Part shown: positions 1 to 47,660 of the stretch, one piece after another | How the letters are laid out: each line of letters opens with the position of its first letter | Numbering within the stretch: the stretch's first letter is position 1 | NCBI GenBank assembly: GCA_902760415.1 | Contig: CACWGK010000009.1 | Span: 1-47,660, forward strand | Length of the DNA stretch: 47,660 nucleotides | From: an uncultured Lachnospiraceae bacterium | Lineage (GTDB): Bacteria; Bacillota; Clostridia; Lachnospirales; Lachnospiraceae | Direction of reading: 5' to 3' | Position numbers and translations under genes: made by a program | The notes under the pieces: model-generated | The model's database searches: none | What the model was told of the DNA's origin: nothing | Seen by the model: the letters and a program-made list of their open reading frames with translations, nothing else

Positions 1-76
1 CTTCCTTTTCCCAGAGAACGACATCAAGCAACGGCAGTTCCGTTGGTGATTCCCCCTGCCGTTGGTAGGAGTTATA
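1..76 (-). other. Possible start of an hsdS-like reading frame cut by the window edge
   Basis: On the minus strand a frame opens after a TAA at 77-79 and runs off the window at base 1. It reads ...SPTELPLLDVVLWEKE, which weakly resembles the D-V-x-x-W-[DE]-K start of some type I restriction specificity (HsdS) target-recognition domains. No good start codon or ribosome binding site is visible. The stretch also contains an inverted repeat: CAACGGCAG at 29-37 pairs with CTGCCGTTG at 56-64. The hsdS reading is an inference supported mainly by the hsdS fragment at 943-1326; it may simply be noncoding. Confidence 0.2.
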
Positions 77-85
77 TTATACCTA

Positions 86-895
86 TTATTTTTTTTCAAT
101 CAGTGGCGTTTTATCCTCAATATCTTCAAGTATTTTCATTTGCTGAATAGCAATTTTATTCAGTTTTTCAATTCTTGCACTTTGAGGCATATTGTCGTTA
201 ATAAACACAGAATTTAGATTCTCCATATTTGACAGACATATTAATTGATTTATAGTTGCATAGTCTCTTATATTCCCCTTTTTATCGGGGTTTTGGCTTC
301 TCCACTGTTTTGCAGTCATACCAAACAATGCAACATTAAGCATATCTGCCTCATCAGCATAAATGAACGACTTTTGTTCAGAGGTAAGTTCTACTGGGAT
401 AAGGTTATTCTTTATAGCATCAGTGTGTATGCGATAATTGATTTTTGTCAATTCTCTTTTTGCTGACCACCCCAACAGTTTCTGTTCTTCTGTTTTCAGC
501 CTTTGAAATTCTTTAACAATATATATCTTAAACTCCGGACTAATCCACATTGCAAACTCAAAAGCAATATCTTTATGTGCATATGTTCCACCATATCGCC
601 CAGCTTTAGCTTGAATACATATAGCATTAGTCTTGGCAACAAATTCTTTAACACTTATCTTAAAACTGTTAAGACCGGATTGATTTCTAATTGTGGCGAA
701 TTCGCCATAATTAAAATTCGGGTTATAAACCTTTTCCCAAATACCAATATACTCAAGTGTATTTCTATTTCTAAGCCAATCAGTAATAAAGAAATCTCCA
801 TCCTTAGCTTTTATCATATCTGTGAGACAAATATAATCCTCTTCATTTATCTGAACTACATTTATTTCCGTATCTTTTACAATGATTTTACTCAT
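86..895 (-). CDS. KilA-N domain protein
   Basis: A 269-residue protein with a KilA-N DNA-binding domain across roughly residues 20-130 (WLRNRNTLEYIGIWE, then GRYGGTYAHKDIAFEFAMWIS, which is the typical KilA-N C-terminal signature). The rest is helical and has no recognised domain. The start is supported by an AAAGGA Shine-Dalgarno about 7 bases upstream. KilA-N proteins occur in phages and large DNA viruses, and also as cargo genes inside type I restriction loci of Firmicutes and Bacteroidetes. Here it lies 47 bases downstream of an hsdS fragment on the same strand, so the second context fits better. Its role in such loci is not established. Family assignment is firm; function is open. Confidence 0.85.
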   Translation of the reverse strand: MSKIIVKDTEINVVQINEEDYICLTDMIKAKDGDFFITDWLRNRNTLEYIGIWEKVYNPNFNYGEFATIRNQSGLNSFKISVKEFVAKTNAICIQAKAGRYGGTYAHKDIAFEFAMWISPEFKIYIVKEFQRLKTEEQKLLGWSAKRELTKINYRIHTDAIKNNLIPVELTSEQKSFIYADEADMLNVALFGMTAKQWRSQNPDKKGNIRDYATINQLICLSNMENLNSVFINDNMPQSARIEKLNKIAIQQMKILEDIEDKTPLIEKK

Positions 896-942
896 ACAAA
901 TCCTTTCCTATTTTGAGCATATTTAAACGATAATTTAGCAGC

Positions 943-1326
943 CTAAATATCCACATCAGAGACATCAAGTTCGCCAGACATAAGCTTGGGCAATAAAGTT
1001 TTTCGTAGAGCTTCAAGCCTGAGATTTTCGGATTCATTGGCTGTAATTGTGTCAAACATAGGCTTGACTACTTCATAAAATGATCGAAGCTCTGCAGGAT
1101 TTGGAATTCCAATTGGAAATCCTGCGATGTCTGATATAAATAAACACTGCTGAACAGCTCCGTGGGCTGCATTTATTAGTTCAGCCTTTTTAGCTACAAG
1201 GGACTCATATACATACGCTGAACTGACAAGTTCAGGATTAGGTTTTACAATAGCTACGCTTCGCTGGAATTCGTAGTTTAATGGTTCAGTATTAAGCAAT
1301 AAAAGTTTCTCTTTATTTATAAGCTC
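943..1326 (-). pseudogene. hsdS: Type I restriction specificity subunit (HsdS), C-terminal fragment
   Basis: The open frame begins directly after a TGA at 1327-1329 and covers only about 127 residues; a full HsdS is about 400. It carries the end of a target-recognition domain (FQRSVAIVKPNPELVSSAYV, a central YESL helix, then ISDIAGFPIGIPNPAE) and the conserved closing helix LRKTLLPKLMSGELDVSDVD, which is diagnostic for HsdS. The first possible start is a TTG at 1299, in the middle of the recognition domain, so this is probably a 5'-truncated remnant or a silent cassette that can recombine with an intact hsdS outside the window. No hsdM or hsdR is visible here. Confidence 0.7.
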
Positions 1327-1399
1327 TCAAAGAACCTGCACTTCTATATTTTAACATACTTACCTACATCAATAAATCCAGAAATATAATATTAAATCT

Positions 1400-1450
1400 A
1401 TAAAAATGAGGCTATAAAAAGTAGTAATACTACTGATAATAGCCTCATGA
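1400..1450 (-). terminator. Rho-independent terminator after guaA
   Basis: ATGAGGCTAT (1406-1415) pairs perfectly with ATAGCCTCAT (1439-1448), and a smaller GTAGTA/TACTAC palindrome sits in the loop (1421-1433). Read on the minus strand, the stem is followed by a TTTTTA tract. It lies about 40 bases past the guaA stop and closes that operon. Confidence 0.8.
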
Positions 1451-1488
1451 CTGTTTAATATCTATACTATATCATATATTATGTAAAC

Positions 1489-3069
1489 CTATAACAACTC
1501 GATTGTTCCTGGTGGCTTCGAAGTAAGGTCGTACATTACTCTGTTTACTCCCTTAACTTCATTAATGATTCTGTTCATTACCTTCTGAAGTATCTCAAAT
1601 GGGATGTCTGTACAATCAGCAGTCATAAAGTCTGAAGTATTGACTGCACGGAGCACTACTGCATAATCAAAGGTTCTGAAATCGCCCATTACTCCGACTG
1701 AGCGCATATTTGAAAGCGCTGCGAAGTACTGGTTTGGAAGGTGCTTGATTCGTCCTGATGCAAGGGCCTTGTCCATCTCTTCGCGGAAGATGGCATCAGC
1801 ATCCTGAACGATATGAACCTTCTCTTCCGTTATCTCGTCTATGATTCTTACACCGAGACCTGGTCCTGGGAATGGCTGACGGAATACTAGATACTCTGGG
1901 ATTCCAAGCTCAAGTCCTGCCCTACGAACCTCGTCCTTGAATAGCATTCTCAGTGGCTCAACGATTTCCTTAAAATCAACATAATCAGGAAGTCCACCTA
2001 CATTATGATGTGACTTGATAGTAGCTGACTTTCCAAGTCCTGACTCTATAACATCTGGATAAATTGTTCCCTGTGCTAGGAAGTCAACAGCACCTATCTT
2101 CTTCGCCTCTTCCTCGAATACACGAATGAACTCTTCTCCAATTATCTTTCTCTTTGCCTCTGGCTCAGTAACACCTTCAAGCTTTTTATAGAAACGGTCC
2201 TGAGCATTTACTCTAATAAAGTTTAGTTCATAATTACCATTTGGACCGAATATAGCTTCGACCTCATCTCCTTCATTCTTTCTAAGAAGACCATGATCTA
2301 CAAATACACATGTAAGTTGCTTTCCGACTGCCTTTGCAAGAAGAACAGCCGCAACTGATGAATCTACGCCACCGGAAAGGGCACATAGAACACGGCCTGA
2401 ACCTATCTTCTCACGAAGTGCAGCTATAGTGGATTCCACGAAGGAATCCATCTTCCAGTCACCCTTACATTTGCAGACATTATATACGAAGTTATGAATC
2501 AGCTCTTTTCCCTGCTCAGTATGCATTACTTCAGGATGGAACTGAGTCGCATAAAATCCTTTTGCCGCGCACTCCATAGCAGCTACAGGACAATCCTTTG
2601 TATGGGCTGAGATAGTGAAACCATCTGGAACCTCAGCGATATAATCTGTGTGACTCATCCAAGTCGTTATCTTCTTCTTTATTCCTTTAAAGAGAAGTGA
2701 TCCAGCTCTTGAATCAGAATCTTCTGTCGCACCATCGATATATGTTTCTGTTCTTCCGTACTCGCTAACTGGTGCAGTAGCAACTCTACCACCAAGAAGA
2801 TGTGCCATAAGCTGTGAGCCATAGCATATTCCAAGTACCGGAATACCAGCATCAAATATTTCCTTTGTATAGGAAGGTGATTCCTCAAGATATACACTAT
2901 TAGGACCACCTGTAAATATGATTCCCTTAGGATTCATTTCTTTTATCTTCTCCAGAGGAAGAGTATATGGATGCACCTCCGCATACACATTACACTCTCT
3001 TACTCTACGGGCAATTAACTGATTGTACTGTCCACCAAAATCAAGGACAATAATTAATTCCTTATTCAT
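1489..3069 (-). CDS. guaA: GMP synthase (glutamine-hydrolysing)
   Basis: Converts XMP to GMP with ATP and glutamine, the last step of guanine nucleotide synthesis, in the cytoplasm. At 526 residues it is full length. The N-terminal class I amidotransferase domain has the nucleophile Cys82 in GICYGSQ and the His178/Glu180 pair in FHPE. The ATP pyrophosphatase P-loop SGGVDSS is at 232-238. The C-terminal dimerisation domain ends with the family signature KPPGTIE. The start has GGAG 6 bases upstream. Only 16 bases separate it from the upstream protease gene, so it appears to be the last gene of the ftsEX operon. No purine riboswitch was seen directly upstream, as expected for an internal gene. 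Confidence 0.98.
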
Positions 3070-3085
3070 ATATACTCCAATTTAT

Positions 3086-4372
3086 TTAGTCTAATGTATC
3101 AAGTGCTTTTTGAAGCTGATTATCTTCATCATGTTCTATAGTGACTTTCTGCTTCAAACTCTCATCAAGTTCTTCCTCAACATCTGGAACAATTCCTACC
3201 TGATGAACAACTTCACCTGATGGTCGGAAGTACTGCGCTATAGTAAGCTTTATAGCAGAACCATCTGATAATTTGATTACCGACTGAACTATACCCTTAC
3301 CATAAGATGTAGTTCCAACGACTTTACCAAGCTTATAATCCTGTACAGCACCAGCGAAGATTTCAGAAGCACTTGCACTATTTCCATTTATGAGCACTGA
3401 CACCGGAAGATCAACGCTATGTCCATCTTCACAACTATAATTCTCTAGAACTTCGTCATTCTTATCCTTAGTCTGAAGAAGAAGTCCCTTACTCTCTGCT
3501 CCATCAGCAAGAGCATCGTCATCTATCAGATAATCTAACATAGCGATAACTGACTTAACTAATCCACCAGGATTGTTACGAAGATCTATCACGAGTGCTT
3601 TTGCACCCTGTCCCTGAAGATCATCAACCGCATCCTTGAACAGATCAGGTGTATTCTCTATAAACTGTTCAACCTGAATGTAACCAATATTATCATCCAG
3701 CATTTCATATGCAACAGTCTTTGTTTCTATCTTATCTCTTGTAACAGTAAATGTTAGATAATCAGGTTCGCCTTCACGGTAAACTTCTATCTCAACATCT
3801 GTGCCCTTTTCACCTCTGATATGTTCAACTACAAACTCTAGTTCCATATCAGTTGTGAGCTCAAGATCATCAACACGAAGTATTACATCTCCAGGAAGTA
3901 AACCAGCCTTCTCAGCAGGGCTATCCTCAAGTGGTTTAACTACGTAAATGGTTCCGTCGTCCTGATTCTTCGAAACTGTAGCACCAATTCCTTCAAACTC
4001 TCCAGAATCGTCCTCCATCAGCTTCTCATACTCGTCCTTTGTATAATAGACAGAATATCTATCATCAAGACCTTCCATTAAACCATCATAGTAGCTTTCT
4101 TCACGCTTCTCATCGTCGATATCAAAGTAGTAGAGCTTATCAATGTACTGCTCTATTTCAGCAGTTTTCTTCTTTACATCCTTTGAATTCTCATCGAATC
4201 CATCTTTGGATTCATCTGCCTTGGCTGAATTAGCAGGTTTTCTGTCAGAAGCTGTATCATCTGTTACTCCTGCTCCGGAGCCGCAGCCTGCTGATACCAG
4301 CATTGCTGCTGCGAGACCAAGACACATAAGTTTCTTCATCTGCCTTCTGTCCAAAAGATTCTCTCGTCTCAT
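3086..4372 (-). CDS. ctpA: S41 C-terminal processing peptidase, lipoprotein
   Basis: A CtpA/CtpB-type serine protease of 428 residues. It begins with a lipoprotein signal peptide whose lipobox LVSAGC places the lipidated Cys at residue 30, so it should be anchored on the outer face of the membrane. A PDZ domain covers about residues 125-215 (GIGATV, then SPAEKAGLLPGD). The S41 core has Ser334 in NGNSASASE, and Lys359 and Gln363 in SYGKGIVQ, the expected catalytic triad. A later start at residue 12 (MKKLMCLG) would give a more usual signal peptide and has a weak AAGG upstream. It lies between the M23 hydrolase and guaA. A role in processing a cell-wall or division protein is inferred from this context. 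Confidence 0.93.
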   Translation of the reverse strand: MRRENLLDRRQMKKLMCLGLAAAMLVSAGCGSGAGVTDDTASDRKPANSAKADESKDGFDENSKDVKKKTAEIEQYIDKLYYFDIDDEKREESYYDGLMEGLDDRYSVYYTKDEYEKLMEDDSGEFEGIGATVSKNQDDGTIYVVKPLEDSPAEKAGLLPGDVILRVDDLELTTDMELEFVVEHIRGEKGTDVEIEVYREGEPDYLTFTVTRDKIETKTVAYEMLDDNIGYIQVEQFIENTPDLFKDAVDDLQGQGAKALVIDLRNNPGGLVKSVIAMLDYLIDDDALADGAESKGLLLQTKDKNDEVLENYSCEDGHSVDLPVSVLINGNSASASEIFAGAVQDYKLGKVVGTTSYGKGIVQSVIKLSDGSAIKLTIAQYFRPSGEVVHQVGIVPDVEEELDESLKQKVTIEHDEDNQLQKALDTLD

Positions 4373-4421
4373 TTTATCATATTCTCCTCTTTATAAGTTT
4401 CCTTGCAAAAGCAGTGGAAAA

Positions 4422-5816
4422 CTACTCTCCACCTTCTGTATTAGATACAGTGGATTTATCTGTAATCATAGTGTAGTACTTCAGTGGGTTTACGTACTCA
4501 CCATTTTCACGCACTGCGAAATGAAGATGAGGTCCAGTTGATACTCCTGTATTACCAGAATAACATATCGTCTGACCTGCTTTTACTGTATCGCCAACTG
4601 CGCAGTTATATGAGGACAAATGGAAGTAACATGAACATATACCACTACCATGATCTACAATAACCGCATTACCACCATTTCCAAGATAACCTACATATAT
4701 AACCGTTCCATCTGCTACAGCTATAACATCACTACCCAAATTACAAGGAATATCTATACCTTTATGGTAAGTAGTTGCTCCAGCGGTAGGTTGAGATCTA
4801 GGTCCATAGTAAGATGATATAACCGAACTAGATGGCATAGGCCATAAGAACTGAGCACCTGTATATACAGCATTTCCTGTGCTTCCGCTAGTTGAGTAGC
4901 TGACAGTGGCCTCAGCCGCAGTTATCTTAGCCTGTACCTCAGCCTCTATGGTCTCAAGAGATTTAACCTTGGAATTCATAGTATCTATAGATTCCTGATA
5001 ACTATTAATCTGAGCCTCCTTCTCGTCAGAAAGAATCTGAAGAGATTCCTGTTTATTTGTATAAGCCTCAGCTAAAGAATCCATATTAGTGTTAAGCATG
5101 GTAAGAAGCGCATTCTTATCAGCAAGTACCTGCTTAGCTTCTGTATAATCAGAAAGTATCTTCTCATCATAGGCTTCTATAGCCTGAATATATTCTGCTT
5201 TACTAACTACATCACTATAGTCTTCAGCGTTAAATAACGCATCCATAAATGAATATGATCCATTTTCATATTCTTCTCTAATGTGAGACTTTAAAAGTTC
5301 ATACTGTGCATCCTGTGCTGCTTGAGCATCTTCTATCTCTCCGCTTAACTGAAGCATCATGGTCTGAGCTTCACTTTGTTTTTCAGATATCTCATCAAGC
5401 TTATCCTGATACTCAAGTATCATATCATCAAGTTCATTTAGCTTAGAGATAAAGTCATTCTGACTTGAAAGAAGCTGATTAAGTGTTGCCTGAAGTTCAT
5501 TCTTCTCCTGAAGTGTAGTCGAAAGCTGCGCTGTAAGTGCAGCGAGCTCTTCAGCAGATATACCGCTACTAGAACCAGAAGTGGAGACAGATTCATCATC
5601 AGAATCCGAACCTCCCTCAGGATCTACAGTTGGAGTTTCTGTTGCATCTGTAGGCGTACTATCAGCAAGAACATCATAAGACATGCCCCCTCCAATTGCC
5701 GCCCTGCAAGCAAGAATCATTAGAAGAAATAGTACAGTAGCTAATATGAAATTGTCCCTAATATCTTTTTTATTAATCTTCATTATCATTTTCATATTTC
5801 TTGTCATAAAGTGCAT
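4422..5816 (-). CDS. Coiled-coil M23 murein hydrolase (EnvC/PcsB/CwlO-like partner of FtsEX)
   Basis: A 464-residue exported protein. A hydrophobic segment covers about residues 22-45, followed by a Ser/Asp-rich linker. Residues 86-305 form a long coiled coil of the PcsB/CwlO kind, with the interrupting helix around REEYENGSYSFMDALF. The C-terminal M23 zinc peptidase domain (about 323-448) has His351 and Asp355 in HKGID and His430/His432 in HLHF. All zinc ligands are present, so the domain should be active. The gene follows ftsEX directly. In other bacteria FtsEX activates such hydrolases through their coiled coil, which makes this the likely client. Several Met codons lie near the start. The first has only a GTAGG as ribosome site, and this lies inside a hairpin arm (see 5821-5843). 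Confidence 0.93.
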   Translation of the reverse strand: MHFMTRNMKMIMKINKKDIRDNFILATVLFLLMILACRAAIGGGMSYDVLADSTPTDATETPTVDPEGGSDSDDESVSTSGSSSGISAEELAALTAQLSTTLQEKNELQATLNQLLSSQNDFISKLNELDDMILEYQDKLDEISEKQSEAQTMMLQLSGEIEDAQAAQDAQYELLKSHIREEYENGSYSFMDALFNAEDYSDVVSKAEYIQAIEAYDEKILSDYTEAKQVLADKNALLTMLNTNMDSLAEAYTNKQESLQILSDEKEAQINSYQESIDTMNSKVKSLETIEAEVQAKITAAEATVSYSTSGSTGNAVYTGAQFLWPMPSSSVISSYYGPRSQPTAGATTYHKGIDIPCNLGSDVIAVADGTVIYVGYLGNGGNAVIVDHGSGICSCYFHLSSYNCAVGDTVKAGQTICYSGNTGVSTGPHLHFAVRENGEYVNPLKYYTMITDKSTVSNTEGGE

Positions 5817-5820
5817 TATA

Positions 5821-5843
5821 GGACCTACGGGCTACGTAGGTCC
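5821..5843 (-). promoter_or_regulatory. Hairpin overlapping the ribosome site of the M23 gene
   Basis: Perfect 9-bp arms, GGACCTACG and CGTAGGTCC, with a 5-base loop, lie between the ftsX stop and the M23 start. On the minus strand the 3' arm carries the only Shine-Dalgarno-like bases (GTAGG) before the ATG, so folding could hide the ribosome site. No T-run follows, so it is not a terminator. Structure is seen; function is inferred. Confidence 0.5.
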
Positions 5844-5849
5844 TTAATA

Positions 5850-6758
5850 TTATATCTCCAAATGTTTCCTTGTTGTTATAAGACTTCCAAAAAAGCCGAT
5901 TCCTATACCGATGAGAAGTGTTATAGGTATAAGAGTTTTGAACATATCAAATGGTGCTGTAAACTCAAAGAGATTCTTGAGAATAGAGAACTTACCCGCA
6001 ATGTAATTGATAACAAGATCATAGAGATAATACAGAAGAACAAGTGGAACTATCGATCCAACAAGTCCTATGATTATACCTTCTATAATGAATGGAGCTC
6101 TGATAAATCCATTTGTAGCTCCTATAAGCTTCATAATTCTAATCTCTTCACGTCTTACAGTAATACCGATAGTAATAGTATTATTGATAAGGAATATCGA
6201 TACTAGAAGCAGTATGAATATGATTCCAAATGAAGCATAACCGACAAATGCATTAATAGCGGATATACTATCAGCGGTGTCCCCTGAGCTACTGACCTTT
6301 CTTACACCCTCAATACTTTCAAGGAACTGTACGAAGTCAGCCTGCTTACTTGAATCATTTAATGTAATCACATATGAAGCTGACTTTGCAAGTGGGTTAT
6401 CTGCTCCAAATGCAGCTCTTGCAGCTTCAGGATCATCATAAGTCTGTTCGGAGAAACTCTCCCACGCCTGTTCCGGCGATATATATTCTATAGTATTAAC
6501 TTCTTTTCTAGTCTTTATCTGCTCCCCTATAAGATTAATAGCTTCTGCAGATAGATCCTCATTAAAGAATACTGCGATGGAGATACTGCTCTCAATCTTG
6601 TGAATAGCACCTCTAAAGTTAACAAGTACGCAGTAGAACAGACCAAATACGAATAGACAAGCTATAATAGTACCTGTTGAAGCAAGTGAGAACAGAAGAT
6701 TTCTTCTGATATTCTTAAAGCCCTGTCTTACGCTGTAACCAACCGAACTAATCTTCAT
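5850..6758 (-). CDS. ftsX: Cell division protein FtsX
   Basis: The membrane subunit of the FtsEX complex, which links ATP hydrolysis to activation of a murein hydrolase at the septum. Translation probably starts at 6758 (MKISSVGYSVRQG), which has GGGAGGT 8 bases upstream; the longer frame back to 6785 lacks support. That gives 302 residues. The layout is typical: a first membrane helix (about 17-40), an extracellular domain carrying the hydrolase-contact region (about 45-160), then three membrane helices, with the conserved VRREEIRIMKLIGAT loop between the second and third. It overlaps the end of ftsE by 11 bases, indicating translational coupling. Confidence 0.96.
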   Translation of the reverse strand: MKISSVGYSVRQGFKNIRRNLLFSLASTGTIIACLFVFGLFYCVLVNFRGAIHKIESSISIAVFFNEDLSAEAINLIGEQIKTRKEVNTIEYISPEQAWESFSEQTYDDPEAARAAFGADNPLAKSASYVITLNDSSKQADFVQFLESIEGVRKVSSSGDTADSISAINAFVGYASFGIIFILLLVSIFLINNTITIGITVRREEIRIMKLIGATNGFIRAPFIIEGIIIGLVGSIVPLVLLYYLYDLVINYIAGKFSILKNLFEFTAPFDMFKTLIPITLLIGIGIGFFGSLITTRKHLEI

Positions 6759-7440
6759 CGATATAACCTCCCTTCTGGACGTCACTTACAATGACACCCT
6801 TCTTGAGGGTTATAACCCTTTTCTTCATAACATTTACTATCTCTTTATTATGTGTAACTACGACTACCGTAGTACCCTTTGAATTAATCTCGTCCAGAAG
6901 ATTCATAACATCCCAGGAATGCTTTGGATCGAGGTTACCAGTAGGCTCATCGGCAAGGATGATCTCTGGTTTATTAACAAGTGCTCTGGCAAGAGCAACT
7001 CTCTGCTGCTCACCACCGGAAAGCTGTCTAGGATAAGACTTATACTTATCTTCCAGACCAACAAGTGCAAGAACTGCAGGCACCTGTCTCTTTATATATC
7101 GCGAAGGAGTCTCGATAACTCTCTGCGCAAATGCTACATTTTCATATACTGTGCGGTCCTTCAAGAGACGGAAGTTCTGGAATACAACTCCTATCTTACG
7201 ACGAACCTTATGAATTCTGTTCTTCTTAAGTCTTGCAAGGTCAATACCTGCAACTTCAATACGCCCCTTTGTTGGAACAAGTTCTCTTAGGAGAAGCTCA
7301 AGAAATGTTGTCTTACCTGAACCAGTTGATCCTACGACGAATACGAACTCTCCTTTTTCTATCTCAATGTTGATATCCTTAAGCGCTACTGTGCCAGTTG
7401 GATACTTCATTGTGACATTTTCCATCTTAATAACTGACAT
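6748..7440 (-). CDS. ftsE: Cell division ATP-binding protein FtsE
   Basis: The ABC-type ATPase of FtsEX, 230 residues, on the inner face of the membrane. Walker A is GSTGSGKT (37-44), the Q-loop is VFQNFRLL (about 86-93), the ABC signature is LSGGEQQRVALARAL (140-154), Walker B is EIILADE (159-165) and the H-loop is VVVTHN. The sequence is closer to FtsE than to LolD/MacB-type exporters (FQNFRLLKDRTVYENVAF). Its start lies 39 bases after the regulator gene. With ftsX and the adjacent coiled-coil M23 hydrolase it makes a complete septal wall-cleavage module. Confidence 0.97.
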   Translation of the reverse strand: MSVIKMENVTMKYPTGTVALKDINIEIEKGEFVFVVGSTGSGKTTFLELLLRELVPTKGRIEVAGIDLARLKKNRIHKVRRKIGVVFQNFRLLKDRTVYENVAFAQRVIETPSRYIKRQVPAVLALVGLEDKYKSYPRQLSGGEQQRVALARALVNKPEIILADEPTGNLDPKHSWDVMNLLDEINSKGTTVVVVTHNKEIVNVMKKRVITLKKGVIVSDVQKGGYIDED

Positions 7441-7479
7441 AATTTTCCTTTTATATACCTTTCACCAATCCTCCAAAAA

Positions 7480-8571
7480 CTAGAAATCAAGGCTTTCCAT
7501 ATACTTCATATACTTTACAACCATGAGTGCAATCTTAAATGTTATCGCATCCTCAAAGATTCGAAGGTCAAGACCTGTTGACTTCTCGATCTTATCAAGT
7601 CGATAAACAAGTGTATTTCTATGAATATATAACTGTCTTGAAGTCTCTGAAACATTCAGACTGTTTTCAAAGAACTTATTGATTGTAGTAAGCGTCTCTT
7701 CGTCAAACTCATCAGGTGACTTGCCGTCGAAGATTTCCTTAATAAACATACGGCATAGAGGAATTGGAAGCTGATAGATAAGACGACCTATACCAAGGTT
7801 GCTGTATGCTATGATGTTCTTGTCGCTGTAGAATATCTTGCCAACATCAAGAGCCATCTTAGCTTCCTTATATGAACGTGAAACTTCTTTAATCTCATTT
7901 ACGATAGTACCAAATGCAACATGAACTGAGATCATAGCTTCAGTATTCAGCATATCGACGATAATGCTAGCCGTCTTGTTCAGATCCTCGTAAGTATCTG
8001 TTGACTTAACCTCCTTAACAAGGATGATATTCTTCTCATCTACGGCTGTAATAAAGTCATGAGTCTTAACTGAGAATATATTTCTTACAGTCTCAAGTGC
8101 GTTGTTATCTTTCTCTGACTTCGTCTCTATGATAAATACGCATCTCTTAACATCAGTATCGATGTGAAGTTTCTTAGCTCTGTTATATATATCTACGAGA
8201 AGCAGATTATCGAGAAGCAGATTCTTAATGAAGTTATCCTTATCAGATCTCTCCTTATAAGCAACCAGAAGACTCTGAATCTGGAATGAAGCCATCTTAC
8301 CAACCATATAGGTACTATCAGAATCACCCTTGGCAAGAATAATATACTCCAGCTGTTTATCATCCATTACTTTGAAAAACTGATATCCGAGAAGACTCTG
8401 ACTTTCAGCCTGAGACTCTGCAAATGCTATAACAGCATCTTCGTAATCAAGCGGACCATCCTCAACAGTCTTAGCAAGGAGTCGTCCCTCAACATCCATT
8501 ACAATAAGATCCACTTTTGTAATAGCCTGGATCCCTTCAAGTGTTTCTTGTAAAATCTGATTTGAAATCAT
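7480..8571 (-). CDS. CdaR/PucR-family transcriptional regulator
   Basis: A 363-residue regulator. The N-terminal part (1-135) is a putative sugar-diacid recognition domain (ILQETLEGIQAITKVDLIVMD...). The middle (about 150-285) is a GGDEF-like CdaR domain. The C-terminus is a PucR-type helix-turn-helix (about 310-350: NVSETSRQLYIHRNTLVYRL). CdaR proteins bind carboxylate ligands such as glycerate and activate their own regulons. No sugar-acid genes are near. The downstream neighbours are ftsE and ftsX, 39 bases away, so the ligand and targets here are unknown. The same arrangement could simply be read-through from the promoter at 8656-8684. Confidence 0.88.
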   Translation of the reverse strand: MISNQILQETLEGIQAITKVDLIVMDVEGRLLAKTVEDGPLDYEDAVIAFAESQAESQSLLGYQFFKVMDDKQLEYIILAKGDSDSTYMVGKMASFQIQSLLVAYKERSDKDNFIKNLLLDNLLLVDIYNRAKKLHIDTDVKRCVFIIETKSEKDNNALETVRNIFSVKTHDFITAVDEKNIILVKEVKSTDTYEDLNKTASIIVDMLNTEAMISVHVAFGTIVNEIKEVSRSYKEAKMALDVGKIFYSDKNIIAYSNLGIGRLIYQLPIPLCRMFIKEIFDGKSPDEFDEETLTTINKFFENSLNVSETSRQLYIHRNTLVYRLDKIEKSTGLDLRIFEDAITFKIALMVVKYMKYMESLDF

Positions 8572-8655
8572 TTTCTCACTCCTGTTCTCTTTATAACCCC
8601 AGTATTATATTAAATCATAAATGCATAAAAATACAATCTATTCACGCACAGAGTC

Positions 8656-8684
8656 ATTATACCAAAAAACTGGCATATAAAAAA
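8656..8684 (-). promoter_or_regulatory. Promoter of the cdaR-like gene
   Basis: On the minus strand an extended -10, TGGTATAAT (TATAAT at 8656-8661), lies 17 bases from a weak TTTTTT -35 at 8679-8684. That T-run is also the tail of the preceding terminator, so the terminator and promoter overlap. Confidence 0.5.
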
Positions 8685-8712
8685 GGGGAAATGTAGAAAT
8701 CTACATCTCCCC
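8678..8712 (-). terminator. Terminator of the msmX-like gene
   Basis: GGGGA-A-ATGTAGA (8685-8697) pairs with TCTACAT-C-TCCCC (8700-8712), with one mismatch and a 2-base loop. On the minus strand it is followed by seven T. This is a strong intrinsic terminator. Confidence 0.9.
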
Positions 8713-8734
8713 ACATATTATTTCTAAAGAATAC

Positions 8735-8838
8735 GCCGCCTGCCCGTGAAGGCACCAAAGTGCCTACACGGCACTGCGGCTTACTACGGAAAACTCTTCG
8801 AGTTTTCCTACTGTCATCGATTAGCTACGCTAATCGAT
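8735..8838 (-). other. Three consecutive hairpins in the 3' UTR of the msmX-like gene
   Basis: Beginning 2 bases after the stop codon (minus strand) are three separate stems. ATCGATTAGC/GCTAATCGAT lies at 8816-8838 with a TAC loop. GGAAAACTC/GAGTTTTCC lies at 8788-8808 with a TTC loop. A longer composite stem lies at 8735-8780, built of GCCGC/GCGGC, GCC(C)GTG/CACGGC and AGGCAC/GTGCCT around CAAA. The terminator follows, so the transcript would carry about 160 structured bases at its 3' end. The structures are seen directly; a role in mRNA stability or as a 3'-UTR-derived small RNA is inference. Confidence 0.6.
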
Positions 8839-8840
8839 AA

Positions 8841-9953
8841 CTAGTTTACAATGATCTCCTCTGATTCCTTATCGAAGATATGAATCTTAGAAAGGTCAAA
8901 TGCGAACTGAACTGTATCGCCAGGTCTAGCTGTTGTACGAGCATTAACTCTAGCTGTGATATCGAACTGATCGATTGTGAAGTACAGATATACTTCAGCA
9001 CCGAGCATTTCGTAAATGTTGATACGAGCGTCAATAACTGACTCAGGTGATGACTCGATGAAGAGCTGCTCATCATGAATATCCTCTGGACGGATACCAA
9101 GAACAACGTCCTTATCAATGAATCCACCAGCGATAAGCTTGTTAGCCTTAGCTTCTGGAACCTTGATTGAGTGTGAACCGAACATAAGAAGTACGTCAGC
9201 TCCTGACTTAACAACCTTGCAGTCGATGAAGTTCATAGGTGGCATACCCATGAAACCAGCAACGAAGAGGTTGCATGGATGATCATAAAGGTTCTGAGGT
9301 GTATCAACCTGCTGGATGATACCATCCTTCATAACTACGATACGTGTACCAAGAGTCATAGCCTCTGTCTGGTCATGTGTAACGTAGATAATTGTTGTCT
9401 GAAGTCTCTGATGAAGCTTTGAGATCTCAACACGCATCTGAACACGAAGCTTAGCATCAAGGTTTGAAAGAGGCTCATCCATAAGGAATACCTTTGGCTC
9501 ACGAACGATAGCACGTCCCATGGCAACTCTCTGTCTCTGACCTCCTGAAAGAGCCTTTGGCTTACGATCAAGAAGGTGCTCGATCTCAAGAATCTTAGCA
9601 GCCTCATGAACCTGCTTATCAATCTTCTCCTTTGGAACCTTTCTAAGCTTAAGTCCGAATGCCATATTATCATAAACTGACATATGTGGATACAGAGCAT
9701 AGTTCTGGAAAACCATCGCGATATCTCTGTCCTTAGGCTCTACATCGTTACAAAGCTTGTCACCGATCCAGAGCTCACCGGAGCTGATATCCTCAAGTCC
9801 AGCGATCATTCTAAGTGTTGTTGACTTACCACATCCTGAAGGACCTACGAAGATAATGAACTCCTTATCCTCGATATCAAGATTGAAGTCCTTAACGGCA
9901 TTGAAACCATTTGGGTAAATCTTGTAAATGTTCTTTAACTGTAATCCTGCCAT
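8841..9953 (-). CDS. msmX: Sugar ABC transporter ATP-binding protein (MsmX/UgpC type)
   Basis: A 370-residue ATPase of the CUT1 carbohydrate importers. Walker A is GPSGCGKST (37-45), the Q-loop is FQNYALYPHMSVYDNMAFGL (82-101), the signature is LSGGQRQRVAMGRAI (135-149), Walker B is VFLMDE (155-160) and the switch is YVTHDQTEAM. A C-terminal MalK-like TOBE region covers about residues 240-370 (VVLGIRPEDI). No permease or binding-protein gene is adjacent. This fits the multitask ATPases such as MsmX of Bacillus subtilis that energise several sugar importers. The start has AGGAGG upstream. It is transcribed alone, with its own terminator. Confidence 0.94.
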   Translation of the reverse strand: MAGLQLKNIYKIYPNGFNAVKDFNLDIEDKEFIIFVGPSGCGKSTTLRMIAGLEDISSGELWIGDKLCNDVEPKDRDIAMVFQNYALYPHMSVYDNMAFGLKLRKVPKEKIDKQVHEAAKILEIEHLLDRKPKALSGGQRQRVAMGRAIVREPKVFLMDEPLSNLDAKLRVQMRVEISKLHQRLQTTIIYVTHDQTEAMTLGTRIVVMKDGIIQQVDTPQNLYDHPCNLFVAGFMGMPPMNFIDCKVVKSGADVLLMFGSHSIKVPEAKANKLIAGGFIDKDVVLGIRPEDIHDEQLFIESSPESVIDARINIYEMLGAEVYLYFTIDQFDITARVNARTTARPGDTVQFAFDLSKIHIFDKESEEIIVN

Positions 9954-10232
9954 TTTAATTATCCTCCTAAATAGCTTTTACAATTTGTGTTTAATTTCAA
10001 ACTTGTTATATAATACCGCTTTTCATTTTATTAAACTATGTGTTTGTTGCATAAAGAATTGCGAAAACTTTTGTTCATATTGCATATTGATTTAGTAAAT
10101 CTATCACTTTTTAACAAAATTTAAGCGGATATAACTAACATTTCACAATCAGATTTGTGAGAAAATAACCAAATATATTACAATTCTATTAACAAAAATC
10201 TATATATAGTGGTTTTTTAGTCAGTTTATACA
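9954..10232. other. Intergenic stretch upstream of the msmX-like gene
   Basis: About 280 AT-rich bases with no gene. The msmX promoter should lie here; the best candidate on the minus strand is TATTAT near 10006-10014 with a poor -35. An inverted repeat, TTCACAA (10142-10148) with TTGTGAG (10155-10161), stands in the middle; its arms are in the opposite order to a Rex box. I see no clear terminator for the upstream LytR_C gene. Confidence 0.4.
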
Positions 10233-10826
10233 TTACTGGGCTAGTATATTGTCACTTCCACCAATAATTACGTAAGCTTGAACGCCCTCACTAGATACAT
10301 CACAAGGTACATCTTCTGCACTTCCCTGCTCGACTGTAGCATTTGTTACAGCACCTTGTATAGTATCAGCTGAAATATCAGGAGATAATAGAACTATCTT
10401 AGACGTATCGAGAGTTCCACCGGTATAATTACCCGTCTGAAGATTTGTAAAGCCCATCTCTGTCAGCTTATCTCTCCAGGCTGCAGCAAGCCCAGCTGTT
10501 TCAGTAGCATTTAATACTACTATAGAAGCATCCATAGCTATCTCTGACTTTATAGCTCCGGCATCTTCTCCTTGTGCAGACTCATCTTCAAAAAGGACTG
10601 CATCGTCCTCCGTAGCTTCTGCTGTGAGAAGTTCATCACTTTGATCATCCTCGAACGCATCTCCCTCAGAGATTTCATCAGACTCAGACTGCTTAGTAGA
10701 TATGACTGCTTTTATCAGAAATGCACTCATCGCTAGAATCACGAGTCCAAGTATTATAACAATGGCTTTAAGAAAAAATGAGAAAAACAGACCTACAGCG
10801 GTTTGCTTTTTCTTACGCTTAGCCAT
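10233..10826 (-). CDS. Membrane-anchored LytR C-terminal domain protein
   Basis: A 197-residue protein with a basic N-terminus (MAKRKKKQ), one membrane helix (about 14-38), an acidic low-complexity spacer (about 48-90), and a C-terminal LytR_C domain (about 100-195: IVVLNATETAGLAAAWRDKL, then GFTNLQTGNYTG). This domain usually follows the LCP catalytic domain of wall-polymer ligases. Here the LCP domain is absent, so it is a stand-alone LytR_C protein exposed outside the membrane. It is probably connected to the cell envelope, but its function is unknown. A good promoter lies at 10889-10917. Confidence 0.8.
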   Translation of the reverse strand: MAKRKKKQTAVGLFFSFFLKAIVIILGLVILAMSAFLIKAVISTKQSESDEISEGDAFEDDQSDELLTAEATEDDAVLFEDESAQGEDAGAIKSEIAMDASIVVLNATETAGLAAAWRDKLTEMGFTNLQTGNYTGGTLDTSKIVLLSPDISADTIQGAVTNATVEQGSAEDVPCDVSSEGVQAYVIIGGSDNILAQ

Positions 10827-10888
10827 ATATCTTCCTCCTTTTATACATCTATATAAAATCCACTAATTATCTTATAATTCGAAAGTCA

Positions 10889-10917
10889 AGTATAGCAAAA
10901 AGCAGTGTGCTTTTCAA
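10889..10917 (-). promoter_or_regulatory. Promoter of the LytR_C gene
   Basis: On the minus strand TTGAAA (10912-10917), a 17-base spacer ending in TTGC, and TATACT (10889-10894) form a good sigma-A promoter. It overlaps back to back with the SDR promoter, so the two divergent genes may be controlled together. Confidence 0.75.
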
Positions 10918-10924
10918 GGAATTA

Positions 10925-10948
10925 TGATAAAATGTAACTAGGGTTACA
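10925..10948 (+). promoter_or_regulatory. SDR gene promoter with operator-like palindrome
   Basis: An extended -10 (TGATAAAAT, TAAAAT at 10928-10933) is followed at once by a perfect inverted repeat, TGTAAC-TAGG-GTTACA (10933-10948), at the expected transcription start. Position and symmetry suggest a repressor site. The regulator is not identified. Confidence 0.5.
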
Positions 10949-10976
10949 CGTAATAACATATAGTAAGGATAAGACA

Positions 10977-11699
10977 ATGAAAATACTAATCACCGGCGCA
11001 TCAAGAGGCATAGGCAGAGCTATAGCTCTAGCCGCCGCAAAGACAGGCAAATATACACATATGCATCTCACATGCAGAAGCTCGCTGCGAAAGCTGGAGG
11101 AGCTTAGTCTCGAGATTCAGAAAATCAACTCTGATATTATCGTAACGACTTCCAGTGGAGTTATCAACTCTGTATCAGATGCTCAGGCTGTCAGAGAGAT
11201 CTTTGGCCCTACTGACGTTATCATTAATAATGCTGCTGTCTCTTACACCGGTCCAATAATTGATATGACGGAGGAAATGTGGAACGACACAGTATCCACG
11301 AATATTTCCTCTCTATTTTATTTCTATAAAGCATTTCTACCTGATATGATTGGCCGACACTCTGGTCAGATTATCAACATATCTTCTGTATGGGGAAATG
11401 TTGGTGCATCCTGTGAGACTATCTACAGTGCGTCTAAAGGTGCAGTCAATTCATTTACCAAAGCACTTGCAAAGGAGCTCGCTCCTTCTGGAATACAGGT
11501 CAATGCAGTTGCCTTTGGTATGGTAGATACTGAAATGAATGGACATCTCACTCCAGAAGATATCGAAGTACTTAAGGATGAGATTCCTACCGGAAATATA
11601 ATGACACCTGAGGTTGCAGCCGAGGCTGTCCTCAAGGTTCTGGAAATGCCACTTGATATGACGGGACAGATTATCACAGTGGATGGAGCTTGGACTTAA
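10977..11699 (+). CDS. Short-chain dehydrogenase/reductase (FabG-like)
   Basis: A classical SDR of 240 residues. The NAD(P)-binding motif TGASRGIG is at 6-13 and NNAA at 84-87. The catalytic residues are Asn109, Ser136/137 (NISSVWG), Tyr150 and Lys154 (YSASK). The C-terminus GQIITVDGAWT is typical of FabG-type 3-oxoacyl reductases. However, a lone copy outside a fatty-acid cluster cannot be assigned a substrate. The start has AAGGAT upstream. The CARF nuclease gene follows after 41 bases on the same strand and is probably co-transcribed. Confidence 0.9.
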   Translation: MKILITGASRGIGRAIALAAAKTGKYTHMHLTCRSSLRKLEELSLEIQKINSDIIVTTSSGVINSVSDAQAVREIFGPTDVIINNAAVSYTGPIIDMTEEMWNDTVSTNISSLFYFYKAFLPDMIGRHSGQIINISSVWGNVGASCETIYSASKGAVNSFTKALAKELAPSGIQVNAVAFGMVDTEMNGHLTPEDIEVLKDEIPTGNIMTPEVAAEAVLKVLEMPLDMTGQIITVDGAWT

Positions 11700-11740
11700 T
11701 CAGTTTACATAATTCTTAACTATTTACGGGGGTATCACTT

Positions 11741-12970
11741 ATGGGAGATATATATGTAGAATTTTTCTCAGATGAAGCGCTGGAAAATGTCATGTGCATT
11801 CTTCAGTATAAGCCAGAGCGCGTAGTTTATCTGGGACACAAATCAACAATGCTCACAAGAAAGATTGAGAGTCTTACAAACTTCGCAAATCTTAAATCAC
11901 CAAAAACAAAGCTTGAGTTTATCGAGGTTCCTAGAGATAATCTCGAAGAATGTATAAAGGCACTAGAAGAAGTATCCGATAAATATCCAGATGCTTTCTA
12001 CGAACTAACCGGCGGCGGAGAAATGATACTTATTGCATTTGGCTATATAAGCGCCACTAAGAAACTTAAGACTCTCCGCATCGATCCATACACAGGCATC
12101 GAAGTCAACATGCTGCCTGGTTCAATACCAACACAGCATAGAGATAATATAAATATAAGTGTTAAGGAAAATATCATACTTCACGGTGGTACGCTTACCA
12201 GACAGACTGGCAGCTTCTGCACCTGGAACTTTACAGATACATTTAAGGAAGATATTCGCACAATCTGGGATATAGCCCGCGGTCTGCAACATAAATGGAA
12301 CTCCTACTGTTCTATTATCGAAGATGTTATCAAGGATTTCCCTTCTGACGAGGACGGACGCTTCTCGTTGCCAAAGACTCAGCTGAGAGATTCAGCAATC
12401 CTCTTCTATAAACTGAATAATAAAGGAATGCTTCGGGATTATCACGAAGATAATAAACGTATACGATTTAGATTTAAGACTGACGCCATACGTCATATCG
12501 TCACAAAGACCGGAAATATTCTGGAGCTCCATGTATATGAAGTAGCTTCCAGAAGACCTGATATCTTCACAGATGAGATAATCGGCGCTATGATCGATTG
12601 GAATGGGGATAAAAACGAAGAAGAAAAGAAAGAGTTTGCATCTAACTACGAGAAGTATATGAATGCAAGCTATGATACGATAAATGAAATCGATGTTATC
12701 CTTATGCAGGCTTGTGTGCCTATATTCATTTCCTGCAAGAGCGGTAAGGCTAGCAGTAATTCACTACATGAGCTCGAGACTGTAACCCACCGTTTTGGCG
12801 GAAAATATGCAAGGAAGGCTCTAGTTATGGCTCTCCCTTGCGATGCTTCTTCCAGCGGCTCCTCCTTCTTCAAGCAACGTGCGAAGGAGATGCACATCTG
12901 GGTTATAGATAATGTATACGCTATGACTGATGAGCAGCTCCTGAAGAAGTTGATGCAGCTTCATAACTAA
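11741..12970 (+). CDS. Orphan Card1/Can2-like CARF nuclease (DUF1887 family)
   Basis: A 409-residue protein. The N-terminal Rossmann-like CARF-type domain (1-135) has the ligand-loop motif ELTGGGEM (88-95). A linker/winged-helix part (about 170-250) follows, and then a PD-(D/E)XK nuclease-like domain (about 255-409) with GNILELHVYE (Glu262), NEIDVIL (Asp318) and FISCKSG (Lys333). In Card1-type enzymes the third motif is ExK; here Ser331 takes the Glu position. Card1/Can2 enzymes are activated by cyclic oligoadenylates in type III CRISPR immunity, but no CRISPR array or cas gene is present. Activity and ligand are therefore open. The last 50 bases overlap the end of dnaB in convergent orientation. 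Confidence 0.85.
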   Translation: MGDIYVEFFSDEALENVMCILQYKPERVVYLGHKSTMLTRKIESLTNFANLKSPKTKLEFIEVPRDNLEECIKALEEVSDKYPDAFYELTGGGEMILIAFGYISATKKLKTLRIDPYTGIEVNMLPGSIPTQHRDNINISVKENIILHGGTLTRQTGSFCTWNFTDTFKEDIRTIWDIARGLQHKWNSYCSIIEDVIKDFPSDEDGRFSLPKTQLRDSAILFYKLNNKGMLRDYHEDNKRIRFRFKTDAIRHIVTKTGNILELHVYEVASRRPDIFTDEIIGAMIDWNGDKNEEEKKEFASNYEKYMNASYDTINEIDVILMQACVPIFISCKSGKASSNSLHELETVTHRFGGKYARKALVMALPCDASSSGSSFFKQRAKEMHIWVIDNVYAMTDEQLLKKLMQLHN

Positions 12971-14294
12971 GGTTGGCAAACTTAGTGTATTTACCAATCC
13001 AAGCAAGCTCTACAGTACCGGTGGAACCGTTACGTTGCTTAGCTACGATAATCTCGGCAACACCAGGTTTCTCGGATTCTTTATTATACTCATCATCTCT
13101 ATATATGAACATTACGACATCGGCATCCTGCTCTATGGCTCCCGACTCACGAAGGTCGGCAAGCGTAGGGCGGTGATCCGTTCTAGTATCAACAGCTCTG
13201 TTAAGCTGTGACAGAGCTATAATTGGTACATTTAATTCCTTAGCAAGACTCTTAAGCGCACGAGATACTTCAGCGATAAAGAGCTGACGTGACTCAACCT
13301 TTCCTGTGGAGTTCATCAGCTGTAAGTAGTCGATAACTATTAGACCTATATCCTTAGTCTGCTTCAGTTTTCTACACTTAGTTCTAAGCTCTGCTATAGT
13401 AATAGAAGAATTATCATCTATGTAAAGTGGTGCTGTATTCAGATTCTGCGTTGATTCAAGAAGCTTGCCCCACTCAGTATCATTTATATCACCAGTCTTC
13501 ATATGGCCAGACTCAACCATCGAGTCAACGGCCATAATTCTTGTTACAAGCTGTTCAGCCGTCATCTCCAGGTTGAAGATAGCAACACCAGTCTTCTCTC
13601 TTATAGCTATATGATGCGCGATATTAAGGACAAATGCCGTCTTACCCATACCAGGTCTTGCAGCGATGACTATAAGTTCACCACCATGAAGACCAGTCAG
13701 CATATAATCCAGATTCTTAAATCCAGTTCTAAGACCGTTGATTTCGCCTTTCTTTCTTGTAGCCTGCTCAATCTCGATGATAACATTTGAAACCAGCTGT
13801 TCCATAGTCTTCTGCTCACCAGAACTACTCTTCTGCTGCATAAGACTGAAGATATCAGCCTCTGCCTTATCCATTATGGCATCAACATCTTCTCTTGCTT
13901 CATAAGCATTGGCAGTAACTCTATCTGAAAACTTGATAAGTTTTCTAAGATAAGCCTTATCCTTTACGATAGCTGCATAGTCCAGTGCAAATGCTGCTGT
14001 TGCATTGCTGGCAAGTATTTCACCCAGGAATCCAAGGTTACTTACTGACTCTGGAGCCCCCATTTCTCTAAGCTTATCTCCCAGCACTACATCATCTACA
14101 GGACGGCCTTCATTGTATAGCTTAACGATAGCATCAAAAATTAGACCATACTGCGGATTGTAAAAATCCTCATTTAGCAGTATGGCACTTACTTCAGATA
14201 TAGCATCCTTATCAGTCAACATAGAGCTGATAACGCTTTTCTCCGCATTGCTATCGTGCGGCGGAATCTTCTTGATTATATTTTCCTCAGCCAT
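12921..14294 (-). CDS. dnaB: Replicative DNA helicase DnaB
   Basis: A 457-residue hexameric helicase that unwinds DNA at the replication fork. The N-terminal primase-interaction domain (about 8-110) begins with PPHDSNAEKSVISSML. The RecA-like domain has Walker A RPGMGKT (213-219), Walker B LIVIDYLQL and the motif ALSQLNRAVD. No intein is present. After the usual end (KYTKFANL) there is a tail of about 15 residues (SYEAASTSSGAAHQS), encoded inside the opposite-strand CARF nuclease gene. The gene follows rplI by 33 bases, the rplI-dnaB order common in Firmicutes. Confidence 0.97.
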   Translation of the reverse strand: MAEENIIKKIPPHDSNAEKSVISSMLTDKDAISEVSAILLNEDFYNPQYGLIFDAIVKLYNEGRPVDDVVLGDKLREMGAPESVSNLGFLGEILASNATAAFALDYAAIVKDKAYLRKLIKFSDRVTANAYEAREDVDAIMDKAEADIFSLMQQKSSSGEQKTMEQLVSNVIIEIEQATRKKGEINGLRTGFKNLDYMLTGLHGGELIVIAARPGMGKTAFVLNIAHHIAIREKTGVAIFNLEMTAEQLVTRIMAVDSMVESGHMKTGDINDTEWGKLLESTQNLNTAPLYIDDNSSITIAELRTKCRKLKQTKDIGLIVIDYLQLMNSTGKVESRQLFIAEVSRALKSLAKELNVPIIALSQLNRAVDTRTDHRPTLADLRESGAIEQDADVVMFIYRDDEYNKESEKPGVAEIIVAKQRNGSTGTVELAWIGKYTKFANLSYEAASTSSGAAHQS

Positions 14295-14327
14295 AATCTT
14301 CTCCCGACAATTCTGACTAATTCAAAA

Positions 14328-14777
14328 CTATTTCTTCTCGACTACGTCAAGGAGTATCTCAGCTGTAACCTGTGGGTGAAGCTTCAGACCAACATTATAG
14401 CCTCCAAGCGCCTTTACAGCATCAGCCATAATGATTTTCTTCTTATCCACTTCTATTCCAAGCTGAGTCTTAATGAGTTCAGCTATCTCCTTTGTAGATA
14501 CTGAACCAAATACACGTCCATTATCTCCAACCTTAACGCTGGCAACTACCTTCTTATCCTTAAGGTCAGCAGCAAGCTTCTGAGCAGCTGCAAGGTTCTC
14601 AGCAGCTATCTTCTCATCATTCTGATTCTTAAGCTTAAGGTTGTTAAGATTATCTGGAGTAGCTTCAACTCCAAGCTTCTTAGGAAGCACGAAGTTACGT
14701 GCATATCCCTGATTTACTTCTACTATATCGCCCTTCTTACCAAGGGACTTAACATCCTGTATTAATATAACTTTCAT
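14328..14777 (-). CDS. rplI: 50S ribosomal protein L9
   Basis: A 149-residue L9 with the conserved N-domain MKVILIQDVKSLGKKGDIVE and NQGYARNFVLPK, a long connecting helix (about 45-75) and a C-domain with KVGDNGRVFGSVS. It binds 23S rRNA near the L1 stalk and helps reading-frame maintenance. Length is standard. AGGAGG precedes the start. It lies between gdpP and dnaB, a conserved Firmicute order. Confidence 0.98.
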   Translation of the reverse strand: MKVILIQDVKSLGKKGDIVEVNQGYARNFVLPKKLGVEATPDNLNNLKLKNQNDEKIAAENLAAAQKLAADLKDKKVVASVKVGDNGRVFGSVSTKEIAELIKTQLGIEVDKKKIIMADAVKALGGYNVGLKLHPQVTAEILLDVVEKK

Positions 14778-14798
14778 AATATTCCTCCTGTTTCAACC

Positions 14799-14832
14799 GA
14801 GACTATAGACTTAGTCAAACCGTCTATATCTC
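14799..14832 (-). other. Hairpin at the gdpP-rplI junction
   Basis: GAGA..ATAGAC (14799-14810) can pair with GTCTAT..CTC (14822-14832). It overlaps the gdpP stop codon and precedes the rplI ribosome site. It has no T-run, so it is probably not a terminator. The stem is imperfect, with about 6 solid pairs. Confidence 0.35.
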
Positions 14833-16890
14833 TCCTGCAGTCGTCATTTCCTTCAGAACGTTCTTTAGCTCAGTGAAGAACTCCTCCTTGGACTTTCCTT
14901 CCAGCTGTGCTCCAGCTATGTTTGAATGACCACCGCCGTTGAATCTTTCCATGATAATCTGTACATTTATATCACCTATGGATCTAGCAGATACATAGAG
15001 CATGCCATCCTCCGCCTCAGTAACGACGAAGGATGCATCGATATTTTCTACATTTAGAAGCTCATTTGCCGCCTTAGCAACAGGAACAGTTGGAGCTTCC
15101 TTTGAGCTTTCATCAGCATCTACATAGGAAAGAGCAAAATGTCCCATATAAATTTCAGCATTGCTTATTCCCTGAGCTCGTTCCTTCAGCTCTGTCATAG
15201 AGCTTCTGAACATCTTTCTAACCCTTACTACGTCAGCTCCATTTTTTCTGAGGAATGAAGCAGCCTCAAATGTACGAACACCAGTCTTATTAAGGAAGTT
15301 GTCCGTATCTATAAGTATACCAGCATACATAGCATCAGCTTCCTGAGTCTTAAGCTTAGGTGACTTAGACATGTACTGATACATTTCTGCTATCATCTCA
15401 CATGCAGAAGATGCGAAAGGTTCGATGTAAGAAAGAGTTGCTCCCTTTATAGCCTCATTGGTCTGTCTATGATGATCAAATACTACGACTGTCGGTACTA
15501 GACTAAGCAGCTCCTCGCACTCTGTCATGCTCGGTCTGTTAACATCACATACTACAACAACTGTATTCTGATCCACCTGAGACACTGCCTCAGTACTTGT
15601 AAGGAAAACGCCATCATACATGTTGGCAGCCTTGAATGAGCTAACAAGAGGTCTTATAGCCTCTGTCACTTCATTTAATACGATAAATGCTTTCTTATTC
15701 ATAGCACTTACCAGTCTGTAGATACCTACTGCTGAACCAAATGCATCTGCATCCGGTCTCTTATGTGCCATGATGATTACCTTCTCCTTACTAAGAAGAA
15801 GTTCCTCAAATGCCTGAGCCTTAACTCTCGCCTTTACACGAGTAGTCTTCTCAGTACCAGCTGACTTACCACCATAGTATGTAACCTGTTCGCCAAGCTT
15901 AACTGCTGCCTGGTCACCACCACGGCCCATAGCCATACCGATAGCCGTTCTGGCATTCTCATATGCATTCATGTAACCATTAGTATCAGAATCAAGATCT
16001 GCTCCGATTCCTATACTAAGAGTCATAGCGATATCATTTCCGACATTAATATTCTTAACATCGTCTAAGATAGAGAAACGGTCATTTCTCAGTGTCTGCA
16101 TATATTTCTGCTTAAATACAAAGAAGTATTTATCATTCTCTATATGCTTAACGATTGCATCGATATTAGAGAGGTACATGTTAATCTTACGCTCAACAAG
16201 AGCCGTAAGGATGCTATGCTTTACATCCTCTAGCTGATCCATAACCTCGTCATAATTATCGAGATATAATAGTCCGGCATAAAGCTTCTGATCTATAGTC
16301 TCCTGCTCTAACTTTCTAAGATTAGTCTCATCGAAGAGATAGAGAGCCAGAACTATATCATCACCATCAGCTTCATCCTTATTCTCATCGAATACCTTCG
16401 ACATATCGATACGCTTGATAGACGCCTTATACTTTCTGTCATTATAGTCAATATTTATATCGACGGATTCAGAACCATCGATTATTTCAGGCATCAACTC
16501 AGAGAAGTATGAATCCACTGGCTTCTTGATGCGCTTATTATGTGCTACACCGATGGTGTCATGGAACATGTTGTTAGCCCACATAATATGACCATCTGTA
16601 TCAAGAATCGCATATGGAATCTCCAACTCATGAAGGAGTTCCTTCTGTATCTTTCCCTGTTCCAGTGAGTAATCCACCAGCACGGAGCTGAGCTCTGGAA
16701 GCAGTTTGAAGTACAAAATGAGTATAGCGATGATAAACAATATAAGAAGAGCCACTGCAATGACTCCCATCTGGGAACTGATACCATTTAGATATATGGT
16801 AGCGCCCAGGAGTCCAAGAGCCAGAACTACTGGCAGAAGAATTATTAACTGTACTCTTCTTTTTAACTTATTTCCGTTGTTCATAATCAT
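14824..16890 (-). CDS. gdpP: Cyclic-di-AMP phosphodiesterase GdpP
   Basis: A 688-residue membrane enzyme that hydrolyses c-di-AMP, the messenger for potassium and wall homeostasis. Two membrane helices (about 13-31 and 41-61) are followed by a PAS-like domain (about 85-190), a degenerate GGDEF domain (about 200-340) and a DHH/DHHA1 catalytic module (about 365-685). Metal ligands are His376, Asp380 and Asp382 (HKRPDAD), Asp449, DHH at 472-474, and Asp528. The DHHA1 signature GGGHSNIAGAQ lies near the end. All catalytic motifs are intact. The operon order valS-gdpP-rplI-dnaB fits the usual gdpP-rplI-dnaB string. Confidence 0.96.
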   Translation of the reverse strand: MIMNNGNKLKRRVQLIILLPVVLALGLLGATIYLNGISSQMGVIAVALLILFIIAILILYFKLLPELSSVLVDYSLEQGKIQKELLHELEIPYAILDTDGHIMWANNMFHDTIGVAHNKRIKKPVDSYFSELMPEIIDGSESVDINIDYNDRKYKASIKRIDMSKVFDENKDEADGDDIVLALYLFDETNLRKLEQETIDQKLYAGLLYLDNYDEVMDQLEDVKHSILTALVERKINMYLSNIDAIVKHIENDKYFFVFKQKYMQTLRNDRFSILDDVKNINVGNDIAMTLSIGIGADLDSDTNGYMNAYENARTAIGMAMGRGGDQAAVKLGEQVTYYGGKSAGTEKTTRVKARVKAQAFEELLLSKEKVIIMAHKRPDADAFGSAVGIYRLVSAMNKKAFIVLNEVTEAIRPLVSSFKAANMYDGVFLTSTEAVSQVDQNTVVVVCDVNRPSMTECEELLSLVPTVVVFDHHRQTNEAIKGATLSYIEPFASSACEMIAEMYQYMSKSPKLKTQEADAMYAGILIDTDNFLNKTGVRTFEAASFLRKNGADVVRVRKMFRSSMTELKERAQGISNAEIYMGHFALSYVDADESSKEAPTVPVAKAANELLNVENIDASFVVTEAEDGMLYVSARSIGDINVQIIMERFNGGGHSNIAGAQLEGKSKEEFFTELKNVLKEMTTAGEI

Positions 16891-16897
16891 TCCTTAT

Positions 16898-16929
16898 ATA
16901 ATGACTAGGGACGGTTGTCCGTCAATTAT
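16898..16929 (-). other. Hairpin at the valS-gdpP junction
   Basis: GACGG (16910-16914) and CCGTC (16919-16923) close a TTGT loop, and flanking ATAAT/ATTAT arms extend it. It sits at the valS stop codon on the minus strand, without a T-run. It is one of several hairpins at gene junctions in this window. Confidence 0.4.
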
Positions 16930-19592
16930 TTAAGTGCACCGATACGTTCAATCACCTGCTCATAAGTTTCTTTATACTTAGCAAGCTTTTCCTTCTCGGC
17001 ATTTACCTTTGCCTCAGGAGCCTTTTCAACGAAGTTAGGATTTGAGAGCATTCCCTCGCCTCTCTTTATCTCGCCCTCAAGACGAGTCTTTTCCTTATTA
17101 AGTCTCTCCAGCTCCTTCTCTACATCCACGAGTTCTGCAAATGGAATATAGATTACTGCGTTATGGATAACTGCTGATACAGCGTCATCAGCTATACCAG
17201 TCTTATCAGCCTGAACCTTTACTTCACTTGCATATCCAAGTGTTCCGAAGAAGCTTGAGCTATCCTCAAATACCTTACGGATATCTTCCTTATCAGATAC
17301 AACATATACAGCAGCCTTTCTTGAAGGTGGTACATTCATATCTGTTCTTACTGTTCTTATAGCACGAACTGCATCCTTGATGATATCTACATTCTTTGCC
17401 TCAAGTGCAAAGTCTCTTGACTCTTCAGCTACTGGCCATGGTGCTATCATAATAGATTCATCGTCTGTAAGTGTGCAGTAAATCTCTTCTGTAACAAATG
17501 GCATATATGGATGAAGTAACTTAAGACCGATAGACAGAACCTCACGAAGAGTCCAAAGTGCAGCAGCCTTAGTTGTATCATTATCATCCCAAAGTCTTGG
17601 CTTAACCATCTCGATATACCAGTCGCAGAACTCATCCCACAGGAAGTCGTGAATCTTATCTGCAGCAACACCGAGTTCGAACTTCTCCATGTTGTCTGTT
17701 ACATCTCTTACAAGCTGGTTAGCCTTAGCAACTATCCACTTATCTGCCATAGTCAGGTCATCAAGTGTTACAGCATTTATAGCCTCATCAGTGATACCCG
17801 CTTCCTTAGCAGAATCCATATTCATCATGATAAATCTAGAAGCATTCCATATCTTATTAGCAAAGTTACGGCTTGCTGTAAGTCTATCCCAGATAAATCT
17901 CATATCATTTCCAGGAGCATTTCCTGTGATAAGCATGAATCTCAGAGCATCCGCTCCATACTGGTCGATAATCTCCAGTGGATCGATACCATTTCCAAGA
18001 GACTTACTCATCTTACGTCCCTGCTCATCTCTTACAAGTCCATGGAAGAGAACTGTATGGAATGGAACCTTATCTGTCTGCTCAAGTGATGAGAAGATCA
18101 TTCTGATAACCCAGAAGAAAATGATATCGTAACCAGTTACGAGCACATCTGTTGGGAAGAAATACTTGAAGTCCTCTGACTCTGTATCTGGCCAGCCAAC
18201 TGTTGAGAATGGCCAGAGAGCTGATGAGAACCATGTATCAAGTGTATCTTCATCTCTCTTCAGGTTCTTGCTCTGACACTTTGGACAGCAGCATGGCTCA
18301 TCCATCTCTACGATAGTCTCACCACAGTCCTGACAATACCATGCAGGTATTCTATGTCCCCACCAGAGCTGTCTAGATATACACCAGTCGCGCATATTGT
18401 CAATCCAGTTGTAGTAAATCTTATTCATTCTCTCAGGAACAAGCTTTACTTCACCAGTTTCAACAACCTTACGAGCACGAGCAGCCATATCGCTCATCTT
18501 TACGAACCACTGTGGCTTTACAAGTGGCTCAACTGTAGTTCCACATCTATCATGTGTACCTACCATATGAGTATGAGGAACTGTCTTTACAAGAAGTCCC
18601 TGCTTCTCAAGATCCTCAAGAACTGCCTTTCTTGCCTCATATCTCTCCATGCCATGATAACGAGTACCAGGGCAATTGATGGTAGCATCATCATTCATTA
18701 TATTAATCTCTTCAAGGTTATGTCTCTTACCAACCTCAAAGTCGTTAGGGTCATGAGCAGGTGTAATCTTAACACATCCTGTTCCGAACTCCTTATCTAC
18801 ATATGAATCAGCAACAACTGGAATCTCTCTATTAACAAGCGGAAGAAGAAGAGTCTTTCCAACGATGTCTGCATATCTCTCATCCTCTGGATTAACAGCA
18901 ACAGCCGTATCACCAAGAAGAGTCTCTGGACGAGTTGTAGCTATCTCAACAAATCTGCCCTCTTCGCCAACTACTGGATAATTGATATGCCAGAAATGAC
19001 CTTCCTGCTCCTCGTGAATAACCTCAGCGTCAGAGATAGATGTCTGACAAACTGGGCACCAGTTAACTATACGAGAACCTTTATATATCCAGCCCTTATC
19101 ATAGAGCTTCTTAAATACTGTATTAACTGCCTTGTTGTTACCTTCATCCATGGTGAAGCGCTCACGGTCCCAGTCCGCAGAAGAACCAAGTCTCTTCAGC
19201 TGGTTTACGATACGTCCGCCATATTCTTCACGCCACTCCCAGGCTTTCTTCAGGAAGCCTTCTCTTCCAAGATCTTCCTTATCTATTCCCTGCTCCTTAA
19301 GAGCTGCGATAATCTTAACCTCTGTAGCGATAGCTGCATGGTCGGTTCCTGGCTGCCACAGTGCATTATAGCCCTGCATTCTCTTCATACGAATAAGGAT
19401 ATCCTGCATAGTATTATCCAGTGCATGTCCCATATGAAGCTGTCCAGTAATATTTGGAGGTGGCATAACGATTGTAAATGGCTTCTTGCTGCGATCAACT
19501 TCTGCATGGAAGTAACCATTATCAACCCACTTCCTATATAATCTGCCCTCTATCTGTTCAGGGCTGTAATTCTTCTCGAGTTCCTTACTCAT
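16926..19592 (-). CDS. valS: Valyl-tRNA synthetase
   Basis: An 888-residue class I synthetase that charges tRNA-Val. The HIGH-type motif HMGH is at 53-56 (PPPNITGQLHMGH) and KMSKS lies near residue 527. The editing (CP1) domain contains TTRPETLLGDTAV, the zinc-like CxxC clusters are in CQDCGE and CCPKCQ, and a C-terminal coiled-coil arm (about 820-888) is present. It has full bacterial length. The promoter at 19673-19678 leaves a leader of about 75 bases, too short for a T-box. It heads the valS-gdpP-rplI-dnaB transcription unit. Confidence 0.98.
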   Translation of the reverse strand: MSKELEKNYSPEQIEGRLYRKWVDNGYFHAEVDRSKKPFTIVMPPPNITGQLHMGHALDNTMQDILIRMKRMQGYNALWQPGTDHAAIATEVKIIAALKEQGIDKEDLGREGFLKKAWEWREEYGGRIVNQLKRLGSSADWDRERFTMDEGNNKAVNTVFKKLYDKGWIYKGSRIVNWCPVCQTSISDAEVIHEEQEGHFWHINYPVVGEEGRFVEIATTRPETLLGDTAVAVNPEDERYADIVGKTLLLPLVNREIPVVADSYVDKEFGTGCVKITPAHDPNDFEVGKRHNLEEINIMNDDATINCPGTRYHGMERYEARKAVLEDLEKQGLLVKTVPHTHMVGTHDRCGTTVEPLVKPQWFVKMSDMAARARKVVETGEVKLVPERMNKIYYNWIDNMRDWCISRQLWWGHRIPAWYCQDCGETIVEMDEPCCCPKCQSKNLKRDEDTLDTWFSSALWPFSTVGWPDTESEDFKYFFPTDVLVTGYDIIFFWVIRMIFSSLEQTDKVPFHTVLFHGLVRDEQGRKMSKSLGNGIDPLEIIDQYGADALRFMLITGNAPGNDMRFIWDRLTASRNFANKIWNASRFIMMNMDSAKEAGITDEAINAVTLDDLTMADKWIVAKANQLVRDVTDNMEKFELGVAADKIHDFLWDEFCDWYIEMVKPRLWDDNDTTKAAALWTLREVLSIGLKLLHPYMPFVTEEIYCTLTDDESIMIAPWPVAEESRDFALEAKNVDIIKDAVRAIRTVRTDMNVPPSRKAAVYVVSDKEDIRKVFEDSSSFFGTLGYASEVKVQADKTGIADDAVSAVIHNAVIYIPFAELVDVEKELERLNKEKTRLEGEIKRGEGMLSNPNFVEKAPEAKVNAEKEKLAKYKETYEQVIERIGALK

Positions 19593-19671
19593 GTTATATC
19601 ATTTCCTCCATTTATATAGATTAAGCCTATGTAGTACTTACATAAAGCTATACTTTTAAGTTGAGGCTCCC

Positions 19672-19682
19672 TATTATACCAC
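19672..19682 (-). promoter_or_regulatory. Extended -10 promoter of valS
   Basis: The minus strand reads TGGTATAAT (TATAAT at 19673-19678), a good extended -10 element, with no clear -35. The start site would lie about 75 bases ahead of valS. Confidence 0.45.
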
Positions 19683-19745
19683 AATTATCAAGACTTATGT
19701 ATCCAATATCTCACTTTGTTTTATCTTGTATTTAGCGGCATACAT

Positions 19746-20579
19746 TTATATAGCCTGCTCACGGAAGTCATCCTTAAGCTCGCTCAGGATAATATCCATT
19801 CTCTTATCATAGTCGGTCATATCCTTATTCATCTTATTATATGCCGCACGCTGAAGCATCGCAAATATGGTCATCTCACGAACATCATCCTTAGACTCGC
19901 CAATCTCAGTCATAATCTCTTCAAGATACTCATCTGGAAGTCCCATATTACGTATCTCGTTACGAAGTGATGAGGTATCACCCGTAATAGCTACAATATA
20001 AAAGTAGCTCTTCAGCGAATCTGGATTATCATTCAGCTCATAAGCTCTCATAAAGAAGTTCTTGGCTTCCTCAAGATCCATATTATTTGCTGCAGCAACT
20101 GCACGATTATGATATATATTTCCGAGGAAGACTGGATCAGTCTTCTCATCTGTCACCTGTATGATGTCATCATAAAATGTAGCAGCCTTGATGTACCTTC
20201 TATAAGCGAGGTAACCATCCGCCTTAAGCTTCGCCTTCTGAAGCTTATCCAGCTTGCGGTACTTATGCCAAGCCTCTGTATAATCCTTAATCTCTTCAAC
20301 AGTGTAGTAATTACCTGCGCTGAGAATCTCTATCAGGATATCCTGTGCATAAGCAGTCTTGTTAGTAAGACCCACTAGCTTATCTGCAAGCTCTTCCATA
20401 CCGAGCTCTGTTCTGATCCACTCAAAGAGCTTATCAGAAAGTGCAGACTTACTTATAAGTACTGTATTGTTATAAATATAGAAGCAAAGCTCCTCATATG
20501 TATATATCTCAACCTTTGTATTGAGAAATGTAAAAGGAGTCTCTGCAATCTTCGAAGTACATAGAATTAACTGTGCCAT
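19746..20579 (-). CDS. TPR-containing protein, partner of the Hsp70-like protein
   Basis: A 277-residue soluble protein that I do not recognise by name. Residues 1-100 are a helical domain with an aromatic-rich start (IYTYEELCFYIYNN). Residues about 115-190 form two or three tetratricopeptide-like helical hairpins (GYLAYRRYIKAATFYDDII; NIYHNRAVAAANNMDLEEAK; FFMRAYELNDNPDS). The C-terminus is helical and charged. The start codon overlaps the stop of the upstream Hsp70-like gene (TAATG), so translation is coupled. TPR proteins are common Hsp70 partners, so a co-chaperone-like role is a reasonable inference. The trio with the two upstream genes recurs in Lachnospiraceae as far as I recall. Confidence 0.75.
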   Translation of the reverse strand: MAQLILCTSKIAETPFTFLNTKVEIYTYEELCFYIYNNTVLISKSALSDKLFEWIRTELGMEELADKLVGLTNKTAYAQDILIEILSAGNYYTVEEIKDYTEAWHKYRKLDKLQKAKLKADGYLAYRRYIKAATFYDDIIQVTDEKTDPVFLGNIYHNRAVAAANNMDLEEAKNFFMRAYELNDNPDSLKSYFYIVAITGDTSSLRNEIRNMGLPDEYLEEIMTEIGESKDDVREMTIFAMLQRAAYNKMNKDMTDYDKRMDIILSELKDDFREQAI

Positions 20580-21832
20580 TAGATAGTAAACTCCTTTCGA
20601 TATATTTTGTTAGTAGTCGGATACAACTTTCCGAAACCAAGATCACGTACTATGACCGCTCCCTCACTAGGACTATCAAACTCGACCTCAAGGCTGACCT
20701 TTGTTGTCTTGTTAGGTCTCTTAGGAAGTCCGTGGATCCTTACTGTCTCACGCTTCTCTTCTCCAGTTCTATGATCCTTGTAGACCAGAGTTATCACATC
20801 TGTATCGTCCAGGATGACATTTATCTTGCCGTGAGTGTTATACCACTGCTTTCCACCATTTATAATAGGAACAAATGTATCCTGCTCATCTCCTAGAGAT
20901 ATTCCAATATCTGAGAGAACATTTTCCTTTGTCTCCACAAAGAACTCATCATAGAAACCACGGTACTCACCGCCGACTGCACGGTAGCACGCACCCTTAG
21001 TGTATATATTCTGTCCTACGAAGACTCGTCTTCCCTGGCAGAGTACATTTGTTGACTTCTTCATCCACTTGTTAGAGAAGCCGACTCCTGTCAGGAATAC
21101 TGCTGAGATATAAGCCTTCTTACCTTCATACTCAGCTATCTTCGCGAAATCCATATCCATCTGATATGTATCATTTCCGAACTTAGAAAGTGACATCTGC
21201 TGAGTATAATCCTCATGGATAACATTTATCACCTTAGGTTCTTTATTTCTGCCTATATCTATACGGTAGTAGTTCAGACCATCAGCACTGTAGTCATATA
21301 GAGCCACGCTGTTGTTCCAGAGCTCCGTTGGCTGGTTAAATATGTAATAGAGTCCACTGTCCAGATGGGAGGTGATCTCTATACAGTCCTTGTCGATATC
21401 CATTTCCTGATACAGATTACTTAGAAGTCCAAATATCTCTGGATCATAGGTCTCTACTGAGATAACAAGCTTCTTAATCTCTGCCGCCTCGTAACGATAT
21501 AGGAAAGAATCAATGTGAAGCTTCACCATCATCATGAAGAGTTCCTGATAAGAGTACTCTCTACCAGCGATTTCCAGCTTTCCATCATTTCTAATATTTT
21601 CGAATATGCCATCGACGACCGTTCCATTTTCGTTGAAACGTGCCTCGGATGCTTCGCCGCCAACATACCAGTGCTCAGTGTCAGTACTGTAGAAAAGGAT
21701 GTTAGGCATAAGATACGTATCCTTGTTATTCAATTGGCTGACTGACTCAGGCTCACGCTTGATGTCATTATAGAAGGATAACTGTGTGAAGTCCGAACAG
21801 AGATCCATTCCTATGTAGAAAACATCTGCCAT
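20579..21832 (-). CDS. Hsp70/actin-like protein of unknown function (DUF5716-like)
   Basis: A 417-residue protein with the layout of a short Hsp70. It begins YIGMDLCSDFTQLSFY (6-21), matching the phosphate-1 loop of DnaK (GIDLGTTNS) with G8 and D10 kept. VGGEASEARF (58-66) matches the conserved G-x-x-A segment. VALYDYSADGLNYYRID (176-192) sits where phosphate-2 is expected, but the GGGT core is lost. AVFLTGVGF (244-252) and YTKGACYRAVG (277-287) match the adenosine and connect regions. A beta-rich tail (about 340-417) resembles a substrate-binding domain. Nucleotide binding may be weak or absent. The family name is from memory. It is coupled to the TPR gene and follows the 1333-residue gene. 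Confidence 0.75.
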   Translation of the reverse strand: MADVFYIGMDLCSDFTQLSFYNDIKREPESVSQLNNKDTYLMPNILFYSTDTEHWYVGGEASEARFNENGTVVDGIFENIRNDGKLEIAGREYSYQELFMMMVKLHIDSFLYRYEAAEIKKLVISVETYDPEIFGLLSNLYQEMDIDKDCIEITSHLDSGLYYIFNQPTELWNNSVALYDYSADGLNYYRIDIGRNKEPKVINVIHEDYTQQMSLSKFGNDTYQMDMDFAKIAEYEGKKAYISAVFLTGVGFSNKWMKKSTNVLCQGRRVFVGQNIYTKGACYRAVGGEYRGFYDEFFVETKENVLSDIGISLGDEQDTFVPIINGGKQWYNTHGKINVILDDTDVITLVYKDHRTGEEKRETVRIHGLPKRPNKTTKVSLEVEFDSPSEGAVIVRDLGFGKLYPTTNKIYRKEFTI

Positions 21833-21848
21833 ATCTACTTACCTTTCT

Positions 21849-21889
21849 AATGAGTCACTTCTTACGTCGGACGTAAATGCTGACTCATT
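21849..21889 (-). repeat. Palindromic intergenic element, copy 1 (TTACGT-CGG-ACGTAA core)
   Basis: Outer arms are AATGAGTCA (21849-21857) and TGACTCATT (21881-21889). Then come 4x4 internal loops, inner arms TTACGT/ACGTAA (21862-21867 and 21871-21876) and a CGG triloop. It lies 4 bases after the stop of the giant gene and before the Hsp70-like gene. A near-identical copy is at 32890-32940. Confidence 0.75.
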
Positions 21890-21893
21890 TTCG

Positions 21894-24800
21894 TTATAGT
21901 ATCTTCAGAGTTTCTTCGAAGAGGTGAACGGTATTGATGTAAACATCCAGATCCTCGAGTAATTCTTTGTCTTTACGCATTTCCTGCTTAACAAGCATCG
22001 AGTTGATTCTCTCGAAACGGCTAAGGCTCTTGCCAGAGAAGGACCTCTTCTTCAGAACCTCACTCTCAACAATCTTTGCATTTCCGTTAGGATCATCCTC
22101 TATAGAGTATACAAGTCGTTCACCGTGGAATACGACAAACTCCAGAACATATACACCGCTTACAACCTCTTCCAGTCTGCGGCGCTCAGTCTTCTGCTTG
22201 TTTCTTGTACCAGTATCAAAGCTGTACTTAACGTATACCTGACGCTGTCTATCAGACTTATAGATAAGATAAGTCTTAAGGAATATATCCTGTGGAAGTC
22301 TGATAAATGATGCGAAGTTCTTGAAGAACGGAAGTATCTTACCAGCATCTACGAACTTCTCTACATTGTCTACTATCCAGTTTCTCTGAAGATCTGTAAA
22401 TCTCTCCAGCTTACTAAAGTACAGCAGCAGTGACATTATAGATATCTCATCGTCGATGTTGCCCTTCACAACTTCCTGGAACAGTGCATCGAAGATAAAG
22501 CTTGGCACCTGATCATCTCGTACGAGATAGTTATGTGCCGACAGTCTTACGAAGGCCTTTACGACGAGGCCTCTACTTCTGCCACTATAATATGTAAGAA
22601 ATACATCATATATATATTCAATATATGTATCTGAGAACATCATCTGTGCCAGAGTATTCTCAGCAAGCGGTCCAACATCCGCTACCCTATCCTTAGAAAG
22701 TTTGAAGAGATCAGCAAGTTCCTCAATACTTCCCTTAAAGTTAGAGGCAAGGTAACCAAGGATATTAGAGTTAACTGTTCCCGTCTTATACAGGTTGATA
22801 CAGATAGACATCAGGTCCTCGTTAAGGAATCCCTCTGAGTCAGTAACACCGTAGTCAGCCAGACGATAAAGCTCGTTAACATCCAACTCGTTAAATCCGT
22901 AAAGCTTAACTGCCTGGAACGCCTTATCGAACATATTCATATCGATAAGATAAGTAATAACTGTTCTCGCATTTGCATGTGACAGATATTCTATATCCAG
23001 CCTGCTCAGATACTTTATAAGTACATCTGTATCCAGATTCTCATGATAATACTCTATGATATTAAGGCAAGCCTGCTGCTTGTAATCATAAGATATTTCA
23101 TCACACTGGATAATCTCTCTAGCAGCATTTACTTCCTTAGCATTCTTATATGTGAACTGTCCTATACTCTCATAGTTAAAGAGCAGGACTCTATAATCTC
23201 TTGGACTATACTCGCGGCAGATTGGCATATAAGCCTTCTCATCAACGATTCTCTCGAAATGATATGGTATAGAACCTGCATAGCGGTTACCATTCTTATC
23301 CTCGAAAATGATTGATGCATTATCAGACAGAATCTCGACGTAGGCTTCGCCATTTACAAGTGGGATTCTCTGAACTGCCTGCAGCTCTTCGTGGCTTACG
23401 ATGACAGCTGCCACATTCTTGTTATTACAAACTATCTTACGACGGAAAATGATATTAATGAGTTTTCCTGCATAAAGTGAGCTTACATTCTCTGGCTCCA
23501 GGAACTCATCATATATAACCGTCAGATCATCATTAACCTTACCACGGATGATCATGTTCTCCATAAAATCTTCCATAGTTGGAGCATACTCATGATAAAT
23601 CTTCATATGCTCTGACTTGTTGAAGATAACATTTGCATATAGATATGCCAGCTCATCCTCAGTAAGTGTATTCTTGTAATTAAGATACATCAGAACCGAA
23701 GTAGGAATCAGGTCGTACTTATCACGATTCATACTTCTTATATAGCACTCATTTAGTCCGATAAACTTGAGACTCTTCAGTACCGCAGCCTTATAAAATC
23801 TGTGATACTTATGATCCAGCATGTTCGCGGAAATGAGCATGGAACAGATACTCGAAAGCACCTCCAGGTTCTCATTTTCTCTACGAGTCAGCTTCTCGGC
23901 AGCATCTGCACGAATCGCAGCATCTATCTTGCTATCAGCCGAGCTCATATCAAGTGAATCATCTACAGACTTGTCACCAAGTTCGTCATCGTCATCGAGA
24001 GCATCTTCGTCATCATCGTCAGACTCATCTTCGTCATCGTACGAATAATCTGAAGGCCCGCCATTTACGAAGAAGTCTTCTATGTCATCATCTTCTTCAT
24101 CCATAGAAGCATCGAAACGGACACTGCCAAGCTCCGAATCTCCATACTTTCCAAACTCAAATGACATATCCTCAAGGGACTCGTCATCATACTCATGTAT
24201 AGAAGTAAGATGTGACTTTGTCATATTGACAGGCATTGAGTCATAGAGCTCACTATCCTCTACGCCTCTCTCTTCAAGCACCTTACGACGTTCAGCCCTA
24301 AGTTCCATCTCATTCTTGTCATAGATTTCCTTCAAGACATCGAATATCTGCTTATTGAACTCTTTATTCTTACCTGCAAGCTTAACAAACTCTAGAAGTA
24401 CCTCATCAGAGATAAACTTATGACGAAGACCCCATTTGATAGAAATGATTTCAAGCTCAGAAAGCTTCTTAAGCATCATAGGGTTAGAATTAAAGAGATT
24501 ACACATCTCGAAGTAGATGATTGGGCTGTTCTCGCCCTCATCAAACATCTGAGACAGTTCTCGGTAAAGTGCCGACTTATCTTCATTATATGTTGCGTCC
24601 ACAAAAAGGAGCAGCCAGAAGTAGAACATCTTTGGCTCCTGTGTGCGGTAGTTTCTTCTTATAAGATGAGCAGTCTTCTCAGTAAACTCATCATCCTTCA
24701 GCATCATCGCCCTTAGATAGTTGTAGTAGCATAGCTGCATTTTGCCCATGCTCTCCTTATCTACGTCGGCCTCGATACGAAGGAACTCCTGCTCGACCTT

Positions 24801-25895
24801 TGAATATTCGCCCGACAGGATGTTCATATGCATTATCGCAAGACGGTACATATCCTCCTCAGGCTCCAGCTCATTCAGAATCTGAAGAGCCTCGAGATTC
24901 TTGGAAATGTACTCATCCAGAGACATACGATCCATACGGAAATCCAGATATGTTCTGGTCAGCATAGTTCTGTTTCTCTTATAGTCTCTGTTGCGGCGAC
25001 GAATGTCCTGATTAGGACGTGCAGTCAGAGGCTTAGCAAGATGGATGTCCACCTCAATCCTCTGATAGATATTTTCTATAATAAGCTTACCTGAGTTCTC
25101 GCCCTCTGGAACATGCTCAGGTGATATAAATACCTTAAGGGAGCAGATATTTCCATTGAAATCCTTTGCAGATATAGTCTTCTTCGAAGGTATGATAAAC
25201 TCCGAATCACTGCGGATTTCCGAAAATGTATAACCCCAGGTATTCTTTGATATGTCTATATTGATACTCTCCGTCTCCGTAGGCATAGCAATATCAATCT
25301 TCGCCTTAGGTACAGAAAGTGTTACAGTTCTCTTCTTAGATACAAGAACGAGGAACTCCTCCATAGCCTGATTAACTGAACGGCTCTCGAGAAGGCTCTC
25401 GTAGGTCTTCTTAAGGATATTCTCCTTATCGATAAATGTCCTGCGGAAATCATCATTTACGAAGAGACGTGCTGCATCATTCCAGTTTCTTTCTGCAAGG
25501 GAGGCAAACTTGAAGAGGTCATCGATTTTCTCATCGTGATGCTTAACGCAAGGCTGAACTATAGAGATATCATAAGGAAGCCTGAACTCTCCACCATCTG
25601 TGATAACATTTATATGTCCGCGGAAGTTCTGGCCAGCCTCAAGACAAGTAGCGTCAAAAGAATACTTCACTGTGAAGTTCCTGCTGATAAAGCTATGGTC
25701 TTCAAAGCGAAGTACGTATCGGCTATCATAAACCATTCCCTTTATAGGATAGTCGTTCAGGCTTTCTACCTGGAACTGTCCCTCATAGATGGTTCCTGCC
25801 TCTATATTAATACTGAACTCATTTTCAGAGATACTTACCAAAGGTCGATCAATCTTAAACTGACCCTTAGCATATTGTTCAACTATTGCCTTCAT
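21894..25895 (-). CDS. Giant repeat-rich protein of unknown function (DUF5717-like)
   Basis: A 1333-residue protein without signal peptide or membrane helix, so probably cytoplasmic. Residues 1-115 and about 190-290 look like beta-sandwich domains (INIEAGTIYEGQFQVESLNDYPIKG; then ISPEHVPEGENSGKLIIENI). A basic segment RRRNRDYKRNR (299-309) leads into long helical repeat stretches (about 315-560 and 665-1190), with a beta insert near 800-890. Residues 599-655 are extremely acidic (DDEDESDDDDEDALDDDDE). The C-terminal 150 residues return to beta structure plus a helix. I match it from memory to DUF5717 of Lachnospiraceae, with no known function. It is first in an operon with an Hsp70-like and a TPR protein. 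Confidence 0.78.
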   Translation of the reverse strand: MKAIVEQYAKGQFKIDRPLVSISENEFSINIEAGTIYEGQFQVESLNDYPIKGMVYDSRYVLRFEDHSFISRNFTVKYSFDATCLEAGQNFRGHINVITDGGEFRLPYDISIVQPCVKHHDEKIDDLFKFASLAERNWNDAARLFVNDDFRRTFIDKENILKKTYESLLESRSVNQAMEEFLVLVSKKRTVTLSVPKAKIDIAMPTETESINIDISKNTWGYTFSEIRSDSEFIIPSKKTISAKDFNGNICSLKVFISPEHVPEGENSGKLIIENIYQRIEVDIHLAKPLTARPNQDIRRRNRDYKRNRTMLTRTYLDFRMDRMSLDEYISKNLEALQILNELEPEEDMYRLAIMHMNILSGEYSKVEQEFLRIEADVDKESMGKMQLCYYNYLRAMMLKDDEFTEKTAHLIRRNYRTQEPKMFYFWLLLFVDATYNEDKSALYRELSQMFDEGENSPIIYFEMCNLFNSNPMMLKKLSELEIISIKWGLRHKFISDEVLLEFVKLAGKNKEFNKQIFDVLKEIYDKNEMELRAERRKVLEERGVEDSELYDSMPVNMTKSHLTSIHEYDDESLEDMSFEFGKYGDSELGSVRFDASMDEEDDDIEDFFVNGGPSDYSYDDEDESDDDDEDALDDDDELGDKSVDDSLDMSSADSKIDAAIRADAAEKLTRRENENLEVLSSICSMLISANMLDHKYHRFYKAAVLKSLKFIGLNECYIRSMNRDKYDLIPTSVLMYLNYKNTLTEDELAYLYANVIFNKSEHMKIYHEYAPTMEDFMENMIIRGKVNDDLTVIYDEFLEPENVSSLYAGKLINIIFRRKIVCNNKNVAAVIVSHEELQAVQRIPLVNGEAYVEILSDNASIIFEDKNGNRYAGSIPYHFERIVDEKAYMPICREYSPRDYRVLLFNYESIGQFTYKNAKEVNAAREIIQCDEISYDYKQQACLNIIEYYHENLDTDVLIKYLSRLDIEYLSHANARTVITYLIDMNMFDKAFQAVKLYGFNELDVNELYRLADYGVTDSEGFLNEDLMSICINLYKTGTVNSNILGYLASNFKGSIEELADLFKLSKDRVADVGPLAENTLAQMMFSDTYIEYIYDVFLTYYSGRSRGLVVKAFVRLSAHNYLVRDDQVPSFIFDALFQEVVKGNIDDEISIMSLLLYFSKLERFTDLQRNWIVDNVEKFVDAGKILPFFKNFASFIRLPQDIFLKTYLIYKSDRQRQVYVKYSFDTGTRNKQKTERRRLEEVVSGVYVLEFVVFHGERLVYSIEDDPNGNAKIVESEVLKKRSFSGKSLSRFERINSMLVKQEMRKDKELLEDLDVYINTVHLFEETLKIL

Positions 25896-26022
25896 TGTTA
25901 GAAACCCCTTGCAACTTTTATCTCAACTGTTGTAAAATAAATGCTATAAATATCTGTTAAAAATAAACAATAAATCAACTTATTATATCAAAAAAGTTTT
26001 TGTTTTAAAAGGAAAAAGTATT
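25896..26022. promoter_or_regulatory. Divergent promoter region
   Basis: 127 AT-rich bases lie between two divergent genes. For the plus strand, TTGCAA followed 18 bases later by TAAAAT is the best candidate for the aminotransferase. For the minus strand, TATAAT-like boxes exist but no -35 stands out. AAAAGGAAAA precedes the aminotransferase start. Confidence 0.4.
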
Positions 26023-27075
26023 ATGAATACTTCTCAGCTCAGAATATCTCAGTACGAAACAGTTCTCTTTAATGCAAATCTCAATCCAAAGGGAATTCCG
26101 AACACAGTAAGAAATGCAATCAAGGAGAACATCGACACAATCGTCAAGTATCCCGACATATACTATACAAAACTCAAGACTGCGGTTTCATCCTATGTTG
26201 ATGCACCACTGGATAGTATTATCATGGGAAATGGTTCTACAGACCTGCTGAAGCTTTTTGCAACTCTGATTCATCCAAAGAAGACTATGCTGATCTCTCC
26301 TGGACCAAGTGAGTATGCAAATGTGCTCTCCGACCACGATACAGATATCGTATATTTCGACCTTGGCGAAGAGGACGACTTCACGTTGGATATACACAAG
26401 CTATCAGCTGCCCTCACAGATGATCTGGACATGCTGATCGTTGCAAATCCTAACAATCCAACATCTAAGAAGATTTCACATGCTGATATGAAGTCTCTCG
26501 TTGAAGTCTGCGAAGCAAAAGATATCTTCCTTATCATCGACGAGATGTATATCGAGTTCATCGATAACTATCTGGACTTCACTGCAGTTCCGCTCACTAA
26601 CGAATATAGCAACATCGCTGTTATCAGAAGTGTATCTAAGTTCTTTGCAGTACCAGGCCTGAGATTCGCCTATGCAGTCATGAATAATCCTGAATATAAA
26701 GAGATCATCGACCGCATCACTACTAAGAACAACATTGCTTCTCTCACAGCTATTGCTATCACGGAAATGTTTAAAGACCAGGAATATATCGAAGATTCCC
26801 AGTCTATCATTCACACAGAGAGATCTCTTGTATATCTTGCGATGTCAACCAGCAAGACCATCAAGCTTATCAAACCAGACGCAAACTTCATGCTTGTTAA
26901 GCTTCTGAAGGATGACATCACTGCTTCCGATGTTGCAGTTCACTGTAATCAGCGAGGAATAATCATCCGTAAATGCGACGACATCCGCGGACTTAGCAAT
27001 AAGTACATCCGTATCTGCTTCATGAATCCAAAGCAGAACGACCTGATGGTAAACACCATCCTAGAAATTGTTTAG
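26023..27075 (+). CDS. PLP-dependent aminotransferase (HisC/CobD-like)
   Basis: A fold-type I class II aminotransferase of 350 residues. NPNNPTSK (142-149) carries the PLP-binding Asn. Asp173 in IIDEMYIEF contacts the pyridine nitrogen, and Tyr176 is present. The Schiff-base lysine is Lys206 in RSVSKFF, and Arg214 in GLRFAYA binds phosphate. The closest families are histidinol-phosphate aminotransferase and the threonine-phosphate decarboxylase CobD. No histidine or cobalamin genes are adjacent, so the substrate cannot be chosen. The stop codon lies inside an 11-base tandem duplication. Confidence 0.88.
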   Translation: MNTSQLRISQYETVLFNANLNPKGIPNTVRNAIKENIDTIVKYPDIYYTKLKTAVSSYVDAPLDSIIMGNGSTDLLKLFATLIHPKKTMLISPGPSEYANVLSDHDTDIVYFDLGEEDDFTLDIHKLSAALTDDLDMLIVANPNNPTSKKISHADMKSLVEVCEAKDIFLIIDEMYIEFIDNYLDFTAVPLTNEYSNIAVIRSVSKFFAVPGLRFAYAVMNNPEYKEIIDRITTKNNIASLTAIAITEMFKDQEYIEDSQSIIHTERSLVYLAMSTSKTIKLIKPDANFMLVKLLKDDITASDVAVHCNQRGIIIRKCDDIRGLSNKYIRICFMNPKQNDLMVNTILEIV

Positions 27076-27212
27076 AAATTGTTTAGTATATATGATTGGA
27101 TATATAATATTTGAATCATTTGAATCATTTGGATAATTTGTTTTTTATATATAATATGATTTGGGATTTGATTTTTATATATAATATGATTTGGGATTTG
27201 ATTTTTATATAT
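27062..27212. repeat. Three short tandem repeat arrays after the aminotransferase gene
   Basis: An 11-base unit (AGAAATTGTTT) is doubled at 27063-27084 across the stop codon. A 9-base unit (TTGAATCAT) is doubled at 27111-27128. A 30-base AT-rich unit is present about 2.3 times at 27143-27212, with period 27151 to 27181. Three independent periods within 150 bases point to a slippage-prone tract. Confidence 0.8.
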
Positions 27213-27307
27213 TATTCGAATTATTCGGCTATATCTCCTTTTGTGAAGGCGCAGTCACCCGTTTGTGATCAAAATAGCGTCTTTTTGTAAATTATGTAAA
27301 CCAAAAT

Positions 27308-27394
27308 CGACTATATGACATTTTTTAACCGAAGAGTCACCCGTATTTTTCAATACTACGGGTGACCATTCAGCTAGCAGATGTCATATAGCCG
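27308..27394. terminator. Nested double hairpin between convergent genes
   Basis: Outer arms 27308-27321 and 27381-27394 (CGACTATATGACAT against ATGTCATATAGCCG) pair at 13 of 14 positions. They enclose a perfect inner stem, GTCACCCGTA (27336-27345) with TACGGGTGAC (27357-27366). T-rich bases follow on both strands, so it can serve as a bidirectional terminator for the aminotransferase and the methyltransferase. It is larger than a usual terminator. Within the 400-base gap 27076-27475 I see only this element, the tandem arrays upstream, and an extra copy of AGTCACCCGT at 27253-27262. Confidence 0.55.
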
Positions 27395-27475
27395 AGCTTT
27401 TATTATAACCAACTTTTATCATAGCCAACTGTAACTATAGCATTATCATCTTCTTTTGACTTTGCATTCTAACAC

Positions 27476-28648
27476 TCAACTTTCTTTTTTTACGAGATAT
27501 AACAATTCTTTCACATGGATATCTCTACCGCCAAGATTCCTGCAGCCTCTAAATGTGTTGTACTCCTTATCCATCACTCTAACATCGCCAATCTTAGAGA
27601 GAAACTCCAACATTTCTTCCTGTGATATATATCCATCGTCGCTAAATGATATAAGAAGATACTTGGAATCTATATTCTCGCACAGATTCTTCATGGTTGT
27701 CTTGGCAATATCCTTCTTGTTAAAGTCAGATTTATTCCAACCAACAGGTATTCCAGATACCTTGCTTACCTCTTCTGGTCTCTCATAGTTATTGATAAGA
27801 TTAAGCATAAAGTAGTTAGAACCATATGGATGCTGATTATACGGTGGATCCATATAAGTTAGATCAGTATGAGGTAGTTTCTGAGCCAGTTGGCTTGCAT
27901 CCTCCTGATATAACTTTACTTCACACGAAAAGTTACTGAACACAGGTAGCCTAAGCTCGATATCCGATAGTATTCTAGGCAATGCATTTCTACCATCACC
28001 GCCATACTGGCCTATTCCAGTTTTTGTATTCTTATAAAATCCTTTAAATACTCCACTGGTGTTATTATGCACCGATGCCTCATATAGAAGCGGTGCAAGA
28101 AGAAATGTCTTATATGGTTCCGGCACTTCTTCGATAAGTTGTCTAGCCGTATCTATATACTTAGCATTTCTGGTAGTATAGAATACCCTCTCGCCTTTCT
28201 TTATATCCGTATCGTCCTTAGGACTGTACATTTCAGATATAAAACCTATGCGAAGAGGCTCCCTATCAAGACAGTTCTTTACGCCAAGGTAATACTTTCT
28301 TAGTGTTTCCATATCTATCTCTTCTTTATTGGCGAGATAGCATCTATTAATAGTCTGGCAGTAATCCTCGAGATCGTTGGTATATAGGGCATTTGCATCC
28401 TTTTTGAAATATCTCGATACTATCCCGGAGCCAGAGAAGATATCAACCATATCTAGTTTATCTCTTCCGAGCTCTTCTTTTACTAACTCAACACCCGTCC
28501 CAATAAAATCAAGTAGAGCTCGTTTGTTTCCAAGATATGTAATTATTTGTTCTGATAAATAATCAGGATTTTCACCACAGATTACTCCGCTTTTATTTAT
28601 CATTTCATTCTCCATTTTTGTCTGTCGTACTTTAATAGTATGCCTCAT
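27476..28648 (-). CDS. Orphan N6-adenine DNA methyltransferase (D12/Dam class)
   Basis: A 390-residue methyltransferase. Motif X-like YLGNKRALLDFIG lies near residue 38, the SAM-binding motif I DIFSGSGIVSRYF near 69-81, and the catalytic motif IV DPPYNQHPYGSNY near 275. Order X-I-TRD-IV is that of the alpha (Dam-like) class. It transfers a methyl group to adenine in a specific site that cannot be predicted here. No restriction gene is adjacent, so it may be a solitary modification enzyme. A GGTGG lies before the first ATG. The alternative start MINKSGV (residue 16) has a GGAG and is equally plausible. Confidence 0.9.
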   Translation of the reverse strand: MRHTIKVRQTKMENEMINKSGVICGENPDYLSEQIITYLGNKRALLDFIGTGVELVKEELGRDKLDMVDIFSGSGIVSRYFKKDANALYTNDLEDYCQTINRCYLANKEEIDMETLRKYYLGVKNCLDREPLRIGFISEMYSPKDDTDIKKGERVFYTTRNAKYIDTARQLIEEVPEPYKTFLLAPLLYEASVHNNTSGVFKGFYKNTKTGIGQYGGDGRNALPRILSDIELRLPVFSNFSCEVKLYQEDASQLAQKLPHTDLTYMDPPYNQHPYGSNYFMLNLINNYERPEEVSKVSGIPVGWNKSDFNKKDIAKTTMKNLCENIDSKYLLISFSDDGYISQEEMLEFLSKIGDVRVMDKEYNTFRGCRNLGGRDIHVKELLYLVKKES

Positions 28649-28680
28649 ATAACCACCAAAATCAACCTAATGAAAACTAC

Positions 28681-28717
28681 AAAAAAGACAGAGGACCACA
28701 CGCAAGCCTCTGTCTTT
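28681..28717. terminator. Bidirectional terminator after the prepilin peptidase gene
   Basis: AAGACAGAGG (28685-28694) and CCTCTGTCTT (28707-28716) form a perfect 10-bp stem. It has AAAAAA on the left, which reads as a T-run on the minus strand. It closes the hemZ-hisS-aspS-peptidase unit. Confidence 0.85.
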
Positions 28718-28742
28718 ACAATAATATATATTTTATATTTTG

Positions 28743-28790
28743 TTTTTTTGTATATCTGTTAGCTTATTGTTTTGTATATCTGTTAACTTG
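28743..28790. repeat. 24-base tandem duplication before the terminator
   Basis: TTTTGTATATCTGTTA occurs at 28746-28761 and again at 28770-28785, a 24-base period, between the prepilin peptidase stop and its terminator. It is noncoding. Confidence 0.7.
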
Positions 28791-28808
28791 TAGCTTTGGC
28801 AGATTATT

Positions 28809-29612
28809 TTAGTAGCCGTATGTATTCGGCATCATCGACTTCAGTAAATCTATGTACCAGTTTACAAGTTGCTGTCCGAAAAGCACCGCCAGTACAAGTC
28901 CGATGCAAAGTGAAGGTCCAAATGGCATATGTTCCTTGCCACCTTTCTTCCTTCTAGCTATTAGGACAATTCCGATAGCAGCACCGATGAATAGACCGAT
29001 AAGAAATCCTGTAAGAACACCCTTCCATCCAAGAAGTACGCCCGCTGCAGCCATCAGTTTGATATCACCGCCACCGAAGGCTCCCTTAACCAGTATCGTT
29101 ACGATAAGTAGGAAACCACTGACGCAAACCGCACCTATCAATCTGTCAATTATCGATACATCCGACTTCTGAACCCCTATAAGGTTGAGTATCAGAGATA
29201 TGATACCAAGACCAAGAATGATGAGATTCAGCGAAGGCGGAATCTCCATAGTATCCATATCGATAAATGCTATAACAGTCAGCACTCCAAAGAAGATAAA
29301 GTAAATGATAGTTTCAACAGATAGTCCAAAGAAGAAGCCCACTAAAGCACCGAGCACTGCACCGATTATGGCTGTAATAAAGAACCTAGTCTTATACTCA
29401 GCCTTTACGTCCGCAAAGCCAATCTTAATCTTTCCTGCTTCTATCTCTTTAGTTTCTTCGAAAGCCTTCTTCTCTGCGTCAGTCATTTTGCCATCAACAT
29501 CTTCGTCATAATCCTCACGACTACGAACCACGGCAACCATACGCCTGATCACAACATTTAAGAAAATGTACGTTATAAAACCAAATACAGCTAAAACTAT
29601 TGCTACTACCAC
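28809..29612 (-). CDS. Prepilin peptidase A24, catalytic half only
   Basis: A 267-residue membrane protein of the type IV prepilin peptidase family. The GxGD-type aspartates are present: Asp118 in FIDMDTMEIPP and Asp183 in GGGDIKLMAA. Six or so membrane helices cover residues 75-260. The N-terminal Cys4 N-methyltransferase domain is missing. It is replaced by one membrane helix (about 3-24) and a charged linker (about 30-75). The missing domain is encoded separately at 41596-42015. It should cleave the pilin precursors of the locus at 35161-47660. The gene follows aspS by 72 bases and is probably read with it. Confidence 0.9.
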   Translation of the reverse strand: MVVAIVLAVFGFITYIFLNVVIRRMVAVVRSREDYDEDVDGKMTDAEKKAFEETKEIEAGKIKIGFADVKAEYKTRFFITAIIGAVLGALVGFFFGLSVETIIYFIFFGVLTVIAFIDMDTMEIPPSLNLIILGLGIISLILNLIGVQKSDVSIIDRLIGAVCVSGFLLIVTILVKGAFGGGDIKLMAAAGVLLGWKGVLTGFLIGLFIGAAIGIVLIARRKKGGKEHMPFGPSLCIGLVLAVLFGQQLVNWYIDLLKSMMPNTYGY

Positions 29613-29684
29613 TTACATTATCCCCATAATCAAAATCTATATCTACAAGTGTCGACTCATTTTATCCTAATCATTTTGTCCGAA

Positions 29685-31469
29685 TTACTCTTCGTCATCT
29701 TTTACGATAGCGATATGAAGCTCGTCGAGCTGTGACTGTTCAACAGCTGATGGAGCGTCCATCATAATATCCTGTGCATTCTTGTTCATAGGGAATGCAA
29801 TGATTTCACGAATTGACTCCTCGCCAGCAAGAAGCATGATCATTCTATCTACACCAGGAGCGATACCAGCATGTGGAGGTGCTCCATAAGTAAATGCATT
29901 GTACATAGCTGGGAACTTAGCCTTAACTTCGTCTTCACCGAGGCGAACCATTTCGAAAGCCTTGACCATGACTTCTGGATCATGATTTCTTACAGCTCCA
30001 GATGAAAGCTCGATTCCGTTACATACAAGGTCATACTGATCAGCCATAATGCTGAGCGGATCAACCTCTCCAGCCTGTGCCTTCTCGAGGATATCCTTGC
30101 CACCGATTGGCATAGAGAATGGATTGTGACAGAACTCAAGAAGTCCTGACTCCTCTCCTATCTCATACATTGGGAAGTCTACTATCCAGCAGAACTCATA
30201 TCTTTCTTTATCCATGTGACCTTCGCACTCAGCACCCAGCATCTTAACAGCGACACCAGATATCTTCTGTGCAAGAGTCTTCTTACCAGCACCAACTACT
30301 ACGAGAGTATTTGGAGCAAGACTAAGCTTCTTAGTTACAGCCTCTACAGTTGCAGGATCAGCATTTACGAACTTAGCGATTCCACCTGCGATAGCACCTG
30401 ACTCATCAGTCTTGAACCAATAAGCCTTAGCGCCTGCCTGAACTTCAATATCAGCACATATCTTATCTATCTGCTTTCTTGTAAGCTTGCAGTCTGATAC
30501 AGGAACAGCTTTTACAACATTTCCCTTAAATGGCTCGAATCCGCAAGATTCAAGCTCGTCTGTCACGTCAGTAACTCTGAGATCTATACGAAGGTCTGGC
30601 TTATCTGAACCAAACTCATCCATAGCCTGAAGATAAGGGATTCTTGTAAATGGAGCATCTGAAGCGATGTTATACTTACCATACTTTGCGAAGATTGGAG
30701 GAAGTACATCCTCGATAATCTCAAATACATCATCCTTAGATGCAAATGCCATTTCCATATCCATCTGATAGAACTCTCCAGGTGAACGGTCACCTCTCGC
30801 ATCCTCATCCCTGAAGCAAGGAGCAATCTGGAAATATCTATCAAAGCCAGCTGTCATAAGCAGCTGCTTGAACTGCTGTGGAGCCTGTGGCAGAGCGTAG
30901 AACTTGCCAGGATGCTTTCTTGCAGGAACAAGATAGTCTCTTGCGCCCTCTGGTGATGATGCAGTAAGAATAGGTGTAGTAATCTCAAGGAAATCATGTG
31001 CAATCATCGCACTTCTCAGAGCTGCAACTACGTTACATCTCATTACGATATTGTTCTTAACTTCTGGATTACGAAGATCCAGATAACGATGCTTGAGACG
31101 GAATGTCTCATCAGCCTCTCTTGAATGATTTATCTCAAATGGAAGCTCAGCGTGGTAGTTCTTTCCAAGCACTTCGATTGAATCTGGAACGATCTCAATC
31201 TCGCCTGTAGGAATCTTGTTATTTACACTACTTCTCTCACGAACTGTACCTGTTATCTTGAGAGTTGACTCCTTATTGATTGGCTTGATGACAGACATCA
31301 TTTCCTCTGTCTCAACAACCACCTGAGTAGTACCGTAGAAATCACGCATTACAACAAATGCAAGATTTCCACCGACTTCTCTGACATTCTCCATCCATCC
31401 GACGATAGTTACCTTCTCACCGACATTCTCTTTTCTTAACTCACCGCAAGTATGCGTTCTTGACTGCAT
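29685..31469 (-). CDS. aspS: Aspartyl-tRNA synthetase
   Basis: A 594-residue bacterial-type class II enzyme. It has an N-terminal OB-fold anticodon domain (1-110), class II motif 2 FRDEDARGDRSPGEFYQMD (about 217-235), the bacterial GAD insertion (about 290-420) and motif 3 GVDRMIMLLAGEESIREII near 540. Bacteria with the asparagine amidotransferase route use a non-discriminating form; the sequence alone does not settle this. GGAGG lies upstream of the start. It is 46 bases from hisS, in a conserved hisS-aspS pair. Confidence 0.98.
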   Translation of the reverse strand: MQSRTHTCGELRKENVGEKVTIVGWMENVREVGGNLAFVVMRDFYGTTQVVVETEEMMSVIKPINKESTLKITGTVRERSSVNNKIPTGEIEIVPDSIEVLGKNYHAELPFEINHSREADETFRLKHRYLDLRNPEVKNNIVMRCNVVAALRSAMIAHDFLEITTPILTASSPEGARDYLVPARKHPGKFYALPQAPQQFKQLLMTAGFDRYFQIAPCFRDEDARGDRSPGEFYQMDMEMAFASKDDVFEIIEDVLPPIFAKYGKYNIASDAPFTRIPYLQAMDEFGSDKPDLRIDLRVTDVTDELESCGFEPFKGNVVKAVPVSDCKLTRKQIDKICADIEVQAGAKAYWFKTDESGAIAGGIAKFVNADPATVEAVTKKLSLAPNTLVVVGAGKKTLAQKISGVAVKMLGAECEGHMDKERYEFCWIVDFPMYEIGEESGLLEFCHNPFSMPIGGKDILEKAQAGEVDPLSIMADQYDLVCNGIELSSGAVRNHDPEVMVKAFEMVRLGEDEVKAKFPAMYNAFTYGAPPHAGIAPGVDRMIMLLAGEESIREIIAFPMNKNAQDIMMDAPSAVEQSQLDELHIAIVKDDEE

Positions 31470-31515
31470 TTTCTTTCCTCCAAATCTATATCAATTTGTT
31501 TCATTTCCTATATTA

Positions 31516-32868
31516 TTAGAAGTCGCGATCCGCGAAGAACTCTACAAACTCTGTGTAGCCTTCCTCCTGCATCTTCTCCTTCTGGAACTTCTTATTCTTC
31601 TTCATGATAGATACATTTACGATCACGCCCTTATCTCTTTCTTCCTTAGCAAGGGCCATAATCTTCTGCATCTTATCAGCTGGCATATTCTTCTCTATGA
31701 GGTATGCCTTTCTTTCACCGGTTCCAGGAACCTGGAAGTTACTCTCAAGAAGAAGCATTACGATTCTCTCAAATCCGATAGAGAAACCAACCGCTGGAGT
31801 AGCCTGACCAGTAAACTTACCGATCATCTCATCATAACGGCCGCCGCCACCAACAGATCCGCCGTACTCATCCATAGATATCTCGAAGATAGGACCTGTG
31901 TAGTAGGACATTCCACGAACAAGAGTTGGGTCAAAGCTGATGCCAAAGTCAGCAGCCTTAGCTCCCTCAACGCTTGTTATAATAGTAGATAAATTATCTG
32001 AAACTTCTGAATCAAGGAAGTCCCCAAGAGTATCCTTGATAGACTTGATATTCTCTATGCTGACCTTAGCCTTCTCATCATTTGAAATCTTTGATGTTAC
32101 ATCATTAGCATCACTTCCAACAAGTTTCTCATAGAGTCCAAGATACTTCTCAACAGTATCAGCTGCATAGCCTTCCTTAAGAAGTTCTTCCTTAACTCCG
32201 TCCAGACCAATCTTATCCATCTTGTCAAGGATAATAAATACTGTATCGTAGTCCTCCTCAGCAAATCCGCTGTATGCAGCCATTGCCTTAAGGATTCTTC
32301 TATCATTTATTCTAATAGTAAAGTTCTTGAAATCGAGCTTGCCAAGAAGTGTTGTTGTTGCAAGTATAAGCTCTATCTCTGCTATAATTCCAGACTCGCC
32401 CAGGATATCGATGTCACACTGCATAAACTGGCGGAAACGACCTCTCTGAGGACGATCTGCACGCCACACATTTCCCATCTGAAGCGCCTTAAATGGGGAT
32501 GGCAGATCATTTGCATTATTTGAATAGTATCTAGAAAGTGGAAGTGTCAGGTCGTAGCGAAGTCCGCTATCTGTAAGTGAACCAACATTCACTCCTTCCT
32601 CACCATCAGCAGCACCGCTCTCTACAAGCTTATTTACTGCAGAAGACAGCTTATCGCCACGCTTCAGCACCTTAAAGATAAGCTTCTCATTTTCTCCACC
32701 CTGATTACTAGAGAGATTCTCAATATGCTCCATAGCTGGAGTCTCAACTGAGGTAAAGCCAAATGTCTTATAAGTCTCCTTGATAAGACCGATGGCATAA
32801 TCCCTTATCTCCATCTCTCTTGGGAGTATATCCTTCATGCCTGTAACAGGCTTCTTCTTCATTGCCAT
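31516..32868 (-). CDS. hisS: Histidyl-tRNA synthetase
   Basis: A 450-residue class II synthetase. Motif 2 is MGNVWRADRPQRGRFRQFMQ, and the histidine-binding region reads LVRGMSYYTGPIFEI, where many HisRS have LVRGLDYYTG. The D-to-S change belongs to the HisRS subfamily I associate with some Clostridia and is not by itself a defect. Motif 3 is VGFSIGFERIVMLL, and the C-terminal anticodon domain covers about 345-450. AGGAGG precedes the first ATG. It lies between hemZ and aspS. Confidence 0.96.
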   Translation of the reverse strand: MAMKKKPVTGMKDILPREMEIRDYAIGLIKETYKTFGFTSVETPAMEHIENLSSNQGGENEKLIFKVLKRGDKLSSAVNKLVESGAADGEEGVNVGSLTDSGLRYDLTLPLSRYYSNNANDLPSPFKALQMGNVWRADRPQRGRFRQFMQCDIDILGESGIIAEIELILATTTLLGKLDFKNFTIRINDRRILKAMAAYSGFAEEDYDTVFIILDKMDKIGLDGVKEELLKEGYAADTVEKYLGLYEKLVGSDANDVTSKISNDEKAKVSIENIKSIKDTLGDFLDSEVSDNLSTIITSVEGAKAADFGISFDPTLVRGMSYYTGPIFEISMDEYGGSVGGGGRYDEMIGKFTGQATPAVGFSIGFERIVMLLLESNFQVPGTGERKAYLIEKNMPADKMQKIMALAKEERDKGVIVNVSIMKKNKKFQKEKMQEEGYTEFVEFFADRDF

Positions 32869-32889
32869 AATTTCCTCCTAATCTATCAA

Positions 32890-32940
32890 ATGAGAATGAG
32901 TCACTTTTTACGTCGGACGTAATTGCTGACTCATTTTCAT
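32890..32940 (-). repeat. Palindromic intergenic element, copy 2 (TTACGT-CGG-ACGTAA core)
   Basis: Outer arms 32890-32903 and 32927-32940 form 14 pairs including one G-T. Then come 4x4 internal loops, inner arms TTACGT/ACGTAA (32908-32913 and 32917-32922) and a CGG loop. It touches the hemZ stop codon and precedes hisS. It matches copy 1 at 21849-21889 almost base for base over the core. Confidence 0.75.
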
Positions 32941-34430
32941 TAAGTAAGCAGACGTGCTGCCACGCCGGCATTCTTTCTTTCTAACATTTCGTCGATACGA
33001 GACATATATTCATCAACATTTTTGCAGTTCTCCACGCGGTCAACACGTGTAACCTTACCATTATCTGTAGTGAGCAGTCTCGTAATCGCTCCCGCTCCTG
33101 CCGCAAATGTATCAAGACTTTCTTCCATTATAAGGATGTTATATATACATTCAAGCCCAGGCTTCGAATAGCCAACGTTCTCCAGGTTGCCAGCAATATT
33201 CTTCTGGCGATAGAGATAGTATGGCTCGAGCCCCGCCTTCTTCGTACGAGCTGCAACTAGAGATAACATTTTATCTGTATCATGATTAATGTCATTCTCG
33301 AACTCCTCGAATCTCTCATTCAAATGTGCCGCGCGCTTTATCGCAAGGCTATGAACCGTAAGTGATTCTGGAGCAAGTTCAGCTATCTCATCCAGCGTAT
33401 ATTCCATTTCCGTCAGCGTCTCACCAGGAAGTCCTGCAATAATATCCATATTGATATTCTTGAAACCAATCTTTCTCGCATCTCGCATAGCCTGCTTAAT
33501 ATCCGCAGGTGTGTGAGCACGACCAATCTTCCTGAGCGTATCAGCATTCATTGTCTGAGGATTGATGCTGATTCTGGTAACACCATGCTTTTTCATCATT
33601 TCCAGCTTCTCACGAGTGATGCTGTCAGGACGCCCCGCCTCAACAGTAAACTCACGAAGCTTCGATATGTCAAATGTCTCGCGAACGCACTGGATAATGC
33701 TTCCCAGCTCAGTCGAATTAAGAGACGTCGGAGTACCACCACCCATGTAAACCGCAACTAGATTACGATTTCTATTCACAAATGCAATATGCTGCAATTC
33801 CTGCTTCAAAGTATCGATATATTCGCCTATCCGCCTGTCGTACTCCATGATTGGATACGCCGCAAAGGAACAATAAAGACACTTAGTCGGGCAAAATGGA
33901 ATATTAATATATAGACAATAATCTGTCAAAGGATTAACAGATTCGATAATAGACTTTTCTTTCAGTGCAACCTCTGTAGCAAGGTTAGCCTTCTCTAGGG
34001 TCGCGTCATAGGTATAGTTATAATAATCAACTATCTCCTCCACTGACTTTCCCTTCGCAAGAGCCTGTGTCGCAATCTTCGTTGGGCGCATTCCTGTAAG
34101 ACTGCCCCAAGGAAGCTCGCGCCTGGTATACTCAGACAGCAGCCTATAAATCGCAAGCTTCAGCTTATTGCGATACCTCTTACGATTCTTATAATCACCA
34201 TATATATAAGCCGAGAAGATCACGTGCCCCTTCTCTTCCATACGAAGACTCGCATTCTTCTCATCGAAAAGAGCCGTAATCATAAAGCGAAAACGCCCAA
34301 AGCGCTCTCTGTCAAATGAAGCAACCTCCGAAGGTGTCGAAATCTTAATCTTCTCACCTAAAAAGAAGGCAGAAATCATCTCCCTCAGGTCATTCTCATA
34401 TTCAGTATCATTTTGAACAAGAAGTATCAT
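32940..34430 (-). CDS. hemZ: Radical SAM coproporphyrinogen dehydrogenase HemZ-like
   Basis: About 496 residues from the ATG at 34430 (MILLVQNDTEYEN), which has AGGAG 8 bases upstream; the longer frame to 34454 lacks a ribosome site. The radical SAM cluster is CPTKCLYC (Cys180, 184, 187), followed by YMGGGTPTSL, the NPQTMN strand and a HemN-like body. HemN-type enzymes oxidise coproporphyrinogen III without oxygen, but HemZ-branch function in anaerobes lacking a full haem pathway is uncertain. The N-terminal 160 residues are the HemZ-specific extension. It heads the hemZ-hisS-aspS order typical of Lachnospiraceae. Confidence 0.92.
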   Translation of the reverse strand: MILLVQNDTEYENDLREMISAFFLGEKIKISTPSEVASFDRERFGRFRFMITALFDEKNASLRMEEKGHVIFSAYIYGDYKNRKRYRNKLKLAIYRLLSEYTRRELPWGSLTGMRPTKIATQALAKGKSVEEIVDYYNYTYDATLEKANLATEVALKEKSIIESVNPLTDYCLYINIPFCPTKCLYCSFAAYPIMEYDRRIGEYIDTLKQELQHIAFVNRNRNLVAVYMGGGTPTSLNSTELGSIIQCVRETFDISKLREFTVEAGRPDSITREKLEMMKKHGVTRISINPQTMNADTLRKIGRAHTPADIKQAMRDARKIGFKNINMDIIAGLPGETLTEMEYTLDEIAELAPESLTVHSLAIKRAAHLNERFEEFENDINHDTDKMLSLVAARTKKAGLEPYYLYRQKNIAGNLENVGYSKPGLECIYNILIMEESLDTFAAGAGAITRLLTTDNGKVTRVDRVENCKNVDEYMSRIDEMLERKNAGVAARLLT

Positions 34431-34550
34431 AGCACAGCTCCTCGCATGATTCACTAAACTACTATTATATATACACTTTGTGCTCTTTTCAACTGTAAAA
34501 GTACAGAAATGAAGCTATCTCCGATATATAAGAAGCAATCCCAAAATATA

Positions 34551-34579
34551 AAAAGAAGCGAACCAAAATGATTCGCTCC
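34551..34579 (-). terminator. Terminator after the XRE regulator gene
   Basis: AGCGAA (34557-34562) and TTCGCT (34572-34577) form a short stem followed on the minus strand by TTCTTTTTAT. It lies about 40 bases past the regulator stop. Confidence 0.65.
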
Positions 34580-34597
34580 CACCTCATTCTCATAGTC

Positions 34598-34635
34598 TCA
34601 TTCTTTTATGTGTTTCATTCTTTTATGTGTTTCAT
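34598..34635. repeat. 17-base tandem duplication at a stop codon
   Basis: TCATTCTTTTATGTGTT occurs twice in a row (34598-34614, 34615-34631) and a third copy begins. The boundary is exactly the XRE gene's stop codon: one copy encodes its last residues and the other is untranslated. Confidence 0.8.
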
Positions 34636-34965
34636 CTTTTGAATAAAAGCATCTCTATATATATTCAGATACTTATACCCTGGGGACAGATTCTTATCAA
34701 CCTTATATTCCTGAACCAGCAGATCATCAACCTTAACTCCAAGCATGCGACTTATAACAAATAAATGATCCACAGTCGGAAGCGCGATTCCAGAAAACCA
34801 CCTATATATCGACTGTGGACAAGCAAGCCCCAGTGCCTTCTGCACATCCACCACGTCATACCCTGCCGCCGCAATCATAGACTTAAGCTTAAGACCCGTG
34901 CGACGAACACTGATGGATGAAGATGGAAATGATATATCATTCGTATTCTGATAAAGTGAATCCAT
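34615..34965 (-). CDS. XRE-family helix-turn-helix regulator
   Basis: A 116-residue DNA-binding protein. After a variable N-terminus of about 24 residues, the Xre/Cro helix-turn-helix spans about 25-85 (LKLKSMIAAAGYDVVDVQKAL, then CPQSIYRWFSG, then LPTVDHLFVISRMLGVKVDDLL). The C-terminus is basic (FIQKMKHIKE). AGGAGGT precedes the start. It sits between the pilin gene and hemZ with its own promoter and terminator. Control of one of these neighbours is possible but not shown. Confidence 0.88.
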   Translation of the reverse strand: MDSLYQNTNDISFPSSSISVRRTGLKLKSMIAAAGYDVVDVQKALGLACPQSIYRWFSGIALPTVDHLFVISRMLGVKVDDLLVQEYKVDKNLSPGYKYLNIYRDAFIQKMKHIKE

Positions 34966-35015
34966 AGGCGGACCTCCTCTTGTTTTTTGATTTCACAAAC
35001 AACAAACTTATACGA

Positions 35016-35043
35016 TTTATACATTGATATTTTAACACTTCAA
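35016..35043 (-). promoter_or_regulatory. Promoter of the XRE gene
   Basis: The minus strand has TTGAAG (35038-35043), a 16-base spacer and TATAAA (35016-35021). It is a moderate sigma-A match about 50 bases ahead of the start codon. Confidence 0.45.
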
Positions 35044-35071
35044 AAACTATACGTCATTGAATTTATAGTTC

Positions 35072-35106
35072 AAAAAAAAAGAAGCTCGCTGAATATTTCA
35101 GCGAGC
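35072..35106 (-). terminator. Strong terminator after the major pilin gene
   Basis: GCTCGCTGAA (35084-35093) and TTCAGCGAGC (35097-35106) form a perfect 10-bp stem with a 3-base loop. On the minus strand the stem is followed by TTC and a run of nine T. Confidence 0.95.
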
Positions 35107-35160
35107 CTCATTAATGATTTCTATAAAACCATATATAAACAACTTATTATTGAGAATAGA

Positions 35161-35667
35161 TTAATTTCCGCCTTCTCCTGAATCTTCAGGTGTAGTAGAT
35201 GAAGCACTTGGTACAGCAACTCCAGTTTCCTTACCACCTATTTTTGTAATATACCAAGCACCATCAACAAATGAACACTCAATCTCCTTAGTATCCTGTG
35301 ATTTAAATTTCAAACCAGTAAATCCAGCTACTGTATACATACCCTTTGTTGGAGCCGATGCACTATATGTTTCCTTATAAACAATTGTACCACCAGTAAC
35401 AACTGTAGGGTCAACGATACCCTTAACATAAGCAGCTACAGCAGTATTTGTTAAATCAGTTTTTGGCTCCTGATTCTTAGCATACTGTTCAGTTGCATAT
35501 CCCTGACAAGCAACAAGAATTGAATGTGCCTCTTCTTCATACTGTCCCTGGCGAGCCTTATCAATGTATCCAAGAAGTGCTGGAACAAGGATTGCAGCAA
35601 GGATTGCTAAAATAACTAATACAACAATAAGTTCAACGAGTGTAAAACCTTTATTATTCTTCTTCAT
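35161..35667 (-). CDS. pilA: Type IV major pilin precursor
   Basis: A 168-residue class III-signal protein. The short basic leader MKKNNKG is followed by FTLVELIVVLVILAILAAIL, with Glu at position 5 after the cleavage site, the hallmark of type IV pilins and pseudopilins. The globular C-terminal domain is Ser/Thr-rich. It lacks the paired cysteines of Gram-negative PilA, as is usual in Clostridia. The gene has its own promoter (35751-35779) and strong terminator, separated from the assembly genes by another terminator. Such uncoupling suits a subunit needed in large excess. Confidence 0.92.
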   Translation of the reverse strand: MKKNNKGFTLVELIVVLVILAILAAILVPALLGYIDKARQGQYEEEAHSILVACQGYATEQYAKNQEPKTDLTNTAVAAYVKGIVDPTVVTGGTIVYKETYSASAPTKGMYTVAGFTGLKFKSQDTKEIECSFVDGAWYITKIGGKETGVAVPSASSTTPEDSGEGGN

Positions 35668-35750
35668 AAGCTAAGTCCTCCTTTTTTTACTACTTTCAGT
35701 GTAGTGTCTTCTCCTTCGCTACACTGTTCTCTCATGAATAAGTTAATATG

Positions 35751-35779
35751 ATTTTAGCAACAGAAACCCGGTTTTGCAA
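35751..35779 (-). promoter_or_regulatory. Promoter of the major pilin gene
   Basis: The minus strand has TTGCAA (35774-35779), exactly 17 bases, then TAAAAT (35751-35756). The spacer contains an AAACC-C-GGTTT palindrome. The transcript would have a 5' leader of about 80 bases. Confidence 0.7.
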
Positions 35780-36062
35780 GCAGTTATGTAAACCGAACGT
35801 CCGATTCCACTTTATTGACAATGGTTGACAAATCAAATTGTGCACTATGCATAATTTCACTGTTTTTTTAATTAGTTTCAGTCATTTTAATCAACTTTCA
35901 GTCTTTTTTAGTCAGATTATCCATTTACTAATGTAACATTTCTGTAATAATTTACATCAAAAAGTAATTATTTAGTATAAAAATATGCGTTTTTCACATA
36001 TTTTTCACACAAAGTAATATACTTTTAACTCGATTTTAGCATGATTTCTCACTCAAAAGTAT

Positions 36063-36102
36063 AAAAAAATCTCGATTTGAAAAAATAATCGAGATTTTTT
36101 TT
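36063..36102. terminator. Terminator between pilB and the pilin gene
   Basis: ATCTCGATT (36069-36077) and AATCGAGAT (36087-36095) pair perfectly, with A/T runs on both sides, so it can work in both directions. It separates the pilB transcript from the pilin promoter. Confidence 0.85.
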
Positions 36103-36122
36103 ACATTTTTATCAGTTTTTTA

Positions 36123-37808
36123 TTAGTCGTAATAAGCTACTTTTACAAGCTCTTCGACCGTAGTAAGTCCCTGCTCAATCAGCTCCATACAGCTCTCTTT
36201 CAGAGTGAGCATTCCAAGCTCTTTTCGAGCATATTCCTTGATCTCTTCAGCTGTATTTTCATCCGAAATCATCTTTCGTACAGGCTTATCTATTGGAAGG
36301 ATTTCATGAATAGAGATTCGTCCACGATAACCTGTTCCATTACATTTCTTACAGCCCACCTTATGCATAACACGAGGAAGTGGACGTCCTACTATTCTTA
36401 ACTCATCAGCAGTCATCTCGCCCCACTGACCACAGTCTGGGCAGACTTTACGAACAAGACGCTGAGCTATGATACCAACAAGTGAGTTAGCAAGCATATA
36501 TGACTCTATACCCATATCTATAAGGCGAGTAACTGAAGATGCTGCATCATTTGTATGAAGCGTCGAAAGAACCAAGTGACCCGTAATTGCTGCACGAACG
36601 GATATCGATGCAGTCTCAGCATCTCGAGTCTCACCAAGCATGATAATATCTGGATCCTGACGCAGGAGTGCACGAAGTCCTATCTCAAATGTAAGACCTG
36701 CAGTATTGTTAACCTGCATCTGATTAAGCTTAGGAAGATTCTTCTCTACAGGATCCTCTATAGTCGATATATTAACCGCCCGCTTCGAAAGCTCCGACAG
36801 AATCATATACAGAGTCGTTGACTTACCAGAACCAGTAGGTCCAGTAACATATACGATACCATTTGGCGACTGAAGCATCCGGCTCACTATCTGATAATTA
36901 CGCTCATTCATACCGAAGGAACCAGCATGATCAATAGTAGCTGCCGATGCAAGAAGTCGAAGAACCGCCTTCTCACCAAATACAGTTGGTATAACAGATA
37001 CTCTGACATTTATAGGAGTACCTTCAACATTTGTCTTAAAATGACCATCCTGAGGTATACGTCGTTCTGCGATATCAAGATCACCGATAATCTTAACACG
37101 CGCTATAAGCGAATTATGGATATTCTTAGGAAGCGTCATGAAATCTACTATTACGCCATCCATTCGCATACGAACTGATGTATGCTTCTCAAAAGGCTCT
37201 ATATGTATATCAGAAACATTTGAGTTATATGCACGAACTACAAGCGAGTTAAGCAGGTTGATAATAGGTGTATCATCATCCGCATCCTCAACATTTACTT
37301 CGATAATATCATCTTCAGCTAGAGTTGACTTAGCCGCCTTATCCGCTGCTTTCTTAGCTGCAACTTCCGAATAATAATACTGTATAGCATTATCAAGTGG
37401 TTGTTTCTCCGTCAGCTCTATCATCAGATCTGTACCAGTAACCTGGCGGATATCCTCAAGTCCATAGAAATTAAGTGGATCATTCGTCAGAAGATATAGG
37501 ATCCCATCCTCTATCTTATAAGCCATCATTCCATACTTCTCTGCAAGAGGTTGAGGTATAGTTTCTACAGCATTTATATCAACTACTAGATCCGTAATGT
37601 TGACAACATTATACTGAAGTCTACGTCCCAAGGCCTCAAGCATCTGTTTCTCTGTAATGATATTCATCTCTATAAGAGCACCACCAAGACGAACGCCTTC
37701 ATGAGTTTTAGAATATTCAAGTGCAGCACTGATATCTTCATCAGTAACATAACCGAACTCCTTAAGGACATCTCCTATTCGTATGTTTTTGTTAGATCTC
37801 ATTTCCAT
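36123..37808 (-). CDS. pilB: Type IV pilus assembly ATPase PilB
   Basis: A 561-residue GspE/PilB extension motor. The N-terminal MshEN-like domain (about 8-150) begins IGDVLKEFGYVTDEDISAAL; in relatives this domain can bind c-di-GMP. The ATPase core has Walker A GPTGSGKST (323-331), Asp box EDPVE (351-355), Walker B DIIMLGE (387-393) and His box HTND (418-421). The zinc-type cysteines are at 456, 459, 486 and 489. The start has GGGGAA upstream. It is the last gene of the assembly cluster. No pilT retraction ATPase is in the window. Confidence 0.96.
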   Translation of the reverse strand: MEMRSNKNIRIGDVLKEFGYVTDEDISAALEYSKTHEGVRLGGALIEMNIITEKQMLEALGRRLQYNVVNITDLVVDINAVETIPQPLAEKYGMMAYKIEDGILYLLTNDPLNFYGLEDIRQVTGTDLMIELTEKQPLDNAIQYYYSEVAAKKAADKAAKSTLAEDDIIEVNVEDADDDTPIINLLNSLVVRAYNSNVSDIHIEPFEKHTSVRMRMDGVIVDFMTLPKNIHNSLIARVKIIGDLDIAERRIPQDGHFKTNVEGTPINVRVSVIPTVFGEKAVLRLLASAATIDHAGSFGMNERNYQIVSRMLQSPNGIVYVTGPTGSGKSTTLYMILSELSKRAVNISTIEDPVEKNLPKLNQMQVNNTAGLTFEIGLRALLRQDPDIIMLGETRDAETASISVRAAITGHLVLSTLHTNDAASSVTRLIDMGIESYMLANSLVGIIAQRLVRKVCPDCGQWGEMTADELRIVGRPLPRVMHKVGCKKCNGTGYRGRISIHEILPIDKPVRKMISDENTAEEIKEYARKELGMLTLKESCMELIEQGLTTVEELVKVAYYD

Positions 37809-37875
37809 ATGTTGTTCCCCAATTTCAAGTAATATACCTTCATAACGAAGTTTGTATAAGCAAGTAAAAAACTAT

Positions 37876-38784
37876 TTACTCTTCTGTTGTTTCAGCATCT
37901 GTCGCTGTAGCAACATCAGATGTATCACACATATAAATCTCAAGACGCACTGTAAGCGATTTACGTGTAACAACTTCTAAGTTAGCGTCAGAGAGCTCAT
38001 CTGTCGACACACCTTCACTACTTGTTGAAGACTCACTTGAGATAATATTTCCATCTGCATCTCGACGCACAACTTCTCTAAACTCTCCCCATGAATAACC
38101 AAGAAGTAGAGCCCTCTTATCAAGATTATTAATCTCTGCTATAAACTGCTCAAGATCATAAACATCACCACCAACAGTGATAGTTACAGGCACTGCATAG
38201 ATATCTGTATTAGGCTGATATCCGCCCTCTTCACCACCCATAACGTCAGACATTATATCTTCTTCAGTCTTATCGGATGTGGTTTTCTTATCTTCATCTT
38301 TCTCACCATCTCCCTCATCCAAAAGAGAATCCATCTCATCCGATGCACTTGATTCATCATCTTCTGAATAATTCGCCATAGCTTCCAGCTGCCATGCATA
38401 TAGTGAAGAATTCTGATATGCAAGACGAGCTGTAGGGCTAGTCGGCATATTAAAGCTGAGGTCATAGATATTAAGATTATGACCCACCGCCATCTGAGTC
38501 ATCATTCTATCAACTTCAGAACTTGTCATTACAGGATAGAACTCATCTTTTCTCTCAGCAATCTTTTCTTCATATCCATCAGCCTGAACTTCAATAGAAC
38601 CCACATTAAGCAATTTCTGTTTATTCAGTTTCTGTGTATCTTCTTCTTTTTCTATCTTCTCAGCTAAAGCAAAATACTGTTTCAACTGAGGACGAATTCC
38701 CCAGTAGCCTATAGCAACTATTATAACTCCTATAAACATTCCAACGAGGAGTTTCTTATCGCGTTCTGTCATATTAGTCTTCAT
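37876..38784 (-). CDS. pilO: PilO-like type IV pilus alignment protein
   Basis: A 302-residue protein with one membrane helix (about 12-30), a short coiled coil (about 36-80) and a PilO-like ferredoxin-fold periplasmic-side domain split by an acidic disordered insert (about 140-190, DEMDSLLDEGDGEKDEDKK). The strand VPVTITVGGDVYDLEQFIAEI is the PilO/GspM hallmark. AAGGAGGGG precedes the start. It follows pilMN by 12 bases. The long acidic insert and Ser-rich loop near 245-260 are unusual. Confidence 0.85.
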   Translation of the reverse strand: MKTNMTERDKKLLVGMFIGVIIVAIGYWGIRPQLKQYFALAEKIEKEEDTQKLNKQKLLNVGSIEVQADGYEEKIAERKDEFYPVMTSSEVDRMMTQMAVGHNLNIYDLSFNMPTSPTARLAYQNSSLYAWQLEAMANYSEDDESSASDEMDSLLDEGDGEKDEDKKTTSDKTEEDIMSDVMGGEEGGYQPNTDIYAVPVTITVGGDVYDLEQFIAEINNLDKRALLLGYSWGEFREVVRRDADGNIISSESSTSSEGVSTDELSDANLEVVTRKSLTVRLEIYMCDTSDVATATDAETTEE

Positions 38785-38796
38785 ACGAACCCCTCC

Positions 38797-40269
38797 TTAA
38801 TCTAAATCTCTGCCAACCGACTCAGCAAGCGTACACTGCACATGAATATCATAAAGTCCCGCGCTATCATCATACGTATATCCAGTATGATCAACCTTCA
38901 TAAAGATCGACTGATTCAGTAGCTGATCAATATATTTATAGATATCATTTACATCATCAGACTTAGCACTAAATGTAACAACTCCCTGCTCAGCATCAAA
39001 ACTAATAATTTCTATCTTAGCATAGCCACGAGCTGTTTCCTCTATCTTATCTATAACCTCATCATTACATACCGGATATGAATCTATAGTATCAACAACA
39101 GTATTAATAGAGTTGTACTTATTTAGGAGAGCATCTCTTCTCTCAACCTGGTAATCATACTCTGCAACACTCATAAGGACTTCCGGTTTCTTGTTATAAG
39201 CCTTCACCTCCTGATACTTCGAATCACGCACCAGTCTCATAGTAAGTGTTACGCCAAAAAGTATAAGCATCACTATAAGGGTTGTTATTACTGCTATGAT
39301 ATACTTCTTAGTTGTAGAATCAAGCTTCTTCTCTGAATCATCTTTCAAACTAAAGTTAGTAAGGAAGTTACTCTCTGCACCTTGGTCAAAAAGACCACTG
39401 ACAGCAAAAAGAGCAGTCTGCGACTCATGAAGTAATCTCGGATCTGATGAAAGTCCTGTGTTAATAAGTTCAGGCGCAGCATCTACACCGTGTTCTCTAA
39501 CAACCTGGCTATACGCATTTAGATTATTTTTATCTGTTCCTGCAACAAAGATTCTCTCAACAGTAGACTGAATCTTTTCAGTATTCATAAACTGCTCCAG
39601 CTGATTCAGCGAACGCGCAAGATCATCGAGGTACTCCGCCGTTCCAGGTTCATTGAAGCAACGAACTGAATTGTAGTATCTAAAGAGTCCATCAACAAAG
39701 AGAACATTTGACACAAGGTTACCATTTATAACCTGAAGAATGAACGTCTTAGAACTTCTAGTAAGTGTCTGCTGAGCGTATCCTATAATACTACCTTCAC
39801 CAGATATAATTCCCTTAAGAGTAATTCCCATATTGGCAAAGATATACATAAACTCTCTTAGCTGTTCCTTCGGTGCCATTTCAGAATATAGGTGTCTAAG
39901 CTTAGTTTTTCTGTCAACACCAATAGCTGTATAAGCCAATGTATTCTCTTCATCTTCACGCTGCATATCAGCAAACTCTCTCATAATAAACTTGAGAGTT
40001 TTCTTCTTGTTCATATTAGGAACTTCAAGATTTTTGCCCGCAATCTTATTGCTGTTAACTACCAAATATACATCTTTCTTAGGAAGATTGTTAGCCTGCC
40101 AGAAGTTCTTGATATGCGCACCTAAAGAATCTGCATCCATAACAATACCATTTATGATGCTACCCTCTGGTGCCATGGTTGTATAGACATTCTTAAGAAC
40201 ACCTTTCTTACCTCTGGTACCGACCGCTATCTGCACTATTTGGTTTGAGAAATAAACACTTACGCTCAT
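38797..40269 (-). CDS. pilMN: PilM-PilN fusion protein
   Basis: About 490 residues from the ATG at 40269 (MSVSVYFSNQIVQIAVG), 13 bases after the pilC stop with AAAGGAA upstream; the longer frame overlaps pilC and is less likely. The N-terminal 300 residues are a PilM-like actin fold (QIAVGTRG; GIVMDADSLGAHI; IFVAGTDKNN). A membrane helix lies near 323-345. The C-terminal part is PilN-like (coiled segment, then a beta domain ending at the C-terminus). In Gram-negatives PilM and PilN are separate proteins joined by a short PilN peptide. The single-chain pilMN is known from Clostridioides difficile. Confidence 0.88.
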   Translation of the reverse strand: MSVSVYFSNQIVQIAVGTRGKKGVLKNVYTTMAPEGSIINGIVMDADSLGAHIKNFWQANNLPKKDVYLVVNSNKIAGKNLEVPNMNKKKTLKFIMREFADMQREDEENTLAYTAIGVDRKTKLRHLYSEMAPKEQLREFMYIFANMGITLKGIISGEGSIIGYAQQTLTRSSKTFILQVINGNLVSNVLFVDGLFRYYNSVRCFNEPGTAEYLDDLARSLNQLEQFMNTEKIQSTVERIFVAGTDKNNLNAYSQVVREHGVDAAPELINTGLSSDPRLLHESQTALFAVSGLFDQGAESNFLTNFSLKDDSEKKLDSTTKKYIIAVITTLIVMLILFGVTLTMRLVRDSKYQEVKAYNKKPEVLMSVAEYDYQVERRDALLNKYNSINTVVDTIDSYPVCNDEVIDKIEETARGYAKIEIISFDAEQGVVTFSAKSDDVNDIYKYIDQLLNQSIFMKVDHTGYTYDDSAGLYDIHVQCTLAESVGRDLD

Positions 40270-40282
40270 ATATTCTTTCCTT

Positions 40283-41491
40283 TTACTTCGACTGTTCCGC
40301 AATCGATTGATAAGAGCCATAGATTGGCTGAATTACCGCAATCATAATAAATCCAACTATTGTAGCCATAACAACGATCATTATAGGTTCAACCATCGCT
40401 ACAAGCTTTTCTATCGCTATCTCACTGTCATAATCCATCTGATCCGCTATAGATACAAGCATCTGATCGAGTGCACCAGTTTCCTCACCTACAGCCACAG
40501 ATGAAGGCAGTTTCTTCACAAAGCCATCTATACCAGCAATACCTTCAGATAATGATTTACCAGCTCTAATCTCGGCAATCATATCATCAAACTGACTTTC
40601 AATATATGTATTTCCAATAGTGGTCTTTGCAATCTGAAGACAAGTTACTATAGGAATACCTGCACTATACATACTAGCAAGTGTACGAGAAAATCTAGCT
40701 GTATAGATAATCTTTCTAAGGCCGCCTATCTTAGGCATATGAATCTCCATTTTATCTACAAAGAGTTTTACTGGAGGCATAGACATAAGAACCTTGAATA
40801 CCATAAACAAGATTACGCCAGCAAATATGAGAATATACCACTTTGTCGCCACAAAATCACTTATGGCCATCAGTAGTTTTGTAGTAGGTGGAAGTGTATC
40901 CATTTGAGAGAATAGTCCGTCAAACTGAGGGAGTACAAAACCCATCAGAACTATGACTACTATTACGATAAGCACACCCAGTATCTTAGGGTATGTAGTA
41001 GAACTCTTGATTTTCTGCTGCAGGCGATACTCCTTACTATAGTACTCAGCCATATTACCAGCAGTCTGATCCATATTTCCGCCTGACTCAGCGGATCTGA
41101 TCATATTAACAAAAAGCGCAGGGAAAACACCACCCTGTTCATCTAGTGCATCAGAAAGCGTCATACCTGAACGAACCTGCTTAAGGACATCCGCATATAT
41201 CTTTCGCTCGCCTTCCTTAATCGATTCATCTTCAGCTATAATTCTGAGTGCCCTAACCAGCGTAACACCCGCTCCTAAAAGCTTTGACAGATTACGCGCG
41301 AAATCAGCAATCCTGTCATACTTTAACTTCTTATGAACAGTCCTGCTTTTCTCGATTTCTTTTGCTTCCATAAGAAGCATTCCATCGGCTTTCAGCTTAC
41401 TATGTAATTCATCTTCAGTGTTGGCTTTCAGCTCTCCCGATACAATCTTTCCATCGGAGTTCTGAGCCCTGTACCTGTAGCTAACCGCCAT
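40283..41491 (-). CDS. pilC: Type IV pilus inner-membrane platform protein PilC
   Basis: A 402-residue GspF/PilC protein. It has two homologous helical cytoplasmic domains (about 60-180 and 265-385) and three membrane helices (about 165-190, 215-240 and 370-395). Family motifs include FARNLSKLLGAGVTLVRAL, ALFVNMIRSAESGGNMDQT and MVEPIMIVVMATIVGFIM. It anchors the PilB motor and feeds pilin into the base. GGAG precedes the start. A consensus-like promoter lies 40-80 bases upstream. Confidence 0.96.
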   Translation of the reverse strand: MAVSYRYRAQNSDGKIVSGELKANTEDELHSKLKADGMLLMEAKEIEKSRTVHKKLKYDRIADFARNLSKLLGAGVTLVRALRIIAEDESIKEGERKIYADVLKQVRSGMTLSDALDEQGGVFPALFVNMIRSAESGGNMDQTAGNMAEYYSKEYRLQQKIKSSTTYPKILGVLIVIVVIVLMGFVLPQFDGLFSQMDTLPPTTKLLMAISDFVATKWYILIFAGVILFMVFKVLMSMPPVKLFVDKMEIHMPKIGGLRKIIYTARFSRTLASMYSAGIPIVTCLQIAKTTIGNTYIESQFDDMIAEIRAGKSLSEGIAGIDGFVKKLPSSVAVGEETGALDQMLVSIADQMDYDSEIAIEKLVAMVEPIMIVVMATIVGFIMIAVIQPIYGSYQSIAEQSK

Positions 41492-41539
41492 ACTATATTC
41501 TCCACTCCCACAATTTTTAAAAACAAAATACCATCTTTT

Positions 41540-41568
41540 ATTTTAAAGGTTTCCGTGATTTATGTCAA
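41540..41568 (-). promoter_or_regulatory. Consensus-like promoter ahead of pilC
   Basis: The minus strand has TTGACA (41563-41568), exactly 17 bases, then TAAAAT (41540-41545), the best sigma-A match in the window. It would drive pilC-pilMN-pilO-pilB separately from the upstream minor-pilin genes. Confidence 0.8.
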
Positions 41569-41595
41569 CTTTTTGAGCAATGTTTAAGCAAATCA

Positions 41596-42015
41596 TCAGA
41601 CCCTTTTCTTCGCCTTATCATATGCAATATATGCTGCCACCGTCACTACTCCACTTATAAGAAATGCAACTAATGCCCATACATTAATTCCCAAAACCAA
41701 TGTACATATTACCGCCGACACTCCACCTATCGATTCAACTATCGTATATCGAGCCGATATGGGTTCACCGCAATACCTACATTTGCCTTTAAGACTCACC
41801 CAGGAAATAATCGGTATCAAATCATTTGGCGCTAGCGAATGACCGCAACTTGTACACATTGACTTTCCGAGAGAAAATTGAATATGTCTCGGAAGTCTAT
41901 ATATCACAACATTAAGAAACGAGAATATACTCGCTCCAATAGCAAAAAATATCAGTTCTATAAGTGTTCTTGCAAATATTATAGCTATCTCAAGCATTAT
42001 ATATTCAGTACTCAT
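41596..42015 (-). CDS. Prepilin peptidase, Cys4 (N-methyltransferase) half only
   Basis: A 139-residue membrane protein matching only the N-terminal domain of type IV prepilin peptidases. It has a first helix with FSFLNVVIYRLP (32-42), then Cys54/Cys57 (MCTSCG) and Cys79/Cys82 (CRYCG), with NDLIPIISWV between them and SARYTIVESIGG after. One or two further helices follow, and the protein stops (AYDKAKKRV) where the first catalytic Asp region would begin. It has no GxGD motif. The peptidase half is at 28809-29612. It sits inside the pilus operon between a small membrane protein and pilC. Confidence 0.85.
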   Translation of the reverse strand: MSTEYIMLEIAIIFARTLIELIFFAIGASIFSFLNVVIYRLPRHIQFSLGKSMCTSCGHSLAPNDLIPIISWVSLKGKCRYCGEPISARYTIVESIGGVSAVICTLVLGINVWALVAFLISGVVTVAAYIAYDKAKKRV

Positions 42016-42032
42016 CTATCATTACCGCCCAT

Positions 42033-42482
42033 TTATTCCGCTATAACATCCGACTCATCAAAATGATATACATTCAGGATGAAATTAACATCCCAAGTAA
42101 TATTCTCTCCGTCCTTCGAAAAGTAAACAACATAACTTCCCTGACGATAAGTCATACCAGTAAGTTCATGTGCCTTGGTATCATACGACGTAATGCTATA
42201 AGAACCTTTCGTCTCAGCGTACTGTTCAACCTTAGTCTTTACGCCATCTTCTAATCCATTTTTCTTTGAAGGATTATATATACTCTTACCCGCTGCATAC
42301 ATCTCAATATCAGCCGAGCGAAGCGACATCCTTACATTCTTCGCATTTCTAAGAGCCGAATCCGCATCGATACGAATCTTATTGACGATAAAAATAGTTA
42401 TTCCCACAAAGAGAATTAAAGCAACAATTAAAAGTATTTTTAGCACCCCTGCTATTGTTATGCGTGATCTATCTAGTCCCAT
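42033..42482 (-). CDS. Small membrane-anchored pilus-locus protein
   Basis: A 149-residue protein that I do not recognise. One N-terminal membrane helix (about 12-33) is followed by a polar helix (ADSALRNAKNVRMSLRSADIEMYAAGKS) and a small beta-rich domain (YSITSYDTKAHELTG; GSYVVYFSKDG). The overall plan is like a pilin, but there is no G-[FM]TxxE cleavage motif. It lies among the minor pilins and may be a non-cleaved pilus component. Function is inferred from position only. Confidence 0.7.
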   Translation of the reverse strand: MGLDRSRITIAGVLKILLIVALILFVGITIFIVNKIRIDADSALRNAKNVRMSLRSADIEMYAAGKSIYNPSKKNGLEDGVKTKVEQYAETKGSYSITSYDTKAHELTGMTYRQGSYVVYFSKDGENITWDVNFILNVYHFDESDVIAE

Positions 42483-42529
42483 ACCTTCTCATCCCCATTC
42501 ATTTAAAAGTGTAAGTTAACAATCCATAA

Positions 42530-43276
42530 TTATGGATTTGTATTTGAACCCCCCCATTCATAGTCATCCGGAACATTATACATCTTAACAAATCTGTACG
42601 TATAATAGTCATTATAGTTAGGATGATTAATATGAAGCAATATGACCATTACATTCGATGGATAGCTGCTATCAGCTGCAGTCAACCCATAATTCGCCAA
42701 CGAAAAATCTTTATCGCCGCTCTGTACATTAGACATATCATTAGCAGGAATTATTATCAGATCCTTAACTGCATATCCATTATATACACTTTCATCAAAA
42801 TACCAGTCAGTTTTATTCCTGTCTTTAGTATCATCCTTATCATTTATTGCATAATAATGTATCCTGATACCTTCTTTTTCAGGATCAAAGTTAATGCTAA
42901 CATGTGTATCCGTCTTATCATAGAGTTCTAGCGCTTTAACAGGTATTGTCGAATCCAAACCATTTTCTTTATAGAATACATCAGTACCATTTGAATACTC
43001 CGCATTTATAAACGCAGGATTCATAACGCCACACTTATCAAATGTTTCTGCACCATCTATCTCAGAAGCTATCTTTTCAAGGATAATATCAGATACCTCT
43101 CTACCATTAATCTCACCTTTTGTGTTGTAATAAAGCATTGTAATATGTGCAATAAAAGCAGCTGAGGCTGCAAGGAAGATTCCAAGCAGCAAAAAACAAA
43201 CTATCATTTCTAAAATAGTAGTTCCACGATTATTATTTGTTATTTTCTTAAGTTTTCGAACAAATCTTTTATTCAT
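42530..43276 (-). CDS. Minor pilin precursor
   Basis: A 248-residue protein with a basic leader ending NNNRG, then TTILEMIVCFLLLGIFLAAS with Glu at position 5 after the predicted cleavage. This is a prepilin signal. The leader of about 18 residues is longer than in the major pilin. The C-terminal domain is large, Asp/Tyr-rich and beta-like. With the two neighbouring prepilin-like genes it forms a minor pilin cassette that probably primes assembly or tips the pilus. Confidence 0.85.
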   Translation of the reverse strand: MNKRFVRKLKKITNNNRGTTILEMIVCFLLLGIFLAASAAFIAHITMLYYNTKGEINGREVSDIILEKIASEIDGAETFDKCGVMNPAFINAEYSNGTDVFYKENGLDSTIPVKALELYDKTDTHVSINFDPEKEGIRIHYYAINDKDDTKDRNKTDWYFDESVYNGYAVKDLIIIPANDMSNVQSGDKDFSLANYGLTAADSSYPSNVMVILLHINHPNYNDYYTYRFVKMYNVPDDYEWGGSNTNP

Positions 43277-43317
43277 ATAATTTTATATTCCTAGTAAAAT
43301 TCATTTAACAAATATTT

Positions 43318-43857
43318 TTACTCAGCATAACGAAACTTGAGCACATTAGGTGTAGCTAAACCTTCAGAATCTATTAGTGGATCAACACTACTATAGCTTG
43401 TTGCATCCAGATGCGGAAATGTAATCTGATTTTTCACATTATCAGCCTCATCCCCAGAAGGTGCCCCAAAGGCCTTTTCCACGTCAGTCTTTTCCTCATC
43501 TAGCACTATAACAAATGCAGCCGTATTGCTATTTGCAGGATTAGGATCATCAACTCCATAATAATCTACAATCTTAACATTCTCCATAGCTCCATCTATT
43601 CTACTTCCAGAATCATCATATTCCTTCTTATATAGTTGCTCATTAAAGGAGCTACGAACATTTGCGGTATCTGACGCCTTCATTCGTAAGTCCGAACTAA
43701 AAACAACCATCTTATAAAGCAGACCAAGAACAATCATAAGAACCGCAAAAGCAACTATGGTCTCTATCATAGTACTTCCATCATTTTTTATAATTCTTCT
43801 CTTATTAAAACTATTATAATAAAAATATTTAGTTTTAAACAATCTAATATTCGTCAT
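43318..43857 (-). CDS. Minor pilin precursor (PilV-like)
   Basis: A 179-residue protein with a long basic leader (about 27 residues) ending KNDG, followed by STMIETIVAFAVLMIVLGLLY with Glu at position 5. The form resembles PilV/GspI minor pilins (T-M-x-E-x-x-V/I-A). The start codon lies inside the end of the upstream PilX-like gene (14-base overlap), indicating translational coupling. The leader could be shorter if translation starts internally. Confidence 0.85.
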   Translation of the reverse strand: MTNIRLFKTKYFYYNSFNKRRIIKNDGSTMIETIVAFAVLMIVLGLLYKMVVFSSDLRMKASDTANVRSSFNEQLYKKEYDDSGSRIDGAMENVKIVDYYGVDDPNPANSNTAAFVIVLDEEKTDVEKAFGAPSGDEADNVKNQITFPHLDATSYSSVDPLIDSEGLATPNVLKFRYAE

Positions 43858-44563
43858 ATACTCTAACCCATTCCCATTTCTTGTCAGTATTTACTTGATT
43901 ATTCAATGGATCAACAGAATTATGTATCGGTCCCGCATCTTTCATTATGCCATCAATATACAGCTGATTATTTAAATCTACTGTTCCTGATGTATAACTA
44001 CTTTCTGTCAATTTATAAACATTCGTAACTGTGTAGGACTGACTTGCTGCTTCACTCGTAATATCAACATACAACAGGGTGTCACTCATCCCCCTTGAAG
44101 AAAGTTGATCAAATGTTACACCTTCTGGAAGTTCCCAATACATACAGATCTTTATATTTCCTGGAAAACCATCCATTCTATCAGTACTTCCATCCAATTT
44201 CTTAGGATTGTATTTTAAATTATAATATCTAAACGCATGCGCTTTATCATGTCCAGGAGTACTTGCATCATAATAAGGCCAATTATCCTGTCCCACATTA
44301 AACCTAGCGTATTGATAAAGATGGCTCTTCTGAGCTGCATTAACGTCCTGCATCTCTGCATCTAACGCAACACTTAGCGTATTAGTTGCCTCAGCACACT
44401 TCATACTAGAGATATTCTTGTTCTGCGATGCATATAGCGTATACGCAAGTAGAACAAGCATAAATGTAAACACGATAAGAATCATCATAACTACAACAGC
44501 CACTATTAACGCAGCGCCTGAATTCTTCAAGCTATTTAATTTTCTAGATTCTTTAAGTCTCAT
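43844..44563 (-). CDS. PilX-like pilus protein
   Basis: A 239-residue protein with N-terminal NSGAALIVAVVVMMILIVFTF, the pattern of PilX/GspK-type minor pilins (G-A-A-L-x-V-x-x-V). There is no Glu at position 5, which is typical of tip-placed minor pilins. The rest is a soluble domain with no named match. It overlaps the next minor pilin gene by 14 bases and follows the GLUG-repeat gene by 32 bases. Confidence 0.8.
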   Translation of the reverse strand: MRLKESRKLNSLKNSGAALIVAVVVMMILIVFTFMLVLLAYTLYASQNKNISSMKCAEATNTLSVALDAEMQDVNAAQKSHLYQYARFNVGQDNWPYYDASTPGHDKAHAFRYYNLKYNPKKLDGSTDRMDGFPGNIKICMYWELPEGVTFDQLSSRGMSDTLLYVDITSEAASQSYTVTNVYKLTESSYTSGTVDLNNQLYIDGIMKDAGPIHNSVDPLNNQVNTDKKWEWVRVYDEY

Positions 44564-44595
44564 CTACGCTATATCCTACTTCCTATCTTCAATGA

Positions 44596-47500
44596 TTATT
44601 CAGAAAAATTATTTTTTATAAATTCACTATATGCCTTATCCACATCAGTCCACATAACAACTCTCATGCATTCATCCGAAAATTGACTTACGTCATTTAA
44701 ATATCCTGTATCCGAATCATCTAAAGGATTATATGTCAATTTATTCATAGGCGTTGCATGTTCGCCCAATAACAACGCATATGGCGAAGCAGTTTCTTGA
44801 TCCACTACCAACTTTTGAATCTGAATATTATTATTCTTTATAACACCAATAGCTTCACCTAGATTTGCAGCGCCATCGATTGGAGAACCATCTGAATCAA
44901 ATTGTTCCGGCAAAGGCATACTACTTCCAGATTCTGGAATCTGTTCATCATTGTAATTCCACAAGAATGCTCTAACACCCACCTTGCTATCTGTTATACT
45001 ATAGCCATTCTTAATAGCAAACTGAATAGAAATAATCCTAGAAGGATCAAATTCTGGATCTTTATATAAATTGTCTGCACCTTGAAGAGAATCCATATTC
45101 ATTTTTGAAAATGCGCTAGAATCACTATTTTGTTGAATACTAACATTATACTGCGATGCACATAATTTATGATCATTGCCCGCAACATCTCTAGAAGTAA
45201 TTACAACATCCATAGCAAACTTAAGATTTGGTGCTGAATTATTAGTACTTTTACAATATTTTGAAACATTTGCATATAATTCCTCTATATAATTATATGC
45301 CTTAGTATCCCCCGTCTGCTCATTCCAATTCGGGGTCTTTGCTTTCAGGTTTGCATATGTAGCTACCGCATAAGCGAAGCATCCATTTTGACCATAGGAA
45401 CCAGTATAATCATTTTCCGAAAAGGTGCTATAAAACGCATTCTTTAAATCTAACGGATAATCCCTCTTATTGGTTTGATTGTTATACTCATCATACGCAA
45501 TATCATAAAATGATCTTGTTATATCTGCATTTCCATCCCAATAAGTAAGTTGTGTATTCTTAAACTCATCAATTACCGTTGGATCATTTGCATATTTATA
45601 ATATCTATTGAAATCAGTAACTTTATAATTATCCCAAACGATTCCAAAATCATCAATATCCGCAAATGCCGTCTGAAGACCATCCTTCGATACAGGATTT
45701 ATTGTAAACATCAACTTTTTATTATCTGATGCGATATTCCAATAGCTTGCATCATTATGAATATCAACACTATTGTAATCATTAGCACTTATGCTTAATA
45801 CCATATTACTAATATCATTTACGCCAACCTCATCACCAAATCCGTGAATAAAATAATTACCTTCAGGAACAACAGTATGATTCCAATTGGAATATATTGG
45901 ATCACAATAACTCTGGAACGCGCGGAATCCTTCACCTTCAGATATATTCTCACCAGGATCTGCTGGCATTGCGCTATTTCTTCCAATGTAGAAGTTCGCA
46001 AGCATAGAGCCTCCCTCTATGATACTTCCAAAATGATTACCCGAATTGGTTGCATCAAGGCAATACTTGATTGCGTTAGCATCTGTAGCTGTAATTCCAT
46101 TTTTAAGCTTAGTTCCATAATTTCTGCAGTTAATTATATTGCCTAAACCATTTGTACTATAGACAATTCCTGCGGCCAGATCAGATGAAAGGCCTGTTTC
46201 TGCAGTACTATCATCTTTATTTACTCTTAGAATTCCTGTATTAACACACTCGCTAATATTTAAGGTAGACGAATTATATACATCGTATACTATACCCGCT
46301 GCACCTGTATACGTTGGTGAAGCTGTATTATATGCATTAAGTTCTCCATGGTTAATACATCCTATAATCTTGCTAGTACCATCTATCGTTCCAGCAATAC
46401 CGCCAACATATTTTCCAGAAAGATTAGCAGTATTTGAACAATATGCAATAGTAGCCGGTTTCTCATCACTATTCTTAGCAGTACCATTTATTCCAGCAAA
46501 TGCACCTACACCACCGTTAGGATTATTAAATACAGTATTATTTATGCAATATTTTCTTGTCCCATCTGAAGCAACAGTTTCATCGCCTTTTATTTTTCCT
46601 GCATTAACTTCTGCGAGTCCACCAATGTATGAAGTTTCTGCTGGAGCAACGTATCCTTCTGACACTGAATTAGAGCAATGTTCAACAATCATACCAGTCG
46701 GAATCCTACCAACAACTCCGCCAAGATACGATAAATTAATCCCATTAGTAATATCATCATAATCATCCGCTGTAATATATCGAGCCGTACTTACAGGAAT
46801 CATATTATTATAATTTTTCACTATCAATATATCTTTTTCCGGAACGTATCCAAGAAGACCACCTGCAAAAACCCCTGCTGTCACACTTGAACCTTCGCCC
46901 AATCTAAGTGTCGAACAATTCCAAGTAACATCACCAGGTTCCTGACGACCATCATACGTATAATGGAATAAATTATTCCTACCACCGTCTGTTTCATATA
47001 AATCTTCTACGAGAATTCGTTTTGCTATAGCAATATAATCATTATTCTCATTAATCTTTCTGTCTGTAGCCACAAAGCCATCCAGATACTTATCAAAGCT
47101 ATAAGGATCTAGTGAAGATGCAAAAGGATCTGATATTTTTTTACCATCAATTAAATTATCGCCTTGTTCATTGTTGTAATCAATATATGCACCTACCACG
47201 CCACCAGCAAAAGCAGCAGCACTAACATCAACATCTCCAGAAACGACATTAAAGTTCTGAGAATTATTAAACATCTTTTCTAAATCACTAATTGTTGAGT
47301 AATTTCGAAGTATAATCGCGCCTATATAACCACCTGCAAAGAGTCGCGAATTAACTTCCACACCATTTATCTCGCCATTTAAAAGCGGATAACTTGCCGC
47401 CCAACCAAATGTTGATCCTGCAATTCCACCAGTAAATGCAATCCCATCAACCTTTACTTTATTCCCTTCACTAACATTTATCGAAAATGAAGTTCTTGTT

Positions 47501-47660
47501 TTATTAGCATCTTTATTTCCTGCTATACGACCTGCAAATCCTCCAACCGAATATCTTCCAACAACAGTATAAGCATCCGTTATCTTACGTACACTTCTAT
47601 TTTTTTCATTATTATTGCCAGCACCAACCGAATTATTAAATGGATTTTCAGGTGTTCTTC
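44596..47660 (-). CDS. GLUG-repeat surface protein of the pilus locus, 5' end outside window
   Basis: The frame stays open from the stop at 44596 to the window edge, more than 1020 residues, so the true start lies beyond 47660. A GTG at 47361 is only an internal codon. The N-terminal half carries about ten GLUG-like repeats (VGGFAGRIAG, FTGGIAGST, FAGGYIGAI, FAGGVVGAY, FAGGLLGYV, YLGGVVGRI, YVGGIAGTI) alternating with C-x-N-x-G units (CINHGEL, CVNTGIL, CRNYGTK), predicted to form a beta-helix. The C-terminal 450 residues are Asn/Asp/Tyr-rich and unique. No LPxTG is seen. It may be an adhesin carried by the pilus; whether it has a prepilin signal cannot be seen. Confidence 0.8.
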   Translation of the reverse strand, partial: RTPENPFNNSVGAGNNNEKNRSVRKITDAYTVVGRYSVGGFAGRIAGNKDANKTRTSFSINVSEGNKVKVDGIAFTGGIAGSTFGWAASYPLLNGEINGVEVNSRLFAGGYIGAIILRNYSTISDLEKMFNNSQNFNVVSGDVDVSAAAFAGGVVGAYIDYNNEQGDNLIDGKKISDPFASSLDPYSFDKYLDGFVATDRKINENNDYIAIAKRILVEDLYETDGGRNNLFHYTYDGRQEPGDVTWNCSTLRLGEGSSVTAGVFAGGLLGYVPEKDILIVKNYNNMIPVSTARYITADDYDDITNGINLSYLGGVVGRIPTGMIVEHCSNSVSEGYVAPAETSYIGGLAEVNAGKIKGDETVASDGTRKYCINNTVFNNPNGGVGAFAGINGTAKNSDEKPATIAYCSNTANLSGKYVGGIAGTIDGTSKIIGCINHGELNAYNTASPTYTGAAGIVYDVYNSSTLNISECVNTGILRVNKDDSTAETGLSSDLAAGIVYSTNGLGNIINCRNYGTKLKNGITATDANAIKYCLDATNSGNHFGSIIEGGSMLANFYIGRNSAMPADPGENISEGEGFRAFQSYCDPIYSNWNHTVVPEGNYFIHGFGDEVGVNDISNMVLSISANDYNSVDIHNDASYWNIASDNKKLMFTINPVSKDGLQTAFADIDDFGIVWDNYKVTDFNRYYKYANDPTVIDEFKNTQLTYWDGNADITRSFYDIAYDEYNNQTNKRDYPLDLKNAFYSTFSENDYTGSYGQNGCFAYAVATYANLKAKTPNWNEQTGDTKAYNYIEELYANVSKYCKSTNNSAPNLKFAMDVVITSRDVAGNDHKLCASQYNVSIQQNSDSSAFSKMNMDSLQGADNLYKDPEFDPSRIISIQFAIKNGYSITDSKVGVRAFLWNYNDEQIPESGSSMPLPEQFDSDGSPIDGAANLGEAIGVIKNNNIQIQKLVVDQETASPYALLLGEHATPMNKLTYNPLDDSDTGYLNDVSQFSDECMRVVMWTDVDKAYSEFIKNNFSE

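Follow-up and report, generated by a model that had tools for sequence, protein, structure and literature searches.

Analysis of three adjacent genes from a bacterium of the Lachnospiraceae (Lachnospirales, Clostridia; hereafter the family) suggests that they are the core remaining from a reduced Hsp70 operon, and that their products, a giant DUF5717 protein, a DUF5716 pseudo-Hsp70 and a TPR protein, act as an ATP-independent, Hsp70-derived scaffold for client binding or assembly. We give this explanation a slight edge overall, with chaperone activity and protein contacts being inferred. The genes lie in a 47,660-nt stretch of DNA, which in its entirety is termed the window. What is new is a larger, apparently undescribed Hsp70 operon in sister families, of which the trio looks like a reduced form without active Hsp70s and the GrpE-like gene, and with the GrpE-binding lobe of the remaining Hsp70 derivative also gone. 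No functional paper on DUF5716 or DUF5717 proteins was found in the open-access literature searched.

Gene organization and domain assignments

An earlier sequence-only reading had described three consecutive minus-strand genes, the last two translationally coupled by a TAATG; the ORF check confirmed the genes and the junction (Table 1). The 1333-aa protein matches DUF5717_N (E = 3.4e-274; 912.3 bits against a cut-off of 25) and the C-terminal DUF5717 model (E = 5.3e-65; 220 bits against 25), and the 417-aa protein matches DUF5716_C (E = 1.5e-97; 326.6 bits against 34.7). Both exceed the curated Pfam cut-offs and are members of DUF5717 (PF18984, PF18983) and DUF5716 (PF18980), respectively, for which the returned Pfam descriptions give no assigned function and no tie either to Hsp70 or to each other.

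The 277-aa protein by itself matches TPR_8 only weakly (E = 0.0023, under the cut-off), and a profile built from 39 members of its protein family, the window's included, matched TPR structures at 5.5e-34. The dicarboxylate clamp of TPR co-chaperones such as HOP and CHIP is formed by K8, N12, N43, K73 and R77, as named from HOP TPR1. With the register set by eye, lysine occupies the K8-like site in 36/39 sequences, asparagine the N43-like site in 35/39, and aspartate the N12-like site in 36/39; K73 and R77 were left uncounted.

Table 1. Features of the three-gene locus and its flanks, in window coordinates
Feature	Coordinates	Strand	Basis
DUF5717 giant protein, 1333 aa	21894..25895	-	ORF, Pfam; architecture from AF2 model and fold search of relative L110
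Acidic insert of DUF5717 giant, residues 533-675	23871..24299	-	comparison with relatives
DUF5717 C-terminal domain, residues 1026-1327	21915..22820	-	Pfam
DUF5716 pseudo-Hsp70, 417 aa: NBD lobes IA, IB and IIA (IIB missing) followed by SBD-beta; lid absent	20579..21832	-	ORF, Pfam, predicted fold, alignments
Degenerate phosphate-1 region of DUF5716, residues 8-19, DnaK TTN motif lost	21776..21811	-	motif comparison
Adenosine-motif-like region and next helix of DUF5716, residues 245-285, many family-conserved residues	20978..21100	-	alignment
SBD-beta-like tail of DUF5716, residues ~301-417, with DLGFG motif	20582..20932	-	fold, alignment
TAATG overlap, DUF5716 stop / TPR start	20577..20581	-	sequence
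TPR protein, 277 aa: N-terminal part (~1-100, by eye) conserved, followed by TPR repeats	19746..20579	-	ORF, Pfam, profile
valS, right flank	16926..19592	-	ORF, locus comparison
Divergent class I/II aminotransferase, left flank	26023..27075	+	locus comparison

Evidence for an Hsp70 origin of the DUF5716 protein

The sequence-only reading had proposed an Hsp70/actin fold for the 417-aa protein on the basis of motifs in DnaK order (GMDLCSD, VGGEA, YDYSADG, FLTGVGF and YTKGACYRAV). These motifs are present in the translation, and the fold passed a test set beforehand on the predicted structure: a confident model (mean pLDDT 91.0, pTM 0.88) matched Hsp70/DnaK across SBD-beta as well as the NBD, with a best E of 1.1e-20 and a query-normalised TM reaching 0.60, the DnaK match spanning about 510 alignment columns with gaps counted. 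The predicted fold has the actin-like NBD followed by SBD-beta that is expected of an Hsp70 (DnaK) chaperone. At the sequence level, no PF00012 match was recovered in the window's protein at E up to 1, and hhalign related DUF5716 to the DnaK and a second Hsp70 of the same genome over residues 6 to 405 (E = 3.7e-5, probability 71). One sister-family orthologue matches DUF5716_C (6.2e-23) and HSP70 (3.3e-22) simultaneously. Sequence, predicted fold, tree and synteny together support the descent of DUF5716 from an Hsp70.

The helical lid (SBD-alpha) is missing, as the final beta strand of the model reaches residue 416 of 417. The SBD-beta-like domain contains three of the seven invariant residues of DUF5716, namely D397, G399 and G401 of the DLGFG motif, which do not vary in 35 sequences.

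Loss of the nucleotide motifs and of subdomain IIB

The nucleotide motifs of Hsp70s comprise D8, T11-N13, K70, E147 and G171-T174. These motifs are not retained in DUF5716: among 26 relatives including the window's protein (numbered by the DnaK of the same genome), K70 and E147 are each kept in 0/26, and T12, N13, G173 and T174 in at most one each (T12 1/26, T174 1/26); D8 is kept in 21/26 and D169 in 19/26. Neither GTTN/GTTH in the first 60 residues nor GGGT occurs in any of the 120 DUF5716 rows (116 distinct). The distance between the phosphate-2 and adenosine motifs has a median of 72 residues (63-78) in DUF5716 against 142 (133-152); the same interval measures 133-182 residues in DnaK, the second Hsp70 of the genome, and Hsp70-A, B, Hsp70-C and Hsp70-D of the operon described below, and 117 in a tentative B of locus L204. 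In the model, the third strand of lobe II leads directly into the last helix of IIA. Both observations indicate that subdomain IIB, the GrpE-binding lobe, is absent. Set against DnaK/Hsp70 (PF00012), the protein thus shares the NBD core fold and SBD-beta in the same order, but is without TTN, K70, E147, GGGT, IIB and the lid.

The earlier proposal of an ATP-driven, actin-fold switch goes beyond this evidence and is unlikely, because the nucleotide residues are lost and subdomain IIB is gone; its pseudo-ATPase alternative is favored. We infer that DUF5716 no longer runs an ATP cycle.

The giant DUF5717 protein

The architecture of DUF5717 was predicted from an AF2 model of a 1188-aa relative (L110; pLDDT 87, pTM 0.58) and not from the window's own protein. 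It consists of a paired Ig/ASH-like beta-sandwich N-terminus, a TPR-like alpha-solenoid, further beta domains and C-terminal helices. The fold search with this model gave weak matches (E = 2.5e-7 at best), led by structural chains from the central apparatus of cilia and by the SPD-2 domain of CEP192; TPR scaffolds of the Ski complex, IFT-A, Ctr9 and NatA came next. A sequence search of the PDB with DUF5717 returned a single chance-level row (E = 1). The acidic belt that had been noted in the giant protein was confirmed, with 52 D/E among 143 residues, but it is an insert missing from 9/9 relatives compared beyond the same-genus genome L086; L086 carries its own, less acidic insert at this position (36 D/E of 132). 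Separately, the possibility that a 385-aa gene lying upstream of the short L073 DUF5717 encodes a split N-terminal half was rejected, since the gene did not match the profile.

Phyletic distribution and gene order

DUF5716 and DUF5717 are both close to universal in the family, being present in 244 and 245 of 250 genomes, respectively, a distribution that looks like core inheritance. The three genes are contiguous in 37/40 fetched family regions. The exceptions in 39 family genomes are a break in G328, with the DUF5717 gene apart from the other two, and a contig end in G299; at the 80 named loci, contig ends account for every missing neighbour. Recurrence of the order in these regions and loci argues that it is not due to chance, and the claim that the genes co-occur held, as they are not routinely apart in either set.

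A first reading based on PF18980 in the class sample (10/291 genomes, all in the family) had implied restriction to the family; this was rejected. PF18984 was detected in 75/146 genomes of the order sample with an E limit of 1e-3 (74 of them above the cut-off), including 60/131 outside the family, and outside the order only a single sub-threshold match was seen in the class sample. The presence of DUF5717 in just 60/131 of these order genomes, its separation in G328, and the lack of both DUFs in family genomes G318, G380 and G512 stand against the explanation offered below.

The 120 DUF5716 loci include four identical-protein pairs (L083/L110, L078/L121, L077/L113 and L142/L143), which are excluded from counts over 116 or 113 loci. 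Alignments were thinned for size to 65 of 80 named DUF5716 relatives (A3) and 61 of 79 DUF5717 relatives (A4), each with the window's sequence.

A larger Hsp70 operon in sister families

At the same position, sister families carry an operon encoding DUF5717 (often split), Hsp70-A, a GrpE-domain protein, B, Hsp70-C, Hsp70-D with a VWA domain and the TPR protein, sometimes with the addition of a coiled-coil protein (CC4) and valS; the latter follows TPR-CC4 in 4/13 extended loci. This larger operon was invisible to the earlier reader, who had only the single window. The regions come from 18 genomes that we picked from the 60 with a match, 13 of which were extended downstream. B, which lies between the GrpE-domain gene and Hsp70-C, is the orthologue of DUF5716 and itself a pseudo-Hsp70. 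Genes for Hsp70 and GrpE are absent among the scanned neighbours of the trio at the window locus and present in the sister operons. Hsp70-A was likewise not found in the family sample, the best match in 120 genomes scoring 190 bits (identity among the reported rows did not exceed 41%).

In the tree, the 26 DUF5716 rows form one clade (100/99) that is sister to B of L199 (99/95); B and DUF5716 together are supported at 100/100 and joined with Hsp70-C at 100/100. DUF5716 thus splits B, the pattern predicted for a trio that arose by reduction. Tree rows comprised every second A and C (8/16 and 7/13) and 26/120 DUF5716, with one partial Hsp70-D omitted. Motif loss is seen in B and DUF5716, whereas Hsp70-A, -C and -D keep the ATP motifs. 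Sequence, predicted fold, tree and synteny support a scenario in which the catalytic and phosphate-binding residues were lost in B before the family arose, and IIB was lost additionally in the family. Two of the fetched sister genomes (G617 and G646) have DUF5717 parts with no Hsp70s visible nearby, and the DUF5717 halves of G617 and G580 are on separate contigs; both observations count against the explanation.

A proposed ATP-independent scaffold

In the proposed explanation, the operon would have been reduced by loss of the active Hsp70s and the GrpE-like gene, with DUF5717, DUF5716 and the TPR protein being kept. The pseudo-Hsp70, without an ATP cycle, would bind client or partner proteins through its SBD-beta-like domain, which would be held by the DUF5717 scaffold of beta-sandwich pairs and TPR-like solenoid and by the TPR adaptor. 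The trio would then work without ATP as a holdase or a platform for assembly, and might pass clients on to the general DnaK or HtpG. An htpG-type gene, located upstream on the strand of the trio in 32/116 distinct loci and directly adjacent in 6, counts in favor of the explanation. Where present, CC4, which has coiled coils and a pair of hydrophobic segments recognized by eye and is probably membrane-bound, may dock the assembly at the membrane. The earlier interpretation as a chaperone-like system with the TPR and large proteins as dedicated partners is supported overall, the chaperone activity and three-way contact being inference. There are no biochemical or expression data, which weighs against the explanation. 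CC4 was not found in a search of the window genome, which also counts against it; the identical search was positive in 113/250 other genomes.

A bolder reading, for which the case is evenly balanced, is that many families of one Clostridia order carry an undescribed multi-Hsp70 machine. It would combine up to three ATP-motif-intact Hsp70s, one Hsp70 bearing a VWA tail, with an obligate pseudo-Hsp70 and a GrpE-fusion exchange factor, together with a giant beta-sandwich/solenoid scaffold and a TPR adaptor. In one large family the machine would have been stripped to a near-universal ATP-free trio whose pseudo-Hsp70 and scaffold do the core job without ATP. Hsp70s are usually seen as ATP machines assisted by a J-protein and an exchange factor. 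The families compared can be read as a natural series, in which some have Hsp70s that look ATP-competent, a GrpE-domain gene and a pseudo-Hsp70, and their relatives have the pseudo-Hsp70 only, its GrpE-binding lobe deleted. This raises the question of what role the substrate domain of an Hsp70 has in the absence of ATP. If true, a large bacterial group carries an unstudied chaperone-derived system, and a testable function is offered for two DUF families that almost every sampled member of the family has.

Alternative interpretations

The best-surviving alternative, though unlikely, is that DUF5716 is a dedicated co-chaperone of the general DnaK, comparable to yeast Ssz1 or Hsp110, and that it has no ATP cycle of its own but recruits or stimulates DnaK, with DUF5717 and the TPR protein delivering a set of clients. 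Yeast Ssz1 (of RAC) and Hsp110/Sse1 are Hsp70-derived proteins that assist other Hsp70s, and structures containing them are among the listed fold matches of the 417-aa protein. Further, the window genome keeps a motif-intact DnaK, in what we take to be an HrcA-GrpE-DnaK-DnaJ operon (labels assigned by reading); the sister-family pseudo-Hsp70 shares an operon with active Hsp70s; and the upstream htpG-type gene of 32/116 distinct loci fits this alternative as well. Against this, Ssz1 and Sse1 keep subdomain IIB, and its loss from the window protein is hard to reconcile with a role in nucleotide exchange through IIB contact; Hsp70-A of the operon is missing from the sampled family genomes; and Pfam gave no match to a J-protein partner in the operon proteins scanned.

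Also unlikely, and ranked lower, is a structural, non-chaperone assembly, in which the Hsp70 fold would serve merely as a rigid adaptor within a DUF5717-built scaffold, either cytoplasmic or membrane-bound. The weak ciliary, SPD-2 and TPR-scaffold fold matches of DUF5717, the coiled coils and hydrophobic segments of CC4 and the acidic insert of the giant protein favor it; the invariant residues within the SBD-beta-like domain, and the motif-intact Hsp70s and GrpE domain of the sister operon, speak against it. A conflict or defence system is very unlikely and was rejected: the GAP1-N2 GTPase systems have a similar parts list of Hsp70, GrpE, a second Hsp70-like gene and FNIII with TPR or DnaJ, including a beta-sandwich repeat protein fused to TPR (Kaur et al. 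2020; PMC7159879), but their second Hsp70 lacks the peptide-binding domain (PMC7159879), unlike B, which keeps SBD-beta, no GTPase, GAP1 or DnaJ match was obtained by Pfam in the operon proteins scanned (flanks scanned in part), PADLOC gave no match for the three window proteins (sister-operon proteins being outside that scan), and the genes are near-universal in one family.

Regulatory sites and flanking genes

Scans of the window gave no clear excess of promoter sites (18 against 19.9 in shuffles) or terminator sites (4 against 3.3). Even when up to 3 mismatches were allowed, the window showed no CIRCE site, and there is therefore no sign of HrcA heat-shock control; such control of the trio was rejected, and the missing site is a further point against the preferred scaffold explanation. 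Exact CIRCE sites occur in 21/228 loci. In L113, L123 and L096, for which positions were compared, the site lies directly before the htpG-type gene, and L194 is the dnaK region; the other 17 loci are outside this comparison. A relative of the aminotransferase is divergent from and at most 600 bp from DUF5717 in 25/113 distinct family loci, and adjoins DUF5717 in 8 of the first 20 sister regions.

Fold and arrangement of the window trio

The three genes lie on the minus strand at the positions assigned by the sequence-only reading, and the stop/start overlap (TAATG) by which it had coupled the last two is present. It had also proposed an Hsp70/actin-type fold for the 417-aa DUF5716 protein (PF18980), which held in a fold search of the predicted model. 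The AlphaFold2 model, built from an alignment of the window protein and 65 relatives (mean pLDDT 91.0, pTM 0.88), recovered 403 PDB matches at E up to 0.001, and the top 50 are nearly all of the Hsp70 family, namely DnaK, Hsc70, BiP, mortalin, Ssb, RAC with Ssz1, and Hsp110 (best E 1.1e-20; query-normalised TM-score up to 0.60, against DnaK). The rmsd of these matches is high, about 9 to 23, which we infer to result from differing domain poses. The order of strands and helices in the model is that of NBD lobes IA, IB and IIA, as named by analogy with DnaK, followed by SBD-beta; no lid is seen in the model, and the third lobe-II strand (E200-208) runs to the last IIA helix (H222-239), leaving no space for IIB. 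Sequence searches were nearly blind to this kinship (PDB best E 0.31; profile E 1). A profile comparison with the genome's own DnaK and second Hsp70 aligned residues 6-405 with DnaK 4-471 (E 3.7e-5, probability 71).

Coordinates of the trio and of other features discussed in the text
Feature	Location	Strand	Basis
DUF5717 giant, 1333 aa	window 21894-25895	minus	ORF and Pfam
DUF5716 protein, 417 aa	window 20579-21832	minus	ORF and Pfam
TPR protein, 277 aa	window 19746-20579	minus	ORF; weak Pfam TPR match
DUF5717-DUF5716 gap with inverted repeat	window 21833-21893
409-aa protein	window 11741-12970
DUF5717 of relative L110, beta domains 1 and 2	residues 23-127, 197-292		model secondary structure
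DUF5717 of L110, helical solenoid	between second and third beta domains		model secondary structure
DUF5717 of L110, beta domain 3	residues 675-739, further solenoid after		model secondary structure
DUF5717 of L110, beta domain 4	residues 1063-1136, then C-terminal helices		model secondary structure
Second Hsp70 locus, own genome, contig C46	L195:2960-8492
Hsp70-D and TPR gene, bridge genome G538	L216:10205-13384
Upstream 414-482-aa protein, sister regions	L212:5196-6644, L202:12828-14150, L213:9993-11237, L215:5301-6614, L209:8904-10256

A larger Hsp70 operon in sister families

DUF5717 (PF18984) was detected in 75 of 146 genomes of an order sample (74 over the cut-off), including 60 of the 131 outside the family Lachnospiraceae, where it is often split in two (ORFs of about 400 and 900 aa). 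A class sample yielded 11 of 291, of which 10 belong to the family and one (G116) is a sub-threshold match. We fetched 20 regions from 18 of the 60 matching genomes outside the family, some of which stop short of the operon end. In 16/18 genomes, Hsp70-A (about 558 aa) and gene G (279-645 aa) come after a DUF5717 part, and the Hsp70-like genes B and C are each present in 14/18, B by similarity; the assignment to B of an extra 412-aa ORF in region L204 rests on nothing more than its position and a long branch. Pfam detected a GrpE domain in the gene G product in five of six tested (5.4e-11 to 8.5e-15) and none in that of region L200. The scanned A, C and D proteins contain the HSP70 domain, and both intact D proteins scanned bear a C-terminal VWA domain. 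B of L198 simultaneously matches DUF5716_C (6.2e-23) and HSP70 (3.3e-22).

Thirteen sister genomes were followed further downstream: all contain D, 12 a TPR gene by profile, and the thirteenth (L226) a 308-aa ORF at the TPR position; five have the coiled-coil protein gene CC4, followed in four by valS. The window arrangement (divergent aminotransferase, DUF5717, DUF5716, TPR, valS) corresponds to this operon minus A, gene G, C, D and CC4. However, there are contrary cases: in G617 and G646 the DUF5717 parts have no visible Hsp70 neighbour, and the DUF5717 halves are on separate contigs in G617 and G580.

Two side observations concern these regions. In the bridge genome, Hsp70-D and the TPR gene are two ORFs each. 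Some regions have a protein with a hydrophobic N-terminus upstream of the DUF5717 N-terminal gene; three scanned copies gave weak coiled-coil-type Pfam matches, and the CC4 profile found no match in the five regions tabulated.

Loss of nucleotide-binding residues and of subdomain IIB

A maximum-likelihood tree was built from 60 Hsp70-like proteins, with DnaK and the second Hsp70 of the window genome as root. All 26 DUF5716 rows fall into a single clade (100/99), and its sister is B of L199 (99/95). B and DUF5716 together are supported at 100/100 and joined to C at 100/100. Four B rows, one tentative, cluster with DUF5716 to the exclusion of the remaining eleven (98/95). As B is thereby split, loss in the family is simpler than gain in the sisters, a direction which is inferred. 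Long branches in some rows and differing composition in several leave the inner order of B unsure.

In the alignment (DnaK numbering), T11, T12, K70, E147 and the GGGT motif are present in every A (16), C (13) and D (2) row. K70 and E147 are kept in none of the 15 B or 26 DUF5716 rows, and T174 in 0/15 and 1/26, respectively; D8 and D169 persist in most rows of both, and G312 in all. The region from phosphate-2 to adenosine is 143 residues long in DnaK and 133-152 in the 14 B rows identified by similarity, with 117 for the tentative L204 row; in DUF5716 it spans 63-78. At the sequence level, subdomain IIB is gone from the DUF5716 of the family, and the GrpE-domain gene is likewise absent from the locus. 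As general background, GrpE binds DnaK through subdomain IIB (PMC10825016). Hsp70-A, the only one searched for, was not found in 120 family genomes (best match 190 bits; listed rows at most 41% identity); the A proteins of other sister families share 58-92% identity with that of L198.

Distribution and linkage within the family

PF18980 was found in 244 and PF18984 in 245 of 250 family genomes. G318, G380 and G512 match neither and are possible candidates for natural loss of both. G310, G486, G387, G417 and G435 lack one of the two; four of these are 67-70% complete, the exception being G387 (99%). The earlier expectation that the three genes co-occur mainly held: the trio is contiguous on one strand in 37 of 40 fetched regions (39 genomes), the remainder being two parts of G328, with DUF5717 on another contig, and G299, cut by a contig end. 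A scan of named genomes gave at least 593 stretches with relatives, of which 80 were kept; three are contigs already among the fetched regions, and one pair has an identical protein. Their titles are mostly Lachnospiraceae or genera which we take to belong there, the rest giving only Clostridiales, Clostridia, Eubacteriales, Bacillota or bacterium, apart from one MAG titled Gastranaerophilales. TPR follows DUF5716 in 78/80 and DUF5717 precedes it in 79/80, the three missing neighbours being contig ends within 124 bases.

CC4 (about 400 aa, with a coiled coil and a pair of hydrophobic segments as judged by eye) occurs in 77 of 116 distinct loci, almost always directly behind the TPR gene. At E up to 1e-3 it is matched in 113 of the 250 family genomes, in 108 of these at 1e-17 or better. 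A search did not find it in the window's genome. An htpG (Hsp90)-type gene, so labelled from clustering and the Pfam match of one member, is found upstream and on the same strand in 32/116 loci, and directly neighbours DUF5717 at 12-141 bases in six (L183, L160, L173, L174, L182 and L096). An exact CIRCE site stands in front of that of L096.

The DUF5717 giant and the TPR protein

The DUF5717 fold was modelled on the 1188-aa relative from L110 instead of the 1333-aa window protein. With a pLDDT of 87 and a pTM of 0.58, its domains are fairly reliable and their arrangement is not. Over about 290 columns the model matches ciliary central apparatus chains and the SPD-2 domain of CEP192, which we take to be Ig/ASH-type domains, and its long solenoid resembles the TPR scaffolds of the Ski complex, IFT-A, Ctr9 and NatA (best E 2.5e-7). 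These likenesses are weak and concern only the predicted fold; they do not assign a family. An acidic insert of 143 residues (52 D/E) in the window giant is absent from nine compared relatives outside the same-genus L086. The TPR family profile matches designed TPR structures (5.5e-34), and its N-terminal part (the first 100 or so residues) is conserved separately from the repeats.

Interpretation and novelty

Descent of the trio from an Hsp70 operon is very likely, and fold, motifs, tree and synteny support the loss of nucleotide residues and IIB and the tight linkage of the three genes. The mechanism is inferred: the DUF5716 protein would run no ATP cycle, its SBD-beta-like domain would bind clients or partners, DUF5717 would be the scaffold and the TPR protein the adaptor, with putative hand-over to DnaK or HtpG and, in genomes with CC4, membrane docking. 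Descent and mechanism taken jointly are slightly favoured, and a holdase or assembly role falls just short of being favoured. Rival readings are that the DUF5716 system is a DnaK co-chaperone, that the trio is a structural scaffold, or that it is a conflict system.

DUF5716 and DUF5717 are already named families; the system itself was not found described. The open-access literature searched does not mention DUF5717, and mentions DUF5716 in one work titled on mismatch repair and curcuma derivatives. The sole related system found there for Hsp70 clusters is the GAP1-N2 Hsp70/GrpE theme (PMC7159879), which, unlike the present operon, has a GTPase and GAP1 core. Since most subscription papers lie outside this search, 'undescribed' here means not found in the open-access literature searched.

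Other observations

PF00012 matches in the window genome are DnaK (two segments), the second Hsp70, and weakly a 335-aa frame which we take to be MreB. The second Hsp70 (562 aa, 2.9e-129) stands behind a 1276-aa TPR giant, a further pairing of an Hsp70 and a giant TPR protein in this genome; the N-terminus of the giant is J-like only by eye, with no Pfam DnaJ match. Elsewhere in the window, the 409-aa protein matches CARF_Card1 weakly (E 3.2e-4, below the cut-off). The 61 bases between DUF5717 and DUF5716 contain an inverted repeat, ATGAGTCA...TGACTCAT, that may form a hairpin for processing or attenuation.
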